The position numbers were made by a program, and so were the translations under genes. The notes beneath the pieces are model-generated. The model was given only the letters and a program-made list of their open reading frames with translations. It searched no databases and was not told the origin of the DNA. Of a stretch of DNA of 64,000 nt, positions 1 through 64,000 are shown piece after piece (within the stretch, counting starts at the first letter, position 1; every line of letters starts with the position of its first letter). The stretch lies in NCBI RefSeq assembly GCF_020253645.1, contig NZ_JADCBG010000028.1:25280-89279 (forward strand), written 5' to 3'. This DNA is from Phenylobacterium sp. GTDB lineage: Bacteria; Pseudomonadota; Alphaproteobacteria; Caulobacterales; Caulobacteraceae.

Positions 1-45
1 TTGCCTCGGTCGCCCTAGAGCCGGATGATCACCGGCGGAGGCGCC

Positions 46-147
46 ATGCAGCTGACCGTCCGGCCCCTGGCCATCGACACCTTCCGCGAGAACACCGTGC
101 TCCTGTCGCGGGACTGCCGGGCCCTGCGGCCCGAGCGGCTGGAGTGA
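46..147 (+). pseudogene. Truncated 5' fragment of the AMP/thymidine phosphorylase gene (33 codons, [33 protein letters not shown])
   Basis: Near-identical to the first ~32 codons of the intact gene at 4729, with several synonymous differences; similarity extends into the upstream leader and stops abruptly at ~141. Confidence 0.85.
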
Positions 148-343
148 GAGGGCTGAAGGGCGCCGGCGCGACAGATCGACGCCCGGCGAATCCTGGCGGG
201 CCGCGTCCGATAGCAATGAGCACTATGAATTCGCCATAGCTCTACCGGGCTCAGTTTGAAGGCTTGCAGCGGAGCTTCGACCTCATTCGCGCGCCTGATA
301 ACACGAGCTGACGAAGGCCAGAATGCGAGGGAGGAAAGTCAGT

Positions 344-378
344 CAAGCTATGCCAAATCGGAATTCAATAGGGTGTGC
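344..378. repeat. Direct repeat copy 1 (caagctatgccaaatcggaattcaataGggtgtgc)
   Basis: 35 bp with one mismatch to 3093-3127. Confidence 0.9.
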
Positions 379-869
379 TTTCGTCAAGAAGGACTTTGGC
401 CGTGATCCTGAAATTGTAGCGGCTTTTGGAAGTGTCTGATTTTTCGGGCTTCCGGTGGGGAAAGGCTTGGCCGTGCGGCCTTGAGATTGCTGTGGTGCCC
501 TGGCTAAAGTCTTGGTTTGTTCCGGAATGGGGACCAAATAGCCATCATTGGTAGGTATGCTCGCGGCTTTGAATTCGGAGGTCCATGCCGCGCATCGAGA
601 GCAGAGTTTCGCCTGCGGCTTCGGGGGCCCGGGATGCGATCTCGGCCATGGCGAAGGGGCTCATGCCGTCAGCTTGCTGGCGGGCATCAGGGGGCGGTCG
701 CAGATGCGCTCCATAAGGTCCGCCCGCTTCGGCTCCAGTTCGACCAGCAGGCCAGTCAAACCTAGGCCGCATTGCGGGGGTTTTGCAGGCAGATTACGCC
801 CGGGAACGATAGTCTGCGGCAGCTTTCGGGCTTGCCGCCTTTCGTCCTGAATGACCGGTCGTGGGTGGG

Positions 870-886
870 AACCTGCCCGGCAGGTT
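870..886. repeat. Short perfect hairpin aacctgc-ccg-gcaggtt in a non-coding stretch
   Basis: 7-bp inverted repeat, 3-nt loop, followed by TTGG. Confidence 0.5.
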
Positions 887-1021
887 TTGGCTTAGCAGGA
901 GCCGAAAGCGGCCATCTGATGGAGGCTAGCCTTTTCCGAAAAGGATCGGGAAACGGGAATGCTGGGTGATCTGCCCGGTTAGCTTCCCTTTTTACGACCG
1001 TAGCGTTACAAATGAAGCATT

Positions 1022-1537
1022 ATGACAGAAAATGACCGGCTCGTGCTTCGCCCGTACAACACAGGCGACTTCGAAGATTATCTAAAGATGGTTTCTGATC
1101 CCAATGTCGTCCGGTTTCTCGGCGGTCAACCAATGCCTGCGGAGGATGCTTGGAACAGGCTTCTACGCTATGCCGGACACTGGGCGCTCTTCGGTTTCGG
1201 GATGTTCGCTGTCTTTGAAAGGCCTACTGGTCTCTTTATCGGGGAGACCGGCGTGGCTGATTTTCATCGAGGATTGGGCGAAAACTTTGACGGGGTGGGT
1301 GAAGCCGCATGGGTTTTCACTTCTAAGTCCCAAGGTCGTGGATTTGCTTATGAAGCGGCAATGGCGGCTCTAAATTGGTACAGCAGCTGCGCTGACCGCC
1401 GACGAACCGTCTGCCTGATCGCACCTGACAATCGGCCTTCGTTGGTCCTCGCGGAGAGACTGGGTTACGTCCCGTTTGGCAACGTCGTTCACAGAGGCGG
1501 TCCGTTCGTGAAGCTAGAACGCACCTTGATCGACTAA
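1022..1537 (+). CDS. GNAT (RimJ/RimL-like) N-acetyltransferase
   Basis: RLVLRPYNTGDFEDYLKMVSDPNVVRFLGG...GYEAA-type acetyl-CoA region...NRPSLVLAERLGYVPFG. Confidence 0.85.
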   Translation: MTENDRLVLRPYNTGDFEDYLKMVSDPNVVRFLGGQPMPAEDAWNRLLRYAGHWALFGFGMFAVFERPTGLFIGETGVADFHRGLGENFDGVGEAAWVFTSKSQGRGFAYEAAMAALNWYSSCADRRRTVCLIAPDNRPSLVLAERLGYVPFGNVVHRGGPFVKLERTLID

Positions 1538-2017
1538 CCCCGCCCCCTTCTTCTAATTCTCTGCTCTAGGATGCTAGCCGTTCCCGACTAGGAACATTCA
1601 ATAGTAGAGTGCAGGCCGATTGGCTTTTCAAGACAAGAGATGGAGATGTTTTCCGAAGGCCTCTACGCGAATAGATTTTCCCGGAATTGCCGGTCAAAGA
1701 TGCAGAAACGAGAATGCCGCGGGCGACTGTAGTGACCGGATTCGAGATGTTCTCGCGATTTTTCGAACGACCACAAAGGGGTCGGTTGCTGAAGGGCAGG
1801 AATTCTTCGCAACCGGCGTCGAGCCGCTGTGCTGCTTTCGGGATCGCTCGCGGGTCCGGTTCATGGCCGAGAATGGGTGGAATTCGGAATGGCAGTTCCT
1901 GTTGCCACGCGTGGGTCTAGCTGCGGCGCAATCTGATCAAAAAGTGAACAAACTGCTCTTATTCCGCCACGATTGGTGATGCGGTAAGCCTTCGTTCGAA
2001 TCGGAGCGACCGACCCT

Positions 2018-2518
2018 ATGGCAAAACGAAAGACCGCGCTGGAACACCTGAACAACGGGCGCGAACCGCACATCGTTCATATGATTCCGCCCGGTGCGCC
2101 CGGCTATCGTGAGGCTGATGGCGGGGCGATGGTTGTCTCTTCCCCATCGGAGGTGAACGCCATTGTGCGCACTCTCAGGCCGGGCGAGGTCGTTACGCTC
2201 GACGACCTTCGCGCTGCGATCGCCCGTCGTCATCAGGTCGCGGTGGCCTGTCCAGTTTCGACCGCGATATTCCTCAATATGTGCGCCCGTGCAGCAGAGG
2301 AGCAGCGCGCAATTGGTTTGCCTGAAAGTGAGCTTACGCCCTGGTGGCGCGTGCTAAAGAAAGGCGGCTTTCTCAACCCTAAATGCCCCGGCGGCACCGA
2401 AGCGCAGCAGGCGCTGCTGAAAGCCGAGGGCGTGCGCGTTTCGCCGCTGCGCAAAAAGCCTGCCGTTTTCGACTTTGCCGAGCGGACGCCGACCGACCCA
2501 CTGGAGCAGCGCGCATGA
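2018..2518 (+). CDS. MGMT/Atl1-like (alkyltransferase-like) domain protein
   Basis: RTLRPGEVVTLDDLRAAI...PWWRVLKKGGFLNPKCPGGTEAQQALLKAEGV resembles the MGMT C-terminal DNA-binding domain; no PCHR cysteine motif seen. Confidence 0.55.
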   Translation: MAKRKTALEHLNNGREPHIVHMIPPGAPGYREADGGAMVVSSPSEVNAIVRTLRPGEVVTLDDLRAAIARRHQVAVACPVSTAIFLNMCARAAEEQRAIGLPESELTPWWRVLKKGGFLNPKCPGGTEAQQALLKAEGVRVSPLRKKPAVFDFAERTPTDPLEQRA

Positions 2519-3015
2519 TCCGGAAGACCTTGCTGGCGCTTGTTGTGCTTACATTGCTTGCCCTCGGCGGACTTTATGCCTGGGGTCTGTCAATCCCCGC
2601 CACCACGAAAGCCGAGCGCGTTGTGCAATTCGCAGCGACGCCCGAACAGGTCCATGCTCGCATCAGCGACGTTCGTGGCCAACAGGAGTGGCGTAGCGAT
2701 ATCGGTAAGGTTGAAGTCAGCGGCGACGGTCAGCGATGGGCCGAGTTCCCAGACGACGGAAGCACGCTTACCTTCCGGTTGATCGAGAGCCGTCACGCAA
2801 CCACCTTCGCCATCACTTACAAGTCATCGGTTGGCTTTGAGGGACTTTGGCGCGCCGAGCTTGAGCCCAAGGGCAACGGCACACAAGGCCTGTTCGTCGA
2901 GGAGGTTACGATTCCAAATCCTCTCCTCCGCGGAATTGGTCGTCTGGCCAATCCGTCGGGTCAGCACCTCGACCTTTACCTAAAGGACCTCCGACGCGTA
3001 ACCGGATCCCAATGA
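2515..3015 (+). CDS. SRPBCC (polyketide cyclase/START-like) family protein with N-terminal TM/signal
   Basis: MIRKTLLALVVLTLLALGGLYAWG then VVQFAATPEQVHARISDVRGQQEWRSDIGKVE; ATGA overlap with upstream gene. Confidence 0.7.
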   Translation: MIRKTLLALVVLTLLALGGLYAWGLSIPATTKAERVVQFAATPEQVHARISDVRGQQEWRSDIGKVEVSGDGQRWAEFPDDGSTLTFRLIESRHATTFAITYKSSVGFEGLWRAELEPKGNGTQGLFVEEVTIPNPLLRGIGRLANPSGQHLDLYLKDLRRVTGSQ

Positions 3016-3059
3016 TGAAGCGCGGCTGATCAAGGCAGCTATGGGGTCGGTTCCCGAAC

Positions 3060-3093
3060 GGCAGCTTTTTTGCAGACGCGAGGCAAAGCTGCC
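3060..3093. terminator. Inverted repeat ggcagcttt...aaagctgcc between convergent genes
   Basis: 9-bp perfect stem 3060-3068/3085-3093, between the + strand gene ending 3015 and the - strand gene ending 3114. Confidence 0.5.
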
Positions 3094-3127
3094 AAGCTAT
3101 GCCAAATCGGAATTCAATACGGTGTGC
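3093..3127. repeat. Direct repeat copy 2 (caagctatgccaaatcggaattcaataCggtgtgc)
   Basis: Matches 344-378; overlaps the 3' end of the YHYH gene. Confidence 0.9.
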
Positions 3128-4311
3128 GACCCTTCCCTACGCGAATGCCGGCCAGATCCGCGGGGCAATTCGTATAGAGCCTATTGCGTCGGCTCTTGGG
3201 GATAATGTCAGCGAAACTGCCAGCGGGCTCGAAGGCAAAGAAGCGAGGAATGTACGGCCAGTCGGGTGTCAGAACGTAGTGCCAGACTTTGGCCGGGTAA
3301 TCCGACACGCGATAGGTTGCGTCGGCCTGGATCCCATTCCGTTCGTCCAGGAGCGAAAATCGTGCCTTACCGGCATTGAGCTTTGCGGCAGTGAGGCCGT
3401 GGTAATCACCGCCCGAGATGAGGGTCCGCCGAATAAGGTCGCTCTTTGCCTCCGGATCAAAGGCGTAATCCTGGACGAAAAGGCCGTCGTAGAGCCCGCT
3501 TGGCGTGAAGTCCGGGTTGGTAAGGTCCAGCGCGCGCCGCTTGCCAGACCGCAGGATGTAGCCGGAGAAAAAGAAGCTCTCTATGTCACCATTTGTCTGG
3601 GTGGCCCGGTAGTCAGTGACGGGGTAACCATCGGCGGAAAAAGCCTACAAGGAGCGCCCCAGTCTTGCCATGCCTCTTGCGCAGCAGAGCCGTGAGCATT
3701 CGCGGATAACCGTGATAGTGGAACATCCCGCTCGGCTGGACGTGTCCCGCAATCGCATCCGGAACGCCGACGATCCGCGAAACGGTCGGATGCATGACCT
3801 CGTATTCCCAGCCGGAGCATTTGTTATCAAAGGCATTGTTCGGGTCGGGAACGCCGCCGTCATACCAGGGACCCGACGGATCCAGGATCACGCCGTCGAG
3901 AGCAACCCCAAAAGGGATCATATTGAGGGCCCACGGCTCGTCGTTCGGTCCGGGAACTACCTGCCCGCGCCCGCGGTCCTGCACCTCAAGCGCATAGCCT
4001 TCCTCTCCGAGGGCGAGCCGATCATTAATCCCGAACGGATCAGCGGGATTGGGAAACAAGGACCGCGGCTCGACCACACCATTATCGGAGGGATAGCGGC
4101 CTAACGGCCCGGCGCGCCCAGTGAAGCGCAACGAACCCATGGCGTTCGTCCCGGGGGAGATGTGCTCGACCATCATCATGGTATCGAGATCCGCCGACAA
4201 GGCGCGGGCGTTACTGGCCCAGAGGAGCCCGCCTGCGACACCGGCCGAGGCAACCGCGAACGACGACAACAGCAGATTACGACGACCGATCGACACGAGC
4301 TTGCTCCTCAT
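3114..4311 (-). pseudogene. YHYH-domain exported protein, interrupted by a +1 frameshift at the A5 run 3638-3642
   Basis: Frame 1 (4311-3613) has GMFHYHGYPRMLTALL..GALLVGF; removing one base continues VGFSADGYPVTDYRATQTNGDIESFFFSGYILRSGKRRALDLTNPDF...to a stop at 3114. Confidence 0.85.
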
Positions 4312-4555
4312 TGAACCGACATTCCCCAGATGAACGCTGGGTTGAGGCTAGATCTGCCGTTGTTTTGGGATTGAGGCCGCAGGCAACATCCGCTGTTGTG
4401 ATGGGCATGGTCCCATCCGAACCGGAGTTTCCGCCGGAGCCCGGGGCCGGCGCTCCCGACCCCTCGCTGGCGCAGGCGGAACAGAGGAGTGCGATCGCAA
4501 ACGCGGCAGCGCTGATCTTGCAGGCGGCGGGCCAGGTTGGCTTCATGTCAGGCAC
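4277..4555 (-). CDS. Small putative lipoprotein
   Basis: N-terminal hydrophobic segment AAAFAIALLCSACASEGSGAPAPGSGG, lipobox-like; overlaps the YHYH gene start. Confidence 0.45.
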   Translation of the reverse strand: MPDMKPTWPAACKISAAAFAIALLCSACASEGSGAPAPGSGGNSGSDGTMPITTADVACGLNPKTTADLASTQRSSGECRFNEEQARVDRSS

Positions 4556-4728
4556 TCCCTCGGGCGTCGCTGGCGCGACGGTCGGTCACATGGCCTAGCG
4601 CTGGAGTGTGGAGGGATCATGTGCGTCTTCCCGGGCAAAAGAGGCGCGATGGCCCCGAGGCGCCCCCGCAGGCGCCCGGAGATTGCCCCGGTCGCTACAG
4701 AGGTCGATGATCGTCGCCGGAGACCCGC

Positions 4729-6222
4729 ATGCAACTCACCGTCCGGCCCCTGGCCATCGACACCTTCCGCGAGAACACCGTGCTCCTGTCCCGGGACTGC
4801 CAGGCCCTGCGGCCCGAACGGCTGGCGGGGGTGCGCAAGGTCGAGGTCAGCGCCGGCGGACGCACCCTGATGGCCTCGGTGGTGATCTGCGACGATCCCG
4901 CTCTGGTCGGGCCGGACGAGGCGGGGCTGACGGAACCCGCCTTCCGGCGGCTGGGGGTCCCGGCCGGGGCCGCGGTCCGGATCACGCCGGCGCCGCCGCC
5001 GAAGGGCGCCGCCGCCCTGCGCGCCAAGATCGCCGGGGAAACCCTGACCGCCGCCCAGATCGACGACGTGGTCCATGACCTGGCCGACAACCGCTGGTCG
5101 GACATCGAGATTTCGGCCTTCCTGGTGGCCTGCGCCAGCTTCATGACGGCCGAGGAGACCCTGGCCCTGACCCGTGCCATGGCCGGCGCCGGGCGGCGGC
5201 TGACCTGGAACCGGCCCCTGGTGGCGGACAAGCACTGCATCGGCGGGGTTCCCGGCAACCGCACCTCGCTGATCGTCGCGCCGGTGGCCGCGGCGCATGG
5301 CCTGATCACTCCCAAGACCTCGTCCAGGGCCATCACCTCCCCTGCCGGGACCGCCGACACCATGGAGGTCCTGGCCCGGGTGGACCTGGACGAGGACGAG
5401 ATGCGCGCCGTGGTCGAGCGCTGTGGCGGCTGCATCGTCTGGGGGGGCCGGGTGAACCTGTCGCCCGTGGACGACGTGCTGATCTCGGTGGAGCGGCCCC
5501 TGTCCCTCGACACGCCCGAGCAGATGGTGGCCTCCATCCTCTCCAAGAAGCTGGCTGCGGGCTCAACCCCCCTGCTCCTCGACCTGCCCTCTGGCCCGGG
5601 GTCGAAGATGCGCGAGCCCGGGTCGGCCCTGCGGCTGCGAAAGCTGTTCGAATTCGTCGCCGACCGGGTAGGCCTGACGGTCGACATCGTGGAGACCGAC
5701 GGCTCGCATCCGGTGGGGCGCGGGGTCGGCCCGGCCCTTGAGGCCCGCGACGTCCTGGCCGTCCTGCGCGGCGAGGCCGGGGCGCCAGCCGACCTGAGGG
5801 AGAAGTCGATCCGCCTGGCCGGGCGGCTGATCGAGCTGGACCCCGACTGCCCGGGTGGGTCGGGGGAAGCGCGGGCCCGGGAGCTGATCGGGAGCGGCGC
5901 AGCCCTCGCCAAGCTGGAGGCCATCGCCGAGGCCCAGGGCCCGTCTCCCCTGGCCGGCGGGCTGACGCCGGGACGCCTGGTGTGCGAAATCCCCGCCGCC
6001 CGGGACGGAACGGTCACGGGCGTGGACTGCCTGAGGATCGCCCGGATCGCCCGTCTGGCCGGGGCGCCGACCGACCCCGGGGCGGGGCTTGACCTCCTGA
6101 AGCGCCGGGGCGAGACCGTGCGCCAGGGCGAGCCCCTCTACCGGCTGCACGCCGAGGACCCGTCGGACTTCGCGCTGGCCTGCGAGGCGGCGGGCGAGGA
6201 CAGCGGCTTCGCCCTCGCATGA
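4729..6222 (+). CDS. Thymidine phosphorylase family protein, long archaeal AMP phosphorylase-like form
   Basis: ~85-aa N-terminal extension, then [17 protein letters not shown]...[49 protein letters not shown]. Confidence 0.9.
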
Positions 6223-7112
6223 GCCCGGAAGTCCACGCCTTTCCCGACGAGGCGGCGCCCGCGGGGCGCTTCGCCGACGCCCTTGGCCTGCCGCTGAATC
6301 TCATCCGACCCCACGCCTTCCCGGACGGGGAGTCGAGGCCCACCGTGACGGCGACCGCGGGGTCCGCCGCCATCCTTTACCGCAGCCTCGCCCGGCCGGA
6401 CGGCCGCCTTATGCCCCTGCTTCTGGCGGCGGACGCCCTGCGGCGGGCCGGAGCGACGCAGGTCGACCTGGTCGCGCCCTACCTGCCCTACATGCGCCAG
6501 GACCGGGTCTTTACGCCGGGCGAGCCCCTCAGCCAGGCGGTGATGGGGCGGGTGCTCAGCGAGGCCTTCGACCGCATCCTGACCCTGGAGGCCCACCTGC
6601 ACCGGACGCCTGACCTGGCGGCGGTCTTTCCGGATCGACCGGCCCGGAATGTCGGCGGCGCAGGGATTCTGGCGGCGGCCCTGGCGCGCCTGACGCCCCG
6701 GGTGGACCTCGTCGCCGGCCCGGACTCCGAGAGCCTGGCCTGGGCCTCGCAGGTCGCCTCGCACATCGCCGCCGGCCTTCTCGTCGCCCGCAAGCAGCGG
6801 CGCGGAGATCGCGACGTCAGCGTTCAGTACCCGGACGATATCCGCCTGCGGGGGGCGCACGTGGCCATCGTCGACGATATCTGTTCGAGCGGCGGCACGC
6901 TGATGGCGGCCGCCCGGGCCCTGAAGGCGGCCGGGGCGTCCAGGGTGACGTCCGCCGTCGTTCACGGCCTCCATGACGCCGACGTCGTCCGCGCCCTGAA
7001 GGCGTCGGGGATAGATCGGCTCATCGCCACGGACTCCGTCGCCGGGCCGGGGCGGCGCCTGCCAGTCGCCGGCGCCCTGGCCCTCGCCTGGCGGGAGATG
7101 GACGCGGCCTAA
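6219..7112 (+). CDS. prs: Ribose-phosphate pyrophosphokinase (PRPP synthetase-like)
   Basis: [20 protein letters not shown] flexible loop, PRPP motif [17 protein letters not shown] overlap with upstream gene. Confidence 0.85.
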
Positions 7113-7118
7113 GCGGCC

Positions 7119-8123
7119 TCAGATCTCCAGGCAGATCTTCCCAAAGTGCTTCTGCGAGATCTGGTGGGCGAAGGCGGCGGCGATCCCGTCCAGGGGGAAG
7201 GTGGAGTCGATGACCGGTCGGATCGTCGAAACCTCCAGGGCCCGGATCATTTCCTCCTGCTCCTGGCGGGAGCCGACGGTGACGCCCTTCACGGCGACAT
7301 TCTTGGACATGATCACGGCCGTCGGCACCTCGCCGGCGAAACCCGCCAGCACGCCGATCAGCGAGACATGGCCGCCGATCCGGGTGGCCGTGACCGACTG
7401 GGCCAGGGTGCCCGCCCCGCCAATCTCGACCACCACGTCGACCCCCCGCCCGCCGGTCAGGGCCGCGGCGGCGGCGCCCCATTCCGGGGTCTGGCGGTAG
7501 TTGATCAGGTGGTCGGCGCCCAGGGCCCTCAGCTTCTCGAGCTTCTCGTCCGAGGAGGAGGTGGAGATGACGGTGGCGCCCGCCGCCTTGGCCAGCTGCA
7601 GGGCGAAGATGGAGACCCCGCCCGTGCCCTGGGTCAGGACCACGTCGCCGGGCTTGATCCGCGCCTCGACCATCAGGGCGCGCCAGGCGGTGAGGGCGGC
7701 GCAGGGCAGGGTGGCGGCCTCGGCGAAGGACCAGCCCGCAGGCATGTGGGTGAAGGCGCGGGCCGGCATGGCCACAAGCTCCGCCGCAAAGCCGTCGGCA
7801 TGGTCGCCGGGCACGCCGATCAGCCGCTCCAGCATCGGTCCGCCCGTCGCCCAGTTGGGGAAGAAGGTCGACAGGACCTTGTCGCCCGGGGCGTAGCCCG
7901 TCACCCCCTCGCCCACCGCGACCACCTCGCCGGCGCCGTCGGACATGGGAATCCGTCCGTCGGCGGCGGGCAGCATGCCGGCGACGACCGCGAAGTCATG
8001 GAAGTTCAGCGAGCTCGCGCGGACCCGCACCAGGAGCTCGCCGGAACCGGCGACGGGATCGGCCCGCTCTTCGATGACCAGCTTGTCCAGCCCTCCCGGG
8101 GCCTTCACGGCGGCGACTTTCAT
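7119..8123 (-). CDS. Zinc-independent MDR/quinone oxidoreductase-type alcohol dehydrogenase
   Basis: VRVRASSLNFHDFAVVAG..GDGAGEVVAVG..VLTQGTGGVSIFALQLAKAAGATVISTSSSDEKLEKLRALGADH. Confidence 0.85.
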   Translation of the reverse strand: MKVAAVKAPGGLDKLVIEERADPVAGSGELLVRVRASSLNFHDFAVVAGMLPAADGRIPMSDGAGEVVAVGEGVTGYAPGDKVLSTFFPNWATGGPMLERLIGVPGDHADGFAAELVAMPARAFTHMPAGWSFAEAATLPCAALTAWRALMVEARIKPGDVVLTQGTGGVSIFALQLAKAAGATVISTSSSDEKLEKLRALGADHLINYRQTPEWGAAAAALTGGRGVDVVVEIGGAGTLAQSVTATRIGGHVSLIGVLAGFAGEVPTAVIMSKNVAVKGVTVGSRQEQEEMIRALEVSTIRPVIDSTFPLDGIAAAFAHQISQKHFGKICLEI

Positions 8124-8249
8124 GGGCCTCTCCCTGACTGGCCCCCGCGGGGCCGATGTGTTCCGGCGCGCACAATGGACACTCCGGCGCGCATCGCAAG
8201 ATCACGCGACGTCAGCCCTTGCGCCCGGGCTTTGGCGGGCGTAACCGAA

Positions 8250-8400
8250 AGACGTCAAAGGGGAGTAGCCCTCCGCCATCCCCGGCGGGCCCCTGCGTCA
8301 ACACACTTGGCCGGCATGGCCATGGCGCAGGGAGAACGGTCCGTCCTTTCAGGGCGGGGGTTCGGGCGAGACCGATGGCGCTGCGGCCCCGTTCCGTCGG
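8250..8400 (+). promoter_or_regulatory. yybP-ykoY-like (Mn2+-sensing) riboswitch
   Basis: Conserved blocks aaaGGGGAGTAGCCC, GCGTCAACAC and GGGCGAGACC in correct order upstream of a UPF0016 gene. Confidence 0.75.
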
Positions 8401-8453
8401 GCGGGGGCTGTTGCGACCATTGGATGTCTCGCCGCCCGACCCGGAACTGATCC

Positions 8454-9029
8454 TTGGAACCCTTCCTCACCTCCACCGCCATCGTCACCCTCGCCGAGAT
8501 CGGCGACAAGACCCAGCTGCTGGCCATCGTCCTGGCGGCCCGCTTCGTCCAGCCCTTCCCCATTGTGGGTGGAATCCTCGTGGCGACCCTGGCCAACCAC
8601 TTCCTGGCGGCCCTCATCGGCGCCCAGGCGGCGGCCTTCCTGCAGGGCGACATCTTCCGCTACATCATCGCCCTGTCCTTCATCGCCATGGCCGCCTGGA
8701 CCCTGGTCCCGGACAAGCTGGACGAGGACGAACCCCTGAAGGCGCCGGCGAGGATGGGCGCCTTCCTGACCACCACCGTGGCCTTCTTCCTCGTCGAGAT
8801 GGGCGACAAGACCCAGCTGGCCACCGTCGCCCTCGGCGCGCGGTTCGAATCCGCCCTCATCGTCACCCTGGGCACGACCCTGGGCATGATGCTGGCCAAC
8901 GTCCCGGCGGTCTTCCTCGGCCACGAGATCCTGAAACGGGTGTCCCTGACCCTGGTCCGCCGGATCGCCGCCGGCCTCTTCCTGGTCATCGGCGTCTGGA
9001 TGATCGTCCAGACGGCGGGCTGGGTCTGA
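8454..9029 (+). CDS. UPF0016/TMEM165/GDT1 family cation (Mn2+) exporter
   Basis: Two E-x-G-D-K-T motifs (AEIGDKTQL, VEMGDKTQL) in a duplicated TM domain; TTG start. Confidence 0.9.
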   Translation: MEPFLTSTAIVTLAEIGDKTQLLAIVLAARFVQPFPIVGGILVATLANHFLAALIGAQAAAFLQGDIFRYIIALSFIAMAAWTLVPDKLDEDEPLKAPARMGAFLTTTVAFFLVEMGDKTQLATVALGARFESALIVTLGTTLGMMLANVPAVFLGHEILKRVSLTLVRRIAAGLFLVIGVWMIVQTAGWV

Positions 9030-9047
9030 GGCCCGGCGCCAAGGCGG

Positions 9048-9094
9048 TTGCTCCCCCGAGGGGGAGCTCCGACCGAAGGTCGGTGAGGGGGTCA
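9048..9094. repeat. Palindromic intergenic repeat, copy 1 (ttgctcccccgagggggagctcc...ggtgagggggtca)
   Basis: Same element at 9174-9220 and inverted at 9109-9163. Confidence 0.8.
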
Positions 9095-9108
9095 ATCCCC
9101 CTCGCCGT

Positions 9109-9163
9109 TGACCCCCTCCGGCCCGCATTCGCGGTCCACCTCCCCCTCAAGAGGTGGAGGAAT
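9109..9163. repeat. Palindromic intergenic repeat, inverted variant copy
   Basis: tgaccccctccgg...cacctccccctcaagaggtggagg is the reverse-complement layout of the flanking copies. Confidence 0.65.
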
Positions 9164-9173
9164 TAGAGCGCGA

Positions 9174-9220
9174 TTGCTCCCCCGAGGGGGAGCTCCCGGC
9201 GAAGCCGGGTGAGAGGGTCA
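9174..9220. repeat. Palindromic intergenic repeat, copy 2
   Basis: ttgctcccccgagggggagctcccggcgaagccgggtgagagggtca. Confidence 0.8.
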
Positions 9221-10120
9221 GCGGCGGCGGGGGATGAAGACCTCGACACCGGGGGCGACCCCGCGGGCAGCGGCGTAGTTCCCCATGTTGAGGGCGAGGC
9301 TCATTCGCCCCCGGGAGTCCGGGTAGAGCAGCACGGCGCCCTCCGGCACGTCGCTGAAGGTACGGACATAGGGCGCCGGCTCCGGCCGGCCGGCGACGGT
9401 CAGAGGCACGGTCTCGCCCAGCCGCCAGCCCAGGCCCGCGAAGGCCTCGGCGGAGAGGTCGAGGATCAGATTGCCATAGGGCCCATCCGTGCCGATCGCC
9501 CGGGCGTGGACCCCGTCCGCGCCCATCCGGGGCGGGGCGAGGTCCAGCCGGATCAGGGTCTTCGGGTCGATTTCTGGCCCGACCCCCCGCCAGTCGTCGC
9601 CGCGGGCCAGGCGCCCGACCACCGGGGCGAAAATGTCCCGCCCGTGGAAGGTGGAGGACCGGCGGGCGCCGATCATCCAGGACTCCGCCGTGATCTCGCG
9701 GGCCTGGACGATGGGATCGGTCGCGTCGAGCAGGGTGATCAGGCCGTTGTCCGGCAGAACCAGGCTCTGGCCCCGGCGGGTCCGCGCGACGATGGCGCGG
9801 CGGGTCGACCCCACCCCGGGGTCCACGACGACGAGGATCACCGCATCCGCCGCCAGCCAGGGCGCCGAGCCCGCCAGGAGGCGCGCGCCGGCCTCGACGT
9901 CATAGGGCGGGACACGGTGGGTGATGTCGAGGAGCCGGGCGTCCGGGGCGAGGGAGAGGATCACCGCCCGGCAGATGGCGACGGCGTCGTCGATCTCGTC
10001 GAAGTCCGACAGGAAACCCACCATCCGCCCCGGGGCGGCGGCGCGCACCGGGCCTGCGACGAGGGGCAGGACGAGGCCGGCGGCGAGCAGCCCACGCCGG
10101 GATGGGCGAGGGGCGCTCAT
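9218..10120 (-). CDS. S-adenosylmethionine hydroxide adenosyltransferase (DUF62) with predicted Tat signal
   Basis: MSAPRPSRRGLLAAGLVLPLVAGPVRA leader; FLSDFDEIDD, VVDPGVGSTRR, DNGLITLL, FHGRDIFAPVVGRLA, DGPYGNLILD motifs. Confidence 0.85.
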   Translation of the reverse strand: MSAPRPSRRGLLAAGLVLPLVAGPVRAAAPGRMVGFLSDFDEIDDAVAICRAVILSLAPDARLLDITHRVPPYDVEAGARLLAGSAPWLAADAVILVVVDPGVGSTRRAIVARTRRGQSLVLPDNGLITLLDATDPIVQAREITAESWMIGARRSSTFHGRDIFAPVVGRLARGDDWRGVGPEIDPKTLIRLDLAPPRMGADGVHARAIGTDGPYGNLILDLSAEAFAGLGWRLGETVPLTVAGRPEPAPYVRTFSDVPEGAVLLYPDSRGRMSLALNMGNYAAARGVAPGVEVFIPRRR

Positions 10121-11385
10121 GCTGCGGGCGTCCGGAGGGCGGCGTACAGACGCCGGATGCTGAGCTCCCGAACAGGGGGGCTCCCGGCGCCGGGGATGCT
10201 GCCGTTGAGGTTCTGGATCATGCCCACGAAGACGATGTCGTTCGTCGGGTCGATCCAGAACCAGGTGCCGAAGGCTCCGCCCCAGTAGTAGGTGTCGCGA
10301 CCCTGGGGGGTCCCGGCGGCGGCGGGGTCCTCGATCACGGCGAAGTCGAGCCCGAAGCCCGTCCCGGACTGGGCGGGGCCGTAGAGGTCCACCTTCACGC
10401 CGGGCGCCAGGACGCTTCGCCGCATGAGCCGGACGGTCTCGGGCTTCAGAATCCGCGCGCCCTCCAGTGCGCCGCCGTTCAGCAGGGCCTGGGAGAAGCG
10501 GAAATAGTCCGAGGCCGTGGACAGGAGGCCCCCGCTTCCCGACAGGAAGACCGGCGGCGTGACCGGTATGGCCTGGGGCGGACCTGCGACGATCCGGCCC
10601 TCCCGGTAGGTATGGATTCGGGCGACCCGGGCCGCCTTGGCCGCCGGGACATGCAGGCCGGTGTCGACCATCTTCAGCGGTCCAAAGACGTGGCGGTCGA
10701 GATAGGCGTCCAGCCGCTCGCCCGAGAGCCGCTCCACCACATGGCCCTGGATGTCGACGCTGGGGCCATACCGCCAGTCCGACCCGGGCTGGGCGGCGAG
10801 CGGCAGGGCGGCGAGGCGGCGGATCATCTCCTTCAGGTCCCCGGCCCGCAGGCCCGCCTGAGCGTAGCCGGCGCTGACGTCGAAGCCGGCGGTATGGCCC
10901 ATCAGCTGGGCCATGGTCATGGGCGAGGCCTGGGGGACGAGACTCCCGTCCGGCGCCTTCACCTTGAGGCCTGCGAACTCGGGGATGTGCTGCTCGACGG
11001 GGTCGTCCAGCTTCCAGAGGCCCTTCTCCCAGAGCTGCATCATGGCCACGCCGGCCACGGGCTTGGTCATGGCGGCGATCCGCCAGATCGTGTCCGGCCG
11101 GGCCGGGGCGCCGGTCTCCACGTCCGCCAGGCCCCGGGTCTCGAAGTGGAAGACCCGACCCTTTCGCGCCGCCAGGGTGGTGACCCCGGCCAGCTGGCCG
11201 CGGTCCACCAGATCCTGCAGCTCCGCCGAGAACGCGTTCAGCCTGGACGGATCGAACCCCGCCGCCCCGGGCGGGACCATGGGCAGGGACGGGGCGGAGG
11301 CCAGGACGGGAGCGCCGAGGGTCGCCAGGGGCGCAGACGCAGCGGCGGCTGCGAGGAGGTTGCGGCGGGAGAGGCGCATGGGCAT
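10117..11385 (-). CDS. Serine hydrolase (class C beta-lactamase-related) with predicted Tat signal
   Basis: MPMRLSRRNLLAAAAASAPLATLGAPVLASA; TIWRIAAMTKPVAGVAMMQLWEKG (SxxK), QLMGHTAGFD. Confidence 0.85.
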   Translation of the reverse strand: MPMRLSRRNLLAAAAASAPLATLGAPVLASAPSLPMVPPGAAGFDPSRLNAFSAELQDLVDRGQLAGVTTLAARKGRVFHFETRGLADVETGAPARPDTIWRIAAMTKPVAGVAMMQLWEKGLWKLDDPVEQHIPEFAGLKVKAPDGSLVPQASPMTMAQLMGHTAGFDVSAGYAQAGLRAGDLKEMIRRLAALPLAAQPGSDWRYGPSVDIQGHVVERLSGERLDAYLDRHVFGPLKMVDTGLHVPAAKAARVARIHTYREGRIVAGPPQAIPVTPPVFLSGSGGLLSTASDYFRFSQALLNGGALEGARILKPETVRLMRRSVLAPGVKVDLYGPAQSGTGFGLDFAVIEDPAAAGTPQGRDTYYWGGAFGTWFWIDPTNDIVFVGMIQNLNGSIPGAGSPPVRELSIRRLYAALRTPAA

Positions 11386-11394
11386 GTTTCCGGG

Positions 11395-12339
11395 ATGAGA
11401 CTGAGACTGTCGCCTGCGATCCTGCACGGTCCCGCCGGGATTGCGCAACCTTGGGGCCGGCGCCTTCTGGCCGCGGCGGCGGCCGGGTTCGTCTTCTGGC
11501 CCGGCGGAGCGGCCCTCGCCCAGAGTCCCTGCAGCGGCCTCGCGCCCGGGGCGGACCGGCCGGTCCGCAACCTGGCCTATCAGCCGCCGACCCCCGACCT
11601 GCCCCGGTCCGTGCACCTGCTGGACCTCTGGCCCGGCGCGACCCCCACGCCCGCCCCCCTGGTGGTCTTCGTCCATGGCGGAACCTGGATGCACGGGGGC
11701 AAGTATGCGGGTACGCCCGGCCAGGCGAGGGCCTTCCGGAAGGCCGGCTACGCCTACGCCACGGTGAACTACCGCCTGCTCCGGCATGGCCCCCCCCAGG
11801 AGGCGGCGCGGGACATCGCCGAGGCCGTGGCCTTCCTGAGGCGGGAGGCGAAGGGCTGCGGGCTGGACCCGGAGCGGATCATCCTGATGGGGCATTCGGC
11901 CGGCGCCCATCTCGCCGCCCTTGTGGCCCTGGACGAGTCCTATCTGGAGGCGGCTGGCGTCCCCTCGCAGACGGTCCGCGCCGCCATCCTCCTGGACGCC
12001 TACGGCCTGGACATCGCGCGCCACGTCCGCGAGACGGGGGACCGGGTCTACGCCCGGGTCTTCGGCCCCGACCCCGCCGGCTGGACCGCCATGTCGCCGG
12101 TCAGTCACGCGGTCCCCGGTCGCCGTCCGCCCCCGATGATCCTGCACGTCGTGGCCGGCAATCCCGAGACGCCGGGCCAGGCCGAGGCCTTGGCCGGCGC
12201 CCTGCGCGCCGCCGGCGGCGAGGCGGAGGTTCACGCAGCCCGGCGCGAGAGCCACAACAGCCTCAACTATGGTTTCGGCGCCGAGGGCGATGCGACCACC
12301 CGCCTCACCCTGGACTTCCTGGCCGCCTGGGTGCGCTGA
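11395..12339 (+). CDS. Alpha/beta hydrolase (carboxylesterase/arylformamidase-like) with signal peptide
   Basis: VVFVHGGTWMHGGK oxyanion motif, ILMGHSAGAHLAALVAL nucleophile elbow. Confidence 0.85.
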   Translation: MRLRLSPAILHGPAGIAQPWGRRLLAAAAAGFVFWPGGAALAQSPCSGLAPGADRPVRNLAYQPPTPDLPRSVHLLDLWPGATPTPAPLVVFVHGGTWMHGGKYAGTPGQARAFRKAGYAYATVNYRLLRHGPPQEAARDIAEAVAFLRREAKGCGLDPERIILMGHSAGAHLAALVALDESYLEAAGVPSQTVRAAILLDAYGLDIARHVRETGDRVYARVFGPDPAGWTAMSPVSHAVPGRRPPPMILHVVAGNPETPGQAEALAGALRAAGGEAEVHAARRESHNSLNYGFGAEGDATTRLTLDFLAAWVR

Positions 12340-12413
12340 CCCCGGGCTTGTCAGGACCCGACGCCGCGGCCTTAACTGCGCGCAGACATCAGACCGGACA
12401 GGAAGGAACCTCC

Positions 12414-13739
12414 ATGAACGCCCCGACGCCCCCGACCACGGGACCACTGACCTTCGGGTTCAACCCGCACGACGACATGAACGACCTGCGGATGAGCGAA
12501 AAGGCGACGCCGCTCTACGAGCACGTCAAGCGCTTCATCGCCGAAACGGTCGTGCCCATGCAGAAGGAGTTCCAGGCCTTGGGCGAGGGTCATGCCGACC
12601 GCTGGAGCTTCGCCCCCGGCCAGCTTGAGGTTCTGGAGAAGGCCAAGGACCAGGCCAAGAAGGAAGGCCTCTGGAACTTCTTCCTGCCCGACGCCGAGAC
12701 CGGCGAGGGCCTGTCCAACCTCGACTACGCCTACATCGCCGTGGAGCTGGGCAAGGCGCCCATGGCCTCGGAGGTCATGAACTGCTCGGCGCCCGACACC
12801 GGCAACATGGAGGTGCTGGAGCGCGTCGGCACGCCCGAACAGAAGGAGCGCTGGCTGAAGCCCCTGCTGAACGGGGAGATCCGCTCGGCCTACGCCATGA
12901 CCGAGCCGGCGGTGGCCTCCTCCGACGCCAAGAACATCGCCACCCAGGCGGTGCTGGACGGCGATGAGTGGGTGATCAACGGCGAGAAGTACTACATCTC
13001 CGGCGCCGGCGACCCGCGCTGCAAGATCATGATCACCATGGTCCGCACCAATCGCGACGCCCCCCCGCACAAGCAGCAGTCGCAGATCCTGGTGCCCATC
13101 GATGCGCCCGGGGTGGAGATCCTCGGCCCGATGCACGTCTTCGGCGAGGACCATGCGCCGCGCGGCCACATGCATATCCGCTTCACCAATGTCCGGGTGC
13201 CCAAGTCCAATGTCCTGCTTGGCGAGGGCCGGGGCTTCGAGATCAGCCAGGTCCGCCTCGGGCCGGGCCGGATCCACCACTGCATGCGCACCATCGGCAA
13301 GGCCGAGCGGGCCCTGGACCTGATGGTCCGCCGGGGCCTGTCCCGGGAGGCCTTCGGCCGCAAGATCGCCTGGCTGGGCGGCAATGTGGAGATCATCTCC
13401 CGCGCCCGGATCGACATCGAGGCCATGCGCCTGATGGTGCTGAAGGCGGCCCGCGCCATGGACGTGCTCGGCAACCGCGAGGCCCGGGTCTGGGTGTCCA
13501 TGGTCAAGGCCATGGTGCCGGAGCGGGCCTGCCAGATCATCGACCAGGCCATCCAGATGCACGGCGCGACAGGCATCTCCCAGTGGACGCCGCTCGCCTC
13601 CATGTACACCGACGTGCGCCACCTGCGCTTTGCCGACGGCCCGGACGAGGTCCACCACCTGGTGGTGGGCCGCAACGAGCTGCGGGCCTACGAGGGCGGC
13701 GCCGAGGAGGTCTCCGCCTCGGTCGCCTTGAGGACCTGA
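12414..13739 (+). CDS. Acyl-CoA dehydrogenase family protein
   Basis: AYAMTEPAVASSDAKNIAT..INGEKYYISGAGDPRCK..QIIDQAIQMHGATGIS. Confidence 0.9.
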   Translation: MNAPTPPTTGPLTFGFNPHDDMNDLRMSEKATPLYEHVKRFIAETVVPMQKEFQALGEGHADRWSFAPGQLEVLEKAKDQAKKEGLWNFFLPDAETGEGLSNLDYAYIAVELGKAPMASEVMNCSAPDTGNMEVLERVGTPEQKERWLKPLLNGEIRSAYAMTEPAVASSDAKNIATQAVLDGDEWVINGEKYYISGAGDPRCKIMITMVRTNRDAPPHKQQSQILVPIDAPGVEILGPMHVFGEDHAPRGHMHIRFTNVRVPKSNVLLGEGRGFEISQVRLGPGRIHHCMRTIGKAERALDLMVRRGLSREAFGRKIAWLGGNVEIISRARIDIEAMRLMVLKAARAMDVLGNREARVWVSMVKAMVPERACQIIDQAIQMHGATGISQWTPLASMYTDVRHLRFADGPDEVHHLVVGRNELRAYEGGAEEVSASVALRT

Positions 13740-13782
13740 GCCTGCAGCGCGGTCCCCGGGGCGGCGCCCGCCGCCGCGGGGA

Positions 13783-14556
13783 TCAGCCTGGAAAGTTGGC
13801 CGGGACCACCTCGGACAAGGTGGGGCCGATCTCGTCGTAGACGACGAGGTGGGCATGGTCATCCAGGTCCGTAGGGTCGCGGTTGACGATCACCAGCCGG
13901 GCGCCGGCCCGCCGCGCCTGAATGGGAAAGCCCGCCGCCGGCCAGACGGTCAGGCTGGAGCCCAGAACGAGAAACAGGTCGCAGGACAGGGTCTCCTCCT
14001 CCGCCCGGCGCATGGGCCCTTCCGGCATGGCCTGGCCGAAGGAGATGGTCGCCGTCTTCACGATGCCGGCGCATTCCCGGCAGGCGGGCAGCTCGCCCCG
14101 GACCTCGAAAGCCGGGCGCAGGTCCTCGATCTCGTGGCGCAGGCCGCAGGACAGGCAGGTGGCGTAGCTGGCGTTGCCGTGCAGCTCGATCACCCGGTCG
14201 GCGGGAATGCCCGAGCTCTGGTGCAGGTTGTCGACATTCTGGGTGATGACCGAGGTCAGCCGCCCGCTCTCCCACAGTCGGGCGAGGGCGAAATGTCCGG
14301 CGTTGGGCTCGCGGCCCGTCCAGCCGGCGCGGCCCTGGAAGGCCCGGGCCCAGGATTCCCGGCGCTTCTCCTCGCTGTTCACGAAATCCTGGAACAGGAT
14401 CGGCTTCATCCGGCTCCAGACCCCGCCCGGCGAGCGGAAGTCCGGAATTCCGGATTCCGTGGAGATTCCGGCCCCGGTGAAGGCCACGATCCGCTCAGCA
14501 GACCGCAGCACCTCCGCCAGATCCCGCCGTGTCGCCGATCTTCCGCCCACGTCCAT
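13783..14556 (-). CDS. cobB: SIR2 family NAD-dependent deacylase
   Basis: IVAFTGAGISTESGIPDFRSPGGVW..TQNVDNLHQ..ELHGN..CLSCG.. Confidence 0.85.
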   Translation of the reverse strand: MDVGGRSATRRDLAEVLRSAERIVAFTGAGISTESGIPDFRSPGGVWSRMKPILFQDFVNSEEKRRESWARAFQGRAGWTGREPNAGHFALARLWESGRLTSVITQNVDNLHQSSGIPADRVIELHGNASYATCLSCGLRHEIEDLRPAFEVRGELPACRECAGIVKTATISFGQAMPEGPMRRAEEETLSCDLFLVLGSSLTVWPAAGFPIQARRAGARLVIVNRDPTDLDDHAHLVVYDEIGPTLSEVVPANFPG

Positions 14557-14644
14557 CCTCCGCGCTGCGCCGCCAGACCCCGAATTCAGGACAAGCGCCC
14601 GACGCGCGCAAGGGGGAAGGCGGGGTCGGGAGCCCGGTTCCCCG

Positions 14645-15487
14645 TCAGTCGGTGAACACCACCGTCTTGCGGCCGTTCAGGAGGACCCGGTCCTCCAGCA
14701 CCCAGCGCACCGCCCGGGCCAGGACCCGGCGCTCGATGTCGCGGCCCTTGCGCACCAGGTCCTTCGGCTGGTCGCGGTGGCTGATCCGCTCCACGTCCTG
14801 CTCGATGATCGGGCCCTCGTCGAGGTCGGGGGTGACGAAGTGGGCGGTGGCGCCGATCACCTTCACCCCCCGGGCGTGAGCCTGATGATAGGGTCGCGCG
14901 CCCTTGAAGCCGGGCAGGAAGGAGTGGTGGATGTTGATGCACCGCCCGGCCAGGTGCAGGGCCATCTCCTCCGACAGGATCTGCATGTAGCGCGCCAGGA
15001 TGACGAGGTCGGTCCCCGTGGCGGCGATCAGGTTGCGCAGCCGCGCCTCCTGGTCGGCCTTGGTCTCGGGGCTCACCGGCAGGTGGTGGAAGGCGATGCC
15101 CTTGAGATCCGTGTGCGGAAAGCTCGCCTCCGGATGGTTGGAGACCACCGCCGAGATATCCATGGGCAGCTCGCCCTGCCGCCAGCGCCAGATCAGGTCG
15201 GCCAGGCAGTGATCAGTCTGCGAGGCCAGGATCATCACCCGCCGCCGGTCCTCGGGATCGCGCAGGGTCCAGTCCATGGCGAGGTCCGCCGCCAGGGCCT
15301 CCAGCCCCGGCCGCACCGCCGCCGCCCCGCCCGGGCCGGGGGTGAAGACCACGCGCATGAAGAAGCGGCCGGTCTCGCCGTCATCGAACTGCTGGGCGTC
15401 GACGATGTTGGCGCCGTGCTCGAAGAGCAGGGTGGAGACGCGGGCCACGATGCCGGGCCGGTCGGGACAGGACAGGGTGAGGATCAC
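14645..15487 (-). CDS. purU: Formyltetrahydrofolate deformylase
   Basis: N-terminal ACT domain ([17 protein letters not shown]) plus [54 protein letters not shown]. Confidence 0.95.
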
Positions 15488-15564
15488 GCAGGGGCTCCCG
15501 GGACGGGGCGGCGGATACCGCGAAAGGCGTCGGCTGGGAAGGCGGGGGCGTCAGGCGTCCGGGG

Positions 15565-15852
15565 TCAGAGGGCGCCGAACAGGGAGGGGAGAAGATAGCG
15601 CTGGACGCCCTGCAGGATGAGCAGGGCGAAGATCGGCGTGATGTCCAGGCCGGCGATGGGCGGGATGAAGCGCTGCAGGGGGGCGAGCACCGGGTTGGTG
15701 ACCGTCTCCAGCACCTGCTGGATCCGGCCCACGACGGGGTTGCGCAGGTTGATCACGTTGAAGGCGGTCAGCCAGGACATGATCGCCCCGATGATGATCG
15801 CCCAGATCATGATCTCGAGCAGGTTGTGCAGGATGAAGTGTATGAAGCCCAT
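15565..15852 (-). CDS. YggT family membrane protein
   Basis: MGFIHFILHNLLEIMIWAIIIGAIMSWL..PVLAPLQRFIPPIAGLDITPIFALLIL. Confidence 0.85.
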   Translation of the reverse strand: MGFIHFILHNLLEIMIWAIIIGAIMSWLTAFNVINLRNPVVGRIQQVLETVTNPVLAPLQRFIPPIAGLDITPIFALLILQGVQRYLLPSLFGAL

Positions 15853-15948
15853 GCCCGCCACATAAGCCGCCCGCCGCGCCCGGGCAAGCCGACGCGAAGG
15901 GCCGTCTTGACAGCCCGCCCCCAAAACCGCTTATTCCGCGCCTTCCTT

Positions 15949-16024
15949 GGGGCCGTAGCTCAGTTGGTAGAGCGCATCGTTCGCAATGATGAGGTCAGGG
16001 GTTCGACTCCCCTCGGCTCCACCA
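15949..16024 (+). tRNA. tRNA-Ala (anticodon CGC)
   Basis: Full cloverleaf with G3:U70 pair, loop TTCGCAA, T-loop GTTCGACTC, encoded CCA. Confidence 0.95.
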
Positions 16025-16040
16025 GGAAGTCCCCTTCCGG

Positions 16041-16469
16041 TCAGCTCCCGGCGATATAGGCCTTCAGGCCGTCCGCCTCGGCTTCGACCTCGGAAATCTT
16101 CCACTTCACCAGGTCGCCGATGGAGACGATCCCGACCAGCCGCCCGGCCTGGACGACCGGCAGGTGGCGGATGCGCCGGTCGGTCATGCGCGAGAGCAGG
16201 GAATCGACGGTTTCGCCGGGGTCAGCGAACACCACGTCCTCCGTCATGTAGGCGGAAACGGGGCGCGACGTGACCTTTTCGTCGCCGCCGGCCACAGCCC
16301 GGACGATGTCGCGCTCCGAGACAATGCCCACCACGGCCTCGCCCTTCGTCACCACAAGGGCGCCGACGCGTCTGGAGTGCAGGAGCTCGGCGACCCGGCC
16401 GACCGTATCTGAAGGCGTGACGGTGAACACCGCATCGCCCTTGGCCCGAAGAATCTGTGAGACCAGCAT
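16041..16469 (-). CDS. Tandem CBS domain protein
   Basis: [24 protein letters not shown] and [23 protein letters not shown]. Confidence 0.9.
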
Positions 16470-16657
16470 GGTGACCCCCGTTCCCGTCCGTGATGGCGGA
16501 ACCTTCGGCGGGTTCCGGGGGCGATGCAAATCAATCAATCGTCAAACCGGGAACCCCGGCGGCGAGCTTGCCGGAGCGGGCCTCGACTCCGCCCGAGCCT
16601 CTGCGCGCCGAGACCTGAGCCTGGCCCCCGAACGGGCAGCCCGTCCACAATGACGGC

Positions 16658-17275
16658 CTAGAGGTTGGCCAAGGCTCTGTAAGCCGCGCGCCAGTCCTCC
16701 GGGATCCGTCGCCAACTTGTCTCCTGGGAAGCTCTCACGAGTGGCGAGGGATGGACCGAACTCGAGAGGCTGAAGGCCTCCGCAGCCAAGAGCGGGTAAG
16801 CCCGCTCGGCCCGCTTCCCCACCAGCACCACGGCCCTCAGCCGCGGCAGGAGGCGCACCAGCCGAAGAGTCTCCAGCGCACCCTCCCTCACCTCGCGCGC
16901 CGTGACCTTGCGCGTTCCGTTCCAGCCCGCGATCATGTTCCAGAACACGGTCTCCCGGCGGGGAATACCGGCCTTGCGCATGAAGTCGAATATGGCCTCG
17001 GCGGTGGGGTCGTCGTTGTCGCGGCTGATGAAACCCGAGCCCGCACCACCGGTGCGCGACGCCGAGGTCATGGGTCCCGGTTTCTCCAGCAGGAACAGCA
17101 TTCGCGCCTCGACGCCGCCGTCCAGCGGATCGAAATCCGGGAACTCGTCAGGCGAGCTGGCCCGCAGTTGCTCGACATAAGCGGTCAATGGACGGACATG
17201 CGGCTCCTCCAGGAGCGCGCGCCGCGCCACCCGAGCCGCTGGATCGTGAAGGCTGCGAGCAATGTTTATATTCAT
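16658..17275 (-). CDS. Uracil-DNA glycosylase-superfamily-like protein
   Basis: MLFLLEKPGPM..ETVFWNMIAGWNG..AVVLVGKRAERAYPLL..SSVHPSPLVRA. Confidence 0.6.
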   Translation of the reverse strand: MNINIARSLHDPAARVARRALLEEPHVRPLTAYVEQLRASSPDEFPDFDPLDGGVEARMLFLLEKPGPMTSASRTGGAGSGFISRDNDDPTAEAIFDFMRKAGIPRRETVFWNMIAGWNGTRKVTAREVREGALETLRLVRLLPRLRAVVLVGKRAERAYPLLAAEAFSLSSSVHPSPLVRASQETSWRRIPEDWRAAYRALANL

Positions 17276-17296
17276 AATCTCGTGAATTAGCGTGTT

Positions 17297-18058
17297 TTAG
17301 TCATGTTCAATACGAATTTTGAAAATCTTTAGTATGTTAATCAACTGACTTGACGTTTCTATACAATAATCTACATAATCGCTGTTATGTGAATGCATGG
17401 ATGGGTGTATGATATGTTCTAATGTCACTGACAAGTGATCACGGAATATCTTCAATGCTCCATATGTTTCATCAAGATATATCTTATTATCTAGTTCGAG
17501 ATCAATTATTGTCAGACAAACTTTGATTTGGTCTAAATGATTTTGATTTAGAGATGGGCCAGGTGAATTAACTATATTGTTCGGAGAATCTTCGACAAGT
17601 AGACGCATTCTCAGCATTACCAAGACTCGCTTCTCTCTACGATACAATTCATCCTTTTTGGCTTTTTCTCTGTCAAAATGTTGACCTAAAAAGTTCGCAT
17701 AAATCATTGTTGCGACCGCGAGTATGCTTCCAGCCGCTTGAACCCAAGCAGCTGACGTGACAGATAACGAACTGCTGTAAGAAGTAGCAATTTGTATGTA
17801 AATTAAAACAATACAAAAAGAAACAACAAGGGCCATAGATAAATTTGGCAATAATAGCTTTTTGTTTATATTACTTTTCTTTGATAGCTTTTCATTATCT
17901 AAATCATAGATGTAAATATGATCCGTCTTGCTTATCGTGATGAATAATAAGGAAACTATCGTAACTATCAATCCCACAACAAGCAGGGGCTGCGATAGCC
18001 AGTGCGCCCAAGAAGGTATGTGCACGCCAATAATGCGCTGCACCTCAACGCTCACCAC
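17297..18058 (-). CDS. AT-rich orphan gene: predicted multi-TM membrane protein with cytoplasmic C-terminal domain
   Basis: Continuous ORF with hydrophobic segments (LLVVGLIVTIVSLLFITI, LSMALVVSFCIVLIYIQIA, WVQAAGSILAVATMIYANFLG); base composition very different from neighbours. Confidence 0.75.
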   Translation of the reverse strand: MVSVEVQRIIGVHIPSWAHWLSQPLLVVGLIVTIVSLLFITISKTDHIYIYDLDNEKLSKKSNINKKLLLPNLSMALVVSFCIVLIYIQIATSYSSSLSVTSAAWVQAAGSILAVATMIYANFLGQHFDREKAKKDELYRREKRVLVMLRMRLLVEDSPNNIVNSPGPSLNQNHLDQIKVCLTIIDLELDNKIYLDETYGALKIFRDHLSVTLEHIIHPSMHSHNSDYVDYCIETSSQLINILKIFKIRIEHD

Positions 18059-18783
18059 AGCCCCCGCAGGTACCTCAAACTCGCCTCCACGCTCGGCCAG
18101 TAGGGGGCCGGCGGAAAGTCGTGCTCGACGAAGCGGTGTTCCACGCCGACGTCCACGCCGGCGGCCAGGAGGGCGGGGAAGTCGAGGGTTCCGGCGCCCA
18201 CGTCGGCCATGCCGCCGTCGGCCTTGTAGTCCTTCAGGTGCAGGAGGCGCACGCGGCCGGCCAGGCGGCGGATCATGGCCAGGGCGTCCTGCCCGCCCCG
18301 GGTCAGCCAGTAGACGTCCAGCTCGAAACTGACGAGGTCCGGGTCGGTCCCGTCGACCAGGCGGTCGAAGGGAAGGGTCCCGTCGGCCTCCGGGGCGAAC
18401 TCGAAGTCGTGGTGGTGGTAGGCGACGCGGAAGCCCTCGGCGGTCGCCCGGCGGGCGAAGGCGTTCAGGCCGGCGATCACGGCGTCCCAGTCCCTCTGGT
18501 CCGGCATGACGAAGGGCAGGACGATCCAGCGGCAGCCGAGGTGGCGGGCCATGGCCAGGACGGCGTCGGGTCGGTCGCGCATGTCGTCCAGGCCGGCGTG
18601 CACCGAGGGGCAGTCCAGGCCGATGGCGGCCAGGTGGGCGCCCAGGTCGGCGAAGTCCATGGACAGGGGGGCGGCGAACTCCACCGCGTCATAGCCGATC
18701 TCGCGGATGCGGCTGAGGGTCCCCTTGGGATCGGCGGCGAAGGGCTTGCGCAGGGTGTAGAGCTGCAGGCCGTAGGCGGGCAT
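18052..18783 (-). CDS. Sugar phosphate isomerase/epimerase (AP-endonuclease-2-type TIM barrel)
   Basis: YGLQLYTLRKPFAADPKGTLSRIREIGYDAVEFA..AYHHHDFEF..LHLKDYK. Confidence 0.85.
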   Translation of the reverse strand: MPAYGLQLYTLRKPFAADPKGTLSRIREIGYDAVEFAAPLSMDFADLGAHLAAIGLDCPSVHAGLDDMRDRPDAVLAMARHLGCRWIVLPFVMPDQRDWDAVIAGLNAFARRATAEGFRVAYHHHDFEFAPEADGTLPFDRLVDGTDPDLVSFELDVYWLTRGGQDALAMIRRLAGRVRLLHLKDYKADGGMADVGAGTLDFPALLAAGVDVGVEHRFVEHDFPPAPYWPSVEASLRYLRGLW

Positions 18784-20441
18784 CAGAGGGCTCCGTCGCG
18801 AAGGAGGTCGGCCGCATGGTTCGCCGTGCGGGCGGACAGGGCCATGTAGGTCAGGGAGGGGTTCATCGAGGCGCTGGAGGCCATGACCGCCCCGTCGGAG
18901 AGGAAGAGGTTGGGAACCTCGTGCGCCTGGCCCCAGCCATTCACCACCGAGGTCGCCGGGTCGCGGCCCATGCGCGCCGTGCCCATCTCGTGGATGCGGT
19001 CGCCGGGCGGGGTGATCTGCTCCGCCGCCGCCTCCCAGGAATTGAGGTCGACGCAACCGGCGGCCTTCAGCATCTCCCAGGCGTCGCGGGCCGCCTCGCG
19101 CATCATCACCTGTTCGTTGCGGCCGTGGGCGGCGTCGATGATGGGGACGGGAAACCCCCAGGAATCCGTCCGCGAGGTCGAGAGGGTGACGCGATTGTCG
19201 GGGTTGGGCAGGACCTCGCCGAAGGGCAGCAAGGACATGGACCAGGGCATGCCGCCATGCGCCTCGGGCCGGCGCGAGCGCACGGCGCCGCCCTGCATGC
19301 CGAAGCCGCGCAGATAGGGCTTGTCCGTCTCCGTGACGTGGGCGTAGCGCGGGATGTAGATCCCCGTCGGGCGCTCGCCGGGATCGGGCTCGTCCCGAAA
19401 GCCGGGCCAGCGCCCGACAATGGGCCGGGTGCTGACATGGTCCATCAGGTTGCGTCCGACCTGGTCGCTGCTGTTGGCCAGGCCCCTCGGGAAGGCGTCG
19501 GACCGCGAGTTCAGGAGAAGGGTCGCCGTATTGATGCTGGAGGCGTTGAGGAAGACCATCCGCGCCGAGTAGGTTCGCCCCTCCCGGGTGAGGCGATCCA
19601 CCACCCTCACGCCGGTGACGCGCCCCCGGGCGGGGTCATACTCCACCGAAGTCACAACGGCGTCGGTCACCACGGTCAGCCTGCCGGTCGCCAGGGCGGC
19701 GGGGAGGGTGGCCGCCTGGGTGGAGAAGTAGCCGCCCAGACTGCAGCCGTGGGCGCAGCGCAGCTTGCCCTCGCAGCGCTTGCGACCAAGGTCCTGATGC
19801 GTCTTGGTGGTCCGGGTCAGGTTGGCCGCCCGGCCGATGATCATGCGCCGGGTGGGAAATGCCGTTTCGATGTTCGCCTTCACCGCCTCTTCGACCACAT
19901 TCATCGGCCAGGGGGGCAGGAAGTCGCCATCGGGCAACTGGCTCAGATCGTCATAGTCGCCGCTGATGCCGGCGAAGGCCTCCACATGGTCATACCAGGG
20001 GGCGAGGTCGTCATACCGGATCGGCCAGTCGACCCCGTGGCCATCCTTCAGGTTGGACTCGAAGTCCTGCGGCGCCCAGCGGTAGGACTGGCGGCCCCAG
20101 GTCAGGGAGCGCCCGCCCAGCTGATAGCCCCGGATCCACCGATAGGGCTTGCCCGTCGCGGTCTCGTAGGGGTGATCAAAGTCGCTGGCCCAGAAGGCCT
20201 TGTTGGACTCGAACAGGGCGTAGGACACCCCCACATGGTAGGGGTAGTGCTTCTCCCGCTCCTCCAGGGGGATCTGATCCTCCTTGGGCGTGCGGCTGGC
20301 CGCCAGGTCGTTGCTGTAGTCCTCCCCGTGACGGACCTCCGGCCCGCGCTCGAGCATCAGGACCTTCAGCCCCCGCTCGCACAGCTCCTTGGCGACCCAG
20401 CCGCCGCTGATCCCCGACCCGACGACGATGGCGTCAAACAT
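18783..20441 (-). CDS. GMC-type FAD-dependent oxidoreductase
   Basis: FDAIVVGSGISGGWVAKELCERGLKVLMLERG..YQLGGRSLTWGRQSYRW..MGTARMG..LFLSDGAVM. Confidence 0.9.
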   Translation of the reverse strand: MFDAIVVGSGISGGWVAKELCERGLKVLMLERGPEVRHGEDYSNDLAASRTPKEDQIPLEEREKHYPYHVGVSYALFESNKAFWASDFDHPYETATGKPYRWIRGYQLGGRSLTWGRQSYRWAPQDFESNLKDGHGVDWPIRYDDLAPWYDHVEAFAGISGDYDDLSQLPDGDFLPPWPMNVVEEAVKANIETAFPTRRMIIGRAANLTRTTKTHQDLGRKRCEGKLRCAHGCSLGGYFSTQAATLPAALATGRLTVVTDAVVTSVEYDPARGRVTGVRVVDRLTREGRTYSARMVFLNASSINTATLLLNSRSDAFPRGLANSSDQVGRNLMDHVSTRPIVGRWPGFRDEPDPGERPTGIYIPRYAHVTETDKPYLRGFGMQGGAVRSRRPEAHGGMPWSMSLLPFGEVLPNPDNRVTLSTSRTDSWGFPVPIIDAAHGRNEQVMMREAARDAWEMLKAAGCVDLNSWEAAAEQITPPGDRIHEMGTARMGRDPATSVVNGWGQAHEVPNLFLSDGAVMASSASMNPSLTYMALSARTANHAADLLRDGAL

Positions 20442-21219
20442 TGCGGACTCCCTGGGCGGCGCCCGCATCGACGAGGGCTATGGCGGCGGCCAGGGCGGCG
20501 ACAGGCTCCCCGCGCGGCACGAACTCGTGGCCCACCCACTGGCCGTAGCCCTTGCGGGCGAGCAGGCCGGCGATGGCGGGCCAGTTGATCTCCTGCCGGT
20601 TGTCCAGGTCCCGGCGGCCAGGGGCGCCGGCGGTGTGGACGTGGCCGATCAGGTCGAGGTGGTCGACGATGGTCCGGCTCAGGTCGCCCTCCATCAGCTG
20701 CATGTGATAGCCGTCGTAGAGGAGGCGCAGGCCCGGGTCGTCCAGCTGACGCACGATCTCGGCCCCGAAGGCGGTGCGGTCGCACTGGTGGCCGGGGTGG
20801 TCGACCTTGCTGTTGAGAAGCTCCAGGAGCAGGCGCACGCCCGCCGCCTTCGCATGTTCCACCACAGGCCCCAGCCCCTCCACGCAGGCGGCGATGGCCG
20901 GGGCGTCGGCGCCGTCGCCGATCCTCGAGCCGGAGAAGACGATCACGGCCTCGCAGCCTCCCGCTGCGGCGTCATCGATCCGGCGGCGCACCTCGTCGCG
21001 CAGGGCCGCGTGCCGGGAGGGGTCGTTGAACCCGGTCTCCAGGGCGTGGCCGCTGAGGGTGACGACGGACAGGCCGAGGTCCTGGGCCACGGGCCACAGG
21101 TCGTCGGGCAGCATCTCCACCCCCTTGGCGCCCGCGCCGGCGGCGCCGGCGAGAAGGGCCCTGGGGTCGGTGGCGGGGTCCATGGCGAAGGACCACCAGG
21201 CGAAGCTCTGACGGATCAT
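20434..21219 (-). CDS. Hydroxypyruvate isomerase-like TIM barrel protein
   Basis: IRQSFAWWSF..LLLELLNSKVDHPGHQCDRTAFG..LLYDGYHMQLMEGDLSRTI..GHVHTAGAPGRRDLD. Confidence 0.85.
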   Translation of the reverse strand: MIRQSFAWWSFAMDPATDPRALLAGAAGAGAKGVEMLPDDLWPVAQDLGLSVVTLSGHALETGFNDPSRHAALRDEVRRRIDDAAAGGCEAVIVFSGSRIGDGADAPAIAACVEGLGPVVEHAKAAGVRLLLELLNSKVDHPGHQCDRTAFGAEIVRQLDDPGLRLLYDGYHMQLMEGDLSRTIVDHLDLIGHVHTAGAPGRRDLDNRQEINWPAIAGLLARKGYGQWVGHEFVPRGEPVAALAAAIALVDAGAAQGVRNV

Positions 21220-22376
21220 GCGGCCTCCTCGGAAAGGGAAATCCAGGCCCCGTCCGAAGCGGCGCTGCGGACGGCGGCGGTGATGAAGGCGACGCCCTCG
21301 ACCCCCTCGCGCACCCCGGGCAGGCCGGCGAGGCGGTCGGGGGGCGCCTGTCCCGCCCGATGGGCGAGGATGAGGTCGGCGGCGTCGGTGTAGATCTGGG
21401 CGAAGCCCTCGAGATAGCCCTCGGGATGGCCGGCGGGCAGGCGGGTGGCGGCCTCGGCGGCGGCGGACAGGCCCGGTCCGCCCCGGCGCAGGACCTGCGG
21501 GGCCTCGCCCAGCCGGGCGAAGCGCAGGTAGTCGGGCTCTTCCTGGGACCAGTCGAGGGCGGCGTCGGCGCCGATCACCCGCAGGCGCAGGCCGTTGGAG
21601 GCGCCGATGGCCACCTGGCTGGCCCAGAGCTGGCCGCGGGCGCCGCCGGCCCAGCGCAGGCGGACCTGGACGTCGTCGTCCAGCCGGCGGCCGGCGACGA
21701 AGCGGGAGGTCTCGGCGCTGACCGCCGAAGGCGTCTCGCCGGTCACGAAGGCCGCCAGGTGGAAGGCGTGGGTGGCGATGTCCCCCAGGGCGCCGCCAGG
21801 GCCGGCCCGGTCCGGATCGCCGCGCCAGTCGGCCTGGCGGTTGCCGGGCAGGTCGCGGGCAAGCCAGTCCTGGGCGTACTCGGCCTGGACCACCCGGATC
21901 GGCCCCAGGACGCCCCGCGCCACCAGGTCCCGGGCGTGCCGGACCATGGGATAGCCGCTGTAATTGTGGGTCAGGACGAAGGGCAGGCCGGTCCGGGCGA
22001 CGAGGTCCGAGAGGGCCCTGGCCTCCTGCATCCCGGTCGTCAGGGGCTTGTCGCAGATGACCGCGATCCCGGCCTCCAGGAAGGCCCGGGCCGGGGCGAA
22101 GTGGGCGGCGTTGGGAGTGACGATGGCGACGGCGTCGATCCCGTCCGGCCGGGCGGCCTCGGCCCGGGCCATTTCGGCGAAGTCGCCATAGCTGCGGCCC
22201 GGGTCCAGCCCCAGGCCCAGGCCGAAGGCGCGGGACCGCTCCGGATCCGAGGAAAAGGCGCCGGCGACCAGGGTCCAGCGGTCGTCGAGCCGGGCGGCCA
22301 TGCGGTGGACGGCGCCGATGAAGGCGCCCTCCCCGCCGCCGACCATGCCGAGACGAAGGCGTCGCTCAGCGGTCAA
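21216..22376 (-). CDS. Gfo/Idh/MocA family oxidoreductase
   Basis: LRLGMVGGGEGAFIGAVHRMA..DAVAIVTPNAAHF..AVICDKPLT. Confidence 0.9.
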   Translation of the reverse strand: MTAERRLRLGMVGGGEGAFIGAVHRMAARLDDRWTLVAGAFSSDPERSRAFGLGLGLDPGRSYGDFAEMARAEAARPDGIDAVAIVTPNAAHFAPARAFLEAGIAVICDKPLTTGMQEARALSDLVARTGLPFVLTHNYSGYPMVRHARDLVARGVLGPIRVVQAEYAQDWLARDLPGNRQADWRGDPDRAGPGGALGDIATHAFHLAAFVTGETPSAVSAETSRFVAGRRLDDDVQVRLRWAGGARGQLWASQVAIGASNGLRLRVIGADAALDWSQEEPDYLRFARLGEAPQVLRRGGPGLSAAAEAATRLPAGHPEGYLEGFAQIYTDAADLILAHRAGQAPPDRLAGLPGVREGVEGVAFITAAVRSAASDGAWISLSEEAA

Positions 22377-23415
22377 GGCCGAGCATCCGGCGATTGGCGG
22401 CGGCGTCCACCCCGGTGGCGACGAAGTCGTCGAAGCTCTTGCCGGTCACGTTGATGATGTGGTCGCGGATGAAGGGCGCGCCCTCGCGGGCCCCGTCCTC
22501 GGGCGCCTTGAGGGCGCACTCCCACTCCAGCACCGCCCAGCCCTGGTAGCCGTACTGGGCGAGCTTGGAGAAGATGGCGCGGAAATCGACCTGGCCGTCG
22601 CCCAGGGAGCGGAAACGGCCGGCGCGCTCCTTCCAGGGCTGGTAGCCGGAATAGACCCCCTGCCGCCCGGTGGGCCGGAATTCGGCGTCCTTCACGTGGA
22701 ACATCCGGATCCGCTCGTGGTAGAGGTCGATGTACTCCAGGTAGTCCAGCTGCTGCAGCATGAAGTGGCTGGGGTCATAGAGCAGGCAGGCCCGGGGATG
22801 GTGATCCACCCGGTCCCAGAACATCTCCACCGTCGCCCCGTCGAACAGGTCCTCGCTGGGATGCACCTCGTAGCAGAGGTCCACCCCGGCCTCCTCGTAG
22901 GCGTCGAGGATGGGACGCCAGCGCCGGGCCAGCTCGTCGAAGGCCTCCTCCACAAGGCCCGCGGGGCGTTGGGGATAGGGATAGAAGTAGGGCCAGGCCA
23001 GGGCGCCCGAGAAGGTGACGCTGGCGGGCAGGCCCATCCGTCGCGAGGCCTTGGCGCCCAGGAGGACCTGCTCCACCGCCCAGGCCTGGCGGGCCTTGGG
23101 ATTGCCGCGCACGGCGGAGGGGACCCCGCCGTCGAACATCTCGTCATAGGCCGGATGCACCGCCACCAGCTGGCCCTGCATGTGGGTGGACAGCTCGGAG
23201 ACCTCCAGGCCGAGGTCGGCGAGCATGCCCTTGACCTCGTCGCAGTAGGCGTCGCTCTCGGCGGCCAGCTTCAGGTCGAACAGGCGCCGGTCCCAGGTGG
23301 GAATCTGAACGCCCTTATAGCCCATGTCCGCCACCCAGCGGCCGATGGCGGGCAGGCTGTTGAAGGGCGCCTCGTCCCCGGCGAACTGGGCAAGGAAAAT
23401 CGCTGGTCCCTTCAT
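22366..23415 (-). CDS. Sugar phosphate isomerase/epimerase (TIM barrel)
   Basis: GYKGVQIPTWDRRLFDL..VDLCYEVHPSEDLFDG..LLYDPSHFMLQQLDY..FHVKDAEF. Confidence 0.85.
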   Translation of the reverse strand: MKGPAIFLAQFAGDEAPFNSLPAIGRWVADMGYKGVQIPTWDRRLFDLKLAAESDAYCDEVKGMLADLGLEVSELSTHMQGQLVAVHPAYDEMFDGGVPSAVRGNPKARQAWAVEQVLLGAKASRRMGLPASVTFSGALAWPYFYPYPQRPAGLVEEAFDELARRWRPILDAYEEAGVDLCYEVHPSEDLFDGATVEMFWDRVDHHPRACLLYDPSHFMLQQLDYLEYIDLYHERIRMFHVKDAEFRPTGRQGVYSGYQPWKERAGRFRSLGDGQVDFRAIFSKLAQYGYQGWAVLEWECALKAPEDGAREGAPFIRDHIINVTGKSFDDFVATGVDAAANRRMLGLDR

Positions 23416-23484
23416 GGTCTCTCCCTGGTCCTGATGAGCCTGGCTCCAGCCTAGCACGGCGGGCGCTCAGGGCGAGAGGCGCCT

Positions 23485-24135
23485 TCAGAGGTCACGCAGC
23501 ACGGCGCGCACGGGGGAGGCGTCAGCGCCCGCCAGGGACAGGGGAAGGGCGATGAGCTCAAAGACGCCATCCTCGACGCCATCGAGGACCAGGCCCTCAA
23601 GCACCGCCATGCCCAGGCGGCCCAGGGCGAGGTGGCTGGCCAGATGCTTGGCCTCCTGCGGGTCGAGGGAGGGGCCGTCCATCCCGATCAGCCGGACGCC
23701 GGCGGCGCCGAGGGCTTCCACCAGCTCCGGAGCGGGAGTGCGGAAGGCCTCCGGCCAGGCGTCATGGGGAAAGGCCTCAAAGGTCCGCAGGAGCACCCGG
23801 CGGACGCCAGGGACGAGGCGGGGCAGGACCTCCTCCGGGGCGATGCGCTCCGGTCCGTCCGTCACCGACATGAGCTGGGCGGGGCCGAGGTAGGGAACCA
23901 GGTCAACCATCTCCATGGAGCCGCCCGCCGGGTCGAAATGCAGGGGGGCGTCGGCGTGGGCGCCGGAGTGGGTGGACAGGGTCAGGCGCGAGACGTTGAC
24001 CGGGCAGTCCCCGTCCAGGATCCAGGTCCGCTCCAGGCCGAAGGGGGTGTCGCCCGGCCAGACCGGCAGGCCCGGCCGCAGGGGCTGGGAGATGTCGTAC
24101 AGCCGGCGGCCGGCCTCGTCCCGGGGGGCGTTCAT
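23485..24135 (-). CDS. kynB: Kynurenine formamidase (cyclase family)
   Basis: YDISQPLRPGLPVWPGDTPF..STHSGAHADAPLHFDPAGG; adjacent to kynU. Confidence 0.85.
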   Translation of the reverse strand: MNAPRDEAGRRLYDISQPLRPGLPVWPGDTPFGLERTWILDGDCPVNVSRLTLSTHSGAHADAPLHFDPAGGSMEMVDLVPYLGPAQLMSVTDGPERIAPEEVLPRLVPGVRRVLLRTFEAFPHDAWPEAFRTPAPELVEALGAAGVRLIGMDGPSLDPQEAKHLASHLALGRLGMAVLEGLVLDGVEDGVFELIALPLSLAGADASPVRAVLRDL

Positions 24136-25400
24136 GTGACCCTCTGCTTCTCGGCGAAGGCGGGATCGCGCCAGGCGCCGGTCTCCATGACCCGGGCGAA
24201 ACGGTCCGCCGCGGCCCAGACATCCGCCCGGCGCAGGAAGAGGGGCGAAAAGCCCAGGCGCATCAGGTCCGGGGCCCGGAAGTCGCCGATCACGCCGGCG
24301 GCGATCAGGGCCTGCACCACCGGGTAGGCCTGGGGGTGGGCGAAGGACAGGTGGCCGCCCCGGGCCTCCCGCCGGGCCGGGGAGACGCGGGTGAAGCCGT
24401 GCGCCTCCAGCGCCGGCGCCGCGCGAGCGAGGAAGAGGTCGGAGAGGGTCCGGGACCGCGCGAGAAGGGCGGCGGGTTGAAGGCCTTCGAACACCTCCAG
24501 GGCCGCATGCAGGGCGGTCAGGGACAGGATGGGAGGGGTCCCGGCCATGAGACGGGCGGCGCCGGCGGCGGGCGCGTAGTCCGGCGCGAAATCGAAGGGG
24601 CGCTCATGCCCCATCCAGCCCGACAGGGGATTGGCGAAGGCCTCGTGGTGGCGGCGGGCGAGGAAGGCGAAGGCCGGCGCCCCGGGTCCGCCGTTCAGGT
24701 ACTTGTATCCGCAGCCCACCGCCATGTCCGCGCCGGCTGCGGCGAGGCCGACGGGCGCGAGGCCTGCGGTGTGGCTGAGGTCCCAGAGGGTCAGGACGCC
24801 CGCCTCGGCGGCCTGGCGGGACAGGCCGGACAGGTCCGCCAGGGCGCCGGTGCGATAGTCCGCGTGACTCAGCACCAGCAGGGCGACGTCGTTCGAGAGC
24901 GCTCCGGCGATCTCGTGATGCGGAACGATCCGTATACGGATATCGGGCCTCAGGCGGGACAGACCCTGGAGCATGTAGCCGTCCGTGGGAAAGTCCATCT
25001 CGGCCGCCAGGAGGACCTTCCGGTCCGGGCTCAGGGCCAGGGCGCCCGCCGCCAGCTTAAAGAGATTCACCGAGACCGAGTCGGCGCAGGCCACCTCATC
25101 GGGATCAGCGCCGATCAAGGGGGCGATGCGGGTCGCGGTGCGGGTCGGCAGGCCAATCCAGTCATCGTCGTTCCAGCCGCGCACCAGGGACCGGCCCCAC
25201 TCGCCCGCAGTCGCCCTGCGGACCGCCGCCTCGGACGCGCGCGGCAGGGGCCCGAGGGAGTTTCCGTCCAGGTAGACGATCCCGGCGGGCAGGCGGAATC
25301 GCCCCGTCAGGGCCGAGAGGGGGTCATCCCGGTCGAGCCTGCGGCAGGCGGCCAGGCTGTCCGGAATAGGCTCCGGGGCGAGTTCCGGGATCGGGGCCAT
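24132..25400 (-). CDS. kynU: Kynureninase
   Basis: FRLPAGIVYLDGNSLGPLP..DSVSVNLFKLAAGAL..LWDLSHTAG..VGCGYKYLNGGPGAPAF. Confidence 0.95.
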   Translation of the reverse strand: MAPIPELAPEPIPDSLAACRRLDRDDPLSALTGRFRLPAGIVYLDGNSLGPLPRASEAAVRRATAGEWGRSLVRGWNDDDWIGLPTRTATRIAPLIGADPDEVACADSVSVNLFKLAAGALALSPDRKVLLAAEMDFPTDGYMLQGLSRLRPDIRIRIVPHHEIAGALSNDVALLVLSHADYRTGALADLSGLSRQAAEAGVLTLWDLSHTAGLAPVGLAAAGADMAVGCGYKYLNGGPGAPAFAFLARRHHEAFANPLSGWMGHERPFDFAPDYAPAAGAARLMAGTPPILSLTALHAALEVFEGLQPAALLARSRTLSDLFLARAAPALEAHGFTRVSPARREARGGHLSFAHPQAYPVVQALIAAGVIGDFRAPDLMRLGFSPLFLRRADVWAAADRFARVMETGAWRDPAFAEKQRVT

Positions 25401-26863
25401 CAGCGGACCTTGATGAACACCGGGTTGGCGTAGAACCAGAGGTCGTCCCAGGGATTCTCGCCCGGGACGTCCATGGCCGGCTCCGCCTCCTCGGTCCCGG
25501 TCCCGCGCAGGCGGATGTAACCGGAGGCCTGGACGTTGCGCAGGGTGGTGGTGAGGGTGATGACTTCGCCCTCGCGGACCCAGTCGGCGGCCGTGAAGCG
25601 CCGCTCGACCCGCGTCGTGGGGTTCACGTCCGCCGAACGGCTGGGGGCAGGGCCGGTGAGGTCGCCGCGGATGAGGTCGATCCGCTTCACCTCCGGGGAC
25701 CGGCCGCCAAAGTTCTCTCCGGACGGATCGCGGACCCTCAGGGTGATCCGGACGTCCTGACCCTTCGAGACCGTGACCTCTCCGCCGATGCCCGCAGGCG
25801 CGCCGCCGCGGGCCACGGGCCGCACCTCGAGATCGACAGAGGAGACGAGATCACCCGTTGTCACGAAGACGCGGCCATTGCGCAGGCCCTCCAGGATGTC
25901 GTCCGGCGTCTTCCGGGCGAGGACATGGGTCTTGGCGTACTCACCGGGCCAGAAGTCGATTCCACCGTCCGTATAGTGGCGGTGGGAGTCGGATGTCGCC
26001 GTGATCCACCAGCGCCGGCCCTCCCCCAGCATGGAATCCCAGAAGCCGCCGACCCGGGCGGTCATCTGGTCGTAGCCGCCGTAGGTGGGGTGCTGGCGGT
26101 AGGCGCCGCGCGCCTGCGAGAGGCGTGGGGAGCCATCGGGGTTGAGGCCGGCGGCCTGATGCCCGGGCGCCCCTTCCATGCCTACCGCGACCGAGGGCGC
26201 TGCGTCGTTCCAGTCGCGAAGCTCGGCCGGCGCGGTCTGTCCATAGGTCCCCATCGCCGGGGCCGACCGCGAGGCGTGGTGGGCGATCACCACCGGCGGA
26301 CGCGGGAGACCCTTCATGTAGGTCAGGGCCTCGACCATCCGGTCCTCCTGGTCGCGGGCCGGATCCAGGGGCCAAGCCTCGTACTTGTCGAAGCGGCGTT
26401 CGAGATCGACGAGATCGTCGCGCTCCGACGGGGACTTGGGGACGATGATGCTGGAATGGTCGGCGCCGGGCGTATTCAGCTCCAGGCCGAAGAAAAGGAT
26501 CAGGTCCGGCGTCTCTCCCCGCGCCCTCAGGATCTCGGGGTAGGCCAGGTCCCGGCTGATCCGGGAGTGATTCGGTCCGCCGTGGTCCGTCGCCGCCATC
26601 CAGGACAGGCCGAACTTCCGGGCCATGCGGGCGTTGGTGGGAATGGTGTTGCTCGAGTCGCCCCCGATCACGGGCTCCGGAGGCGCAGCGGGGTCCGATC
26701 CGGGCTTCCAGCCGACGCTGAACTGGGAATGGACATGGTGGTCGCCCGCCAGCCAGGTGCGGCCATCGCCGTGGGATGCGTGGGGCGCACCGGTTTCGTG
26801 GGCCAGCGCAGGGGCGACGAGCGCCGATCCGAGGGCGGCCAGGAGAAGTCCGTTCCGGAGCAT
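25400..26863 (-). CDS. Exported PHP-domain (CehA/McbA-like) metallohydrolase
   Basis: Signal peptide LLLAALGSALVAPALA; AGDHHVHSQFSVGW..MAATDHGGPNHSRIS..ATSDSHRH. Confidence 0.7.
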   Translation of the reverse strand: MLRNGLLLAALGSALVAPALAHETGAPHASHGDGRTWLAGDHHVHSQFSVGWKPGSDPAAPPEPVIGGDSSNTIPTNARMARKFGLSWMAATDHGGPNHSRISRDLAYPEILRARGETPDLILFFGLELNTPGADHSSIIVPKSPSERDDLVDLERRFDKYEAWPLDPARDQEDRMVEALTYMKGLPRPPVVIAHHASRSAPAMGTYGQTAPAELRDWNDAAPSVAVGMEGAPGHQAAGLNPDGSPRLSQARGAYRQHPTYGGYDQMTARVGGFWDSMLGEGRRWWITATSDSHRHYTDGGIDFWPGEYAKTHVLARKTPDDILEGLRNGRVFVTTGDLVSSVDLEVRPVARGGAPAGIGGEVTVSKGQDVRITLRVRDPSGENFGGRSPEVKRIDLIRGDLTGPAPSRSADVNPTTRVERRFTAADWVREGEVITLTTTLRNVQASGYIRLRGTGTEEAEPAMDVPGENPWDDLWFYANPVFIKVR

Positions 26864-26943
26864 GGCGAGGTTCCGCAGGGCTGGAGTCAGGCGAGCGCCC
26901 GGAGCAGATCCGGTGCGCACGTCAGGCGTATGACGATACCGGA

Positions 26944-29724
26944 TCAATGCGCATCATCCCAGTTGGCGGCGGCGCGGACGTCGACCAGCAGGGGGACGCT
27001 GAGCGCGACGGCCGGCAAGGGGGCCGTCGCCATGACCCGGCGGATGACCTCCGGGGCGGTCGAGGCTTCGGCCTCGGGCGCCTCGAAGATCAGTTCGTCA
27101 TGGACCTGGAGCAGCATGCGGGTCTTCAGCCCGGCGGCGGCCAGTTCACCCGGCATGCGGATCATGGCCCGCCGGATGATGTCGGCGGAGGCGCCCTGGA
27201 GGGGGGCGTTGATGGCCGCCCGGTCGCCGAAGGCGCGCTCCGCCTGGCTGCGGGCGTGGACCGCCGGGATGTGGACGCGCCGCCCGAAGAGGGTGGTGAC
27301 GAAGCCCTGCCGTCGGGCCGTCTCCCGGGCCTGGTCCATGTAGGCGCGGATGCCCGGGAAGCGCTCGAAATAGGTGCGGATATAGTCCGCGGCCTCGTCC
27401 CGGGGGATCGACAGCTGGGCGGCCAGGCCAAAGGCGGAGATGCCGTAGACGATGCCGAAGTTGATGGCCTTGGCCCGCCGGCGGGTTTCGGCCGGCATGC
27501 CCTCTATGGGAACGCCGAAGACCTCAGAGGCCGTCATGGCGTGGATGTCCAGGCCCCTGGCGAAGGCGTCCTTCAGCTGGGGGATGTCGCCCACATGGGC
27601 CAGCAGGCGCAGCTCGATCTGGCTGTAGTCGGCGCTGATCAGGACATGGCCGGGGTCCGCGACGAAGGCCTGACGGATCTTGCGCCCCTCCTCGGTGCGG
27701 ACCGGGATGTTCTGGAGATTGGGGTCCGTGGAGGACAGCCGGCCCGTGGTGGTGGAGGCCAGGGCGTAGGACGTGTGGACCCGGCCGGTGGCGGGGGCGA
27801 TGGCCGCCGCCAGGGCGTCGGTATAGGTGCCCTTGAGCTTTGACAGCTGGCGCCAGTCCAGCAGGACCCTCGGCAGGGCGTGGCCTTCGGCGGCCAGCTC
27901 CTCGAGGACCGAGGCGTCGGTCCCCTGGGCGCCGGTGGCGGTGGTCCGCCGGGACTCAAGGCCCATCTGGCCATAGAGCACCTCGCCCACCTGCTTGGGG
28001 CTGCCGAGGTTGAAGGGGTGGCCCGCCAGCCGGTGGGCCTCGGCCTCGAGCTCGCCCATCCGCACCGAAAAGTCGTTCGAGAGCCGGCGCAGGCGCTCGG
28101 GGTCGACCCGCACGCCGGCGTTCTCCATGTCCGCCAGCACCGGCGGCATGGGCCGCTCGAGGGTCTCGTAGACCGTCAGCAGACCCTCCTGCCGCAGCCG
28201 TGGCCGCAGGACCTTGTAGAGTCGCAGGGTCACGTCGGCGTCCTCGGCGGCGTAGGCGGTCGCGGGCTCGAGGGCTACGTGCCGGAAGCTTTTCTGGGCC
28301 TTGCCGGTTCCCGCCACCTGCTTGAAGGGAATGGGGCTGTGGCCCAGGTGCAGGCGCGACAGCTCGTCCATGCCATGGCCGTGCAGCCCGCCCTCCAGGA
28401 CGTAGCTGATCAGCATGGTGTCCTCGATGGGCGCTACGCGGATTCCGTAGCGCGACAGGACCCCCAGGTCGTACTTGGCGTTCTGGCCGACCTTGAGGAC
28501 GGAGGGGTCCTCCAGCAAGGGCCGGAGCCGGTCGAGGGCTTCGGCGAGGGGGATCTGGGTCAGGTCGCCGGGGGCGTCGAGGGCGAGTCCCGGCTCGGCC
28601 TCGTGGGCCAGGGGGATGTAGCAGGCTTCGCCGGGGCCGACGGCCAGGGAGACGCCCACCAGACCCGCCGTGGCCGAGCCCAGGGCGTCGGTTTCGGTGT
28701 CGAAGGCGATGATCCCCGCCGCTCGCGCCCGGGCGATCCAGACCTCGAGCGTGGGCAGGTCTCGCACGCAGGCGTAGGCGGCGGCGTCCACCGGCTCGGA
28801 CGCGGCCGTCTGGTCCGCGGCGGTCTGGACCTTTGCCGCGAGGTGCGCCCCGGCCACCCGGCGACCCAGGGTGTTGAGCTCCATCTCCTGCAGGAAGGCG
28901 GCCAGGGCGTCCGGGTCAGGATCGGCCACAGCCAGCTCTTCGAGGGCCGAGGGCAGGGGCGCCCGGTCGTCCAGCTGGACCAGCTGGCGGGACAGGCGGA
29001 TCTGCTCGGCGTGCTCCAGGAGGATCTGCCGGCGCTTCTCCTGGCGGATCTCGCCGGCCCGGGCCAGGAGGGTCTCAAGGTCGCCGTACTCGTTGATCAG
29101 CAGGGCCGCGGTCTTGACGCCGATGCCCGGGGCGCCGGGCACGTTGTCGACGGGGTCGCCGCAAAGGGCCTGGACCTCGACCACCTTGTCCGGCGGGACG
29201 CCGAACTTCTCGATCACCTGCTCAGGCCCGATCCGGACGTTCTTCATGGTGTCGAGCATGGTCACCCGCGCGCACACCAGCTGCATCAGGTCCTTGTCGG
29301 AGGAGATGATGGTGACCTCGCCGCCCGCCTCGCGGACCTGGCGGGCATAGGCGGCGATCAGGTCGTCGGCCTCGAATCCCGGCTGCTCCAGGGCGTGGAC
29401 GCCGAAGGCGCGGGTGGCCTCGCGCACCAGGGGGAACTGGGGAACAAGGTCCTCGGGCGCCGGCGGGCGGTGGGCCTTGTACTCGGGGTAGATCCTGTTC
29501 CGGAAGGTCTTCTCGGAATGGTCGAAGACCACCGCCAGATGGGTCGGCGCGTCCGGCTGGGCCTTCATGTCCACCAGCAGCTTCCACAGCATGTTGCAGA
29601 AGCCGGATACGGCGCCGATCGGCAGACCGTCCGACTTGCGGGTGAGGGGCGGAAGGGCGTGGAAGGCCCGGAAGATGAAGCCGGAGCCGTCGACGAGGTA
29701 GAGGCGGAGGGGGGCGTCGCTCAT
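26944..29724 (-). CDS. polA: DNA polymerase I
   Basis: N-terminal 5'-3' exo (YLVDGSGFIFRAFHALPP), 3'-5' exo (IIAFDTETDAL), polymerase motifs (SADYSQIELRLLAH, RRRAKAINFGIVYGIS, LLQVHDELIFE). Confidence 0.97.
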   Translation of the reverse strand: MSDAPLRLYLVDGSGFIFRAFHALPPLTRKSDGLPIGAVSGFCNMLWKLLVDMKAQPDAPTHLAVVFDHSEKTFRNRIYPEYKAHRPPAPEDLVPQFPLVREATRAFGVHALEQPGFEADDLIAAYARQVREAGGEVTIISSDKDLMQLVCARVTMLDTMKNVRIGPEQVIEKFGVPPDKVVEVQALCGDPVDNVPGAPGIGVKTAALLINEYGDLETLLARAGEIRQEKRRQILLEHAEQIRLSRQLVQLDDRAPLPSALEELAVADPDPDALAAFLQEMELNTLGRRVAGAHLAAKVQTAADQTAASEPVDAAAYACVRDLPTLEVWIARARAAGIIAFDTETDALGSATAGLVGVSLAVGPGEACYIPLAHEAEPGLALDAPGDLTQIPLAEALDRLRPLLEDPSVLKVGQNAKYDLGVLSRYGIRVAPIEDTMLISYVLEGGLHGHGMDELSRLHLGHSPIPFKQVAGTGKAQKSFRHVALEPATAYAAEDADVTLRLYKVLRPRLRQEGLLTVYETLERPMPPVLADMENAGVRVDPERLRRLSNDFSVRMGELEAEAHRLAGHPFNLGSPKQVGEVLYGQMGLESRRTTATGAQGTDASVLEELAAEGHALPRVLLDWRQLSKLKGTYTDALAAAIAPATGRVHTSYALASTTTGRLSSTDPNLQNIPVRTEEGRKIRQAFVADPGHVLISADYSQIELRLLAHVGDIPQLKDAFARGLDIHAMTASEVFGVPIEGMPAETRRRAKAINFGIVYGISAFGLAAQLSIPRDEAADYIRTYFERFPGIRAYMDQARETARRQGFVTTLFGRRVHIPAVHARSQAERAFGDRAAINAPLQGASADIIRRAMIRMPGELAAAGLKTRMLLQVHDELIFEAPEAEASTAPEVIRRVMATAPLPAVALSVPLLVDVRAAANWDDAH

Positions 29725-29775
29725 GGCCCCCATCCTAGAGGGCGGCGGCGGGCCGGTCGATCCTCGGTTGGCGGG

Positions 29776-30015
29776 TCAGTGGCCGCCCGAGACCTCGTAG
29801 ACCCCGGGCGCGCCCTCGCCATGGCCGGCGTCCAGGACGAACCTCCGGTCGCAGTACGGGCAGTCCACCGTCCCGTCGACGCCAAGGTCGAGATAGACGC
29901 GCGGGTGGCCCAGGGCGCCGCCGACGCCGTCGCAGGCCACGCGGCGGGCGTGGACGCGCACGATCTCGGGTTCGGGCGCGGCGGACGGGGCGGCGGGGAT
30001 GGTCTTGCGGGCCAT
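29776..30015 (-). CDS. Zinc-finger domain protein (NDUFS6-like)
   Basis: VACDGVGGALGHPRVYLDLGVDGTVDCPYCDRRFVL. Confidence 0.85.
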   Translation of the reverse strand: MARKTIPAAPSAAPEPEIVRVHARRVACDGVGGALGHPRVYLDLGVDGTVDCPYCDRRFVLDAGHGEGAPGVYEVSGGH

Positions 30016-30117
30016 GGAAGGGATCTCCCTCGCCGGGGCGCTTGGCGGCGACCCGGGCAGGCTCTAGGTATGCGAGCCGGCCTTCACCCGTCAATGCGCC
30101 GCAGCCCCGGAGACGCC

Positions 30118-31068
30118 ATGAGCCCGCCCGACTACGCCATCGAGGCCCGGAACGTGGTCAAGACCTATGCGGCGACCAAGACCACGCCCGAGATGCAGGC
30201 CCTGAAGGGTGTCGATCTCCTCGTGCCGCGCGGCTCTGTCTTCGGCCTCCTGGGTCCGAACGGGGCGGGCAAGTCGACCTTCATCAACATCCTGGCCGGC
30301 CTGGTGCGCAAGACCTCCGGCACGGTCAAGATCTGGGGCCGGGATATCGACGAGCGCCCGCGCGACGCCCGGGCCGCCATCGGCGTGGTGCCCCAGGAGA
30401 TCGCCGCGGACCCCTTCTTCACGCCCCGGGAATCCCTCGAGGTCCAGGCCGGCATGTACGGCGTACCCCCGAAGGAGCGCCGGTCCATGGAGCTGCTCAC
30501 CGCCCTGGGGCTCGCCGACAAGGCCGAGGCCTATGTGCGCCAGCTCTCCGGCGGCATGAAGCGGCGCCTGATGGTCGCCAAGGCCATGACCCACAATCCG
30601 CCCGTCCTGATCCTCGACGAGCCCACCGCCGGCGTGGACGTGGAGCTGCGCCGCCAGCTCTGGCGCTATGTGGTGGAGCTGAACCGGAAGGGCGTGACCA
30701 TCGTCCTGACCACCCACTACCTGGAGGAAGCCCAGGAGCTCTGCGACCGGATCGCCATCATCAACAAGGGCGAGGTGGTGGCGTGCGAGGCCACAGGCGA
30801 ACTCCTCGGCCGGATCGACACCCGCGCCGTGGTGGTGACCCCGGAGGTCCCGGTCGAGGCCGCGCCGGCCCTCTCCGGCTTCGAATCCCGACTGCGGCCA
30901 GGCGGCGCCTTCGCCGTGACCTACCGGACCGGGGAGTCCAGCGTCGAGCAGGTCCTGGCCGCCGTCCGCGCCGCCGGCCTGTCGGTCCGAGACGTCGCCA
31001 CAGAGGACCCGAGCCTTGAGGACGTCTTCGTCGCCCTCACCTACGGCGCCGCCGAACGCGCCGGCTGA
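30118..31068 (+). CDS. ABC transporter ATP-binding protein (ABC-2 type)
   Basis: Walker A GPNGAGKST, signature LSGGMKRRLMVAKAM, Walker B LILDEPTAGVD. Confidence 0.95.
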   Translation: MSPPDYAIEARNVVKTYAATKTTPEMQALKGVDLLVPRGSVFGLLGPNGAGKSTFINILAGLVRKTSGTVKIWGRDIDERPRDARAAIGVVPQEIAADPFFTPRESLEVQAGMYGVPPKERRSMELLTALGLADKAEAYVRQLSGGMKRRLMVAKAMTHNPPVLILDEPTAGVDVELRRQLWRYVVELNRKGVTIVLTTHYLEEAQELCDRIAIINKGEVVACEATGELLGRIDTRAVVVTPEVPVEAAPALSGFESRLRPGGAFAVTYRTGESSVEQVLAAVRAAGLSVRDVATEDPSLEDVFVALTYGAAERAG

Positions 31069-31087
31069 TCCGGAGGAGACAGACGCC

Positions 31088-31558
31088 GTGCTCAGATTCG
31101 CCCTGATCGCCCTCGCCCTGGCCGCCGCCTGCCCCGCAGCGGCGGGAGACCCCAACCGCATCGTGCTGAACGGGTCGGATGCAACCCTGGGCGTCAACGC
31201 CGTCGCCGACGAGGGCGAGGGAGAGGCCCGCAGCATCGGCAGCTACGCCCTGCGCCTCTACAAGGCCGGCGACCCGTCCTTCCCCTTCGACGCCTTCGTG
31301 GCGGGCGCCGTCCGGCCCCGGGACGGCGCGCTGGAGGCCCTGAAGTTTTCGGACATCGACCGCGACGGGCGGCCCGAGGTGATCGTGGTCGTCCGTTCCG
31401 CCGGGTCCGGCGGCTACCTTTCCGTCGACGCCTTCCGCTTCCAGAAGGACGCCCTGGTCCTCGCCGACTCGAAGTCCGGCCTGCCGGCCGGCGCCGACCC
31501 CGTCGCCGCCCTGTCCAGCGGGCGCAAGGGCCGCAAGTCGGGGCCTACCGGCCCCTGA
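31088..31558 (+). CDS. PliI-like periplasmic lysozyme inhibitor family protein
   Basis: Signal peptide; ARSIGSYALRLYKAGDPSFPFDAFVAGAVRPRDGALE...DIDRDGRPEVIVVVRSAGSGGYLSVDAFRF. Confidence 0.7.
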   Translation: MLRFALIALALAAACPAAAGDPNRIVLNGSDATLGVNAVADEGEGEARSIGSYALRLYKAGDPSFPFDAFVAGAVRPRDGALEALKFSDIDRDGRPEVIVVVRSAGSGGYLSVDAFRFQKDALVLADSKSGLPAGADPVAALSSGRKGRKSGPTGP

Positions 31559-32342
31559 AGACCGGCTTGCGCTTCTCGAAGAAGGCCTGGCGGGCCTCCT
31601 TGGCGTCGTCGCTGGCGAAGGCGATGCGGATGTTCGAGACCTCGTAACGCAGCTGGACCTCCGGGTCCGGGGTCTCGTAGGACTTGACCATGCCGCGCTT
31701 GAGGAGCCGCAGGGTGATGGGCGACCAGTCGCAGAGGGACTGGCAGTAGGCCTGGAAGCGTTCCTGGAAGTCGGCGTCGGCCACGGCCTCCCCGGCCAGG
31801 CCCCAGGCGACGGCCTCCTCGCCGGTGACGGTGCGGTTTTCCATCATGAAGCGCATGGCGCGCTCATAGCCCATGGCCTGGGGCAGGGTGATGGTGAGGC
31901 CCGCATCCGGCGAGCCGCCGATCCGGGTGTAGCCGGCCATCAGCCGCGCCGAGTGGGCCACCAGGCGCACGTCGCAGGCCATGGCCAGGCCCAGGCCCGC
32001 CCCGACCGCGACGCCGTTGATCCCGCCCACCACCGGCTTGTCGCAGGTCTTGCGCAGGGTCAGGACGAACTGGCCCACCCAGCCGATATCGTCCAGCTGG
32101 GCGGCCTGGGGCGTCAGGGGCGTATAGGGCCTGGCGCCCGGCGTCAGGTCGAGGCCCGCACAGAAGGCGTCGCCCGTGCCGGTCAGGCCGACCACCCAGA
32201 CATTGTCGTCGGCGGCGGCCTCGCGCACGGCCTCGATGACGCCCCAGGCCAGCTCCAGGGAGATGGCGTTCTTCTTCTCGGGCCGGTTGAGGGTGATGTA
32301 GCGGACGTGGCCTTCGTCGCGGACGGTGACGATATCGCTCAA
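31545..32342 (-). CDS. Enoyl-CoA hydratase/isomerase family protein
   Basis: ITLNRPEKKNAISLEL..KPVVGGINGVAVGAGLGLAMACDVRL. Confidence 0.9.
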   Translation of the reverse strand: MSDIVTVRDEGHVRYITLNRPEKKNAISLELAWGVIEAVREAAADDNVWVVGLTGTGDAFCAGLDLTPGARPYTPLTPQAAQLDDIGWVGQFVLTLRKTCDKPVVGGINGVAVGAGLGLAMACDVRLVAHSARLMAGYTRIGGSPDAGLTITLPQAMGYERAMRFMMENRTVTGEEAVAWGLAGEAVADADFQERFQAYCQSLCDWSPITLRLLKRGMVKSYETPDPEVQLRYEVSNIRIAFASDDAKEARQAFFEKRKPVFRGR

Positions 32343-32374
32343 GGGAAAGCTCCTGGGGTTGGGGGGCGGGGGGA

Positions 32375-33448
32375 TCAGTCCCCAAGGGCGCCGTGCTCGA
32401 TCATGTGGTCGGCGGCGCTGCCCAGCATCTGGATGAACATGTCGTCGCCCCGGGCGGTGCGGGTGACGACCATGGCGGCGAAGAAGGCGGTCAGGAAAAG
32501 AAGATAGGCGCCCTGGCCGTAGTGGCGGCGCAGGTCGGCCATGGAATAGCCGGTAACGCCGTTGGCCGTGAGCGTGTCGAGGTAGAGGGCCAGGAGCTCG
32601 TCCTCGTGCGCCCGGCGCACGTCCTCCGGCAGGGCGCCGGCCAGGAAGTAGGCCAGGTCGGTGGGTCCCGCGCCATAGGCGAAGGACTGCCAGTCCAGCA
32701 CCGTCACCGGATGGCCGCCGGCCGCCGTTCCGAACATCATGTTGTCGGGGCGGAAGTCGTTGTGGGTCAGGCAGCGCGGGCCGTCATGCCTCTGGCCCAG
32801 ATCGGAGTAGCGCGTGGAGATCCATTCCCCGGCCCCGACCCATTCCGGCTTCAGCCGCTCGGCGTAGCGGTCCTTGAATCCGGCCCAGAGCATGGCCACG
32901 GCGTCATCGCTGACGGGGCTGGCCGGCGCGGCCTTCGACCCGGAGACCCAGGGCAGATCGTCGAGGCCATCGTCCCCCCAGTGCGAGGCGTGGAGGCGTC
33001 CGGCCTGCACGGTCACCAGGCGCGCCTGGTCGAGGGTGACGCCGCGCAGCTGGTCACCCTGCTCGGCGGGAGCCAGGTCCTCCATCATCAGGACGAAGTT
33101 GTGGGTCGCCTCGTCCACGTCGGTGAACCAGCAGCGCGGGGTGTGGACCAGGGCCCTGGGCGCCAGGTGCTGGTAGAAGCGGACCTCGCGCAGATAGTTG
33201 CCCAGGGCGACGCCCGTGGCCCGGCTCTCGGGGCCGGCCGAGGGGAACTTGCCCACCAGGGAGTCCGGCGCGCCCTCGCCTCGGCGGGCGTAGTCCAGGG
33301 TGAAGCGGACGCTGTCGCCGATCTGGCCGGTGCCGACAGCCTTGGCGGTGAAGCTGCGCACCTCGGCGTCGACCCCGCCTTCGGCGAGGACGGCGGTCAG
33401 CCAGGCGGCGTCGATGTCGCCGGGTTCGCGAATGTCTGGGCGGGTCAT
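32375..33448 (-). CDS. Aminoglycoside phosphotransferase-like/ecdysteroid-kinase-like phosphotransferase
   Basis: PRCLTHNDFRPDNMMFG..VTVLDWQSFAYGAGPTDLAYFL. Confidence 0.85.
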   Translation of the reverse strand: MTRPDIREPGDIDAAWLTAVLAEGGVDAEVRSFTAKAVGTGQIGDSVRFTLDYARRGEGAPDSLVGKFPSAGPESRATGVALGNYLREVRFYQHLAPRALVHTPRCWFTDVDEATHNFVLMMEDLAPAEQGDQLRGVTLDQARLVTVQAGRLHASHWGDDGLDDLPWVSGSKAAPASPVSDDAVAMLWAGFKDRYAERLKPEWVGAGEWISTRYSDLGQRHDGPRCLTHNDFRPDNMMFGTAAGGHPVTVLDWQSFAYGAGPTDLAYFLAGALPEDVRRAHEDELLALYLDTLTANGVTGYSMADLRRHYGQGAYLLFLTAFFAAMVVTRTARGDDMFIQMLGSAADHMIEHGALGD

Positions 33449-33804
33449 GGAAGCGGGTGCACGTAGACTTCGTTCAGGGTGATGCGGTCGCCGTCGAGGA
33501 GGACGAGGTCGAACCCTCGCATCCGGCCCAGGGCGCCGCCCTCGCCGATGTCGCAGTACCAGCGCCCGCAGAAGCCGCCCGGGATCGGCCAGACCTCGTC
33601 CGGCGAGTAGGTCATGGGCGGCGTGGCCGCGAACAGGCCGGTCAGGTAGGCGCGCAGGGCGTCATTGCCCTTCAGGCCCGCCGCAGTCTGGGGGTCATGA
33701 TAGACACAGTCGGCGGCGTAGAAGCCGCACAGCCGGTCGACATCCTTGTCGGTCCAGGCCTTCAGCCAGTCGGCGTTGTAGGCGGCGATGTCGGCGAGAC
33801 TCAT
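33445..33804 (-). CDS. NTF2/SnoaL-like family protein
   Basis: WTDKDVDRLCGFYAADCVYHDPQTAAGLKGNDALRAYL. Confidence 0.8.
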   Translation of the reverse strand: MSLADIAAYNADWLKAWTDKDVDRLCGFYAADCVYHDPQTAAGLKGNDALRAYLTGLFAATPPMTYSPDEVWPIPGGFCGRWYCDIGEGGALGRMRGFDLVLLDGDRITLNEVYVHPLP

Positions 33805-35060
33805 GCAGCGGCTCCCGGAATGCCGAGGACCCGGTTGCGGTGAGCCTCGGTGAAGAGTTCGGCGGGGACGGTCTCCGGCCCGGCCATGACGGCGAAGGCG
33901 TGGGCCTTCAGGCCGGGATCGACCTTGGCCCGGTCGTGCAGGTCCTTGCGGCGGGCGGCCGCCGCGGGACCGAACTCCATGTCCAGCGCGGCCTGGATCC
34001 GGGCGGTGAAGCGGAGCCGGCGCATGCGCTCCGTGCGCTCGGCGGCGTAGGCGGAGAAGTCCGGGACCCGGCCCCGGGGGACAGACGTCAGCAAGTCCGA
34101 GACGATCCGCACGTCGCGATAGGTGATGGACAGGCCGAGGCCGAGGATGGGGTCATTCCACCCGGCGGCGTCGCCCACCAGGACGGCGCCCATGGCGAAG
34201 GGCGGGTCGGTCCAGGCGTCGGCGTTGATGAAGGCGTACACGGGCCCGGCGGGTCGACCCGCGACCAGCTTCGCGTTGCCCGGGCTGCAGGACAGGGCGA
34301 AGGCGTCCAGAAACCGCCGGGCGCCGTCCGGGCCCTGGAACCGACGCGCCTGGTCGAGGGGAAAGCCGCCATAGACCCGCACCCGGCCCTGCCCCTGCGG
34401 GAAGGCGAGAAAGCCGAAGTCACCCTCCGTGCCGATGGCCTGGGTGTCCTCGGGCCAGCCCTCGACCCCCTCGACCAGCAGGCCGGCGAACCAGTGGTGG
34501 GGCGGATCCTGGTGAAGGGGAATCCCCGCCGCCTCGCGGACCGCCGAGGTCCGGCCATCGGCGCCCACCACGAGGGGTGCGCGGGCCATCAGGAGCTCGC
34601 CGGCGTCGTCGAAGGTCACGCGCGGATCGCCTCCGGTGCGAACCTCCGTCACTGCCACACCCCGCCGGGCGTCGGCGCCGGCGGCCTTGGCGGCGTCGAA
34701 CAGGACCTGGCAGTGGACGGGATGGCGCAGGCAGAGCGGGCCGGGCACCCCGGGGGCGAAGATGTCCAGGGGCAGGGGCGAGGCCTCGGCCGCCCTCGGC
34801 GACAGGGTCTCGTCGTAGGTGACATGGCGGCCCAGGTGATGGCCGCCCGCCGCCATCAGGGCGTCATAGAGGCCGAGGGTGCGGGTCTCGATCACCCCCC
34901 AGGGCGCGATCCACTCGCCTCGGACCCGGTCGACAAAGATCTCGGTCTGCTCCAGCAGCAGGACCCTGCGCCCGGCGCGGGCCATCACCGCCGAGAGGGC
35001 CGACCCTCCGATGCCGCCGCCCACCACGATCAGGTCGTAGTCGCCGATCTCCCGGGCCAT
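33801..35060 (-). CDS. FAD-dependent monooxygenase/oxidoreductase
   Basis: YDLIVVGGGIGGSALSAVMARAGRRVLLLEQ..PLVVGADGRTSAVREAAG..GAVLVGDAAGWNDPILGLGLS. Confidence 0.9.
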   Translation of the reverse strand: MAREIGDYDLIVVGGGIGGSALSAVMARAGRRVLLLEQTEIFVDRVRGEWIAPWGVIETRTLGLYDALMAAGGHHLGRHVTYDETLSPRAAEASPLPLDIFAPGVPGPLCLRHPVHCQVLFDAAKAAGADARRGVAVTEVRTGGDPRVTFDDAGELLMARAPLVVGADGRTSAVREAAGIPLHQDPPHHWFAGLLVEGVEGWPEDTQAIGTEGDFGFLAFPQGQGRVRVYGGFPLDQARRFQGPDGARRFLDAFALSCSPGNAKLVAGRPAGPVYAFINADAWTDPPFAMGAVLVGDAAGWNDPILGLGLSITYRDVRIVSDLLTSVPRGRVPDFSAYAAERTERMRRLRFTARIQAALDMEFGPAAAARRKDLHDRAKVDPGLKAHAFAVMAGPETVPAELFTEAHRNRVLGIPGAAA

Positions 35061-35159
35061 GGCGTCTGCTCCCGCGCGGCCTGCGCCGCGTCCGCTTCAT
35101 GACCGTCATATGAAAGCCCGGCGGAGGCGGGCGCAAGGCCTCCCCGACGGCGCCGGGGA

Positions 35160-35612
35160 TCAGACCTCGCCGGCGAGGGCGAGGGCCAGGTAGTCGAGGG
35201 CCAGGACATAGCCCTGGATCCCCAGGCCCGCGATCACCCCGGTGACCCCGGCGCTCATGATGGAATGACCTCGCCAGTCGGCCTCGACCGTGCGCTTGTG
35301 GATGTTGGAGATGTGCACCTCGACCACCGGGCCTTCGCACATCTTGAGGGCGTCGAGCACGGGCGCCGAGAAGTGGCTGAAGCCGGCGGGATTGATCACC
35401 AGGCCGGCGTCCTTCCGGGCCGCCTGGATCCAGTCGATCATCTCGTACTCCCGGTTGGTCTGCCGGAAATCGAGGTCGAAGCCGTGGCGGCCGGCGGCGG
35501 CCCGGCACAGGGCCTCGACATCGGCCAGGGTGCGCGAACCGTAGAGGTGCGGCTCTCGCTGGCCCAGCAGGTTCAGGTTCGGACCGTTCAGCACATGGAC
35601 CCGGCGGCTCAT
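35160..35612 (-). CDS. aroQ: Type II 3-dehydroquinate dehydratase
   Basis: HVLNGPNLNLLGQREPHLYG..QTNREYEMIDWIQ..NPAGFSHFSAPVLDAL..EVHISNIHKR. Confidence 0.95.
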   Translation of the reverse strand: MSRRVHVLNGPNLNLLGQREPHLYGSRTLADVEALCRAAAGRHGFDLDFRQTNREYEMIDWIQAARKDAGLVINPAGFSHFSAPVLDALKMCEGPVVEVHISNIHKRTVEADWRGHSIMSAGVTGVIAGLGIQGYVLALDYLALALAGEV

Positions 35613-35705
35613 GAGGCTCTCCCGCAGAAGCGGCGCCCGGAACAGGGCGCCCATCCGGGCTTATCCGCTCGCGCGACGGTTGTGAACCTCGCGGGCCGGG
35701 ATATG

Positions 35706-35740
35706 AAAAAGGGCCGCAGCCGGTTCTCCCGGCTGCGGCC
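35706..35740 (-). terminator. Intrinsic terminator (12-bp perfect GC stem, then TTTTT on the minus strand)
   Basis: ggccgcagccgg(ttctc)ccggctgcggcc with aaaaa at 35706-35710. Confidence 0.9.
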
Positions 35741-35850
35741 ACCGAAGCCCGCTGGAGGCGTGCTCCGGTCGGAGACGCTCCAGCGGGTGGCCTTCAGGCG
35801 CTGCAACGAAGCGGAGGGCTGGGGACTGCAGGGCCGGGCTTCGTTTACGC
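35706..35850 (-). ncRNA. Candidate structured sRNA or 3'UTR (three consecutive hairpins ending in an intrinsic terminator)
   Basis: Perfect stems 35805-35812/35838-35845, 35748-35757/35778-35787 (with inner CTCC/GGAG) and 35712-35723/35729-35740. Confidence 0.4.
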
Positions 35851-35869
35851 GCAGCGCGTCAGACCCGGT

Positions 35870-36526
35870 CTAGAACCGTCGCGAGACACCGACCAGGAGG
35901 TCGAACGTCTGATAGTCGGCCTTCAGCGTCCTGCCAGAACCCCGGGGACTGGGATTGTCGATGGCGAAGACGCGGACCTCCCCGAACCCTGACCAGCGGT
36001 CGTTGAGCGGGAGCTCGGCCCCGGCGATGCCCTGATAGGCGAAGCGACCGGAGGTGGAGTACTGGCCCACAGCGCCGGGCGGAGGAGTGGCGGGACCGGT
36101 GAGGTCGAAGTCCACCTCGCGGGTAAAGCCGACGCCCGCGCCCACATAGGGACGAATGGGGCCGACCTCGCCGAAGCTGTAGAGGCCGTTCACCATGATG
36201 GAGGTCGAGGCGTAGTCGCCGCCCCTGGCGAAGCTGGCGGGCAGTCTCCTGGCGTCGCTCGAGCGGTAGGTATACTCGATCTCGGCCTTCCAGGGGCCCT
36301 CATAGTCATAGCCGAAGGCGCCGCCGACCAGCAGCCCGCCGTCGAACCGGGCGCTCGCCGAGGACGCGCCGACGCTCACCGTCGTATTGTTGAGGGTCGA
36401 GATCCCGCCGTAGGCGCGAGCATAGAACCCCGCCCCGTCACCGCCGTCCTGGGCGAACGCGGCGGCGCCGCCCAAGCCTGTGCACGCCATCGCTAGGGCG
36501 AAGATGGTAAGTCCGCGTTTAATCAT
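35870..36526 (-). CDS. Outer-membrane beta-barrel protein
   Basis: Signal peptide ..CTGLGGAAAFA; glycine/aromatic beta repeats; C-terminal ..YQTFDLLVGVSRRF with terminal F. Confidence 0.85.
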   Translation of the reverse strand: MIKRGLTIFALAMACTGLGGAAAFAQDGGDGAGFYARAYGGISTLNNTTVSVGASSASARFDGGLLVGGAFGYDYEGPWKAEIEYTYRSSDARRLPASFARGGDYASTSIMVNGLYSFGEVGPIRPYVGAGVGFTREVDFDLTGPATPPPGAVGQYSTSGRFAYQGIAGAELPLNDRWSGFGEVRVFAIDNPSPRGSGRTLKADYQTFDLLVGVSRRF

Positions 36527-36646
36527 GTCGTTGTCTCCGTGTCTGCGACGGGCTGGCAGATAGGGTGGCGCGGACGTCGGACAACGTCGACCTGCACGAA
36601 CGGCGCATACGCCTGCACCAACGGTCCGTCGGCCTCCCGGCGGCGG

Positions 36647-37510
36647 TCAGTCGACGCCGAGACGGGCGATCACCTCGGCCTGGCGCCGCCGCCCGACGGG
36701 CAGCCTCGCGCCGGTGTCCAGAATGCAGAAAACCTGTCCGTCTCGCCGACGGAGCTCGGACACATGGGCGTGAGCCACCCAGTGGGAGCGGTGGATCTGC
36801 GAGCCTTCCCATCCGCAGGCCGTGAGCTCCGCGACCGCTTGGCCGAACGGATAGAGGATCAGGGCGTTCCCGGCGCTGGTCTCGACGCGGAGATAGTGGA
36901 GTTCGGCGGTCAGAGCGACAAGGTCCCGCCCCAGGGTCGGTGGGGTGCGAGACCAGAAGAGCACCTCGCCCGCCTCTGGAGGCCGCACTGAAGAGGAGGG
37001 TGGCGTCGGATCCGCCACCGCCGGTACAGGCCCCGGGGCGCTCCCGCCCCGCACTCCGGAAACCGGGACGCTCAGGTTTCGGGCGGCGTTCAGGCCCAGC
37101 CAGGCGAAGACGGCGGGGGGTGCGATGTTAACGAAGTCACCGAAGATCCGGTGGGGCAGGGAAAGGTCTCCCTCATCCAGGACCGCTTCCAGGCCGAAGA
37201 GGTCATCGAGAAAGACCCCCAACGGCGCAAAGAGTGCAGTTCCAGCAAGGCCCGCGATCAGGATCTGAGTCCAGAACGGCAGGCGCCGGGTCGCCACGAT
37301 CCTGGACAGACCGTACTGGACGAGCTGCATCAGGCCGAGGAGGCCCCCGACTTGAAGACACCAGAAGGCCAGCCGCGCCGGAAGCTCGAGGGGCCGGGAG
37401 GGCTCCGGTTCCAGGAGGGTGAAGAGGATGACAAGACCCAGCCCGGCGACCATCAGAAAGACGGGCCAGGACAGCGTGACCGGGCGCGCTTGGCTGGCTT
37501 CCGGGGTCAT
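36647..37510 (-). CDS. Membrane-anchored LytTR-domain transcriptional regulator
   Basis: Several N-terminal TM segments, then LHYLRVETSAGNALILYPFGQAVAEL...QIHRSHWVAHAHVSELRRRDGQVFCILDTGARLPVGRRRQAEV. Confidence 0.85.
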   Translation of the reverse strand: MTPEASQARPVTLSWPVFLMVAGLGLVILFTLLEPEPSRPLELPARLAFWCLQVGGLLGLMQLVQYGLSRIVATRRLPFWTQILIAGLAGTALFAPLGVFLDDLFGLEAVLDEGDLSLPHRIFGDFVNIAPPAVFAWLGLNAARNLSVPVSGVRGGSAPGPVPAVADPTPPSSSVRPPEAGEVLFWSRTPPTLGRDLVALTAELHYLRVETSAGNALILYPFGQAVAELTACGWEGSQIHRSHWVAHAHVSELRRRDGQVFCILDTGARLPVGRRRQAEVIARLGVD

Positions 37511-37712
37511 GAAGCTCCTGTTCCGCCCCGGAAGACCCCTCTTCCGCAGGCTGATCTCAGCCAGGTCCGGATTCGCTCGGGTCGATCCGACGACGACGGG
37601 CGCCTCGTTTCCAAGCGGATGGGCGTCTATCCTGCGCGTAAGACTTTGGCAACAATGAGGACGGCCGACAGCTCCTGGTCCGGGGCGCCATCACGCGCAA
37701 CAGGCCTTCAGC

Positions 37713-38222
37713 TCAGGCGTGGAAGGCCGGATGAAAGCCGAAGCGTCCCGCCGGGACCGCGCCGGCCAGGGACAGGACCATGAAGAACTCGGCGGGCTCG
37801 GCCTGCGGCGCATGTTCGGGGGCCGGCCGGAAACCGTGCCTCGGATAGTAGCGGGGGTCGCCGGTGAGAACGCAGCCCCGGGCGTCCCGCGCCGCCAGCC
37901 AGAGCCTGACCTCGGCGATCAGGGCTCCGCCGACCCCCTGTCTCTGGAGGGCCGGTTCGACGGAGATGGGACCCAGGCCGAACCACCCCTCCGCACCGCT
38001 CTCGTGGGTGACCGGGGAGAGGGCGACATGGCCCACGACCCGGCCCTCCTGTTCGGCCACCAGGGAAAGGCTCAGCGCTCCGAGGCGGCGCAGGGCCTCG
38101 ATCAGCTCCTGTTCGTCGCCGGCGGCGAAAGCCATGGGCGCAAAGGCCCGCCGGGTGAGGTCATGGATCGCGGGGTGATCCCGCTCTTCCTCGGGCCGGA
38201 TCCGGATCGACAATGCGCCCAT
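37713..38222 (-). CDS. GNAT N-acetyltransferase (YhbS-like)
   Basis: GWFGLGPISVEPALQRQGVGGALIAEVRLWLAARDARGCVLTGDPRYYPRHGF. Confidence 0.9.
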   Translation of the reverse strand: MGALSIRIRPEEERDHPAIHDLTRRAFAPMAFAAGDEQELIEALRRLGALSLSLVAEQEGRVVGHVALSPVTHESGAEGWFGLGPISVEPALQRQGVGGALIAEVRLWLAARDARGCVLTGDPRYYPRHGFRPAPEHAPQAEPAEFFMVLSLAGAVPAGRFGFHPAFHA

Positions 38223-38254
38223 GGGAATATCCGGAACCGACTGAGGACGGGAAA

Positions 38255-38330
38255 TGGTGCCGCCTAGGTGACTCGAACACCTGACCTACGCATTACGAAT
38301 GCGCCGCTCTACCGGCTGAGCTAAGGCGGC
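38255..38330 (-). tRNA. tRNA-Thr (anticodon CGT)
   Basis: Reverse complement GCCGCCTTAGCTCAGCCGGTAGAGCGGCGCATTCGTAATGCG...GTTCGAGTCACCTAGGCGGCACCA. Confidence 0.95.
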
Positions 38331-38368
38331 CCAAGGGCCTGTCGGGCGCCGGGGCCCGCGGACGGGGC

Positions 38369-39883
38369 CTACTTAGCGTCTCTCGGCGTCCTCGCCAAGC
38401 GGCGACGCGCAGGGGGCGGGGCGACGGGCGGCGGGGCCGTTTCCGGCTCCTCCTCCTCCTCGCCCTGCAGGCCCTCGCCGATGGGGAAGGGCGCCGGCGC
38501 CTCCAGAGCCGTGAAATCCTGCTCGGCGTAAGACATGGGCAGGTCCGGCAGGTCGGAGAGGCCGGGCTCCCGGCGCTCGTGCCGCGGATGGATGAGCTCT
38601 CCGGTCTCCGCGAAGCTGACCGCGAGGCGCGCCCAGTCGCCCGGCTGGTAGGCGAAGGCCCGGCCCTCGGGGTCCAGGTCGGACCAGTCCGCCTCGCCCG
38701 GTGCGGAAATCCCGCGACCACGCCAGACCCGGGCCTCGTCGGGCCGCCCGGCGGCGAAGGCTGTGCGGGCCATGAGGCCTGCGATCCGGGCGGTCAGGGG
38801 CTCGGACTCCAGGGCCCGGGCCAGGTCCTGGGCGCGGTCGCCGTCTCCACCCGTCAGCGCCGCCTCGACCATCAGGATGCGGGATTCCCGGGCGCCGGGG
38901 TTCAGGGCGGCGAGGGCGGCGAGACGGCCGGCCCGTTCGCGCGGGGTCTCCCGGGTCTTCAGGTCGCGCAGGGCCATCCAGAGGGCCGGGTGGGGGGCCG
39001 CCTTCCAGGCGGTCTCGATGACCTGGGCGGCGCGGCCGGCCTTGCCCTGGGCGGCGAGAAGGCGGGCGGCCATGACCACGCCGGGCGCGAAGCCGGGCTG
39101 AAGCCGGGCGGCCTCCAGGGCGAAGTCGGCGGCACGCGAGCGGGCCCGGGCGTCGCCGGTCAGGTCCAGCTGGGCGGCGGAGGCGGCGAGCAGGGCCGCG
39201 CGGCCGCGCTCGGCCACCTCGGGGCTGACGATCCGGCGCTCCTGGCCGGTCTTGAGAAGATCGCGGGCCGCCTCCCAGTCGCTCGCCTCCAGGCGCGCCT
39301 CAAGCAGGACCCGCCAGGCCCAGCGCGCGGTGCGGGCCAGGGCGAAGGCGGCCTCGGCGTGCTGGACGGCCGAAGCGCGGTCGCCCCGGTTCAAGGCCAG
39401 GGTGGTCAGGCCCCTGCGAGCCGCGAGGCGGAGGTCGGGAAAGGCCAGCATGGCGGTCCATGCGGCCTCTGCAGCGGCGGAATCCTCCGCCGCCTCGGCC
39501 GCGTGGGCGGAGAGGAGCCGCGCCAGGGCCGGCGCCTCGGCGGTGAGGTCGGCGGCCTTGGCGGCCAGCCGCCGGGCCTCGGCGACGTCCCCGGCGGCCA
39601 CCGCCGTGAAACCGCGGGTCAGCACCTCCAGCTCCTGCCGGCGACGCGTCTCCGCCCGGGCGGCGGCGGCCCGGCGCGGGGCGTCCGCGACCCAGAGGAC
39701 CAGCCGCCATGCCGCGAAGGCCAGAAGGGAGGCCAGCAGGATGATGAGGAGGAGGGCCGCGGCGGTCATGTCCGCCCGCCAGCCCAGCCAGACGATGCTG
39801 GCGCGCCCGGACTCGCCTGCGAGGGACAGGACGATCGCCGCTGCAAGAGAAATGAGGATCAGGATCAGGGCGGAGCGGATCAC
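38369..39883 (-). CDS. HemY N-terminal-domain/TPR membrane protein
   Basis: Two N-terminal TMs, TPR-like body; heme gene neighbourhood. Confidence 0.8.
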   Translation of the reverse strand: MIRSALILILISLAAAIVLSLAGESGRASIVWLGWRADMTAAALLLIILLASLLAFAAWRLVLWVADAPRRAAAARAETRRRQELEVLTRGFTAVAAGDVAEARRLAAKAADLTAEAPALARLLSAHAAEAAEDSAAAEAAWTAMLAFPDLRLAARRGLTTLALNRGDRASAVQHAEAAFALARTARWAWRVLLEARLEASDWEAARDLLKTGQERRIVSPEVAERGRAALLAASAAQLDLTGDARARSRAADFALEAARLQPGFAPGVVMAARLLAAQGKAGRAAQVIETAWKAAPHPALWMALRDLKTRETPRERAGRLAALAALNPGARESRILMVEAALTGGDGDRAQDLARALESEPLTARIAGLMARTAFAAGRPDEARVWRGRGISAPGEADWSDLDPEGRAFAYQPGDWARLAVSFAETGELIHPRHERREPGLSDLPDLPMSYAEQDFTALEAPAPFPIGEGLQGEEEEEPETAPPPVAPPPARRRLARTPRDAK

Positions 39884-40725
39884 GGCGCAGGCTCCTCAAG
39901 GCGGGCGAGGTCGCGCAGGGCCCGCTCGCCGAGGGCGGCGGCCTGCCGGTCGAGCCGCGCCCGGGTCTGGGCCCGGTCCCACCAGGGCCGGAGCGCATCC
40001 TGGACAGCGGGGGGCAGGCCCGCGAGGCTGGCCAGAGCCCCCTCCAGGTCGCCCTCGCCCAGCAGGATCTCAGCCCGCGCCAGCCGGGCTTCGGGGCTGT
40101 CTCCGGGCAACCGGCCGACCGGCCGCACGACGATCACCCGGGACAGCCCCGCCCGGAGGCGCTCGCCCAGCGTCGCGGTCTCGGCCGGAAGACGGGCTGC
40201 AGCCGCAGCCCGGGCGGCGAAGTCGGGGAACTCCAGGGCGAGGGTCGCCCGGCTGGGGGCGCCTGTGGCCGCCACGGCGGCGAAGCCGGAGAGATCCAGG
40301 TCCGCTGGGGCCAGGGCCTCGACCCGGGCCAGCTCCTCCGGAAAGGGCCGCGAGGTCTGGGCGGCGGAAAGCAGGGCGGCCGCGGCCAGCGCCGAGCGGG
40401 CGGAGGCGGCTGTGAGCTTCTGACCTGTCTCGAGGTCGTCGATCCTGGCCTCGAGCCGGGCGAGGTCGCCCGCGGGGGGCGCCAGGATCGTCCCGGCCCT
40501 CACCGGAGGGTCGACCGCCATGGGCGGCGGAACAGGCGCAAGGCGCGCCGGCGGCGGTTCCGGTTTCTGCGAGGCGGCGAAATCGAGGGGCGGCGGCAGG
40601 CCCGGCCCAAACCGGATGAAGGCGGCGATGGCGATGGCGGCCGCCGCAGCGAAGGCCAGGAGGGCCCAGAAAACCCGCCCGGCAAGGGAGGGCGCAGGGG
40701 TCGGGGGCGGCGGGGCTTCGGTCAT
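39880..40725 (-). CDS. Mitofilin-like (COG4223-type) membrane protein
   Basis: Single TM, coiled-coil ARLEARIDDLETGQ, conserved position between HemY-like and HemD. Confidence 0.6.
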   Translation of the reverse strand: MTEAPPPPTPAPSLAGRVFWALLAFAAAAAIAIAAFIRFGPGLPPPLDFAASQKPEPPPARLAPVPPPMAVDPPVRAGTILAPPAGDLARLEARIDDLETGQKLTAASARSALAAAALLSAAQTSRPFPEELARVEALAPADLDLSGFAAVAATGAPSRATLALEFPDFAARAAAAARLPAETATLGERLRAGLSRVIVVRPVGRLPGDSPEARLARAEILLGEGDLEGALASLAGLPPAVQDALRPWWDRAQTRARLDRQAAALGERALRDLARLEEPAP

Positions 40726-41447
40726 CTGCGGGAAGCTAGCAGATTCATGAGGTCGGTTTCGAGGGGCGAGTCCGGAGCGGCGCGCCCGGCAAGGTCCAGG
40801 TCTTCCAGGGGCGCTAGGCAGGCCGCAGACAGACCCAGGACGAGCGGGCGCGCGGATTGTTCCTCCAGGAGGCGGGCGAGACGGCGGCCGGCGCGCGCCG
40901 AATGCACCAGGATGAACGGCGCCGAGAGGGCTGCGCGGAGGGCTTCGCCGGGGAGGCGGGTCTCGTTCGTGGCGTAGACGGCGACCCGCCGGGCGGGGCG
41001 GCCTGCGGCGACCAGGCGCCCTGCGAGGTCGCCGGCCGGCTCCCGGGCCGAGGCATGGAGCACTTCGCCGGCGGGGGGATCGGCGAGGATCCGCGCCGCA
41101 AGGCCCGCCACGTCTCCCTCGCCCTCGCGAATGTCCGGGAAACCCGCCGCCCGCGCCGCGGCGGCTGTGGCGGATCCCACCACATAGACCGGTCCCGTCC
41201 GGCGGGGGCTGAGCCGGGCGAAGGCGCGCACGCCATTGGCGGAGGTGAAGGCCAGGGGCCCGTCGCAGGCCAGGGCCGCGGCGTCCACCGGCAGGTCGAC
41301 CGTCTCGAGAAGGGGCAGGACGAGGGGCCGGAAGCCAAGCGCCGCGACCTGCGCCGCCGTCCCGGAGGCGCCCGGAGCAGCGCGGGTGATCCAGACGGCG
41401 GCGGGGGCGGCCGCCCCCGGGGACGGGTTGTGGGTCGGGGCGCTCAT
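40722..41447 (-). CDS. hemD: Uroporphyrinogen-III synthase
   Basis: [44 protein letters not shown]; next to hemC. Confidence 0.85.
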
Positions 41448-41481
41448 GTCGCCGGCGACAATGCGCCCGTCGGCCCGGGAA

Positions 41482-42432
41482 TCAATCGGGAAGCAGGATG
41501 AGTTCGCCGCCCTCGGCCTGGATGCGCCGGCCAAGGTCCAGCCCCAGGGCGGCGGCGGCCGTCGCCCCGGCGCCGGCGTCGATGCGCCCCTCTCCCCGGA
41601 ACCGGTGGAGGCCGTCGGGGGAAAGGGCCTCCACCACCAGGACCAGGTCTCCGCCCTCGAGGACCGCGTGGGCGCCGATGGCCGTGCGGCAGCTGCCTTC
41701 CAGGGCGGCCATCGCGCCCCGCTCGGCGGCCACGGCCAGGGCGGTGGGAGCATGGCGGAGGCTTTCCAGCCAGGGCAGATCCCGATCCGCCTCCCGGGTC
41801 TGGACGGCCAGGGCCCCCTGGCCCGGCGCCGGCGGCGACAGGCGCGGGTCGATGAAGCTGCGGGGCAGGTCGCCAAGGCCCAGCCGGTTGAGGCCCGAGG
41901 CCGCCAGCAGGATGGCGTCGGCCTCGCCGGCCCTCAGCTTCTCAAGGCGGGTGTCGACATTCCCGCGCAGCATGCGCACGTCGAGGTCCGGCCTCAGGTT
42001 CAGGCTCTGGGCCTGGCGGCGCAGCGAAGCCGTGCCCAGGCGCGCGCCCCGGGGCAGGTCCTCGAGCCGGTCGGCGGTCAGGCTGAGGAAGGCGTCGCGG
42101 GGATCCTCACGCTCGGGGATGGCGGCCAGGAACAGGCCTTCGGGGGCCGCCACTGGCATGTCCTTGAGCGAGTGGACGGCGCAGTCGATCCGGCCGTCGA
42201 GGAGGGCCTCCTCGATCTCCTTGGTGAAGAGGCCCTTGCCGCCGACCTCCAGCAGGCGCCGGTCCTGGATCCGGTCGCCGGAGGTGGTGATGACCACCAG
42301 GGGGGCGACGCGCTCGGCGTCCTCCGGCGGGGCGCCGAGGGCGGCGGCGATGCGCCTCTGCATCTGCCCCGCCTGGGCGAGGGAGAGCTTGGAGCCGCGG
42401 GCCCCGATCCGGACAGGCTGTTGCGCAGGCAC
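41482..42432 (-). CDS. hemC: Hydroxymethylbilane synthase
   Basis: [57 protein letters not shown]. Confidence 0.97.
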
Positions 42433-42519
42433 GACGGGAGGGCTACCTCGGCTGGGACTTCACTCCGGACCGGCCCTACAGGAGCCGCGCCGGGCCCGCA
42501 ACCCGGACCCCCGCCCCAC

Positions 42520-43605
42520 ATGACCGACCTGACCGTCCTTGGCGTCGAGACGAGCTGCGACGAGACCGCGGCGGCGGTGGTGCGCCTGTCCGTAGACGGG
42601 GCGGTGACCGTCCTGTCCTCCGTGGTCGGCCTGCAGACCGAGGCCCACGCCCCGTTTGGCGGGGTGGTGCCCGAGATCGCCGCCCGGGCCCACGTCGAGA
42701 CCATCGACTCGGTCGTCGCCGAGGCCATGGAGCGGGCGGGAACCGGCTGGGGGGAGCTGTCCGGGGTCGCCGCCACGGCGGGACCCGGGCTGATCGGCGG
42801 GGTGATGGTCGGCCTGTCCTTCGGCAAGGCCGTGGCCCTGGCCCGACACCTGCCCCTGGTGGCGGTGAACCATCTGGAGGGGCATGCGGTCTCCGCCCGT
42901 CTCACCGCGCGGATCGACTATCCCTTCCTTCTGCTCCTGGTCTCCGGGGGGCACTGCCAGCTCTTGTGGGTGGAAGGGGTCGGGGCCTGCGCGCGCCTGG
43001 GCTCGACCATCGACGACGCGGCGGGCGAGGCCTTCGACAAGATCGCCAAGTCCCTGGGCCTGCCCTATCCCGGCGGCCCGGCCCTGGAGCGGCTGGCGGC
43101 GTCTGGGGACCCCGGCGCCTTCGATCTTCCGCGGGCCCTCCTCGGCCGGCCGGGTTGCGACTTTTCCTTCTCTGGGCTCAAGACCGCCGCCGCGCGGCTG
43201 GCGGCGACCTGCGGCGAGGCTTCCCGGGCCGACCTCGCCGCCTCGGTCCAGGCGGCCATCGCGCGCCAGCTGGCCGAGCGGACGCGCCGGGCCATGATGG
43301 CCTGCGCCCCGGACCCGCCCCCCGGCGGACGGCGCTTCGTGGTCGCCGGCGGGGTGGCGGCCAACGGCGCCGTGCGCGCGGCCCTGCAGGACCTGGCCTC
43401 GGAACTGGGCTGGAGCTTCCACGCCCCGCCCCTGGCCTATTGCACGGACAACGCCGCCATGATCGCCCTGGCCGGCGCCGAGCGCCTGGCCCTGGGCCTG
43501 ACGGATTCCCTATCCGCGCCGGCCCGGCCGCGCTGGCCCCTCGATCCGGCGGCGGCGGCCGACCGTCCCACCCACCTTCCCGGCCGGAAGGGCGCCAAGG
43601 CATGA
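42520..43605 (+). CDS. tsaD: tRNA N6-adenosine threonylcarbamoyltransferase
   Basis: [54 protein letters not shown]. Confidence 0.97.
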
Positions 43606-44603
43606 GCGAGACCTTCCGGACTGTCGGCGTGATCGGCGCTGGCGCCTGGGGCACGGCCCTGGCCCTGGTCTGCGCCCGGGCGGGACTGGAGACCACCCTC
43701 TACGCCCGGGAAGCCGAGGTGGCGGAGGACGTCAATGTCCGCAGGGAGAACCGGACCTTCCTGCCCGGCGTGCCCCTCGACCCCGGGGTCCGCGCCGTCG
43801 CCAGCCCCGGGGACCTGGCCGGCCGGGACCTCTACCTGAACGTCACCCCGGCCCAGCACCTCCGCTCGAGCCTGCGCGCCTTCGCCCCCGTCGTCACCGC
43901 CGGGACTCCCATGGTCCTGTGCGCCAAGGGCATCGAGCAGGGCTCCCTGAAGCTCATGACCGAGGTCCTGGCCGAGACCCTGCCGGACGCCCGGCCGGCC
44001 GTCCTGTCAGGCCCCTCCTTCGCCGCCGAGGTGGCCCGGGGCCTGCCCACCGCTGTGACCCTGGCCTGTCCCGACGAGGCCCTGGGAGCGGACCTCGCCC
44101 GGGCGGTGGCGGGTCCCGCCTTCCGCCCCTACGCCGCCACGGACATGGTGGGCGCCGAGGTCGGCGGGGCGGTCAAGAACGTCCTGGCCATCGCCTGCGG
44201 GGTATCCGAGGGGCGGGGCCTGGGGCGGTCGGCGCACGCGGCCCTGATCACCCGGGGTTTCGCCGAGCTGACCCGGATGGCCGTGGCCCTGGGCGGCCGC
44301 GCCGAGACCGTCGCCGGCCTGTGCGGCCTTGGGGACCTGGTCCTGACCTGCTCCTCGCCCCAGTCGCGCAACATGAGCGTCGGCCTCGCCCTGGGTCAGG
44401 GGAAGAGCCTCGACGCCGCCCTGTCGGGCAAGGTCTCGGTGGCCGAGGGGGTCGCCTCCGCCCCCGCCGTCCGCGACCTGGCCGCCCGAATCGGCGTCGA
44501 GGCGCCCATCTGCCAGGCCGTCGCCGCCATCCTCGCCGGCGAGGTCGGGGTCGAGGCCGCCATCACCGGCCTCCTCTCCCGCCCCCTCAAGTCTGAACGC
44601 TGA
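43602..44603 (+). CDS. gpsA: Glycerol-3-phosphate dehydrogenase [NAD(P)+]
   Basis: [55 protein letters not shown]. Confidence 0.96.
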
Positions 44604-44623
44604 ACCCTGAAAGGAGCCGCGCC

Positions 44624-44908
44624 ATGGGCCTCTACGTCCTGGTCTGCAATGACAAGCCGAACAGCCTGGAGCTCAGGCTGGCCAACCGCGAGGCCCACCT
44701 GGCCTACGCCCGGGGCTTCGCCGGCCGGCTGAAGGTGGCCGGCCCCCTGCTGGACGAGGCCGGGAACATGGCCGGCTCCCTCCTGATCCTGGAGGCCGAT
44801 AGCCTGGAGGACGCCAGGGCCTTCAACCTCGGCGATCCCTATCAGACGGCCGGCCTGTTCGCCTCGGTCCAGGTGACCGCCTTTAAGGCGAGCATCGGCG
44901 CCCTCTGA
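44624..44908 (+). CDS. YciI family protein
   Basis: MGLYVLVCNDKPNSLELRLANREAHLAY..GGSLLILEADSLEDARAFNLGDPY-type. Confidence 0.85.
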   Translation: MGLYVLVCNDKPNSLELRLANREAHLAYARGFAGRLKVAGPLLDEAGNMAGSLLILEADSLEDARAFNLGDPYQTAGLFASVQVTAFKASIGAL

Positions 44909-45276
44909 TGCGTCGTCCGCAGGCGGACAATCCGGCGGCGCCGCCCCCGGGGACGCGGCTTTGCGCGGTGACCGACCTGGGCGACCCGGGCGCCCGTGGC
45001 TTCCGTTTCCGGGTTGGCGAGGCCCTCTTCGCCGGATTCCTGGTTCGCGAGGGGGGCGAAGTGCGGGGCTGGGTCGATTCCTGCCCGCACAATGGCTGGC
45101 CGCTGGCGGTGATGGACGACCTTTACCTGACCCGGACCGGCGACCGGATCCTCTGCGCGGCCCACGGCGCCGTCTTCCGCCTGGGGGACGGGGTCTGCAC
45201 CGCCGGCCCCTGCGCCGGAGAGGCGCTGACGCCCTGGCCCGTGACCGTGCGCGACGGAACCGTCGAGACAGCCTGA
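44908..45276 (+). CDS. Rieske [2Fe-2S] domain protein
   Basis: DSCPHNGWPL...ILCAAHGAVFRLGDGVCTAGPCAGEAL (CxH...CxxH). Confidence 0.9.
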   Translation: MRRPQADNPAAPPPGTRLCAVTDLGDPGARGFRFRVGEALFAGFLVREGGEVRGWVDSCPHNGWPLAVMDDLYLTRTGDRILCAAHGAVFRLGDGVCTAGPCAGEALTPWPVTVRDGTVETA

Positions 45277-45293
45277 AGCCCCAGCCCGTAACC

Positions 45294-46046
45294 TCAGCCT
45301 GCGGGCGAGACCTCGGCGGCGAAAGCGGCGACTTCCTTCACGAGGCCCTCGGCGGCAAGCGTCACCAGCTCCCCGCCCTTCTCGGGCGTGGCCTGCGCCG
45401 GGTCAGAGCCCATCCGCCCGTCGGGATAGCGGGCGCGGAAATCCGCCGCCTCGCGGATCGGGCCGGTGGGGGCGATTTGCGGCGCGTAGCTGGCGGTCTT
45501 GATGGCGTCCGGATAGGCCCACTGGGTCACCGCGATCTCGGAGGGCGTGGCGTGGCTGCCGTGGCCGGTCGGGAACTGGCGGCCGGCCAGGGCGTTCACT
45601 CCCGGCAGGTCCCACCAGTTCCTGAGCTTCAGGGAAAAGCCCCGCGGTCGGCCCGCAAAGCTCGCTTCGGCGTAGAGCTCGGAGAAGGCCGCCTCTATGG
45701 TCGCGACGTTCCCGCCATGGCCGTTCAGGAAATAGATGCGCGTGAACCCATGGGCCGCCAGGCTGCGACACCAGTCGCCGATGGCGGCGATGAAGGTGGT
45801 CGGCCTCAGGGAGATGGTGCCGGGGAAGCCCAGGTGATGCTGGGCCATGCCGATGTTAAAGGTCGGTGCGACCAGGAGGTTGGCGCCCTTCTGGGCCTCA
45901 TGGGCGATGATCTCCGGGCAGAGCCAGTCCGTGCCGAGAAGACCGGTGGGGCCATGCTGCTCGTTGGAGCCGATGGGCACCACGATCGCCGTGGAACGCT
46001 TCAGCTGGGCCTCGATCTCGGGCCAGGTGGACAGGTGCAGCAGCAT
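45294..46046 (-). CDS. Creatininase family protein
   Basis: AIVVPIGSNEQHGPTGLLGTDWL..YFLNGHGGN..HATPSEIAV. Confidence 0.9.
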   Translation of the reverse strand: MLLHLSTWPEIEAQLKRSTAIVVPIGSNEQHGPTGLLGTDWLCPEIIAHEAQKGANLLVAPTFNIGMAQHHLGFPGTISLRPTTFIAAIGDWCRSLAAHGFTRIYFLNGHGGNVATIEAAFSELYAEASFAGRPRGFSLKLRNWWDLPGVNALAGRQFPTGHGSHATPSEIAVTQWAYPDAIKTASYAPQIAPTGPIREAADFRARYPDGRMGSDPAQATPEKGGELVTLAAEGLVKEVAAFAAEVSPAG

Positions 46047-46190
46047 GGGGATCTCCGGAAGGACGCCCCCTGAGGCTAGCGGCCCGGGCGGCGCGCGCAA
46101 GGCGGGGCTGAAATTCCGGCGCTCGCCGCTTCCCCCCGCCGCGCCGGCGCACTAGTAGCGTTCTGGCGAGGACCGCAAGGGAGGCATGGC

Positions 46191-48128
<1,938 letters not shown>

Positions 48129-48135
48129 GCCCGGC

Positions 48136-49134
48136 TTGGACGCCGCCCTTCCAGAGGCGCTCCGGGCGGCCATCCAGAGGCGCCTTGACGGGCGGGCGCC
48201 GGATGGTCTGGCCGGACGGGCGCAACGTCTGTCCGAGGGATACCGGGCGGGCCGGACCTCGTCGGTGCTGGTCAGGGAGGAGGCCGACGCCCTGGCCTAC
48301 GCCTTGACCCGGACGCCGGCGACCTACGCCGCGACCCTGAGGGCCCTGGCGGAGGTTCTGGCGCTACGGCCAGACTTTGCGCCGACCCGCCTCCTCGACG
48401 CCGGAGCCGGACCGGGCGGCGGCGGCTGGGCGGCTGTGGAAACCTGTCCCTCCCTGACGTCTGTCATCCGCCTGGACCATAGCGCCGCCTTCCTCGACCT
48501 GGCGGAAGACCTGGCCGCCGCCGGGCCCTCCCCGCTGGCCGGTGCGATTCGAGTCCGCGCAGACTTGGCGGCAACCGCACAGGAGTTTCCGGAGGCCGAC
48601 CTGGTCCTCGCCGCCTACGCGCTCACCGAGATCCCGGCCCGGGACCTGGACGCCGTTGTGAGCGGGCTCTGGCGGGCGACGCGGGACCTGCTGTTGATTG
48701 TCGAGCCCGGCTCGCCCGACGCCTGGCGGCGGGGCCTCGATATCCGTGCGGCGCTCATCAGGTCGGGCGCCCGACTGGTCGGGCCCTGCCCCCACGACTC
48801 GGCGTGTCCGCTGCGTGCGCCAGACTGGTGCCACTTCGCCCAGAGGCTTCCCCGGAGCCGCGCCCACCGCCGCGCCAAGGGCGGGACGGCGTCCTTCGAG
48901 GACGAAAAGTTCTTCTGGCTGGCCTTTGAGAGAGGACCGCCGGGTTCAGGCCGGAGGCCCGGGGCCCGGGTCATCGCCCCTCCGAAATCGGGGAAGTCGG
49001 GGGTCAGGCTGAAACTCTGCAGGTCCGACGGCGCAGCGGCGGACATCCTGGCGTCGCGACGGGACCGCGCAACCTTCAGCCTCGCCCGGCGGCTTGACTG
49101 GGGCGCCGGGTTCGACCCCCCGGAGCCTCAGTAG
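48136..49134 (+). CDS. Rsm22-family (small ribosomal subunit) methyltransferase-like protein
   Basis: TRLLDAGAGPGGGGWAA..Rsm22-like HDSACPL..PDWCHFAQRLPRSR.. Confidence 0.8.
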   Translation: MDAALPEALRAAIQRRLDGRAPDGLAGRAQRLSEGYRAGRTSSVLVREEADALAYALTRTPATYAATLRALAEVLALRPDFAPTRLLDAGAGPGGGGWAAVETCPSLTSVIRLDHSAAFLDLAEDLAAAGPSPLAGAIRVRADLAATAQEFPEADLVLAAYALTEIPARDLDAVVSGLWRATRDLLLIVEPGSPDAWRRGLDIRAALIRSGARLVGPCPHDSACPLRAPDWCHFAQRLPRSRAHRRAKGGTASFEDEKFFWLAFERGPPGSGRRPGARVIAPPKSGKSGVRLKLCRSDGAAADILASRRDRATFSLARRLDWGAGFDPPEPQ

Positions 49135-49493
49135 GGCGGGGGCTGGGTGGTCGCCGCATCCGCGCCCTCGATGAGGTCTCCGACCGCATCCTGGCTCGCC
49201 GGCGGACGGGCGGGCGAGGCCGGGGCTTCTTCAGGAGCCGGGGGTCTTTCCGGAGGCGGCGGCGCCTCGGGCTCAGGGTCGGGCTCGGGGATGGGCGGGG
49301 GCGGAAGATCCGTGGGAAGCGGCGTCACCTCGGGCGCCGTGACCGCCGGCGCAGTGGTGGCGGCGACGGGCGCCTCGCCGGGGAGGTAGGCGACATCCCG
49401 GGCTCCCAGAACACCGGAGATGAAGCCGGCCAGGGCCATCAGGACGATCACGACAGCGGCGATCTTCCTGAGATTTCGGGGCATGGACCACAT
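49128..49493 (-). CDS. Single-TM proline-rich hypothetical protein
   Basis: TM KIAAVVIVLMALAGFISGVLG then extended P/E-rich tail. Confidence 0.55.
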   Translation of the reverse strand: MWSMPRNLRKIAAVVIVLMALAGFISGVLGARDVAYLPGEAPVAATTAPAVTAPEVTPLPTDLPPPPIPEPDPEPEAPPPPERPPAPEEAPASPARPPASQDAVGDLIEGADAATTQPPPY

Positions 49494-49595
49494 GTCCCTT
49501 TTCCTAGAGCCTGATCCCTCCTGTGGGAACCCTCTGAAGTCAGCTGGAGGGCGCCAGGCCCTCGGGTCGGGCGTGATTGCCGGCGACCTGCCGAA

Positions 49596-49610
49596 GTAAA
49601 CGCCTCTTAA
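49596..49610. promoter_or_regulatory. Candidate CtrA-like box GTAA-N7-TTAA upstream of ftsK
   Basis: gtaaacgcctcttaa, 7/8 match to TTAA-N7-TTAA, ~48 bp before the ftsK ATG. Confidence 0.35.
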
Positions 49611-49657
49611 CCCTCTTTCAGTAAAGATCGACCCCCGGTTCGGAGAGGCGGTGCGTC

Positions 49658-52015
49658 ATGGCGCGGGCGGCGCGGAAGAAGGGTTTGGAGAGAGGCCTCG
49701 AGATCGCGGGCGGGGTCTGGGCGCATCCCCTCTCGGCCCGCGCCCGGGGTGCGCTGGCGGCCGGAGCCGGCGTCTGGGTGGCGGTCGCCCTGGCGACCTG
49801 GAACGTCGGCGACACCAGCTTCAACGCCTCCGCCTCGGGGGCTCCCGGAAATCTGCTGGGAGGACCCGGCGCGGTCCTGGCGGACCTCGTCCTCCAGACC
49901 CTCGGCGTCGCGGGCGCCGGCGCCGCCCTCCTGCTCCTGGTCCTCGGTCTCTCCCGGCTGGCCGGCCCGCATCCCGAGGCGGGGCGAGGGACTCTCCGCC
50001 TGCGCGCGGTCTGCGGCGGGGCGGCCCTGGTCGGCCTCTCCGCCCTGCTGGCCTGGTTTCCCGCCCCGGCCGGCTGGCCCCTCGCAAGAGGGCTCGGAGG
50101 GCTGACGGGCGAGGGGCTGATCGGACTCGGCGGGGCCGCCCTGGCGGAGTTCGGCCTCCCCTTCGGACGCGGCCTGACCGCCTCGGGCCTGGGCGCGCTC
50201 GGGACCTGGGGGCTGATCTACGCCCTTGGTCTGCCGCGACTGGACCTGGCCGGTCTCGTCACGGCGCTGGCGGCGAGGCTTCGGGGCCCGGGCCTCGCCG
50301 GCGCCGTACGCTCTCCCTTTCTCACCGAGGCGGAGGCCGCGGCGTCCGCGGGGCCGTCCAGGGCGCGCAAGCCCAGCGTCGTCCCGGGGGCGGCCCCGGA
50401 AGGCGCGCCTCCCGAGCCCGAAGCCACGGCGGCGCCCGCGATCCGCCCCCCCAAGGGCGCCCGCGATTCCCGGCGCGAATCCCGCGAGGCGCAGGGCGTT
50501 CTCGACTTCGCCCGGGGGGAGGGGTTCGCCCTTCCCGAACTGTCCATGCTCGCCCGCTCCGGCCCGAGGGCGGCGCAGTTCGACGAGGCTGCGCTGAGAC
50601 AGAACGCCCAGCTTCTCGAGGGCGTGCTGGCGGAGTTCGGGGTGCGCGGCCAGATCGACCAGATCCGCCCCGGGCCGGTGGTGACGCTCTACGAGCTGGT
50701 TCCGGCGCCGGGTGTGAAGTCCGCCCGCGTGGTGGCCCTGTCCGACGACATCGCACGCTCCATGTCCGTGGCCGCCTGCCGCGTGGCGGTCGTCCCCGGG
50801 CGGAACGCCATCGGCATCGAGCTGCCCAACGCCCGGCGGGAGACCGTCTATCTTCGCGACCTCCTCTCCAGCCCGGAGTATGAGAAGACCGGCCACGCCC
50901 TGCCCATGGCCCTGGGGGAGAATATCGGCGGCGAGCCCTACATCGCCGACCTGGCGAAGATGCCGCACCTGCTGATCGCGGGCACCACCGGCTCGGGCAA
51001 GTCGGTGGGGGTCAACGCCATGATCCTTTCCATTCTCTACCGCCTGCCGCCGGAGGCCTGCCGGTTCATCATGATCGATCCCAAGATGCTGGAGCTCAGC
51101 GTCTACGACGGAATCCCCCACCTTCTCGCTCCGGTGGTCACGGACCCGAAGAAGGCCATCGTCGCCCTCAAGTGGACCGTGCGGGAGATGGAGGACCGCT
51201 ACCGCCTGATGTCGAAGATCGGCGTCCGGAACGTGGCCTCGTACAATGAACGCGCCCAGGAGGCGGCCGCCCGGGGCGAGCACTTCGAGCGGACCGTGCA
51301 GACCGGGTTCGATGACCAGGGCCGGCCGGTCTATGAAAGCGAGCGGATCGACCCCCGGCCCATGCCCTACCTGGTGGTGGTGATCGACGAGGTCGCCGAC
51401 CTGATGATGGTGGCGGGCAAGGACGTGGAAGGGGCCGTCCAGCGCCTCGCGCAGATGGCGCGGGCGGCGGGAATCCACCTGGTCATGGCCACCCAGAGGC
51501 CCTCCGTGGACGTCATCACGGGCACCATCAAGGCCAACTTCCCGACCCGGATCTCCTTCCAGGTCACTTCGCGCATCGACTCGCGCACCATCCTCGGAGA
51601 GCAGGGCGCCGAGCAGCTGCTGGGCCAGGGCGACATGCTCTACATGGCCGGCGGCGGGCGCATCACGCGCCTGCACGGACCCTTTGTCTCTGACGGCGAG
51701 GTCGAGGCGGTGGCGCGCTTCCTGCGCGACCAGGGCCAGCCCCAGTATCTGGAGGAGGTGACCGCCGGGGGCGACGACGAGGACGGCGAGGGCGACTTCG
51801 GCGGCGGCGAAGGCGGCTCGGGCGATGATCTCTACGACCGCGCCGTGGCGGTGGTGACGCGCGACGGGAAGGCCTCGACCTCCTATGTCCAGCGGCGGCT
51901 CCAGATCGGCTACAATCGCGCCGCCTCCCTCATCGAACGCATGGAGAGGGAAGGGGTGGTCAGCCCCGCCAACCACGCCGGGAAACGTGAAATCCTGGCG
52001 CCGCCGCCGCCCTGA
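49658..52015 (+). CDS. ftsK: DNA translocase FtsK
   Basis: N-terminal TMs; LIAGTTGSGKSVGVNAMI; VVVIDEVADLMMVAGK; C-terminal gamma domain SYVQRRLQIGYNRAASLIERMEREGVV. Confidence 0.96.
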   Translation: MARAARKKGLERGLEIAGGVWAHPLSARARGALAAGAGVWVAVALATWNVGDTSFNASASGAPGNLLGGPGAVLADLVLQTLGVAGAGAALLLLVLGLSRLAGPHPEAGRGTLRLRAVCGGAALVGLSALLAWFPAPAGWPLARGLGGLTGEGLIGLGGAALAEFGLPFGRGLTASGLGALGTWGLIYALGLPRLDLAGLVTALAARLRGPGLAGAVRSPFLTEAEAAASAGPSRARKPSVVPGAAPEGAPPEPEATAAPAIRPPKGARDSRRESREAQGVLDFARGEGFALPELSMLARSGPRAAQFDEAALRQNAQLLEGVLAEFGVRGQIDQIRPGPVVTLYELVPAPGVKSARVVALSDDIARSMSVAACRVAVVPGRNAIGIELPNARRETVYLRDLLSSPEYEKTGHALPMALGENIGGEPYIADLAKMPHLLIAGTTGSGKSVGVNAMILSILYRLPPEACRFIMIDPKMLELSVYDGIPHLLAPVVTDPKKAIVALKWTVREMEDRYRLMSKIGVRNVASYNERAQEAAARGEHFERTVQTGFDDQGRPVYESERIDPRPMPYLVVVIDEVADLMMVAGKDVEGAVQRLAQMARAAGIHLVMATQRPSVDVITGTIKANFPTRISFQVTSRIDSRTILGEQGAEQLLGQGDMLYMAGGGRITRLHGPFVSDGEVEAVARFLRDQGQPQYLEEVTAGGDDEDGEGDFGGGEGGSGDDLYDRAVAVVTRDGKASTSYVQRRLQIGYNRAASLIERMEREGVVSPANHAGKREILAPPPP

Positions 52016-52100
52016 CGCACCCTTGCGGCGGACCATCACCCGCCGTCCGGGCATTGACCGGCGGCGTCCGCGGGACCATTTCGGCTGCCGGAGGTTCTCC

Positions 52101-52730
52101 ATGCTGACGCGTCGCACCGCCCTGGCGGGCCTGAGCCTCGCCTCCCTTCCCGCAGCGGCGACCGCCGCGCCGCTCGGCGCCGAGGAGCGGCGTCTCGCCG
52201 CCAGCGCGGCGGCCTGGCTTGAGGGCCTCGCGGAGGCCCGGGGCGGCTTCGTCCAGACCGACCCGAGGGGGCGAACGAGCCGCGGGGAGGTGTTTCTCCG
52301 GCGGCCCGGGCGGGCGCGCTTCGCCTATGATCCGCCGTCCTCCCTGCTCGTCGTGGCCGACGGCGCCCACGTCTCGGTGGCGGACCCGCGCCTCAAGACC
52401 TTCGAGCGCTATCCCCTCGCCGCCACCCCCCTGTCCCTGTTCCTGTCCCGGCGCATCCGGCTGGACGGCGACGCCCGCGTGACCGAGGTGCGCCGGACCC
52501 GCGGCGGTTTCGAAATCACGGCCCAGGATGTCCGCCGTCCCAAGGACGGTCGGATTGTTCTGGCCTTTTCGGAGGCCCCCTTCAGTCTGGCGGGCTGGAC
52601 GGTCACCGACGCCCAGGGTCGGTCCACACGGGTTGACCTCGAAGACTTCCGGCCGGTGACCGGGCTCCCCGCCAGCCTCTTTGTCCTCAAGGACCCTCGC
52701 CCGCCAGCGCTCGGGCGGGGCAAGCTGTAG
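52101..52730 (+). CDS. lolA: LolA family outer membrane lipoprotein carrier
   Basis: Signal peptide; GGFVQTDPRGRTSRGEVFLRRPGRARFAYDPPSSLLVVADG.. Confidence 0.85.
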   Translation: MLTRRTALAGLSLASLPAAATAAPLGAEERRLAASAAAWLEGLAEARGGFVQTDPRGRTSRGEVFLRRPGRARFAYDPPSSLLVVADGAHVSVADPRLKTFERYPLAATPLSLFLSRRIRLDGDARVTEVRRTRGGFEITAQDVRRPKDGRIVLAFSEAPFSLAGWTVTDAQGRSTRVDLEDFRPVTGLPASLFVLKDPRPPALGRGKL

Positions 52731-52759
52731 TGAATTTGTCACTTTCAAGTTTAAATGCG

Positions 52760-52911
52760 CCTTGACTTGACAATTGGTGGGATTGTTGCGCCACTGCAAC
52801 GCAGAGGTCCGGCCGCGTCGGACCTGCTGGCGTCGGCATTCATCCCCTTCCGACGATGGCGAGAAAGCGTAAACTCCGCCCGGACGGCTCGCGCCTCCGG
52901 GCGTTCTTTTT
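52760..52911 (+). ncRNA. Candidate small RNA locus between lolA and xthA
   Basis: AT-rich TTGACTTGACA promoter-like segment, internal hairpin aggtccg..cggacct, then intrinsic terminator 52877-52911. Confidence 0.4.
52877..52911 (+). terminator. Intrinsic terminator just upstream of xthA
   Basis: cgcccgga...tccgggcg (8-bp perfect stem) followed by ttcttttt. Confidence 0.8.
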
Positions 52912-52934
52912 GCGGGCCCGCCCAAGGATCCCCC

Positions 52935-53738
52935 ATGCACCTGAGACTGGCTACCTGGAACATCAACTCCGTGCGCCTGAGGGCCGGCCAGGTGGCGCGC
53001 TTCCTCGCCGAGCGGTCCCCGGATGTTCTCTGCCTCCAGGAGATCAAGTGCCGGGACGGCGAGTTCCCGCGCGCCGAGTTCGAGGCCGCAGGCTACCCGC
53101 ACATGCGCATCGCCGGGCAGAAGGGATCGCACGGGGTGGCCATCCTCTCCCGCCTTCCCCTGGAGGATGCGCCGAGCCTGGACCTCTGCCGGGAGGGGCA
53201 CGCCCGGTCCGTGGGCGCGCGGGTCCTGGGCGTCGAGGTGCAGAACTTCTACATCCCGGCGGGAGGCGACATCCCGGACCCGGAAGCGAACCCCAAATTC
53301 GCCCACAAACTCGACTTCCTCGCCCGCCTGACCGCCGAAGCCCGGCGACGAGACCCGGCGGCGCCCCTGGTCATCACAGGCGACCTCAATGTTGCGCCAG
53401 GCGAGTTCGACGTCTGGAGTCACCGCCAGATGCTCCGGGTGGTCAGCCACACGCCGGTGGAGATCGAGGCCATGGCCGCCCTTCGCGAGGCTGGAGATTT
53501 CACCGACCTGGTGCGGGCCGCGACGCCCGAGCCGCAGAAGCTCTTCTCCTGGTGGAGCTATCGGGCCGCCGACTTCCGGACGTCGAACCGGGGCCTGCGG
53601 CTGGACCATATCTGGATCTCGCCAGGCCTGAAGCCGGCCGCCCTCTCCGGCGGCGCCCGGGCCCGGGTGCATGACGACGTCCGCGCCTGGGAGCGGCCCA
53701 GCGACCACGCCCCGGTCAGCGCGGACTTCAGCCTCTAG
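52935..53738 (+). CDS. xthA: Exodeoxyribonuclease III
   Basis: LRLATWNINSVRLRAGQV..LCLQEIKCRDGEFP..GDLNVAPGEFDVW..GLRLDHIWIS..SDHAPV. Confidence 0.95.
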   Translation: MHLRLATWNINSVRLRAGQVARFLAERSPDVLCLQEIKCRDGEFPRAEFEAAGYPHMRIAGQKGSHGVAILSRLPLEDAPSLDLCREGHARSVGARVLGVEVQNFYIPAGGDIPDPEANPKFAHKLDFLARLTAEARRRDPAAPLVITGDLNVAPGEFDVWSHRQMLRVVSHTPVEIEAMAALREAGDFTDLVRAATPEPQKLFSWWSYRAADFRTSNRGLRLDHIWISPGLKPAALSGGARARVHDDVRAWERPSDHAPVSADFSL

Positions 53739-54421
53739 GGCGCCAGGCGATAGCCGCCGCCTTCGGTCAGGATCAGGCGCCCGCCCCCGGGGTCGCTCTC
53801 GATCTTCTGCCGGAGACGGTAGACGTGGGTCTCGAGCGTATGGGTCGTGACCCCGGCGTTGTAGCCCCAGACCTCGGCCAGCAGCTCGTCCCGCAGCACC
53901 GGCTTGTCCCCCGCCCGGTAGAGGTATTTCAGGATGTTGGTTTCCTTCTCGGTCAGGCGCACCTTGCGGCCGGAGCTGTCCACCAGGACCTTGGCCGACG
54001 GCCGGAATTCGTAGGGCCCCAGGCGGAAGACCGCGCCCTCGGAGTGCTCATGGCTGCGCAGCTGCGCCCGGATCCGGGCCTGGAGCACAGCCAGGCGGAA
54101 GGGCTTGGTCACATAGTCGTTGGCCCCGGCGTCCAGCCCCCCGACCATGTCGGCTTCCGCATCGGCGGCCGTGAGCATGATGACGGGGCAAACCACCTGT
54201 CGCGCCCTCAGCTCCCGGCAGACCTCCCGCCCGTTGGTGTCCGGGAGGTCGACGTCCAGGAGGATCAGGTCGGGCCGGGACTCCAGGGCGGCCTGCACCC
54301 CGGCGGCGCCGTCGGCGGCCTGGACGACGGTGAACTCGCCGCCTGCGCCCAGGAGATCCGCGAGCTCGACGCGCAGCTCGTCGTTGTCATCAATGATCAG
54401 GAGGGTCTTGGGTTGAGCCAT
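53735..54421 (-). CDS. cenR: OmpR-family response regulator, CenR-like
   Basis: LLIIDDNDELRVELADLL..DYVTKPFR..RLTEKETNILKYLYRAGDKPVLRDELLAEVWGYNAGVTTHTLETHVYRLRQKIE..GGGYRLAP. Confidence 0.8.
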   Translation of the reverse strand: MAQPKTLLIIDDNDELRVELADLLGAGGEFTVVQAADGAAGVQAALESRPDLILLDVDLPDTNGREVCRELRARQVVCPVIMLTAADAEADMVGGLDAGANDYVTKPFRLAVLQARIRAQLRSHEHSEGAVFRLGPYEFRPSAKVLVDSSGRKVRLTEKETNILKYLYRAGDKPVLRDELLAEVWGYNAGVTTHTLETHVYRLRQKIESDPGGGRLILTEGGGYRLAP

Positions 54422-54490
54422 GGCCCGGAACATGCACCGTGAGTGTGGTCTCCGCCAAGCCTTCAGATCAGGGCGGACCCAGGAGGAACA

Positions 54491-55006
54491 ATGATCTTCA
54501 CGGCGAGGTCGGACGGGGTTCTGGACATTGACGGCCGCCTGGCGCCCTGCGTTCTCGGACGATCCGGCGTCCTCCCGGCGGAGGACAAGCACGAGGGGGA
54601 CGGCGCCTCGCCCCTCGGGATCTGGCCGATCCGGCGGGTTCTTTACCGGCCGGACCGGGAACCTGCGCCGCAGACGCACCTTCCCCTGGCCGCCCTGAGG
54701 CCCGCGGACGGGTGGTGCGACGCCCCGGGGGATCCCGCCTACAATCGACCGGTCACCCTGCCCTATCCCGCCAGCGCAGAGCCGATGTGGCGGGAGGATC
54801 ACGTCTACGACCTTGTCGTTGTCCTCGGTCACAATGACGATCCGCCGGTCAGCCCCATGGGATCGGCGATCTTCCTGCACCTGCTCCACCCCGAGGGAAC
54901 GCCGACCGCCGGCTGCGTGGCCGTCGGGCGGAGCGACATGCTGGACTTCCTGGCGAAGGCGCGTCCCGGCGACGCCCTGGCCATCCTGGAGGCGGTGCGC
55001 GGCTGA
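54491..55006 (+). CDS. L,D-transpeptidase (YkuD) family protein
   Basis: SPLGIWPIRRVLYR..AIFLHLLHPEGTPTAGCVAV catalytic HxnTxGC. Confidence 0.85.
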   Translation: MIFTARSDGVLDIDGRLAPCVLGRSGVLPAEDKHEGDGASPLGIWPIRRVLYRPDREPAPQTHLPLAALRPADGWCDAPGDPAYNRPVTLPYPASAEPMWREDHVYDLVVVLGHNDDPPVSPMGSAIFLHLLHPEGTPTAGCVAVGRSDMLDFLAKARPGDALAILEAVRG

Positions 55007-55058
55007 GCGCCGTCCCCGGCCATCTCGCGGGCGCCCGGACGCCCGGGACAGCGGACCC

Positions 55059-55721
55059 CTAGACGGCGCCGGATCGCACGCCGAACAGGGCCGAGCCCAC
55101 CCGGACGCTGGTGGCGCCGAAGCCGATCGCAGTCTCGAAGTCGCCGCTCATGCCCATCGAGAGCTGGTCCAGTCCGTTTCGCGCCGCGATCCTGGCGAGG
55201 AGGGCGAAGTGGGGCCCCGGGGGCTCATGGGCCGGCGGAATGCACATCAGACCCTCGACCGGCAGGCCGAGTTCACCGCGCACCCGATCCAGAAAGGCGT
55301 CGGCCTGAAGCGGCGCCACCCCGGCCTTCTGCGGCTCCTCACCGGTATTGACCTGGACGTAGAGGCGGGCGAGGCGGCCGGTGCGATCCGCCGCCGCGAT
55401 CAGGGCGTGGGCCAGCTTTTCGCGGTCGAGGGTCTCGATCACGTCAAAGAGCACGAGGGCCTCCTGCGCCTTGTTCGTCTGCAGGGGCCCGATGAGCCGG
55501 AGTTCAAGCCCCTCCCGGCGCCCCGCCCAGCGTTGCGCGGCCTCCTGGACGCGATTCTCTCCGAAGACCTTCTGCCCGGCGGCGAGGACCGGGGCGATGG
55601 CCTCCCAGGGCTGCTCCTTGGACACCGCCGTCAGCACGACCTCGGAGGCGCTGCGGCCTGCGGCCTGCGCGGCGGCCGCGATTCGGGCTAGGATGGCGTC
55701 GAGTGCGGGAGATGCGGACAT
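55059..55721 (-). CDS. YggS/PROSC family PLP-binding protein
   Basis: VVLTAVSKEQPWEAI..FGENRVQEAAQRW..LIGPLQTNK..LCIPPAHEPPGPHF..LSMGMSGDFETAIGFGATSVRVGSALFG. Confidence 0.95.
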   Translation of the reverse strand: MSASPALDAILARIAAAAQAAGRSASEVVLTAVSKEQPWEAIAPVLAAGQKVFGENRVQEAAQRWAGRREGLELRLIGPLQTNKAQEALVLFDVIETLDREKLAHALIAAADRTGRLARLYVQVNTGEEPQKAGVAPLQADAFLDRVRGELGLPVEGLMCIPPAHEPPGPHFALLARIAARNGLDQLSMGMSGDFETAIGFGATSVRVGSALFGVRSGAV

Positions 55722-56319
55722 TTCGGGATTCTGGACCGTCAGGCGGACAGCGGCCTTCCTAGGCCGTCGGCGGCGGCGGGGAAAGTCCCCGCCGCCCCTG
55801 CTGGTCTTCACCGATCCGGACCGGACCCCGGACCCGGCGGCCCTGGCCCGGCGGTTGCCCCGGGGGACGGGCCTTGTCTATCGGGGCTTCGGGGCGCCTG
55901 ACGCCGCCTGCGTCGCCGCGGAACTGTCCGCGATCGCGCGCCGCCGGGGGCTCGTCCTGCTGATCGGGGCGGACCGGGGACTGGCGATGCGATGCAAGGC
56001 CCAGGGGCTTCACCTTCCGGAACGGATGGCCGGTCAGGCGCCGCGCCTGCGCCGGCCGGGCTGGATCCTCACCGCCGCCGCGCACTCGGCCGCCGCCGCG
56101 CGCCGGCCCGGGATCGACGCCTTCGTCGTTTCGGCGGTGTTTCCCTCGGCGTCCCGCTCGGCGGGGCCTCCCCTGGGCGTCCTCCGGTTTGCGCAGCTTG
56201 CGCGACGAGCCCGGGCTCCGGTCTACGCCCTGGGCGGCGTCAACGATGTCACGGCGGGGCGACTTCGGCTCACACCGGCGGCAGGACTCGCCGGCGTCGA
56301 CCTGCACGCCGGGGTCTGA
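55693..56319 (+). CDS. Thiamine phosphate synthase-like protein (start uncertain)
   Basis: LLVFTDPDRTPDPAALARRLPRGTGLVYRGFG..GLHLPERM..WILTAAAHSAAAAR..AFVVSAVFPSASRSAGPPLG..VYALGGVND. Confidence 0.75.
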   Translation: MASSAGDADISGFWTVRRTAAFLGRRRRRGKSPPPLLVFTDPDRTPDPAALARRLPRGTGLVYRGFGAPDAACVAAELSAIARRRGLVLLIGADRGLAMRCKAQGLHLPERMAGQAPRLRRPGWILTAAAHSAAAARRPGIDAFVVSAVFPSASRSAGPPLGVLRFAQLARRARAPVYALGGVNDVTAGRLRLTPAAGLAGVDLHAGV

Positions 56320-56334
56320 GGTGTTGGGCCTCGA

Positions 56335-56724
56335 TCAGAACTTGAAGGCGGTCTCGAGGCGGACGCGGGGGACCTGCTGCTTGGGAGCGATCTTCCGCCA
56401 GGCCTCGGGCTGACCGGCCTGGTCTCCCATGGACACGGCGCCGCCAATGCTCAGGCTTGGAGAGACGCGGAAATAGGCGCCCGCCTTGACGTCGGACCAG
56501 TCGGGCTCGCGGGTTTGGGGAGACTCCACATTGAGCGTCATGCCCCAGCGGCCCTTGCGGGCGTCCCAGGTCAAGGAGGTGCCGCCGGCGGGCGTCGCCG
56601 CCTGATCGACACGGACCGTGAAGTCAGACCGGGTGCGAGCCGGGTCCGCCGACGCGACCGAGCTGGCGCCCAGCACGAGAAGCGCGCCGGCGACCGCTAG
56701 CGCGGAGCCCTTGTAAGGCCGCAT
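56335..56724 (-). CDS. ntrZ: NtrZ-family periplasmic regulatory protein
   Basis: Signal peptide; TREPDWSDVKAGAYFRVSPSLSIGGAVSMGD..VRLETAFKF. Confidence 0.7.
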   Translation of the reverse strand: MRPYKGSALAVAGALLVLGASSVASADPARTRSDFTVRVDQAATPAGGTSLTWDARKGRWGMTLNVESPQTREPDWSDVKAGAYFRVSPSLSIGGAVSMGDQAGQPEAWRKIAPKQQVPRVRLETAFKF

Positions 56725-57000
56725 TTTCACGTCCCGAAACGACACCCGAACACTCACCTTCACAATGACCCTGACTGTTTGCCAGCCAAAAGCGCCCGAA
56801 AAAGGGCCTGAGCGATCTAGGGGCAGGCGACGCGGCGGGTCAACCTGCGGCCGGGGCGAAAGGGGGGTTTAGGGTCTCTCGTGTGGCGGCGGGGCCACGC
56901 GATTCCTGTTTGGCGCCCGTCCGGGCGTTGATATAGAGGGCGCGGCGCGGGGTGGCGCCGGCCCGCGTCCTTTGGCCCGGGCCCTGAAGTCTTTGGAGCG

Positions 57001-57504
57001 GTGCGGATGCCGTCGGAAACCGGAGTCCTGAAGAAGAGCCTCTTGGCGGGCCTGGCGATTCTCGCCATCGGTTCCCTCGGGGCCTGCGCGTCCCGGAGCG
57101 GGCCCGAGACCGTCCAGGGCGGTCCGCCAGGGGGCTTTCCCCTCCTGGGCGGCGCACGGCCGGAGGCCGCCAGACCCCTCATCTCCGTGAACGGCTATCT
57201 CTGGAGGGCGGCTCTGGACACCCTGTCCTTCATGCCGCTCGCCTCCGCCGATCCCTATGGCGGGGTCATCATCACCGACTGGTATGTGAACCCGGAAAAG
57301 CCGGACGAGAGGTTCAAGGCGACGGTCTACATCCTCGACAGCCGGCTGCGGGCCGACGGCCTGAACGTGGCCCTGTTCCGCCAGACCCGGGACGCCTCCG
57401 GAAGCTGGACCGACGCCCAGGTCAACACCCAGACCGAGATCGACCTGGAGAATGCGATCCTCACCCGGGCGCGCCAGGTCCGACTTTCCGACGTTCCCGG
57501 CTGA
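57001..57504 (+). CDS. DUF3576 lipoprotein
   Basis: Lipobox LGACAS; GYLWRAALDTLSFMPLASADPYGGVIITDWYVNPEKPDERFKATVYIL; GTG or internal ATG 57007 start. Confidence 0.85.
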   Translation: MRMPSETGVLKKSLLAGLAILAIGSLGACASRSGPETVQGGPPGGFPLLGGARPEAARPLISVNGYLWRAALDTLSFMPLASADPYGGVIITDWYVNPEKPDERFKATVYILDSRLRADGLNVALFRQTRDASGSWTDAQVNTQTEIDLENAILTRARQVRLSDVPG

Positions 57505-57609
57505 CGCCCGGCGCGCGACCGACCCTCCAGGACCCGCTCACCGGCCCTGACGGACCGGACCGCGCCCCGGGGCCGGTCCGCGCCCTCCCCCGTGACCTGA
57601 TCCGACGGT

Positions 57610-60198
57610 ATGACCGCCATGACCCGATACAACCCGAAAGACACCGAACCGAAATGGCGCCGCGCCTGGGAGGCGGCGGACGCCTTCCGCGCGGGACCTC
57701 CCGACCCTTCCCGGCCGAAGTACTATGTGCTGGAGATGTTCCCCTATCCCTCGGGGCGCCTGCACATGGGCCATGTGCGCAACTACGCCCTGGGCGATGT
57801 GATCGCCCGCTACAAGCGCGCCCGGGGCTTCAATGTCCTGCACCCCATGGGCTGGGACGCCTTCGGACTGCCGGCGGAAAACGCGGCTATGGAGCGGGGC
57901 GTCGATCCCAAGGCCTGGACCTACGACAACATCGCCCGGATGCGCAGCGAGCTCAAAGAGCTGGGCCTGTCCATCGACTGGTCCCGGGAGTTCGCCACCT
58001 GCGACGTGGAATACTACGGCCGGCAGCAGGCCTGGTTCCTGGACCTGTTCGAGAAGGGCCTGGTCTACCGCAAGGAGGGCCGGGTCAACTGGGATCCGGT
58101 GGACCAGACCGTCCTGGCCAACGAGCAGGTCATTGACGGCCGGGGCTGGCGATCCGGCGCGGTCGTCGAGAAGCGGCGGTTGAGCCAGTGGTTCCTGCGG
58201 ATCACCGACTATGCCGACGCCCTGACGGACGACCTCAAGGGCCTGGAGCGCTGGCCCGAGAAGGTCCGGACCATGCAGGAGAACTGGATCGGCCGCTCCC
58301 GGGGGGCCCGCTTCGCCTTCCACTTCACTGATTCTGCGCGACCGGACGGGTTGGAGGTCTACACGACCCGACCCGACACCCTGTTCGGAGCCGCCTTCGT
58401 GGGCGTGGCCGCCGACCATCCCCTGGCGGCGGACGTCGCGGCGCGCAACCCGGCCGCCGCGGCCTTCGTCGACGCCTGCCGGCGCGGCGCGGTCTCCGAG
58501 GCCGAGATCGAAACGGCGGAGAAGCTGGGCTTCGATACGGGCCTGAGGGTCCGGCATCCCTTCGATCCGGGCCTGGAGCTTCCAGTCTGGATCGCCAACT
58601 TCATCCTGATGGACTACGGGACGGGCGCCATCTTCGGCTGCCCGGCTCATGACCAGCGCGACCTGGACTTCGCCCGCAAGTATGGCCTGCCGGTCCGACC
58701 GGTCGTCCTGCCGCCCGGGGCGGACCCGGCGACCTTCGCGGTGGGCGAGGAGGCCTGGACCGGCCCCGGCGCCCTCTTCAACTCCGGCTTCCTGGACGGC
58801 CTGGACATCGAGTCCGCCAAGGCCGCGGCCATCGCCCGGCTGGAGGCGGACAGCGCCGGGGAAGGCGCCACGGTCTTTCGCCTGAGGGACTGGGGAGTCT
58901 CGCGCCAGAGGGCCTGGGGCTGTCCCATCCCGGTGGTGCACTGCCCCAGCTGCGGGGTCGTTCCGGTCGCCAGGGAGTCCCTGCCGGTGGCTCATCCGGC
59001 GGATATTGTCTTCGGAAAGGCGGGCAACGCCCTGGACCGGCACCCGACCTGGAAGCACGTGGCCTGCCCGTCCTGCGGCGGCGCGGCCCAGAGGGAGACC
59101 GACACCCTCGACACCTTCGTGGACTCCTCCTGGTACTTCGCCCGGTTCACGAACGTAGAAGCTGCTGAGCCGATCCAGAAGGCGGCGGCCGATTACTGGC
59201 TTCCCGTGGACCAGTACATCGGCGGGATCGAGCACGCGGTCCTGCACCTGCTCTACGCCCGGTTCGTGACCAAGGCCCTGGCCGACACGGGCTACCTGTC
59301 GGTCCGCGAGCCCTTTGACGGCCTGTTCACGCAAGGGATGGTGACCCACGAGACCTATCGCCGGCAGGGCGGGGAGTGGGTGGAGCCCGGGGAGGTGGCC
59401 ATCGAGACCGAGGGCCGCACCCGGCGGGCGCGGCTCCTGTCCACCGGGGAGCCCGTGGTCATCGGCGACGCCGAGAAGATGTCGAAGTCCAAGAGGAATA
59501 CGGTTTCTCCCGGCGAGATCTTCGAGGTCTACGGGGTCGACGCCGCGCGGCTGTTCGTCTTGTCCGACTCGCCCCCGGAACGGGACGCCCAATGGTCCAA
59601 CGCCGGGGTCGAAGGCGCCTGGCGGTTCGTCAACCGGGTCTGGGGCGAATTCGAGAGCCAGCCGGCCGGCCCGCACGCGGCCGATCCGACCCACCCCGGG
59701 GCAGAGGCGCTGCGCCGGGCGACCCATCGCCTGACCCGGGCCGTGACCGAGGCCATCGAGACCTTCCGGTTCAATTCCGGCATCGCCCGCCTCTACGAGT
59801 TCCTGAACCTCCTGCGCGAACACAAGGCGGAAGGCGCCTCTGAGGCCCTCCTGGCCGAGCGCGCCGAGGCCCTGTCAGTCTTCGCCCGGCTGATCGCCCC
59901 CTTCACACCCCACCTGGCCGAGGAGTGCTGGGCCCGGATCGGCGGCGAGGGCATGGTGGTCTTCACCCCCTGGCCGGCCTTCGACGAGGCCCTCACCCGG
60001 GAGGCCGAGGTGACCCTTCCGGTGCAGGTCAACGGCAAGCGGCGCTGGGAAATCCGCGCTCCGGCCGGCGCCGAGCCCGCCGACGTCGAAAAGATGGTGC
60101 TTGACGATCCGCAGACGGCCCGGCGTCTTGAGGGCCTGACCATCCGCAAGGTGATCGTGGTGAAGGATCGCATCGTCAACATCGTGGTCGCAGGATGA
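57610..60198 (+). CDS. leuS: Leucine--tRNA ligase
   Basis: [43 protein letters not shown]. Confidence 0.98.
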
Positions 60199-60695
60199 GG
60201 CGCCGCAGAGTCTTCCTGCGGGGCCTGGTCCTGGTCGCCGGCCTGGCCCTGACCGGGTGCGGCTTCACCCCCCTCTACGCGACCCCGGATCTGGGGGCCG
60301 GCCTGGCGGCGGTGGAGGTGATGACCCCGGAAGGCCGGGCCGGGGCGCTGCTCCGGGAACAGCTGGACGACGCCCTGGGTCGCAGGGCCTCGGTGGCGCC
60401 CGCCTATCGGCTCGAGCTGGCCCTGTCCGAACTCCGCTATCCCCGGGGGGTCCGGGTGGATAACGTCGCGACCCGTTATGAATATGTCCTGACCGCCGCC
60501 TATACGCTCAGCGTCCCGGGGGCTGGCGAGCCCCTCAAGACCGGGCGGGTGCGCGTCGAGCTCTCCTACGACTCGGCGGATCAGCCCTACGCCTCCGTCA
60601 TCGCCCAGCAGGACGCCCAGGCCCGGGCGGCCCAGGAGGCCGCACGGCGGATCCACCTCGAGCTCGCCGCCTTCCTGGCGGGTCAGGGATCCTGA
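60195..60695 (+). CDS. lptE: LPS-assembly lipoprotein LptE
   Basis: [12 protein letters not shown] lipobox; position between leuS and holA. Confidence 0.85.
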
Positions 60696-60700
60696 CCGGG

Positions 60701-61753
60701 GTGATCCTCAGCCGCAGGCCCGACCTCGAGAAGTTCCTGGCCCGGCCGGATCCGCGGGTCAGGGCCGCCGTCATCTATGGGCGGGACCTGGGTGTGGTCC
60801 GGGAGCGGGCCGCCCAGCTGGCCCGCGGGGTGACCGAGGATCCGGAAGATCCCTTCAATGTGGCCCTGCTCACCGAGGGCGATCTTGCCGGGGACGACGC
60901 CCGGCTGGAAGGTGAACTGGCGGCTCAGTCCCTGATGGGCGGCCGCAGGCTGGTCCGCCTCCGGCTCTCCGGGGAACGGGCGGCGAGCGAAAAGCTCGCG
61001 GTGGAGGCGCTGGGCCGGCTCCTGGGCGGGGAACTCAATCCCGAGGCCTTCCTTCTGGTCGAGGCCGGGGCGCTTGGGAGGGACTCCGCGCTTCGCAGGG
61101 CCGCCGAGAAGGCGGAGGCCTGCGTGGTCATCCCCTGCTACGAGGATGAGGCGGGGGACGTCGCGCGCATGACCCGGGAGGCCCTGGCGAACGACGGGGT
61201 CAGCCTGAACGCGGAAGCCCTCGCCCTCTTCGTGTCACGTCTGCCCCACGAGCGGGGCGTCGCCAGACGGGAGATCGAGCGCCTGGCCCTCTTTCTGGGC
61301 CCGGGCTCCGGGGCGGTCGCCGGACCGAAGGAGCTGGAGCCGTTCCTTGGCGTCGAGCCGGAGGCCTCCCTCGCGAACGCCGCCTCCGACGCCTTCGGAG
61401 GTCGCCTCGCGGAGGCCCAGGCGGGCCTGAGGCGCGCCGCCCAGGAAGGGGTGTCCGGCGTCGGGGCGGTGCGGGCCCTGGGGCAGCACCTGGGCAGGCT
61501 TCGCCGCGTCCTGACCCTGGCGGGGAATGGAGCGGGCCTCCAGGAGGCCGCCAAGGCCTCCGGCGTCTTCTGGAAGGATGAGCGGGAGTTCCTGAGGCAG
61601 GCGAGGGCCTGGAGCCTGGAGGCTCTGGAGTCCGTTTCCGGCGACATCCTGGCGGCGGACCGGGCCTGCAAGACGGCCCGCGCGCCGGATGACCTCATCG
61701 CCGAACGGCTGGCCCTGCAGGTCGCCGCCCGCGCACGGCGCCTCGGGCTCTAA
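60701..61753 (+). CDS. holA: DNA polymerase III subunit delta
   Basis: LGVVRERAAQLARGV..FNVALLTEGDL..QSLMGGRRLVRLR; follows lptE. Confidence 0.9.
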   Translation: MILSRRPDLEKFLARPDPRVRAAVIYGRDLGVVRERAAQLARGVTEDPEDPFNVALLTEGDLAGDDARLEGELAAQSLMGGRRLVRLRLSGERAASEKLAVEALGRLLGGELNPEAFLLVEAGALGRDSALRRAAEKAEACVVIPCYEDEAGDVARMTREALANDGVSLNAEALALFVSRLPHERGVARREIERLALFLGPGSGAVAGPKELEPFLGVEPEASLANAASDAFGGRLAEAQAGLRRAAQEGVSGVGAVRALGQHLGRLRRVLTLAGNGAGLQEAAKASGVFWKDEREFLRQARAWSLEALESVSGDILAADRACKTARAPDDLIAERLALQVAARARRLGL

Positions 61754-61774
61754 GAAACCTCCGTCTACGGAGGA

Positions 61775-62503
61775 TTACCCGGAGACGATCAGCCGGTAGC
61801 CGGCTTCATAGGTTTCCAGCCCTCTCAGGCCGCCATAGCGTCTGTCCCATTCACCGCTTTCCAGATCGGCGCGAAGACGCTCCAGTCCCGCCCCGGTATC
61901 GGCGAGGGCGCGAAACGACGAACTGCCTGAGCGGATGCGGGCGTCCAGGTAGGCCTCTGGTCGCCGCCAGTAGGTGTAGAGGAACCCGTCCGTGCAGTCG
62001 TGGGGAATGGCGAGGGGGGTGATGCGGACCGGACCGAGAGCCGCTTCGTAGACGTCCAGGGCGGGCATCCGGGCCTCGTCCAGGGCGGCCAGACCCGGAA
62101 TGTAGTCGGTCAGCCAGGGCCGGGCCGCGGGATCGAAGGTCAGGATGACGATCCGGCCCCGGACCACCCGCCTCAGTTCCCGCAGGCCGGCGATGGGATC
62201 GGGCCAGTGGTGGACCGTCAGCACGGCGAGCCCTGCCTCGAAGGCGCCATCGGCAAAGGGAAGAGCCTGGGCGACAGCCCGGACGGCGGGCGCCGCCCTT
62301 GCGGTCCGCTGGCGGATCATCTCGACTGAGGGCTCCACCGCGACGACCCATCGATCCGCAGGCTCATAATTGCCCGTTCCCGCCCCCACGTTCAGGAGGG
62401 GGGCGGGCGGACCCAGGGCGGCGACCAGCTTCGCGGCGATCCGGGGGTCGGCCCGCCGAAGTCCGGCATAGCCGTCGCCGATACGGTCATAGAGGGCAGG
62501 CAT
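61775..62503 (-). CDS. Class I SAM-dependent methyltransferase
   Basis: LLNVGAGTGNYEPADRWVVAVEPSVEMIRQR..AVLTVHHWPDPIAGLRELRRVV. Confidence 0.9.
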   Translation of the reverse strand: MPALYDRIGDGYAGLRRADPRIAAKLVAALGPPAPLLNVGAGTGNYEPADRWVVAVEPSVEMIRQRTARAAPAVRAVAQALPFADGAFEAGLAVLTVHHWPDPIAGLRELRRVVRGRIVILTFDPAARPWLTDYIPGLAALDEARMPALDVYEAALGPVRITPLAIPHDCTDGFLYTYWRRPEAYLDARIRSGSSSFRALADTGAGLERLRADLESGEWDRRYGGLRGLETYEAGYRLIVSG

Positions 62504-62535
62504 GGGGGGGGCGAACCAGTCGATATGGCCAAGAC

Positions 62536-63408
62536 CTACCGGCGCGAGAGCCGGCGGCAGATCTCGTCGAGCTGTTCCAGCGCGGCGTAGTGGATCCGGA
62601 CCTCGCCCTGGCCACCTCGGTCGGCGATCTCGACCCTCAGGCCGAGCGCGGCGGAAAGGTCGGACTCCAGGGCCTGGGTGTCGGCGTCCTTCCGGGCCGC
62701 CCGGGTCGAGGACCGCGGCGAAGAGCCGGTCTCTGCGTCAGACTGCAGGCGCTTGACCAAGGCCTCGGTCTCGCGGACGGACAGACCACGCTGCACGACC
62801 AGCTGGGCGGCGGCGAGGGGGTCTGGCGCCCCGAGCAGGGCCCGGGCGTGGCCGGCGCTCAACTCCGATTCCGACACCATGCCCTGGACCTCCGGGGGCA
62901 GGGAGAGGAGGCGGATGGCGTTGGCCACATGCGGCCGGCTCTTGCCCATGGCCTGGGCGACCTCGGCCTGGGTGCGGCCATATCGCTCCACCAGGCTGTG
63001 GTAGCCGTAAGCCTCTTCCATCGGCGTCAGGGACTCCCGCTGGACGTTCTCGGCGATGGCCGCCTCGAGCTGCTCGACGTCGGTCATCTGCCGGATGAGG
63101 GCCGGGATGGCGTGCAACCCCGCCCGCTGGGCGGCCTGCCATCGCCGCTCCCCGGCGATCAGCTCGAAATGGTCCGCGTTGAAGGGATGAGCCCGGACCA
63201 GGATCGGCTGAAGGACGCCGTTCGCCCGGATGGACTCGGTCAGGGCCTCCATCTCCTCCGGGGTGAAGCGGGCGCGCGGCTGGGCCTCGAAGCGATGGAT
63301 ATGGTGGATCGGAATCTCGGTCACGCTGCCCGGCGGAGGCGGCGGGGGGGGCGCCGCCTCTCCCAGGAGGGCGGAAAGGCCCCGGCCCAGTCCTCGCTTC
63401 TCAGCCAT
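62536..63408 (-). CDS. parB: Chromosome partitioning protein ParB
   Basis: KRGLGRGLSALLGE..QPRARFTPEEMEALTESIRANGVLQPILVR..LIAGERRWQAAQRAGLHAIPALIR. Confidence 0.97.
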   Translation of the reverse strand: MAEKRGLGRGLSALLGEAAPPPPPPPGSVTEIPIHHIHRFEAQPRARFTPEEMEALTESIRANGVLQPILVRAHPFNADHFELIAGERRWQAAQRAGLHAIPALIRQMTDVEQLEAAIAENVQRESLTPMEEAYGYHSLVERYGRTQAEVAQAMGKSRPHVANAIRLLSLPPEVQGMVSESELSAGHARALLGAPDPLAAAQLVVQRGLSVRETEALVKRLQSDAETGSSPRSSTRAARKDADTQALESDLSAALGLRVEIADRGGQGEVRIHYAALEQLDEICRRLSRR

Positions 63409-63418
63409 CGGGGCCTCC

Positions 63419-64000
63419 TCAGGCCGCCTGTCGCCGCGCGCGCTCGCGCTGGACGACTTCCCGGGCCAGCCTCAGATAGGCCTGACTGCCCGCGCAGTTG
63501 ATGTCGTAGACAAGGACCGGCTTGCCGAAGGACGGCGCCTCGGACACGCGCACATTCCGCGGGATCACCGTCTGGTAGACCGTCTCGCCGAAATGGCTGC
63601 GGACATCGCCCGCCACCTGCTCGGACAGGCGGTTGCGGCGGTCGAACATGGTCAGCACGACGCCCTGGATCTCCAGCCGCGGGTTCAGGCTTCCCCGGAC
63701 CAGGTCCACGGTGCGCATCAGCTGGCTGAGGCCCTCGAGGGCGAAGAACTCGCACTGGAGGGGCACGAGCACGGCGTCCGCCGCCGCCATGGCGTTGACG
63801 GTCAGGAGGTTCAGGGAGGGAGGGCAGTCGATCAGGACATAGGTATAGCGCCCGGACGCCCGCACCGCCTCGAGGGCGTCGCGCAGCCGGAAGGAGCGCC
63901 GCGCCTCCTGGCCCAGCTCGATCTCGACCCCGGAGAGATCGGGGTCGGCGGGCGCCAGGTCCAGGCCGGGCAGCCGGGTCGGCGTCACCGCATCGAGAAG
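63419..64000 (-). CDS. parA: Chromosome partitioning protein ParA (N-terminus beyond window)
   Basis: YVLIDCPPSLNLLTVNAMAAADAVLVPLQCEFFALEGLSQLMRTV; ORF still open at the window edge. Confidence 0.95.
   Translation of the reverse strand, partial: LLDAVTPTRLPGLDLAPADPDLSGVEIELGQEARRSFRLRDALEAVRASGRYTYVLIDCPPSLNLLTVNAMAAADAVLVPLQCEFFALEGLSQLMRTVDLVRGSLNPRLEIQGVVLTMFDRRNRLSEQVAGDVRSHFGETVYQTVIPRNVRVSEAPSFGKPVLVYDINCAGSQAYLRLAREVVQRERARRQAA

Follow-up and report, generated by a model that had tools for sequence, protein, structure and literature searches.

A phosphorylase paired with a PRPP-synthetase paralogue in Phenylobacterium: a candidate nucleotide-to-PRPP shunt

A gene pair and its surroundings

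We analyzed a stretch of 64,000 nucleotides from Phenylobacterium sp. (the window), which belongs to contig C146 of a draft genome of 2.87 Mb (224 contigs, 96.2% complete). Its central features are two overlapping genes, TP2 and PRSL:

4729-6222, + strand: TP2, an archaeal-type nucleoside-5'-monophosphate (NMP) phosphorylase-like protein of 497 amino acids (profiles, PDB match, and fold match)
6219-7112, + strand: PRSL, a PRPP-synthetase paralogue of 297 amino acids with a noncanonical pyrophosphate loop, GPDxES..W (profiles, motifs, and fold)
6219-6222, + strand: ATGA, in which the stop codon of TP2 overlaps the start codon of PRSL (read directly from the sequence)
5323-5358, + strand: TP2 residues 199-210, the family-diagnostic active-site loop; PyNP counterpart GRGLGHTGGTID (alignment)
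6717-6743, + strand: PRSL residues 167-175, the altered pyrophosphate-loop region GPDSESLAW; the canonical form is SPDxGG or APDxGA (alignment)
45-153, + strand: a truncated second copy of the start of TP2, 109 nt, 91% identical to 4728-4836 (the first 32 residues are 97% identical)

A preliminary description of this DNA had placed an open reading frame of about 498 amino acids at 4729; the frame is there, but it encodes 497. The 297-amino-acid frame and the ATGA overlap were as described. The overlap suggests that TP2 and PRSL are translationally coupled, and ATGA or GTGA is found at the TP2 stop codon in 40 of 74 homologous TP2-PRSL pairs. PRSL is followed by a gene on the opposite strand (7119-8123), which encodes a zinc-type alcohol dehydrogenase/quinone reductase, so the operon in the window consists of TP2 and PRSL alone. 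Each protein is a full-length member of a large family, and the AlphaFold models have a mean pLDDT of 91.6 for TP2 and 90.9 for PRSL (the latter was built without one plasmid-record sequence). The closest named relatives of TP2 are from assemblies of Caulobacteraceae, Hyphomonadaceae, and Hyphomicrobiales (62-67% identity).

The remnant of TP2 at 45-153 sits 4.7 kb upstream of the intact gene. A divergent YHYH-domain gene is intact beside the remnant and is split into two frames beside the intact TP2 (window 3613-4555; L131:7171-8190). Therefore, this segment was probably duplicated and then partly decayed. Next to a beta-CASP gene at L132 (G229:C142), a stretch that matches part of TP2 contains an in-frame TGA and is probably a decaying copy as well. 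We also considered a mobile or viral origin for TP2, which we rejected: there was one partial match to TP2 among 2.9 million viral contigs, and the listed plasmid copies are on large replicons.

Elsewhere in the window, a yybP-ykoY manganese riboswitch (8248-8395, 71.9 bits) lies upstream of a GDT1-family cation antiporter (8454-9029), which is an ordinary arrangement for manganese export. The gene at 9218-10120 (- strand) encodes an S-adenosylmethionine hydrolase family protein (SAM_HAT) that scores below the curated equivalog cutoffs.

Family, fold, and active-site motifs of the two proteins

TP2 scores well above the cutoffs of NF003338 (649.8 bits versus 434) and TIGR02645 (591.9 versus 434.6), and its relatives are annotated as "thymidine phosphorylase family." It falls below the cutoffs of the equivalogs for DeoA and pyrimidine-nucleoside phosphorylase (PyNP): TIGR02643 (137.4 versus 570.7), TIGR02644 (179.4 versus 409), NF004490 (190.4 versus 269), and NF004747 (123.3 versus 559). 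The closest solved structures are from Thermococcus kodakarensis (4ga4, 4ga5, and 4ga6), with E = 4.7e-98 for 4ga5 versus 2e-37 for PyNP. TP2 and the T. kodakarensis enzyme are about 40% identical, and the TP2 model aligns to 4ga5 over its full length (TM scores of 0.93/0.93 over 501 columns). The alignment includes the long N-terminal domain that the preliminary description had noticed; the core motif it had noticed is also present, as two family motifs at residues 168-178 and 195-215. Its assignment of TP2 to the archaeal AMP phosphorylases agrees with the fold, the active-site loop, and the N-terminal domain, but not with the archaeal AMP phosphorylase equivalog, TIGR03327 (458.6 bits versus a cutoff of 535). 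By that cutoff TP2 lies outside the archaeal group, yet it probably works like a member.

In the active-site loop, S199, R200, I202, T203, and S204 are invariant in 115 bacterial TP2 proteins and also occur in the T. kodakarensis enzyme and in all eight fusions of TP2 to the ribose-1,5-bisphosphokinase PhnN (see below). Across all of these, SRAITS (S199-S204) is identical except for one residue in one sequence; two PyNPs have GRGLGH or GRGLAH at this position. In a phylogenetic tree, the PhnN-TP2 fusions form a clade (support of 1.0) that is sister (0.91) to the clade of the window gene, with the T. kodakarensis enzyme outside. The T. kodakarensis enzyme phosphorolyses AMP, CMP, and UMP to ribose-1,5-bisphosphate (R15P) (PMC9700705; PMC8376864). 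Because this enzyme and the PhnN-TP2 fusions bracket TP2, TP2 likely catalyzes the same reaction (NMP + Pi -> base + R15P). A search of the literature found no biochemical study of PRSL or of a TP2 from any bacterium.

PRSL exceeds the cutoff of the PRPP synthetase family TIGR01251 (167.8 bits versus 113) and has the fold of PRPP synthetase (TM of about 0.9). It narrowly misses the cutoff of NF005537/PRK07199 (296.8 bits versus 322); PRSL orthologues that occupy this gene position mostly score 300-426 bits. PRSL and canonical Prs are cleanly separated: apart from one short fragment, PRSL proteins score at least 262 bits against NF005537, and no canonical Prs scores above 165.

Across 76 PRSL homologues, the motifs for binding ATP and ribose phosphate are retained, as are most of the catalytic ones (FPDGE, RQD, KxR, and DDxxSSG-T). 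The canonical pyrophosphate-binding loop, (S/A)PDxG(G/A), is replaced by GPDxES..W at 167-175 (GPDSES in the window protein), with the G, P, D, and E171 found in 76 of 76 homologues and W175 in 74 of 76. Other constant departures are HLHR at 126-129 and KxRxGD at 192-197. The preliminary description had left room for PRSL being the only prs of its genome, but this is excluded: a second, canonical prs (L001, contig C206) encodes SPDVGG at the pyrophosphate loop. The PRPP-synthetase reaction places pyrophosphate on the C1 hydroxyl of ribose 5-phosphate (R5P), and we know of no precedent in this fold for phosphorylation of the C1 phosphate of R15P. If PRSL uses R15P, which is plausible but unproven, it carries out a reaction that is new for the PRPP-synthetase fold.

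Distribution of TP2 with PRSL, PhnN, and other genes

The preliminary description had called for a survey of the gene pair. Of 84 ordinary TP2 loci, 75 contain PRSL, and in 74 it directly follows TP2 in the same orientation, so the pairing is not due to chance. TP2 scored above the cutoff in 37 of the 299 Pseudomonadota genomes that we surveyed. PRSL was found in 35 of these 37, as compared to none of 37 TP2-free genomes that we hand-picked from that survey, using related families when we could (P = 8.5e-19, Fisher test, not corrected for relatedness). The two exceptions (G273 and G225) both encode TP2 fused behind PhnN, which produces PRPP from R15P (PMC11452294).

We then considered a further 8 genomes, which are those in the named set whose TP2 locus has no adjacent PRSL. 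In three of them, PRSL lies elsewhere in the genome and PhnN is absent. The remaining five lack PRSL, and each has PhnN above the cutoff. As background, PhnN is found in 7 of the 35 genomes with both TP2 and PRSL and in 8 of the 37 TP2-free genomes. Combining the TP2 genomes, PhnN is present in 7 of 7 that lack PRSL versus 7 of 38 that have it (P = 7.6e-5), or in 5 of 5 if the two fusion genomes are left out (P = 8e-4); these P values are too optimistic because the genomes are not phylogenetically independent. Every TP2 genome that we examined carries PRSL or PhnN, which is most simply explained if PRSL does PhnN's job. Canonical Prs is also present in the sampled relatives.

The fusions of PhnN to TP2 are found at eight loci (L124:7425-10080, L123:5659-8681, L135, L136, L137, L142, L143, and L144), and the named ones are in Alpha- and Betaproteobacteria. 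Both of the two fusion proteins that we tested exceed the cutoffs of TIGR02322 and NF003338. nadC is directly upstream in 8 of 8 fusion loci, and neither PRSL nor the beta-CASP RNase (described below) is found in any of the eight; conversely, none of the 84 ordinary loci contains PhnN or nadC. Two annotated plasmids have nadC-"phnN" with transporter genes, and the L123 locus also contains genes for a Mo-hydroxylase and a FAD-monooxygenase. In the fusions, a common set of residues in the putative base pocket, which we assigned by homology, is replaced: N239, H244, N252, R264, and E255. A previous study found nadC and phnN next to bug27, which encodes a quinolinate-binding protein, and it nowhere uses the word "phosphorylase" (PMC11452294). 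These loci probably encode a cycle from quinolinate to nicotinate that recycles PRPP: quinolinate and PRPP would form NaMN, phosphorolysis of NaMN would release nicotinate and R15P, and R15P and ATP would regenerate PRPP.

A beta-CASP metallo-hydrolase with an RNA-specificity domain, whose best match in the PDB is the RNase TTHA0252, is encoded in 41 of the 84 ordinary loci (within 4 kb of TP2 in 40). The order in many Alphaproteobacteria is TP2-PRSL-beta-CASP RNase. In subfamily B of TP2, the beta-CASP gene is upstream instead, so the link survives rearrangement. A homologue was found in 24 of 37 TP2 genomes versus 10 of 37 TP2-free genomes. The window genome encodes its homologue, which is 63% identical to the operonic form, on a separate contig, C42. 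There (L129, 4570-10023), the beta-CASP gene is divergent from genes for a Crp-type regulator, a universal stress protein, a PAS histidine kinase, and a LuxR-type response regulator; this is possibly a low-oxygen cluster apart from TP2-PRSL.

In Bradyrhizobium diazoefficiens, low oxygen raises the expression of this operon. Under microoxia, the log2 change in protein was 2.1 for bll3117 (TP2), 4.4 for bll3116 (PRSL), and 2.9 for bll3115 (MBL), and the corresponding fold changes in transcript were 5.1, 7.7, and 15.4 (PMC6515984). There is no FNR/FixK box near TP2 in the window, which has one match elsewhere versus 1.2 expected by chance. We also considered the lxa low-oxygen locus of Burkholderia cenocepacia, but we dropped it, as the paper we searched does not mention the TP2 or PRSL genes.

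Neighbors in other TP2 loci include universal stress proteins, Crp/Fnr-type regulators, PhaC, and enzymes similar to ADP-forming acetyl-CoA ligase or PEP synthase. On a plasmid of Sulfitobacter dubius (L118:11989-16895), TP2-PRSL is followed by a protein of 826 amino acids that is weakly similar to phosphoketolase and is annotated as xylulose 5-phosphate 3-epimerase. We did not retain this as main evidence: it is a single plasmid example, with profile scores far under the cutoff. The beta-CASP RNase, the low-oxygen expression, and the nadC-PhnN-TP2 loci all lie beyond what can be seen from a single window.

A proposed route from nucleotides to PRPP

R15P has long been regarded as a side product, and its known sinks are PhnN, which converts it to PRPP, and the archaeal route via an isomerase and RuBisCO. 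In the window, the preliminary description had seen no R15P isomerase or RuBisCO, and this extends to the entire draft genome: searches found neither (the genome is about 96% complete), and we therefore rejected a RuBisCO-linked route. Nor does the genome's own PhnN account for the second step, as no protein exceeds the cutoff of TIGR02322 (the best match, on contig C86, scores 42.7 bits).

We propose that TP2 and PRSL form a shunt from nucleotides to PRPP in which PRSL takes PhnN's role. As an explanation of the whole, this is the best that we have, with a probability of roughly 0.6. It builds on the gene pair, the folds, the family memberships, the co-occurrence, and the complementarity with PhnN, as observed here, and on the induction in published data. 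NMPs would come from the decay of RNA or from idle nucleotides. The beta-CASP RNase, which belongs to the same operon in many relatives, somewhat favors RNA as the source. TP2 would convert the NMP and phosphate to the free base and R15P; most simply, PRSL would then convert R15P and ATP to PRPP and ADP; and phosphoribosyltransferases would reuse the PRPP. Nucleotidases, R5P, and RuBisCO would all be bypassed. The step from R15P to PRPP by PRSL is, on its own, about an even bet. The shunt suggested in the preliminary description is partly supported: it withstood the comparisons that could have contradicted it, and it gains from the co-occurrence, from the complementarity with PhnN, and from the PhnN-TP2 fusions that lack PRSL. 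Its weaker points are the TIGR03327 score of TP2 and the unproven action of PRSL on R15P. No adenine phosphoribosyltransferase was found above the cutoff in the window genome, or in the control genome, Caulobacter vibrioides. Therefore, adenine released from AMP may not be recovered by that route, and other bases, or the loss of the base, may be what counts in this organism. Further points against the proposal are that the beta-CASP homologue of the window genome is on another contig, that TP2 has no FNR/FixK-like box nearby, and that PRSL retains most of the canonical catalytic motifs.

In another explanation, TP2 does make R15P, but PRSL works as a conventional R5P pyrophosphokinase, an isoform for stress under different control, and supplies PRPP for salvage of the bases, with R15P passing to an unseen enzyme or being dephosphorylated. 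PRSL has the fold and most of the catalytic motifs expected of an R5P enzyme, it passes TIGR01251, and paralogues in operons can serve the control of expression. However, a canonical prs is already encoded in this genome and in the sampled relatives, so another ordinary R5P enzyme would be superfluous. Also, a plain R5P enzyme would not explain why PRSL is absent only where PhnN is present, and the pyrophosphate loop is invariantly GPDxES. We consider this explanation unlikely, and two others much more so. If TP2 were a thymidine or pyrimidine-nucleoside phosphorylase, as annotated, then ribose 1-phosphate would reach PRSL as R5P via phosphopentomutase. The fold is indeed common to DeoA and PyNP, and databases call the family thymidine phosphorylase, but the curated equivalog scores are far under the cutoffs (137 versus 570, 123 versus 559, and 190 versus 269 bits), the active-site loop matches NMP phosphorylase, and it is hard to see why an enzyme that produces ribose 1-phosphate would be fused to an R15P kinase; this explanation is highly improbable. 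Scarcely more credible is that the pathway conserves energy: nucleotides would be phosphorolysed, PRSL would return phosphate(s) from C1 of R15P or PRPP to AMP or ADP, which would save ATP at low oxygen, and the pentose phosphate would be fermented. The PRPP-synthetase reaction is reversible, the operon of B. diazoefficiens is induced by microoxia, and some neighbors are related to energy or stress (including the one phosphoketolase-like gene after PRSL, a weak profile match). Yet PhnN is known to run towards PRPP, and the energy-related neighbors are inconstant, with none at the window locus.

A fuller version of the shunt proposal has three parts: PRSL is an R15P-using analogue of PhnN, of independent origin and with the PRPP-synthetase fold; TP2-PRSL(-beta-CASP RNase) is a widespread, low-oxygen-induced route from RNA or nucleotides to PRPP; and NadC with PhnN-TP2 is a sister module, the PRPP-recycling cycle from quinolinate to nicotinate. 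We hold this combination tentatively, at a little short of even odds. Our literature search, for which most subscription papers were out of reach, found no publication on a relation or coupling between TP2, PRSL, and PhnN. If the proposal is true, then Pseudomonadota have a new branch of nucleotide salvage, in which a phosphorylase (found in 37 of 299 sampled genomes) has its own PRPP-forming partner; the annotations of the TP2 and PRSL families would be corrected, with a function given to a Prs paralogue that is common in these bacteria; and RNA turnover would be tied to survival at low oxygen. The complementarity with PhnN makes the shunt directly testable in B. diazoefficiens.

Among known systems, TP2 most resembles the archaeal NMP (AMP) phosphorylase TK0352 of T. 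kodakarensis, with which it shares the order of domains, including the N-terminal domain, the fold, and SRAITS. TP2 differs in that it is under the cutoff of TIGR03327, its partner is a Prs-like protein, and the window genome lacks R15P isomerase and RuBisCO. Compared to the putative bacterial "thymidine phosphorylase" of NF003338/TIGR02645, TP2 is a full member with no difference; the family's name is based on annotation. PRSL is like the PRPP synthetases (Prs, NF005537/PRK07199) in its fold, its ATP and ribose-phosphate loops, and its match to TIGR01251, but it narrowly misses the NF005537 cutoff, its pyrophosphate loop is changed, and it is found only alongside TP2 in the sampled genomes. 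PhnN (TIGR02322) has the same proposed role as PRSL, substitutes for it across genomes, and is fused to TP2 at eight loci; however, PhnN is a P-loop kinase, and PRSL is not homologous to it and has an unrelated fold. Finally, the archaeal NMP shunt, or pentose bisphosphate pathway, has the same first step, NMP + Pi -> base + R15P; the archaeal pathway continues from R15P to RuBP and RuBisCO, whereas we propose that the bacterial TP2-PRSL route ends in PRPP (PMC9700705 for the archaeal pathway).
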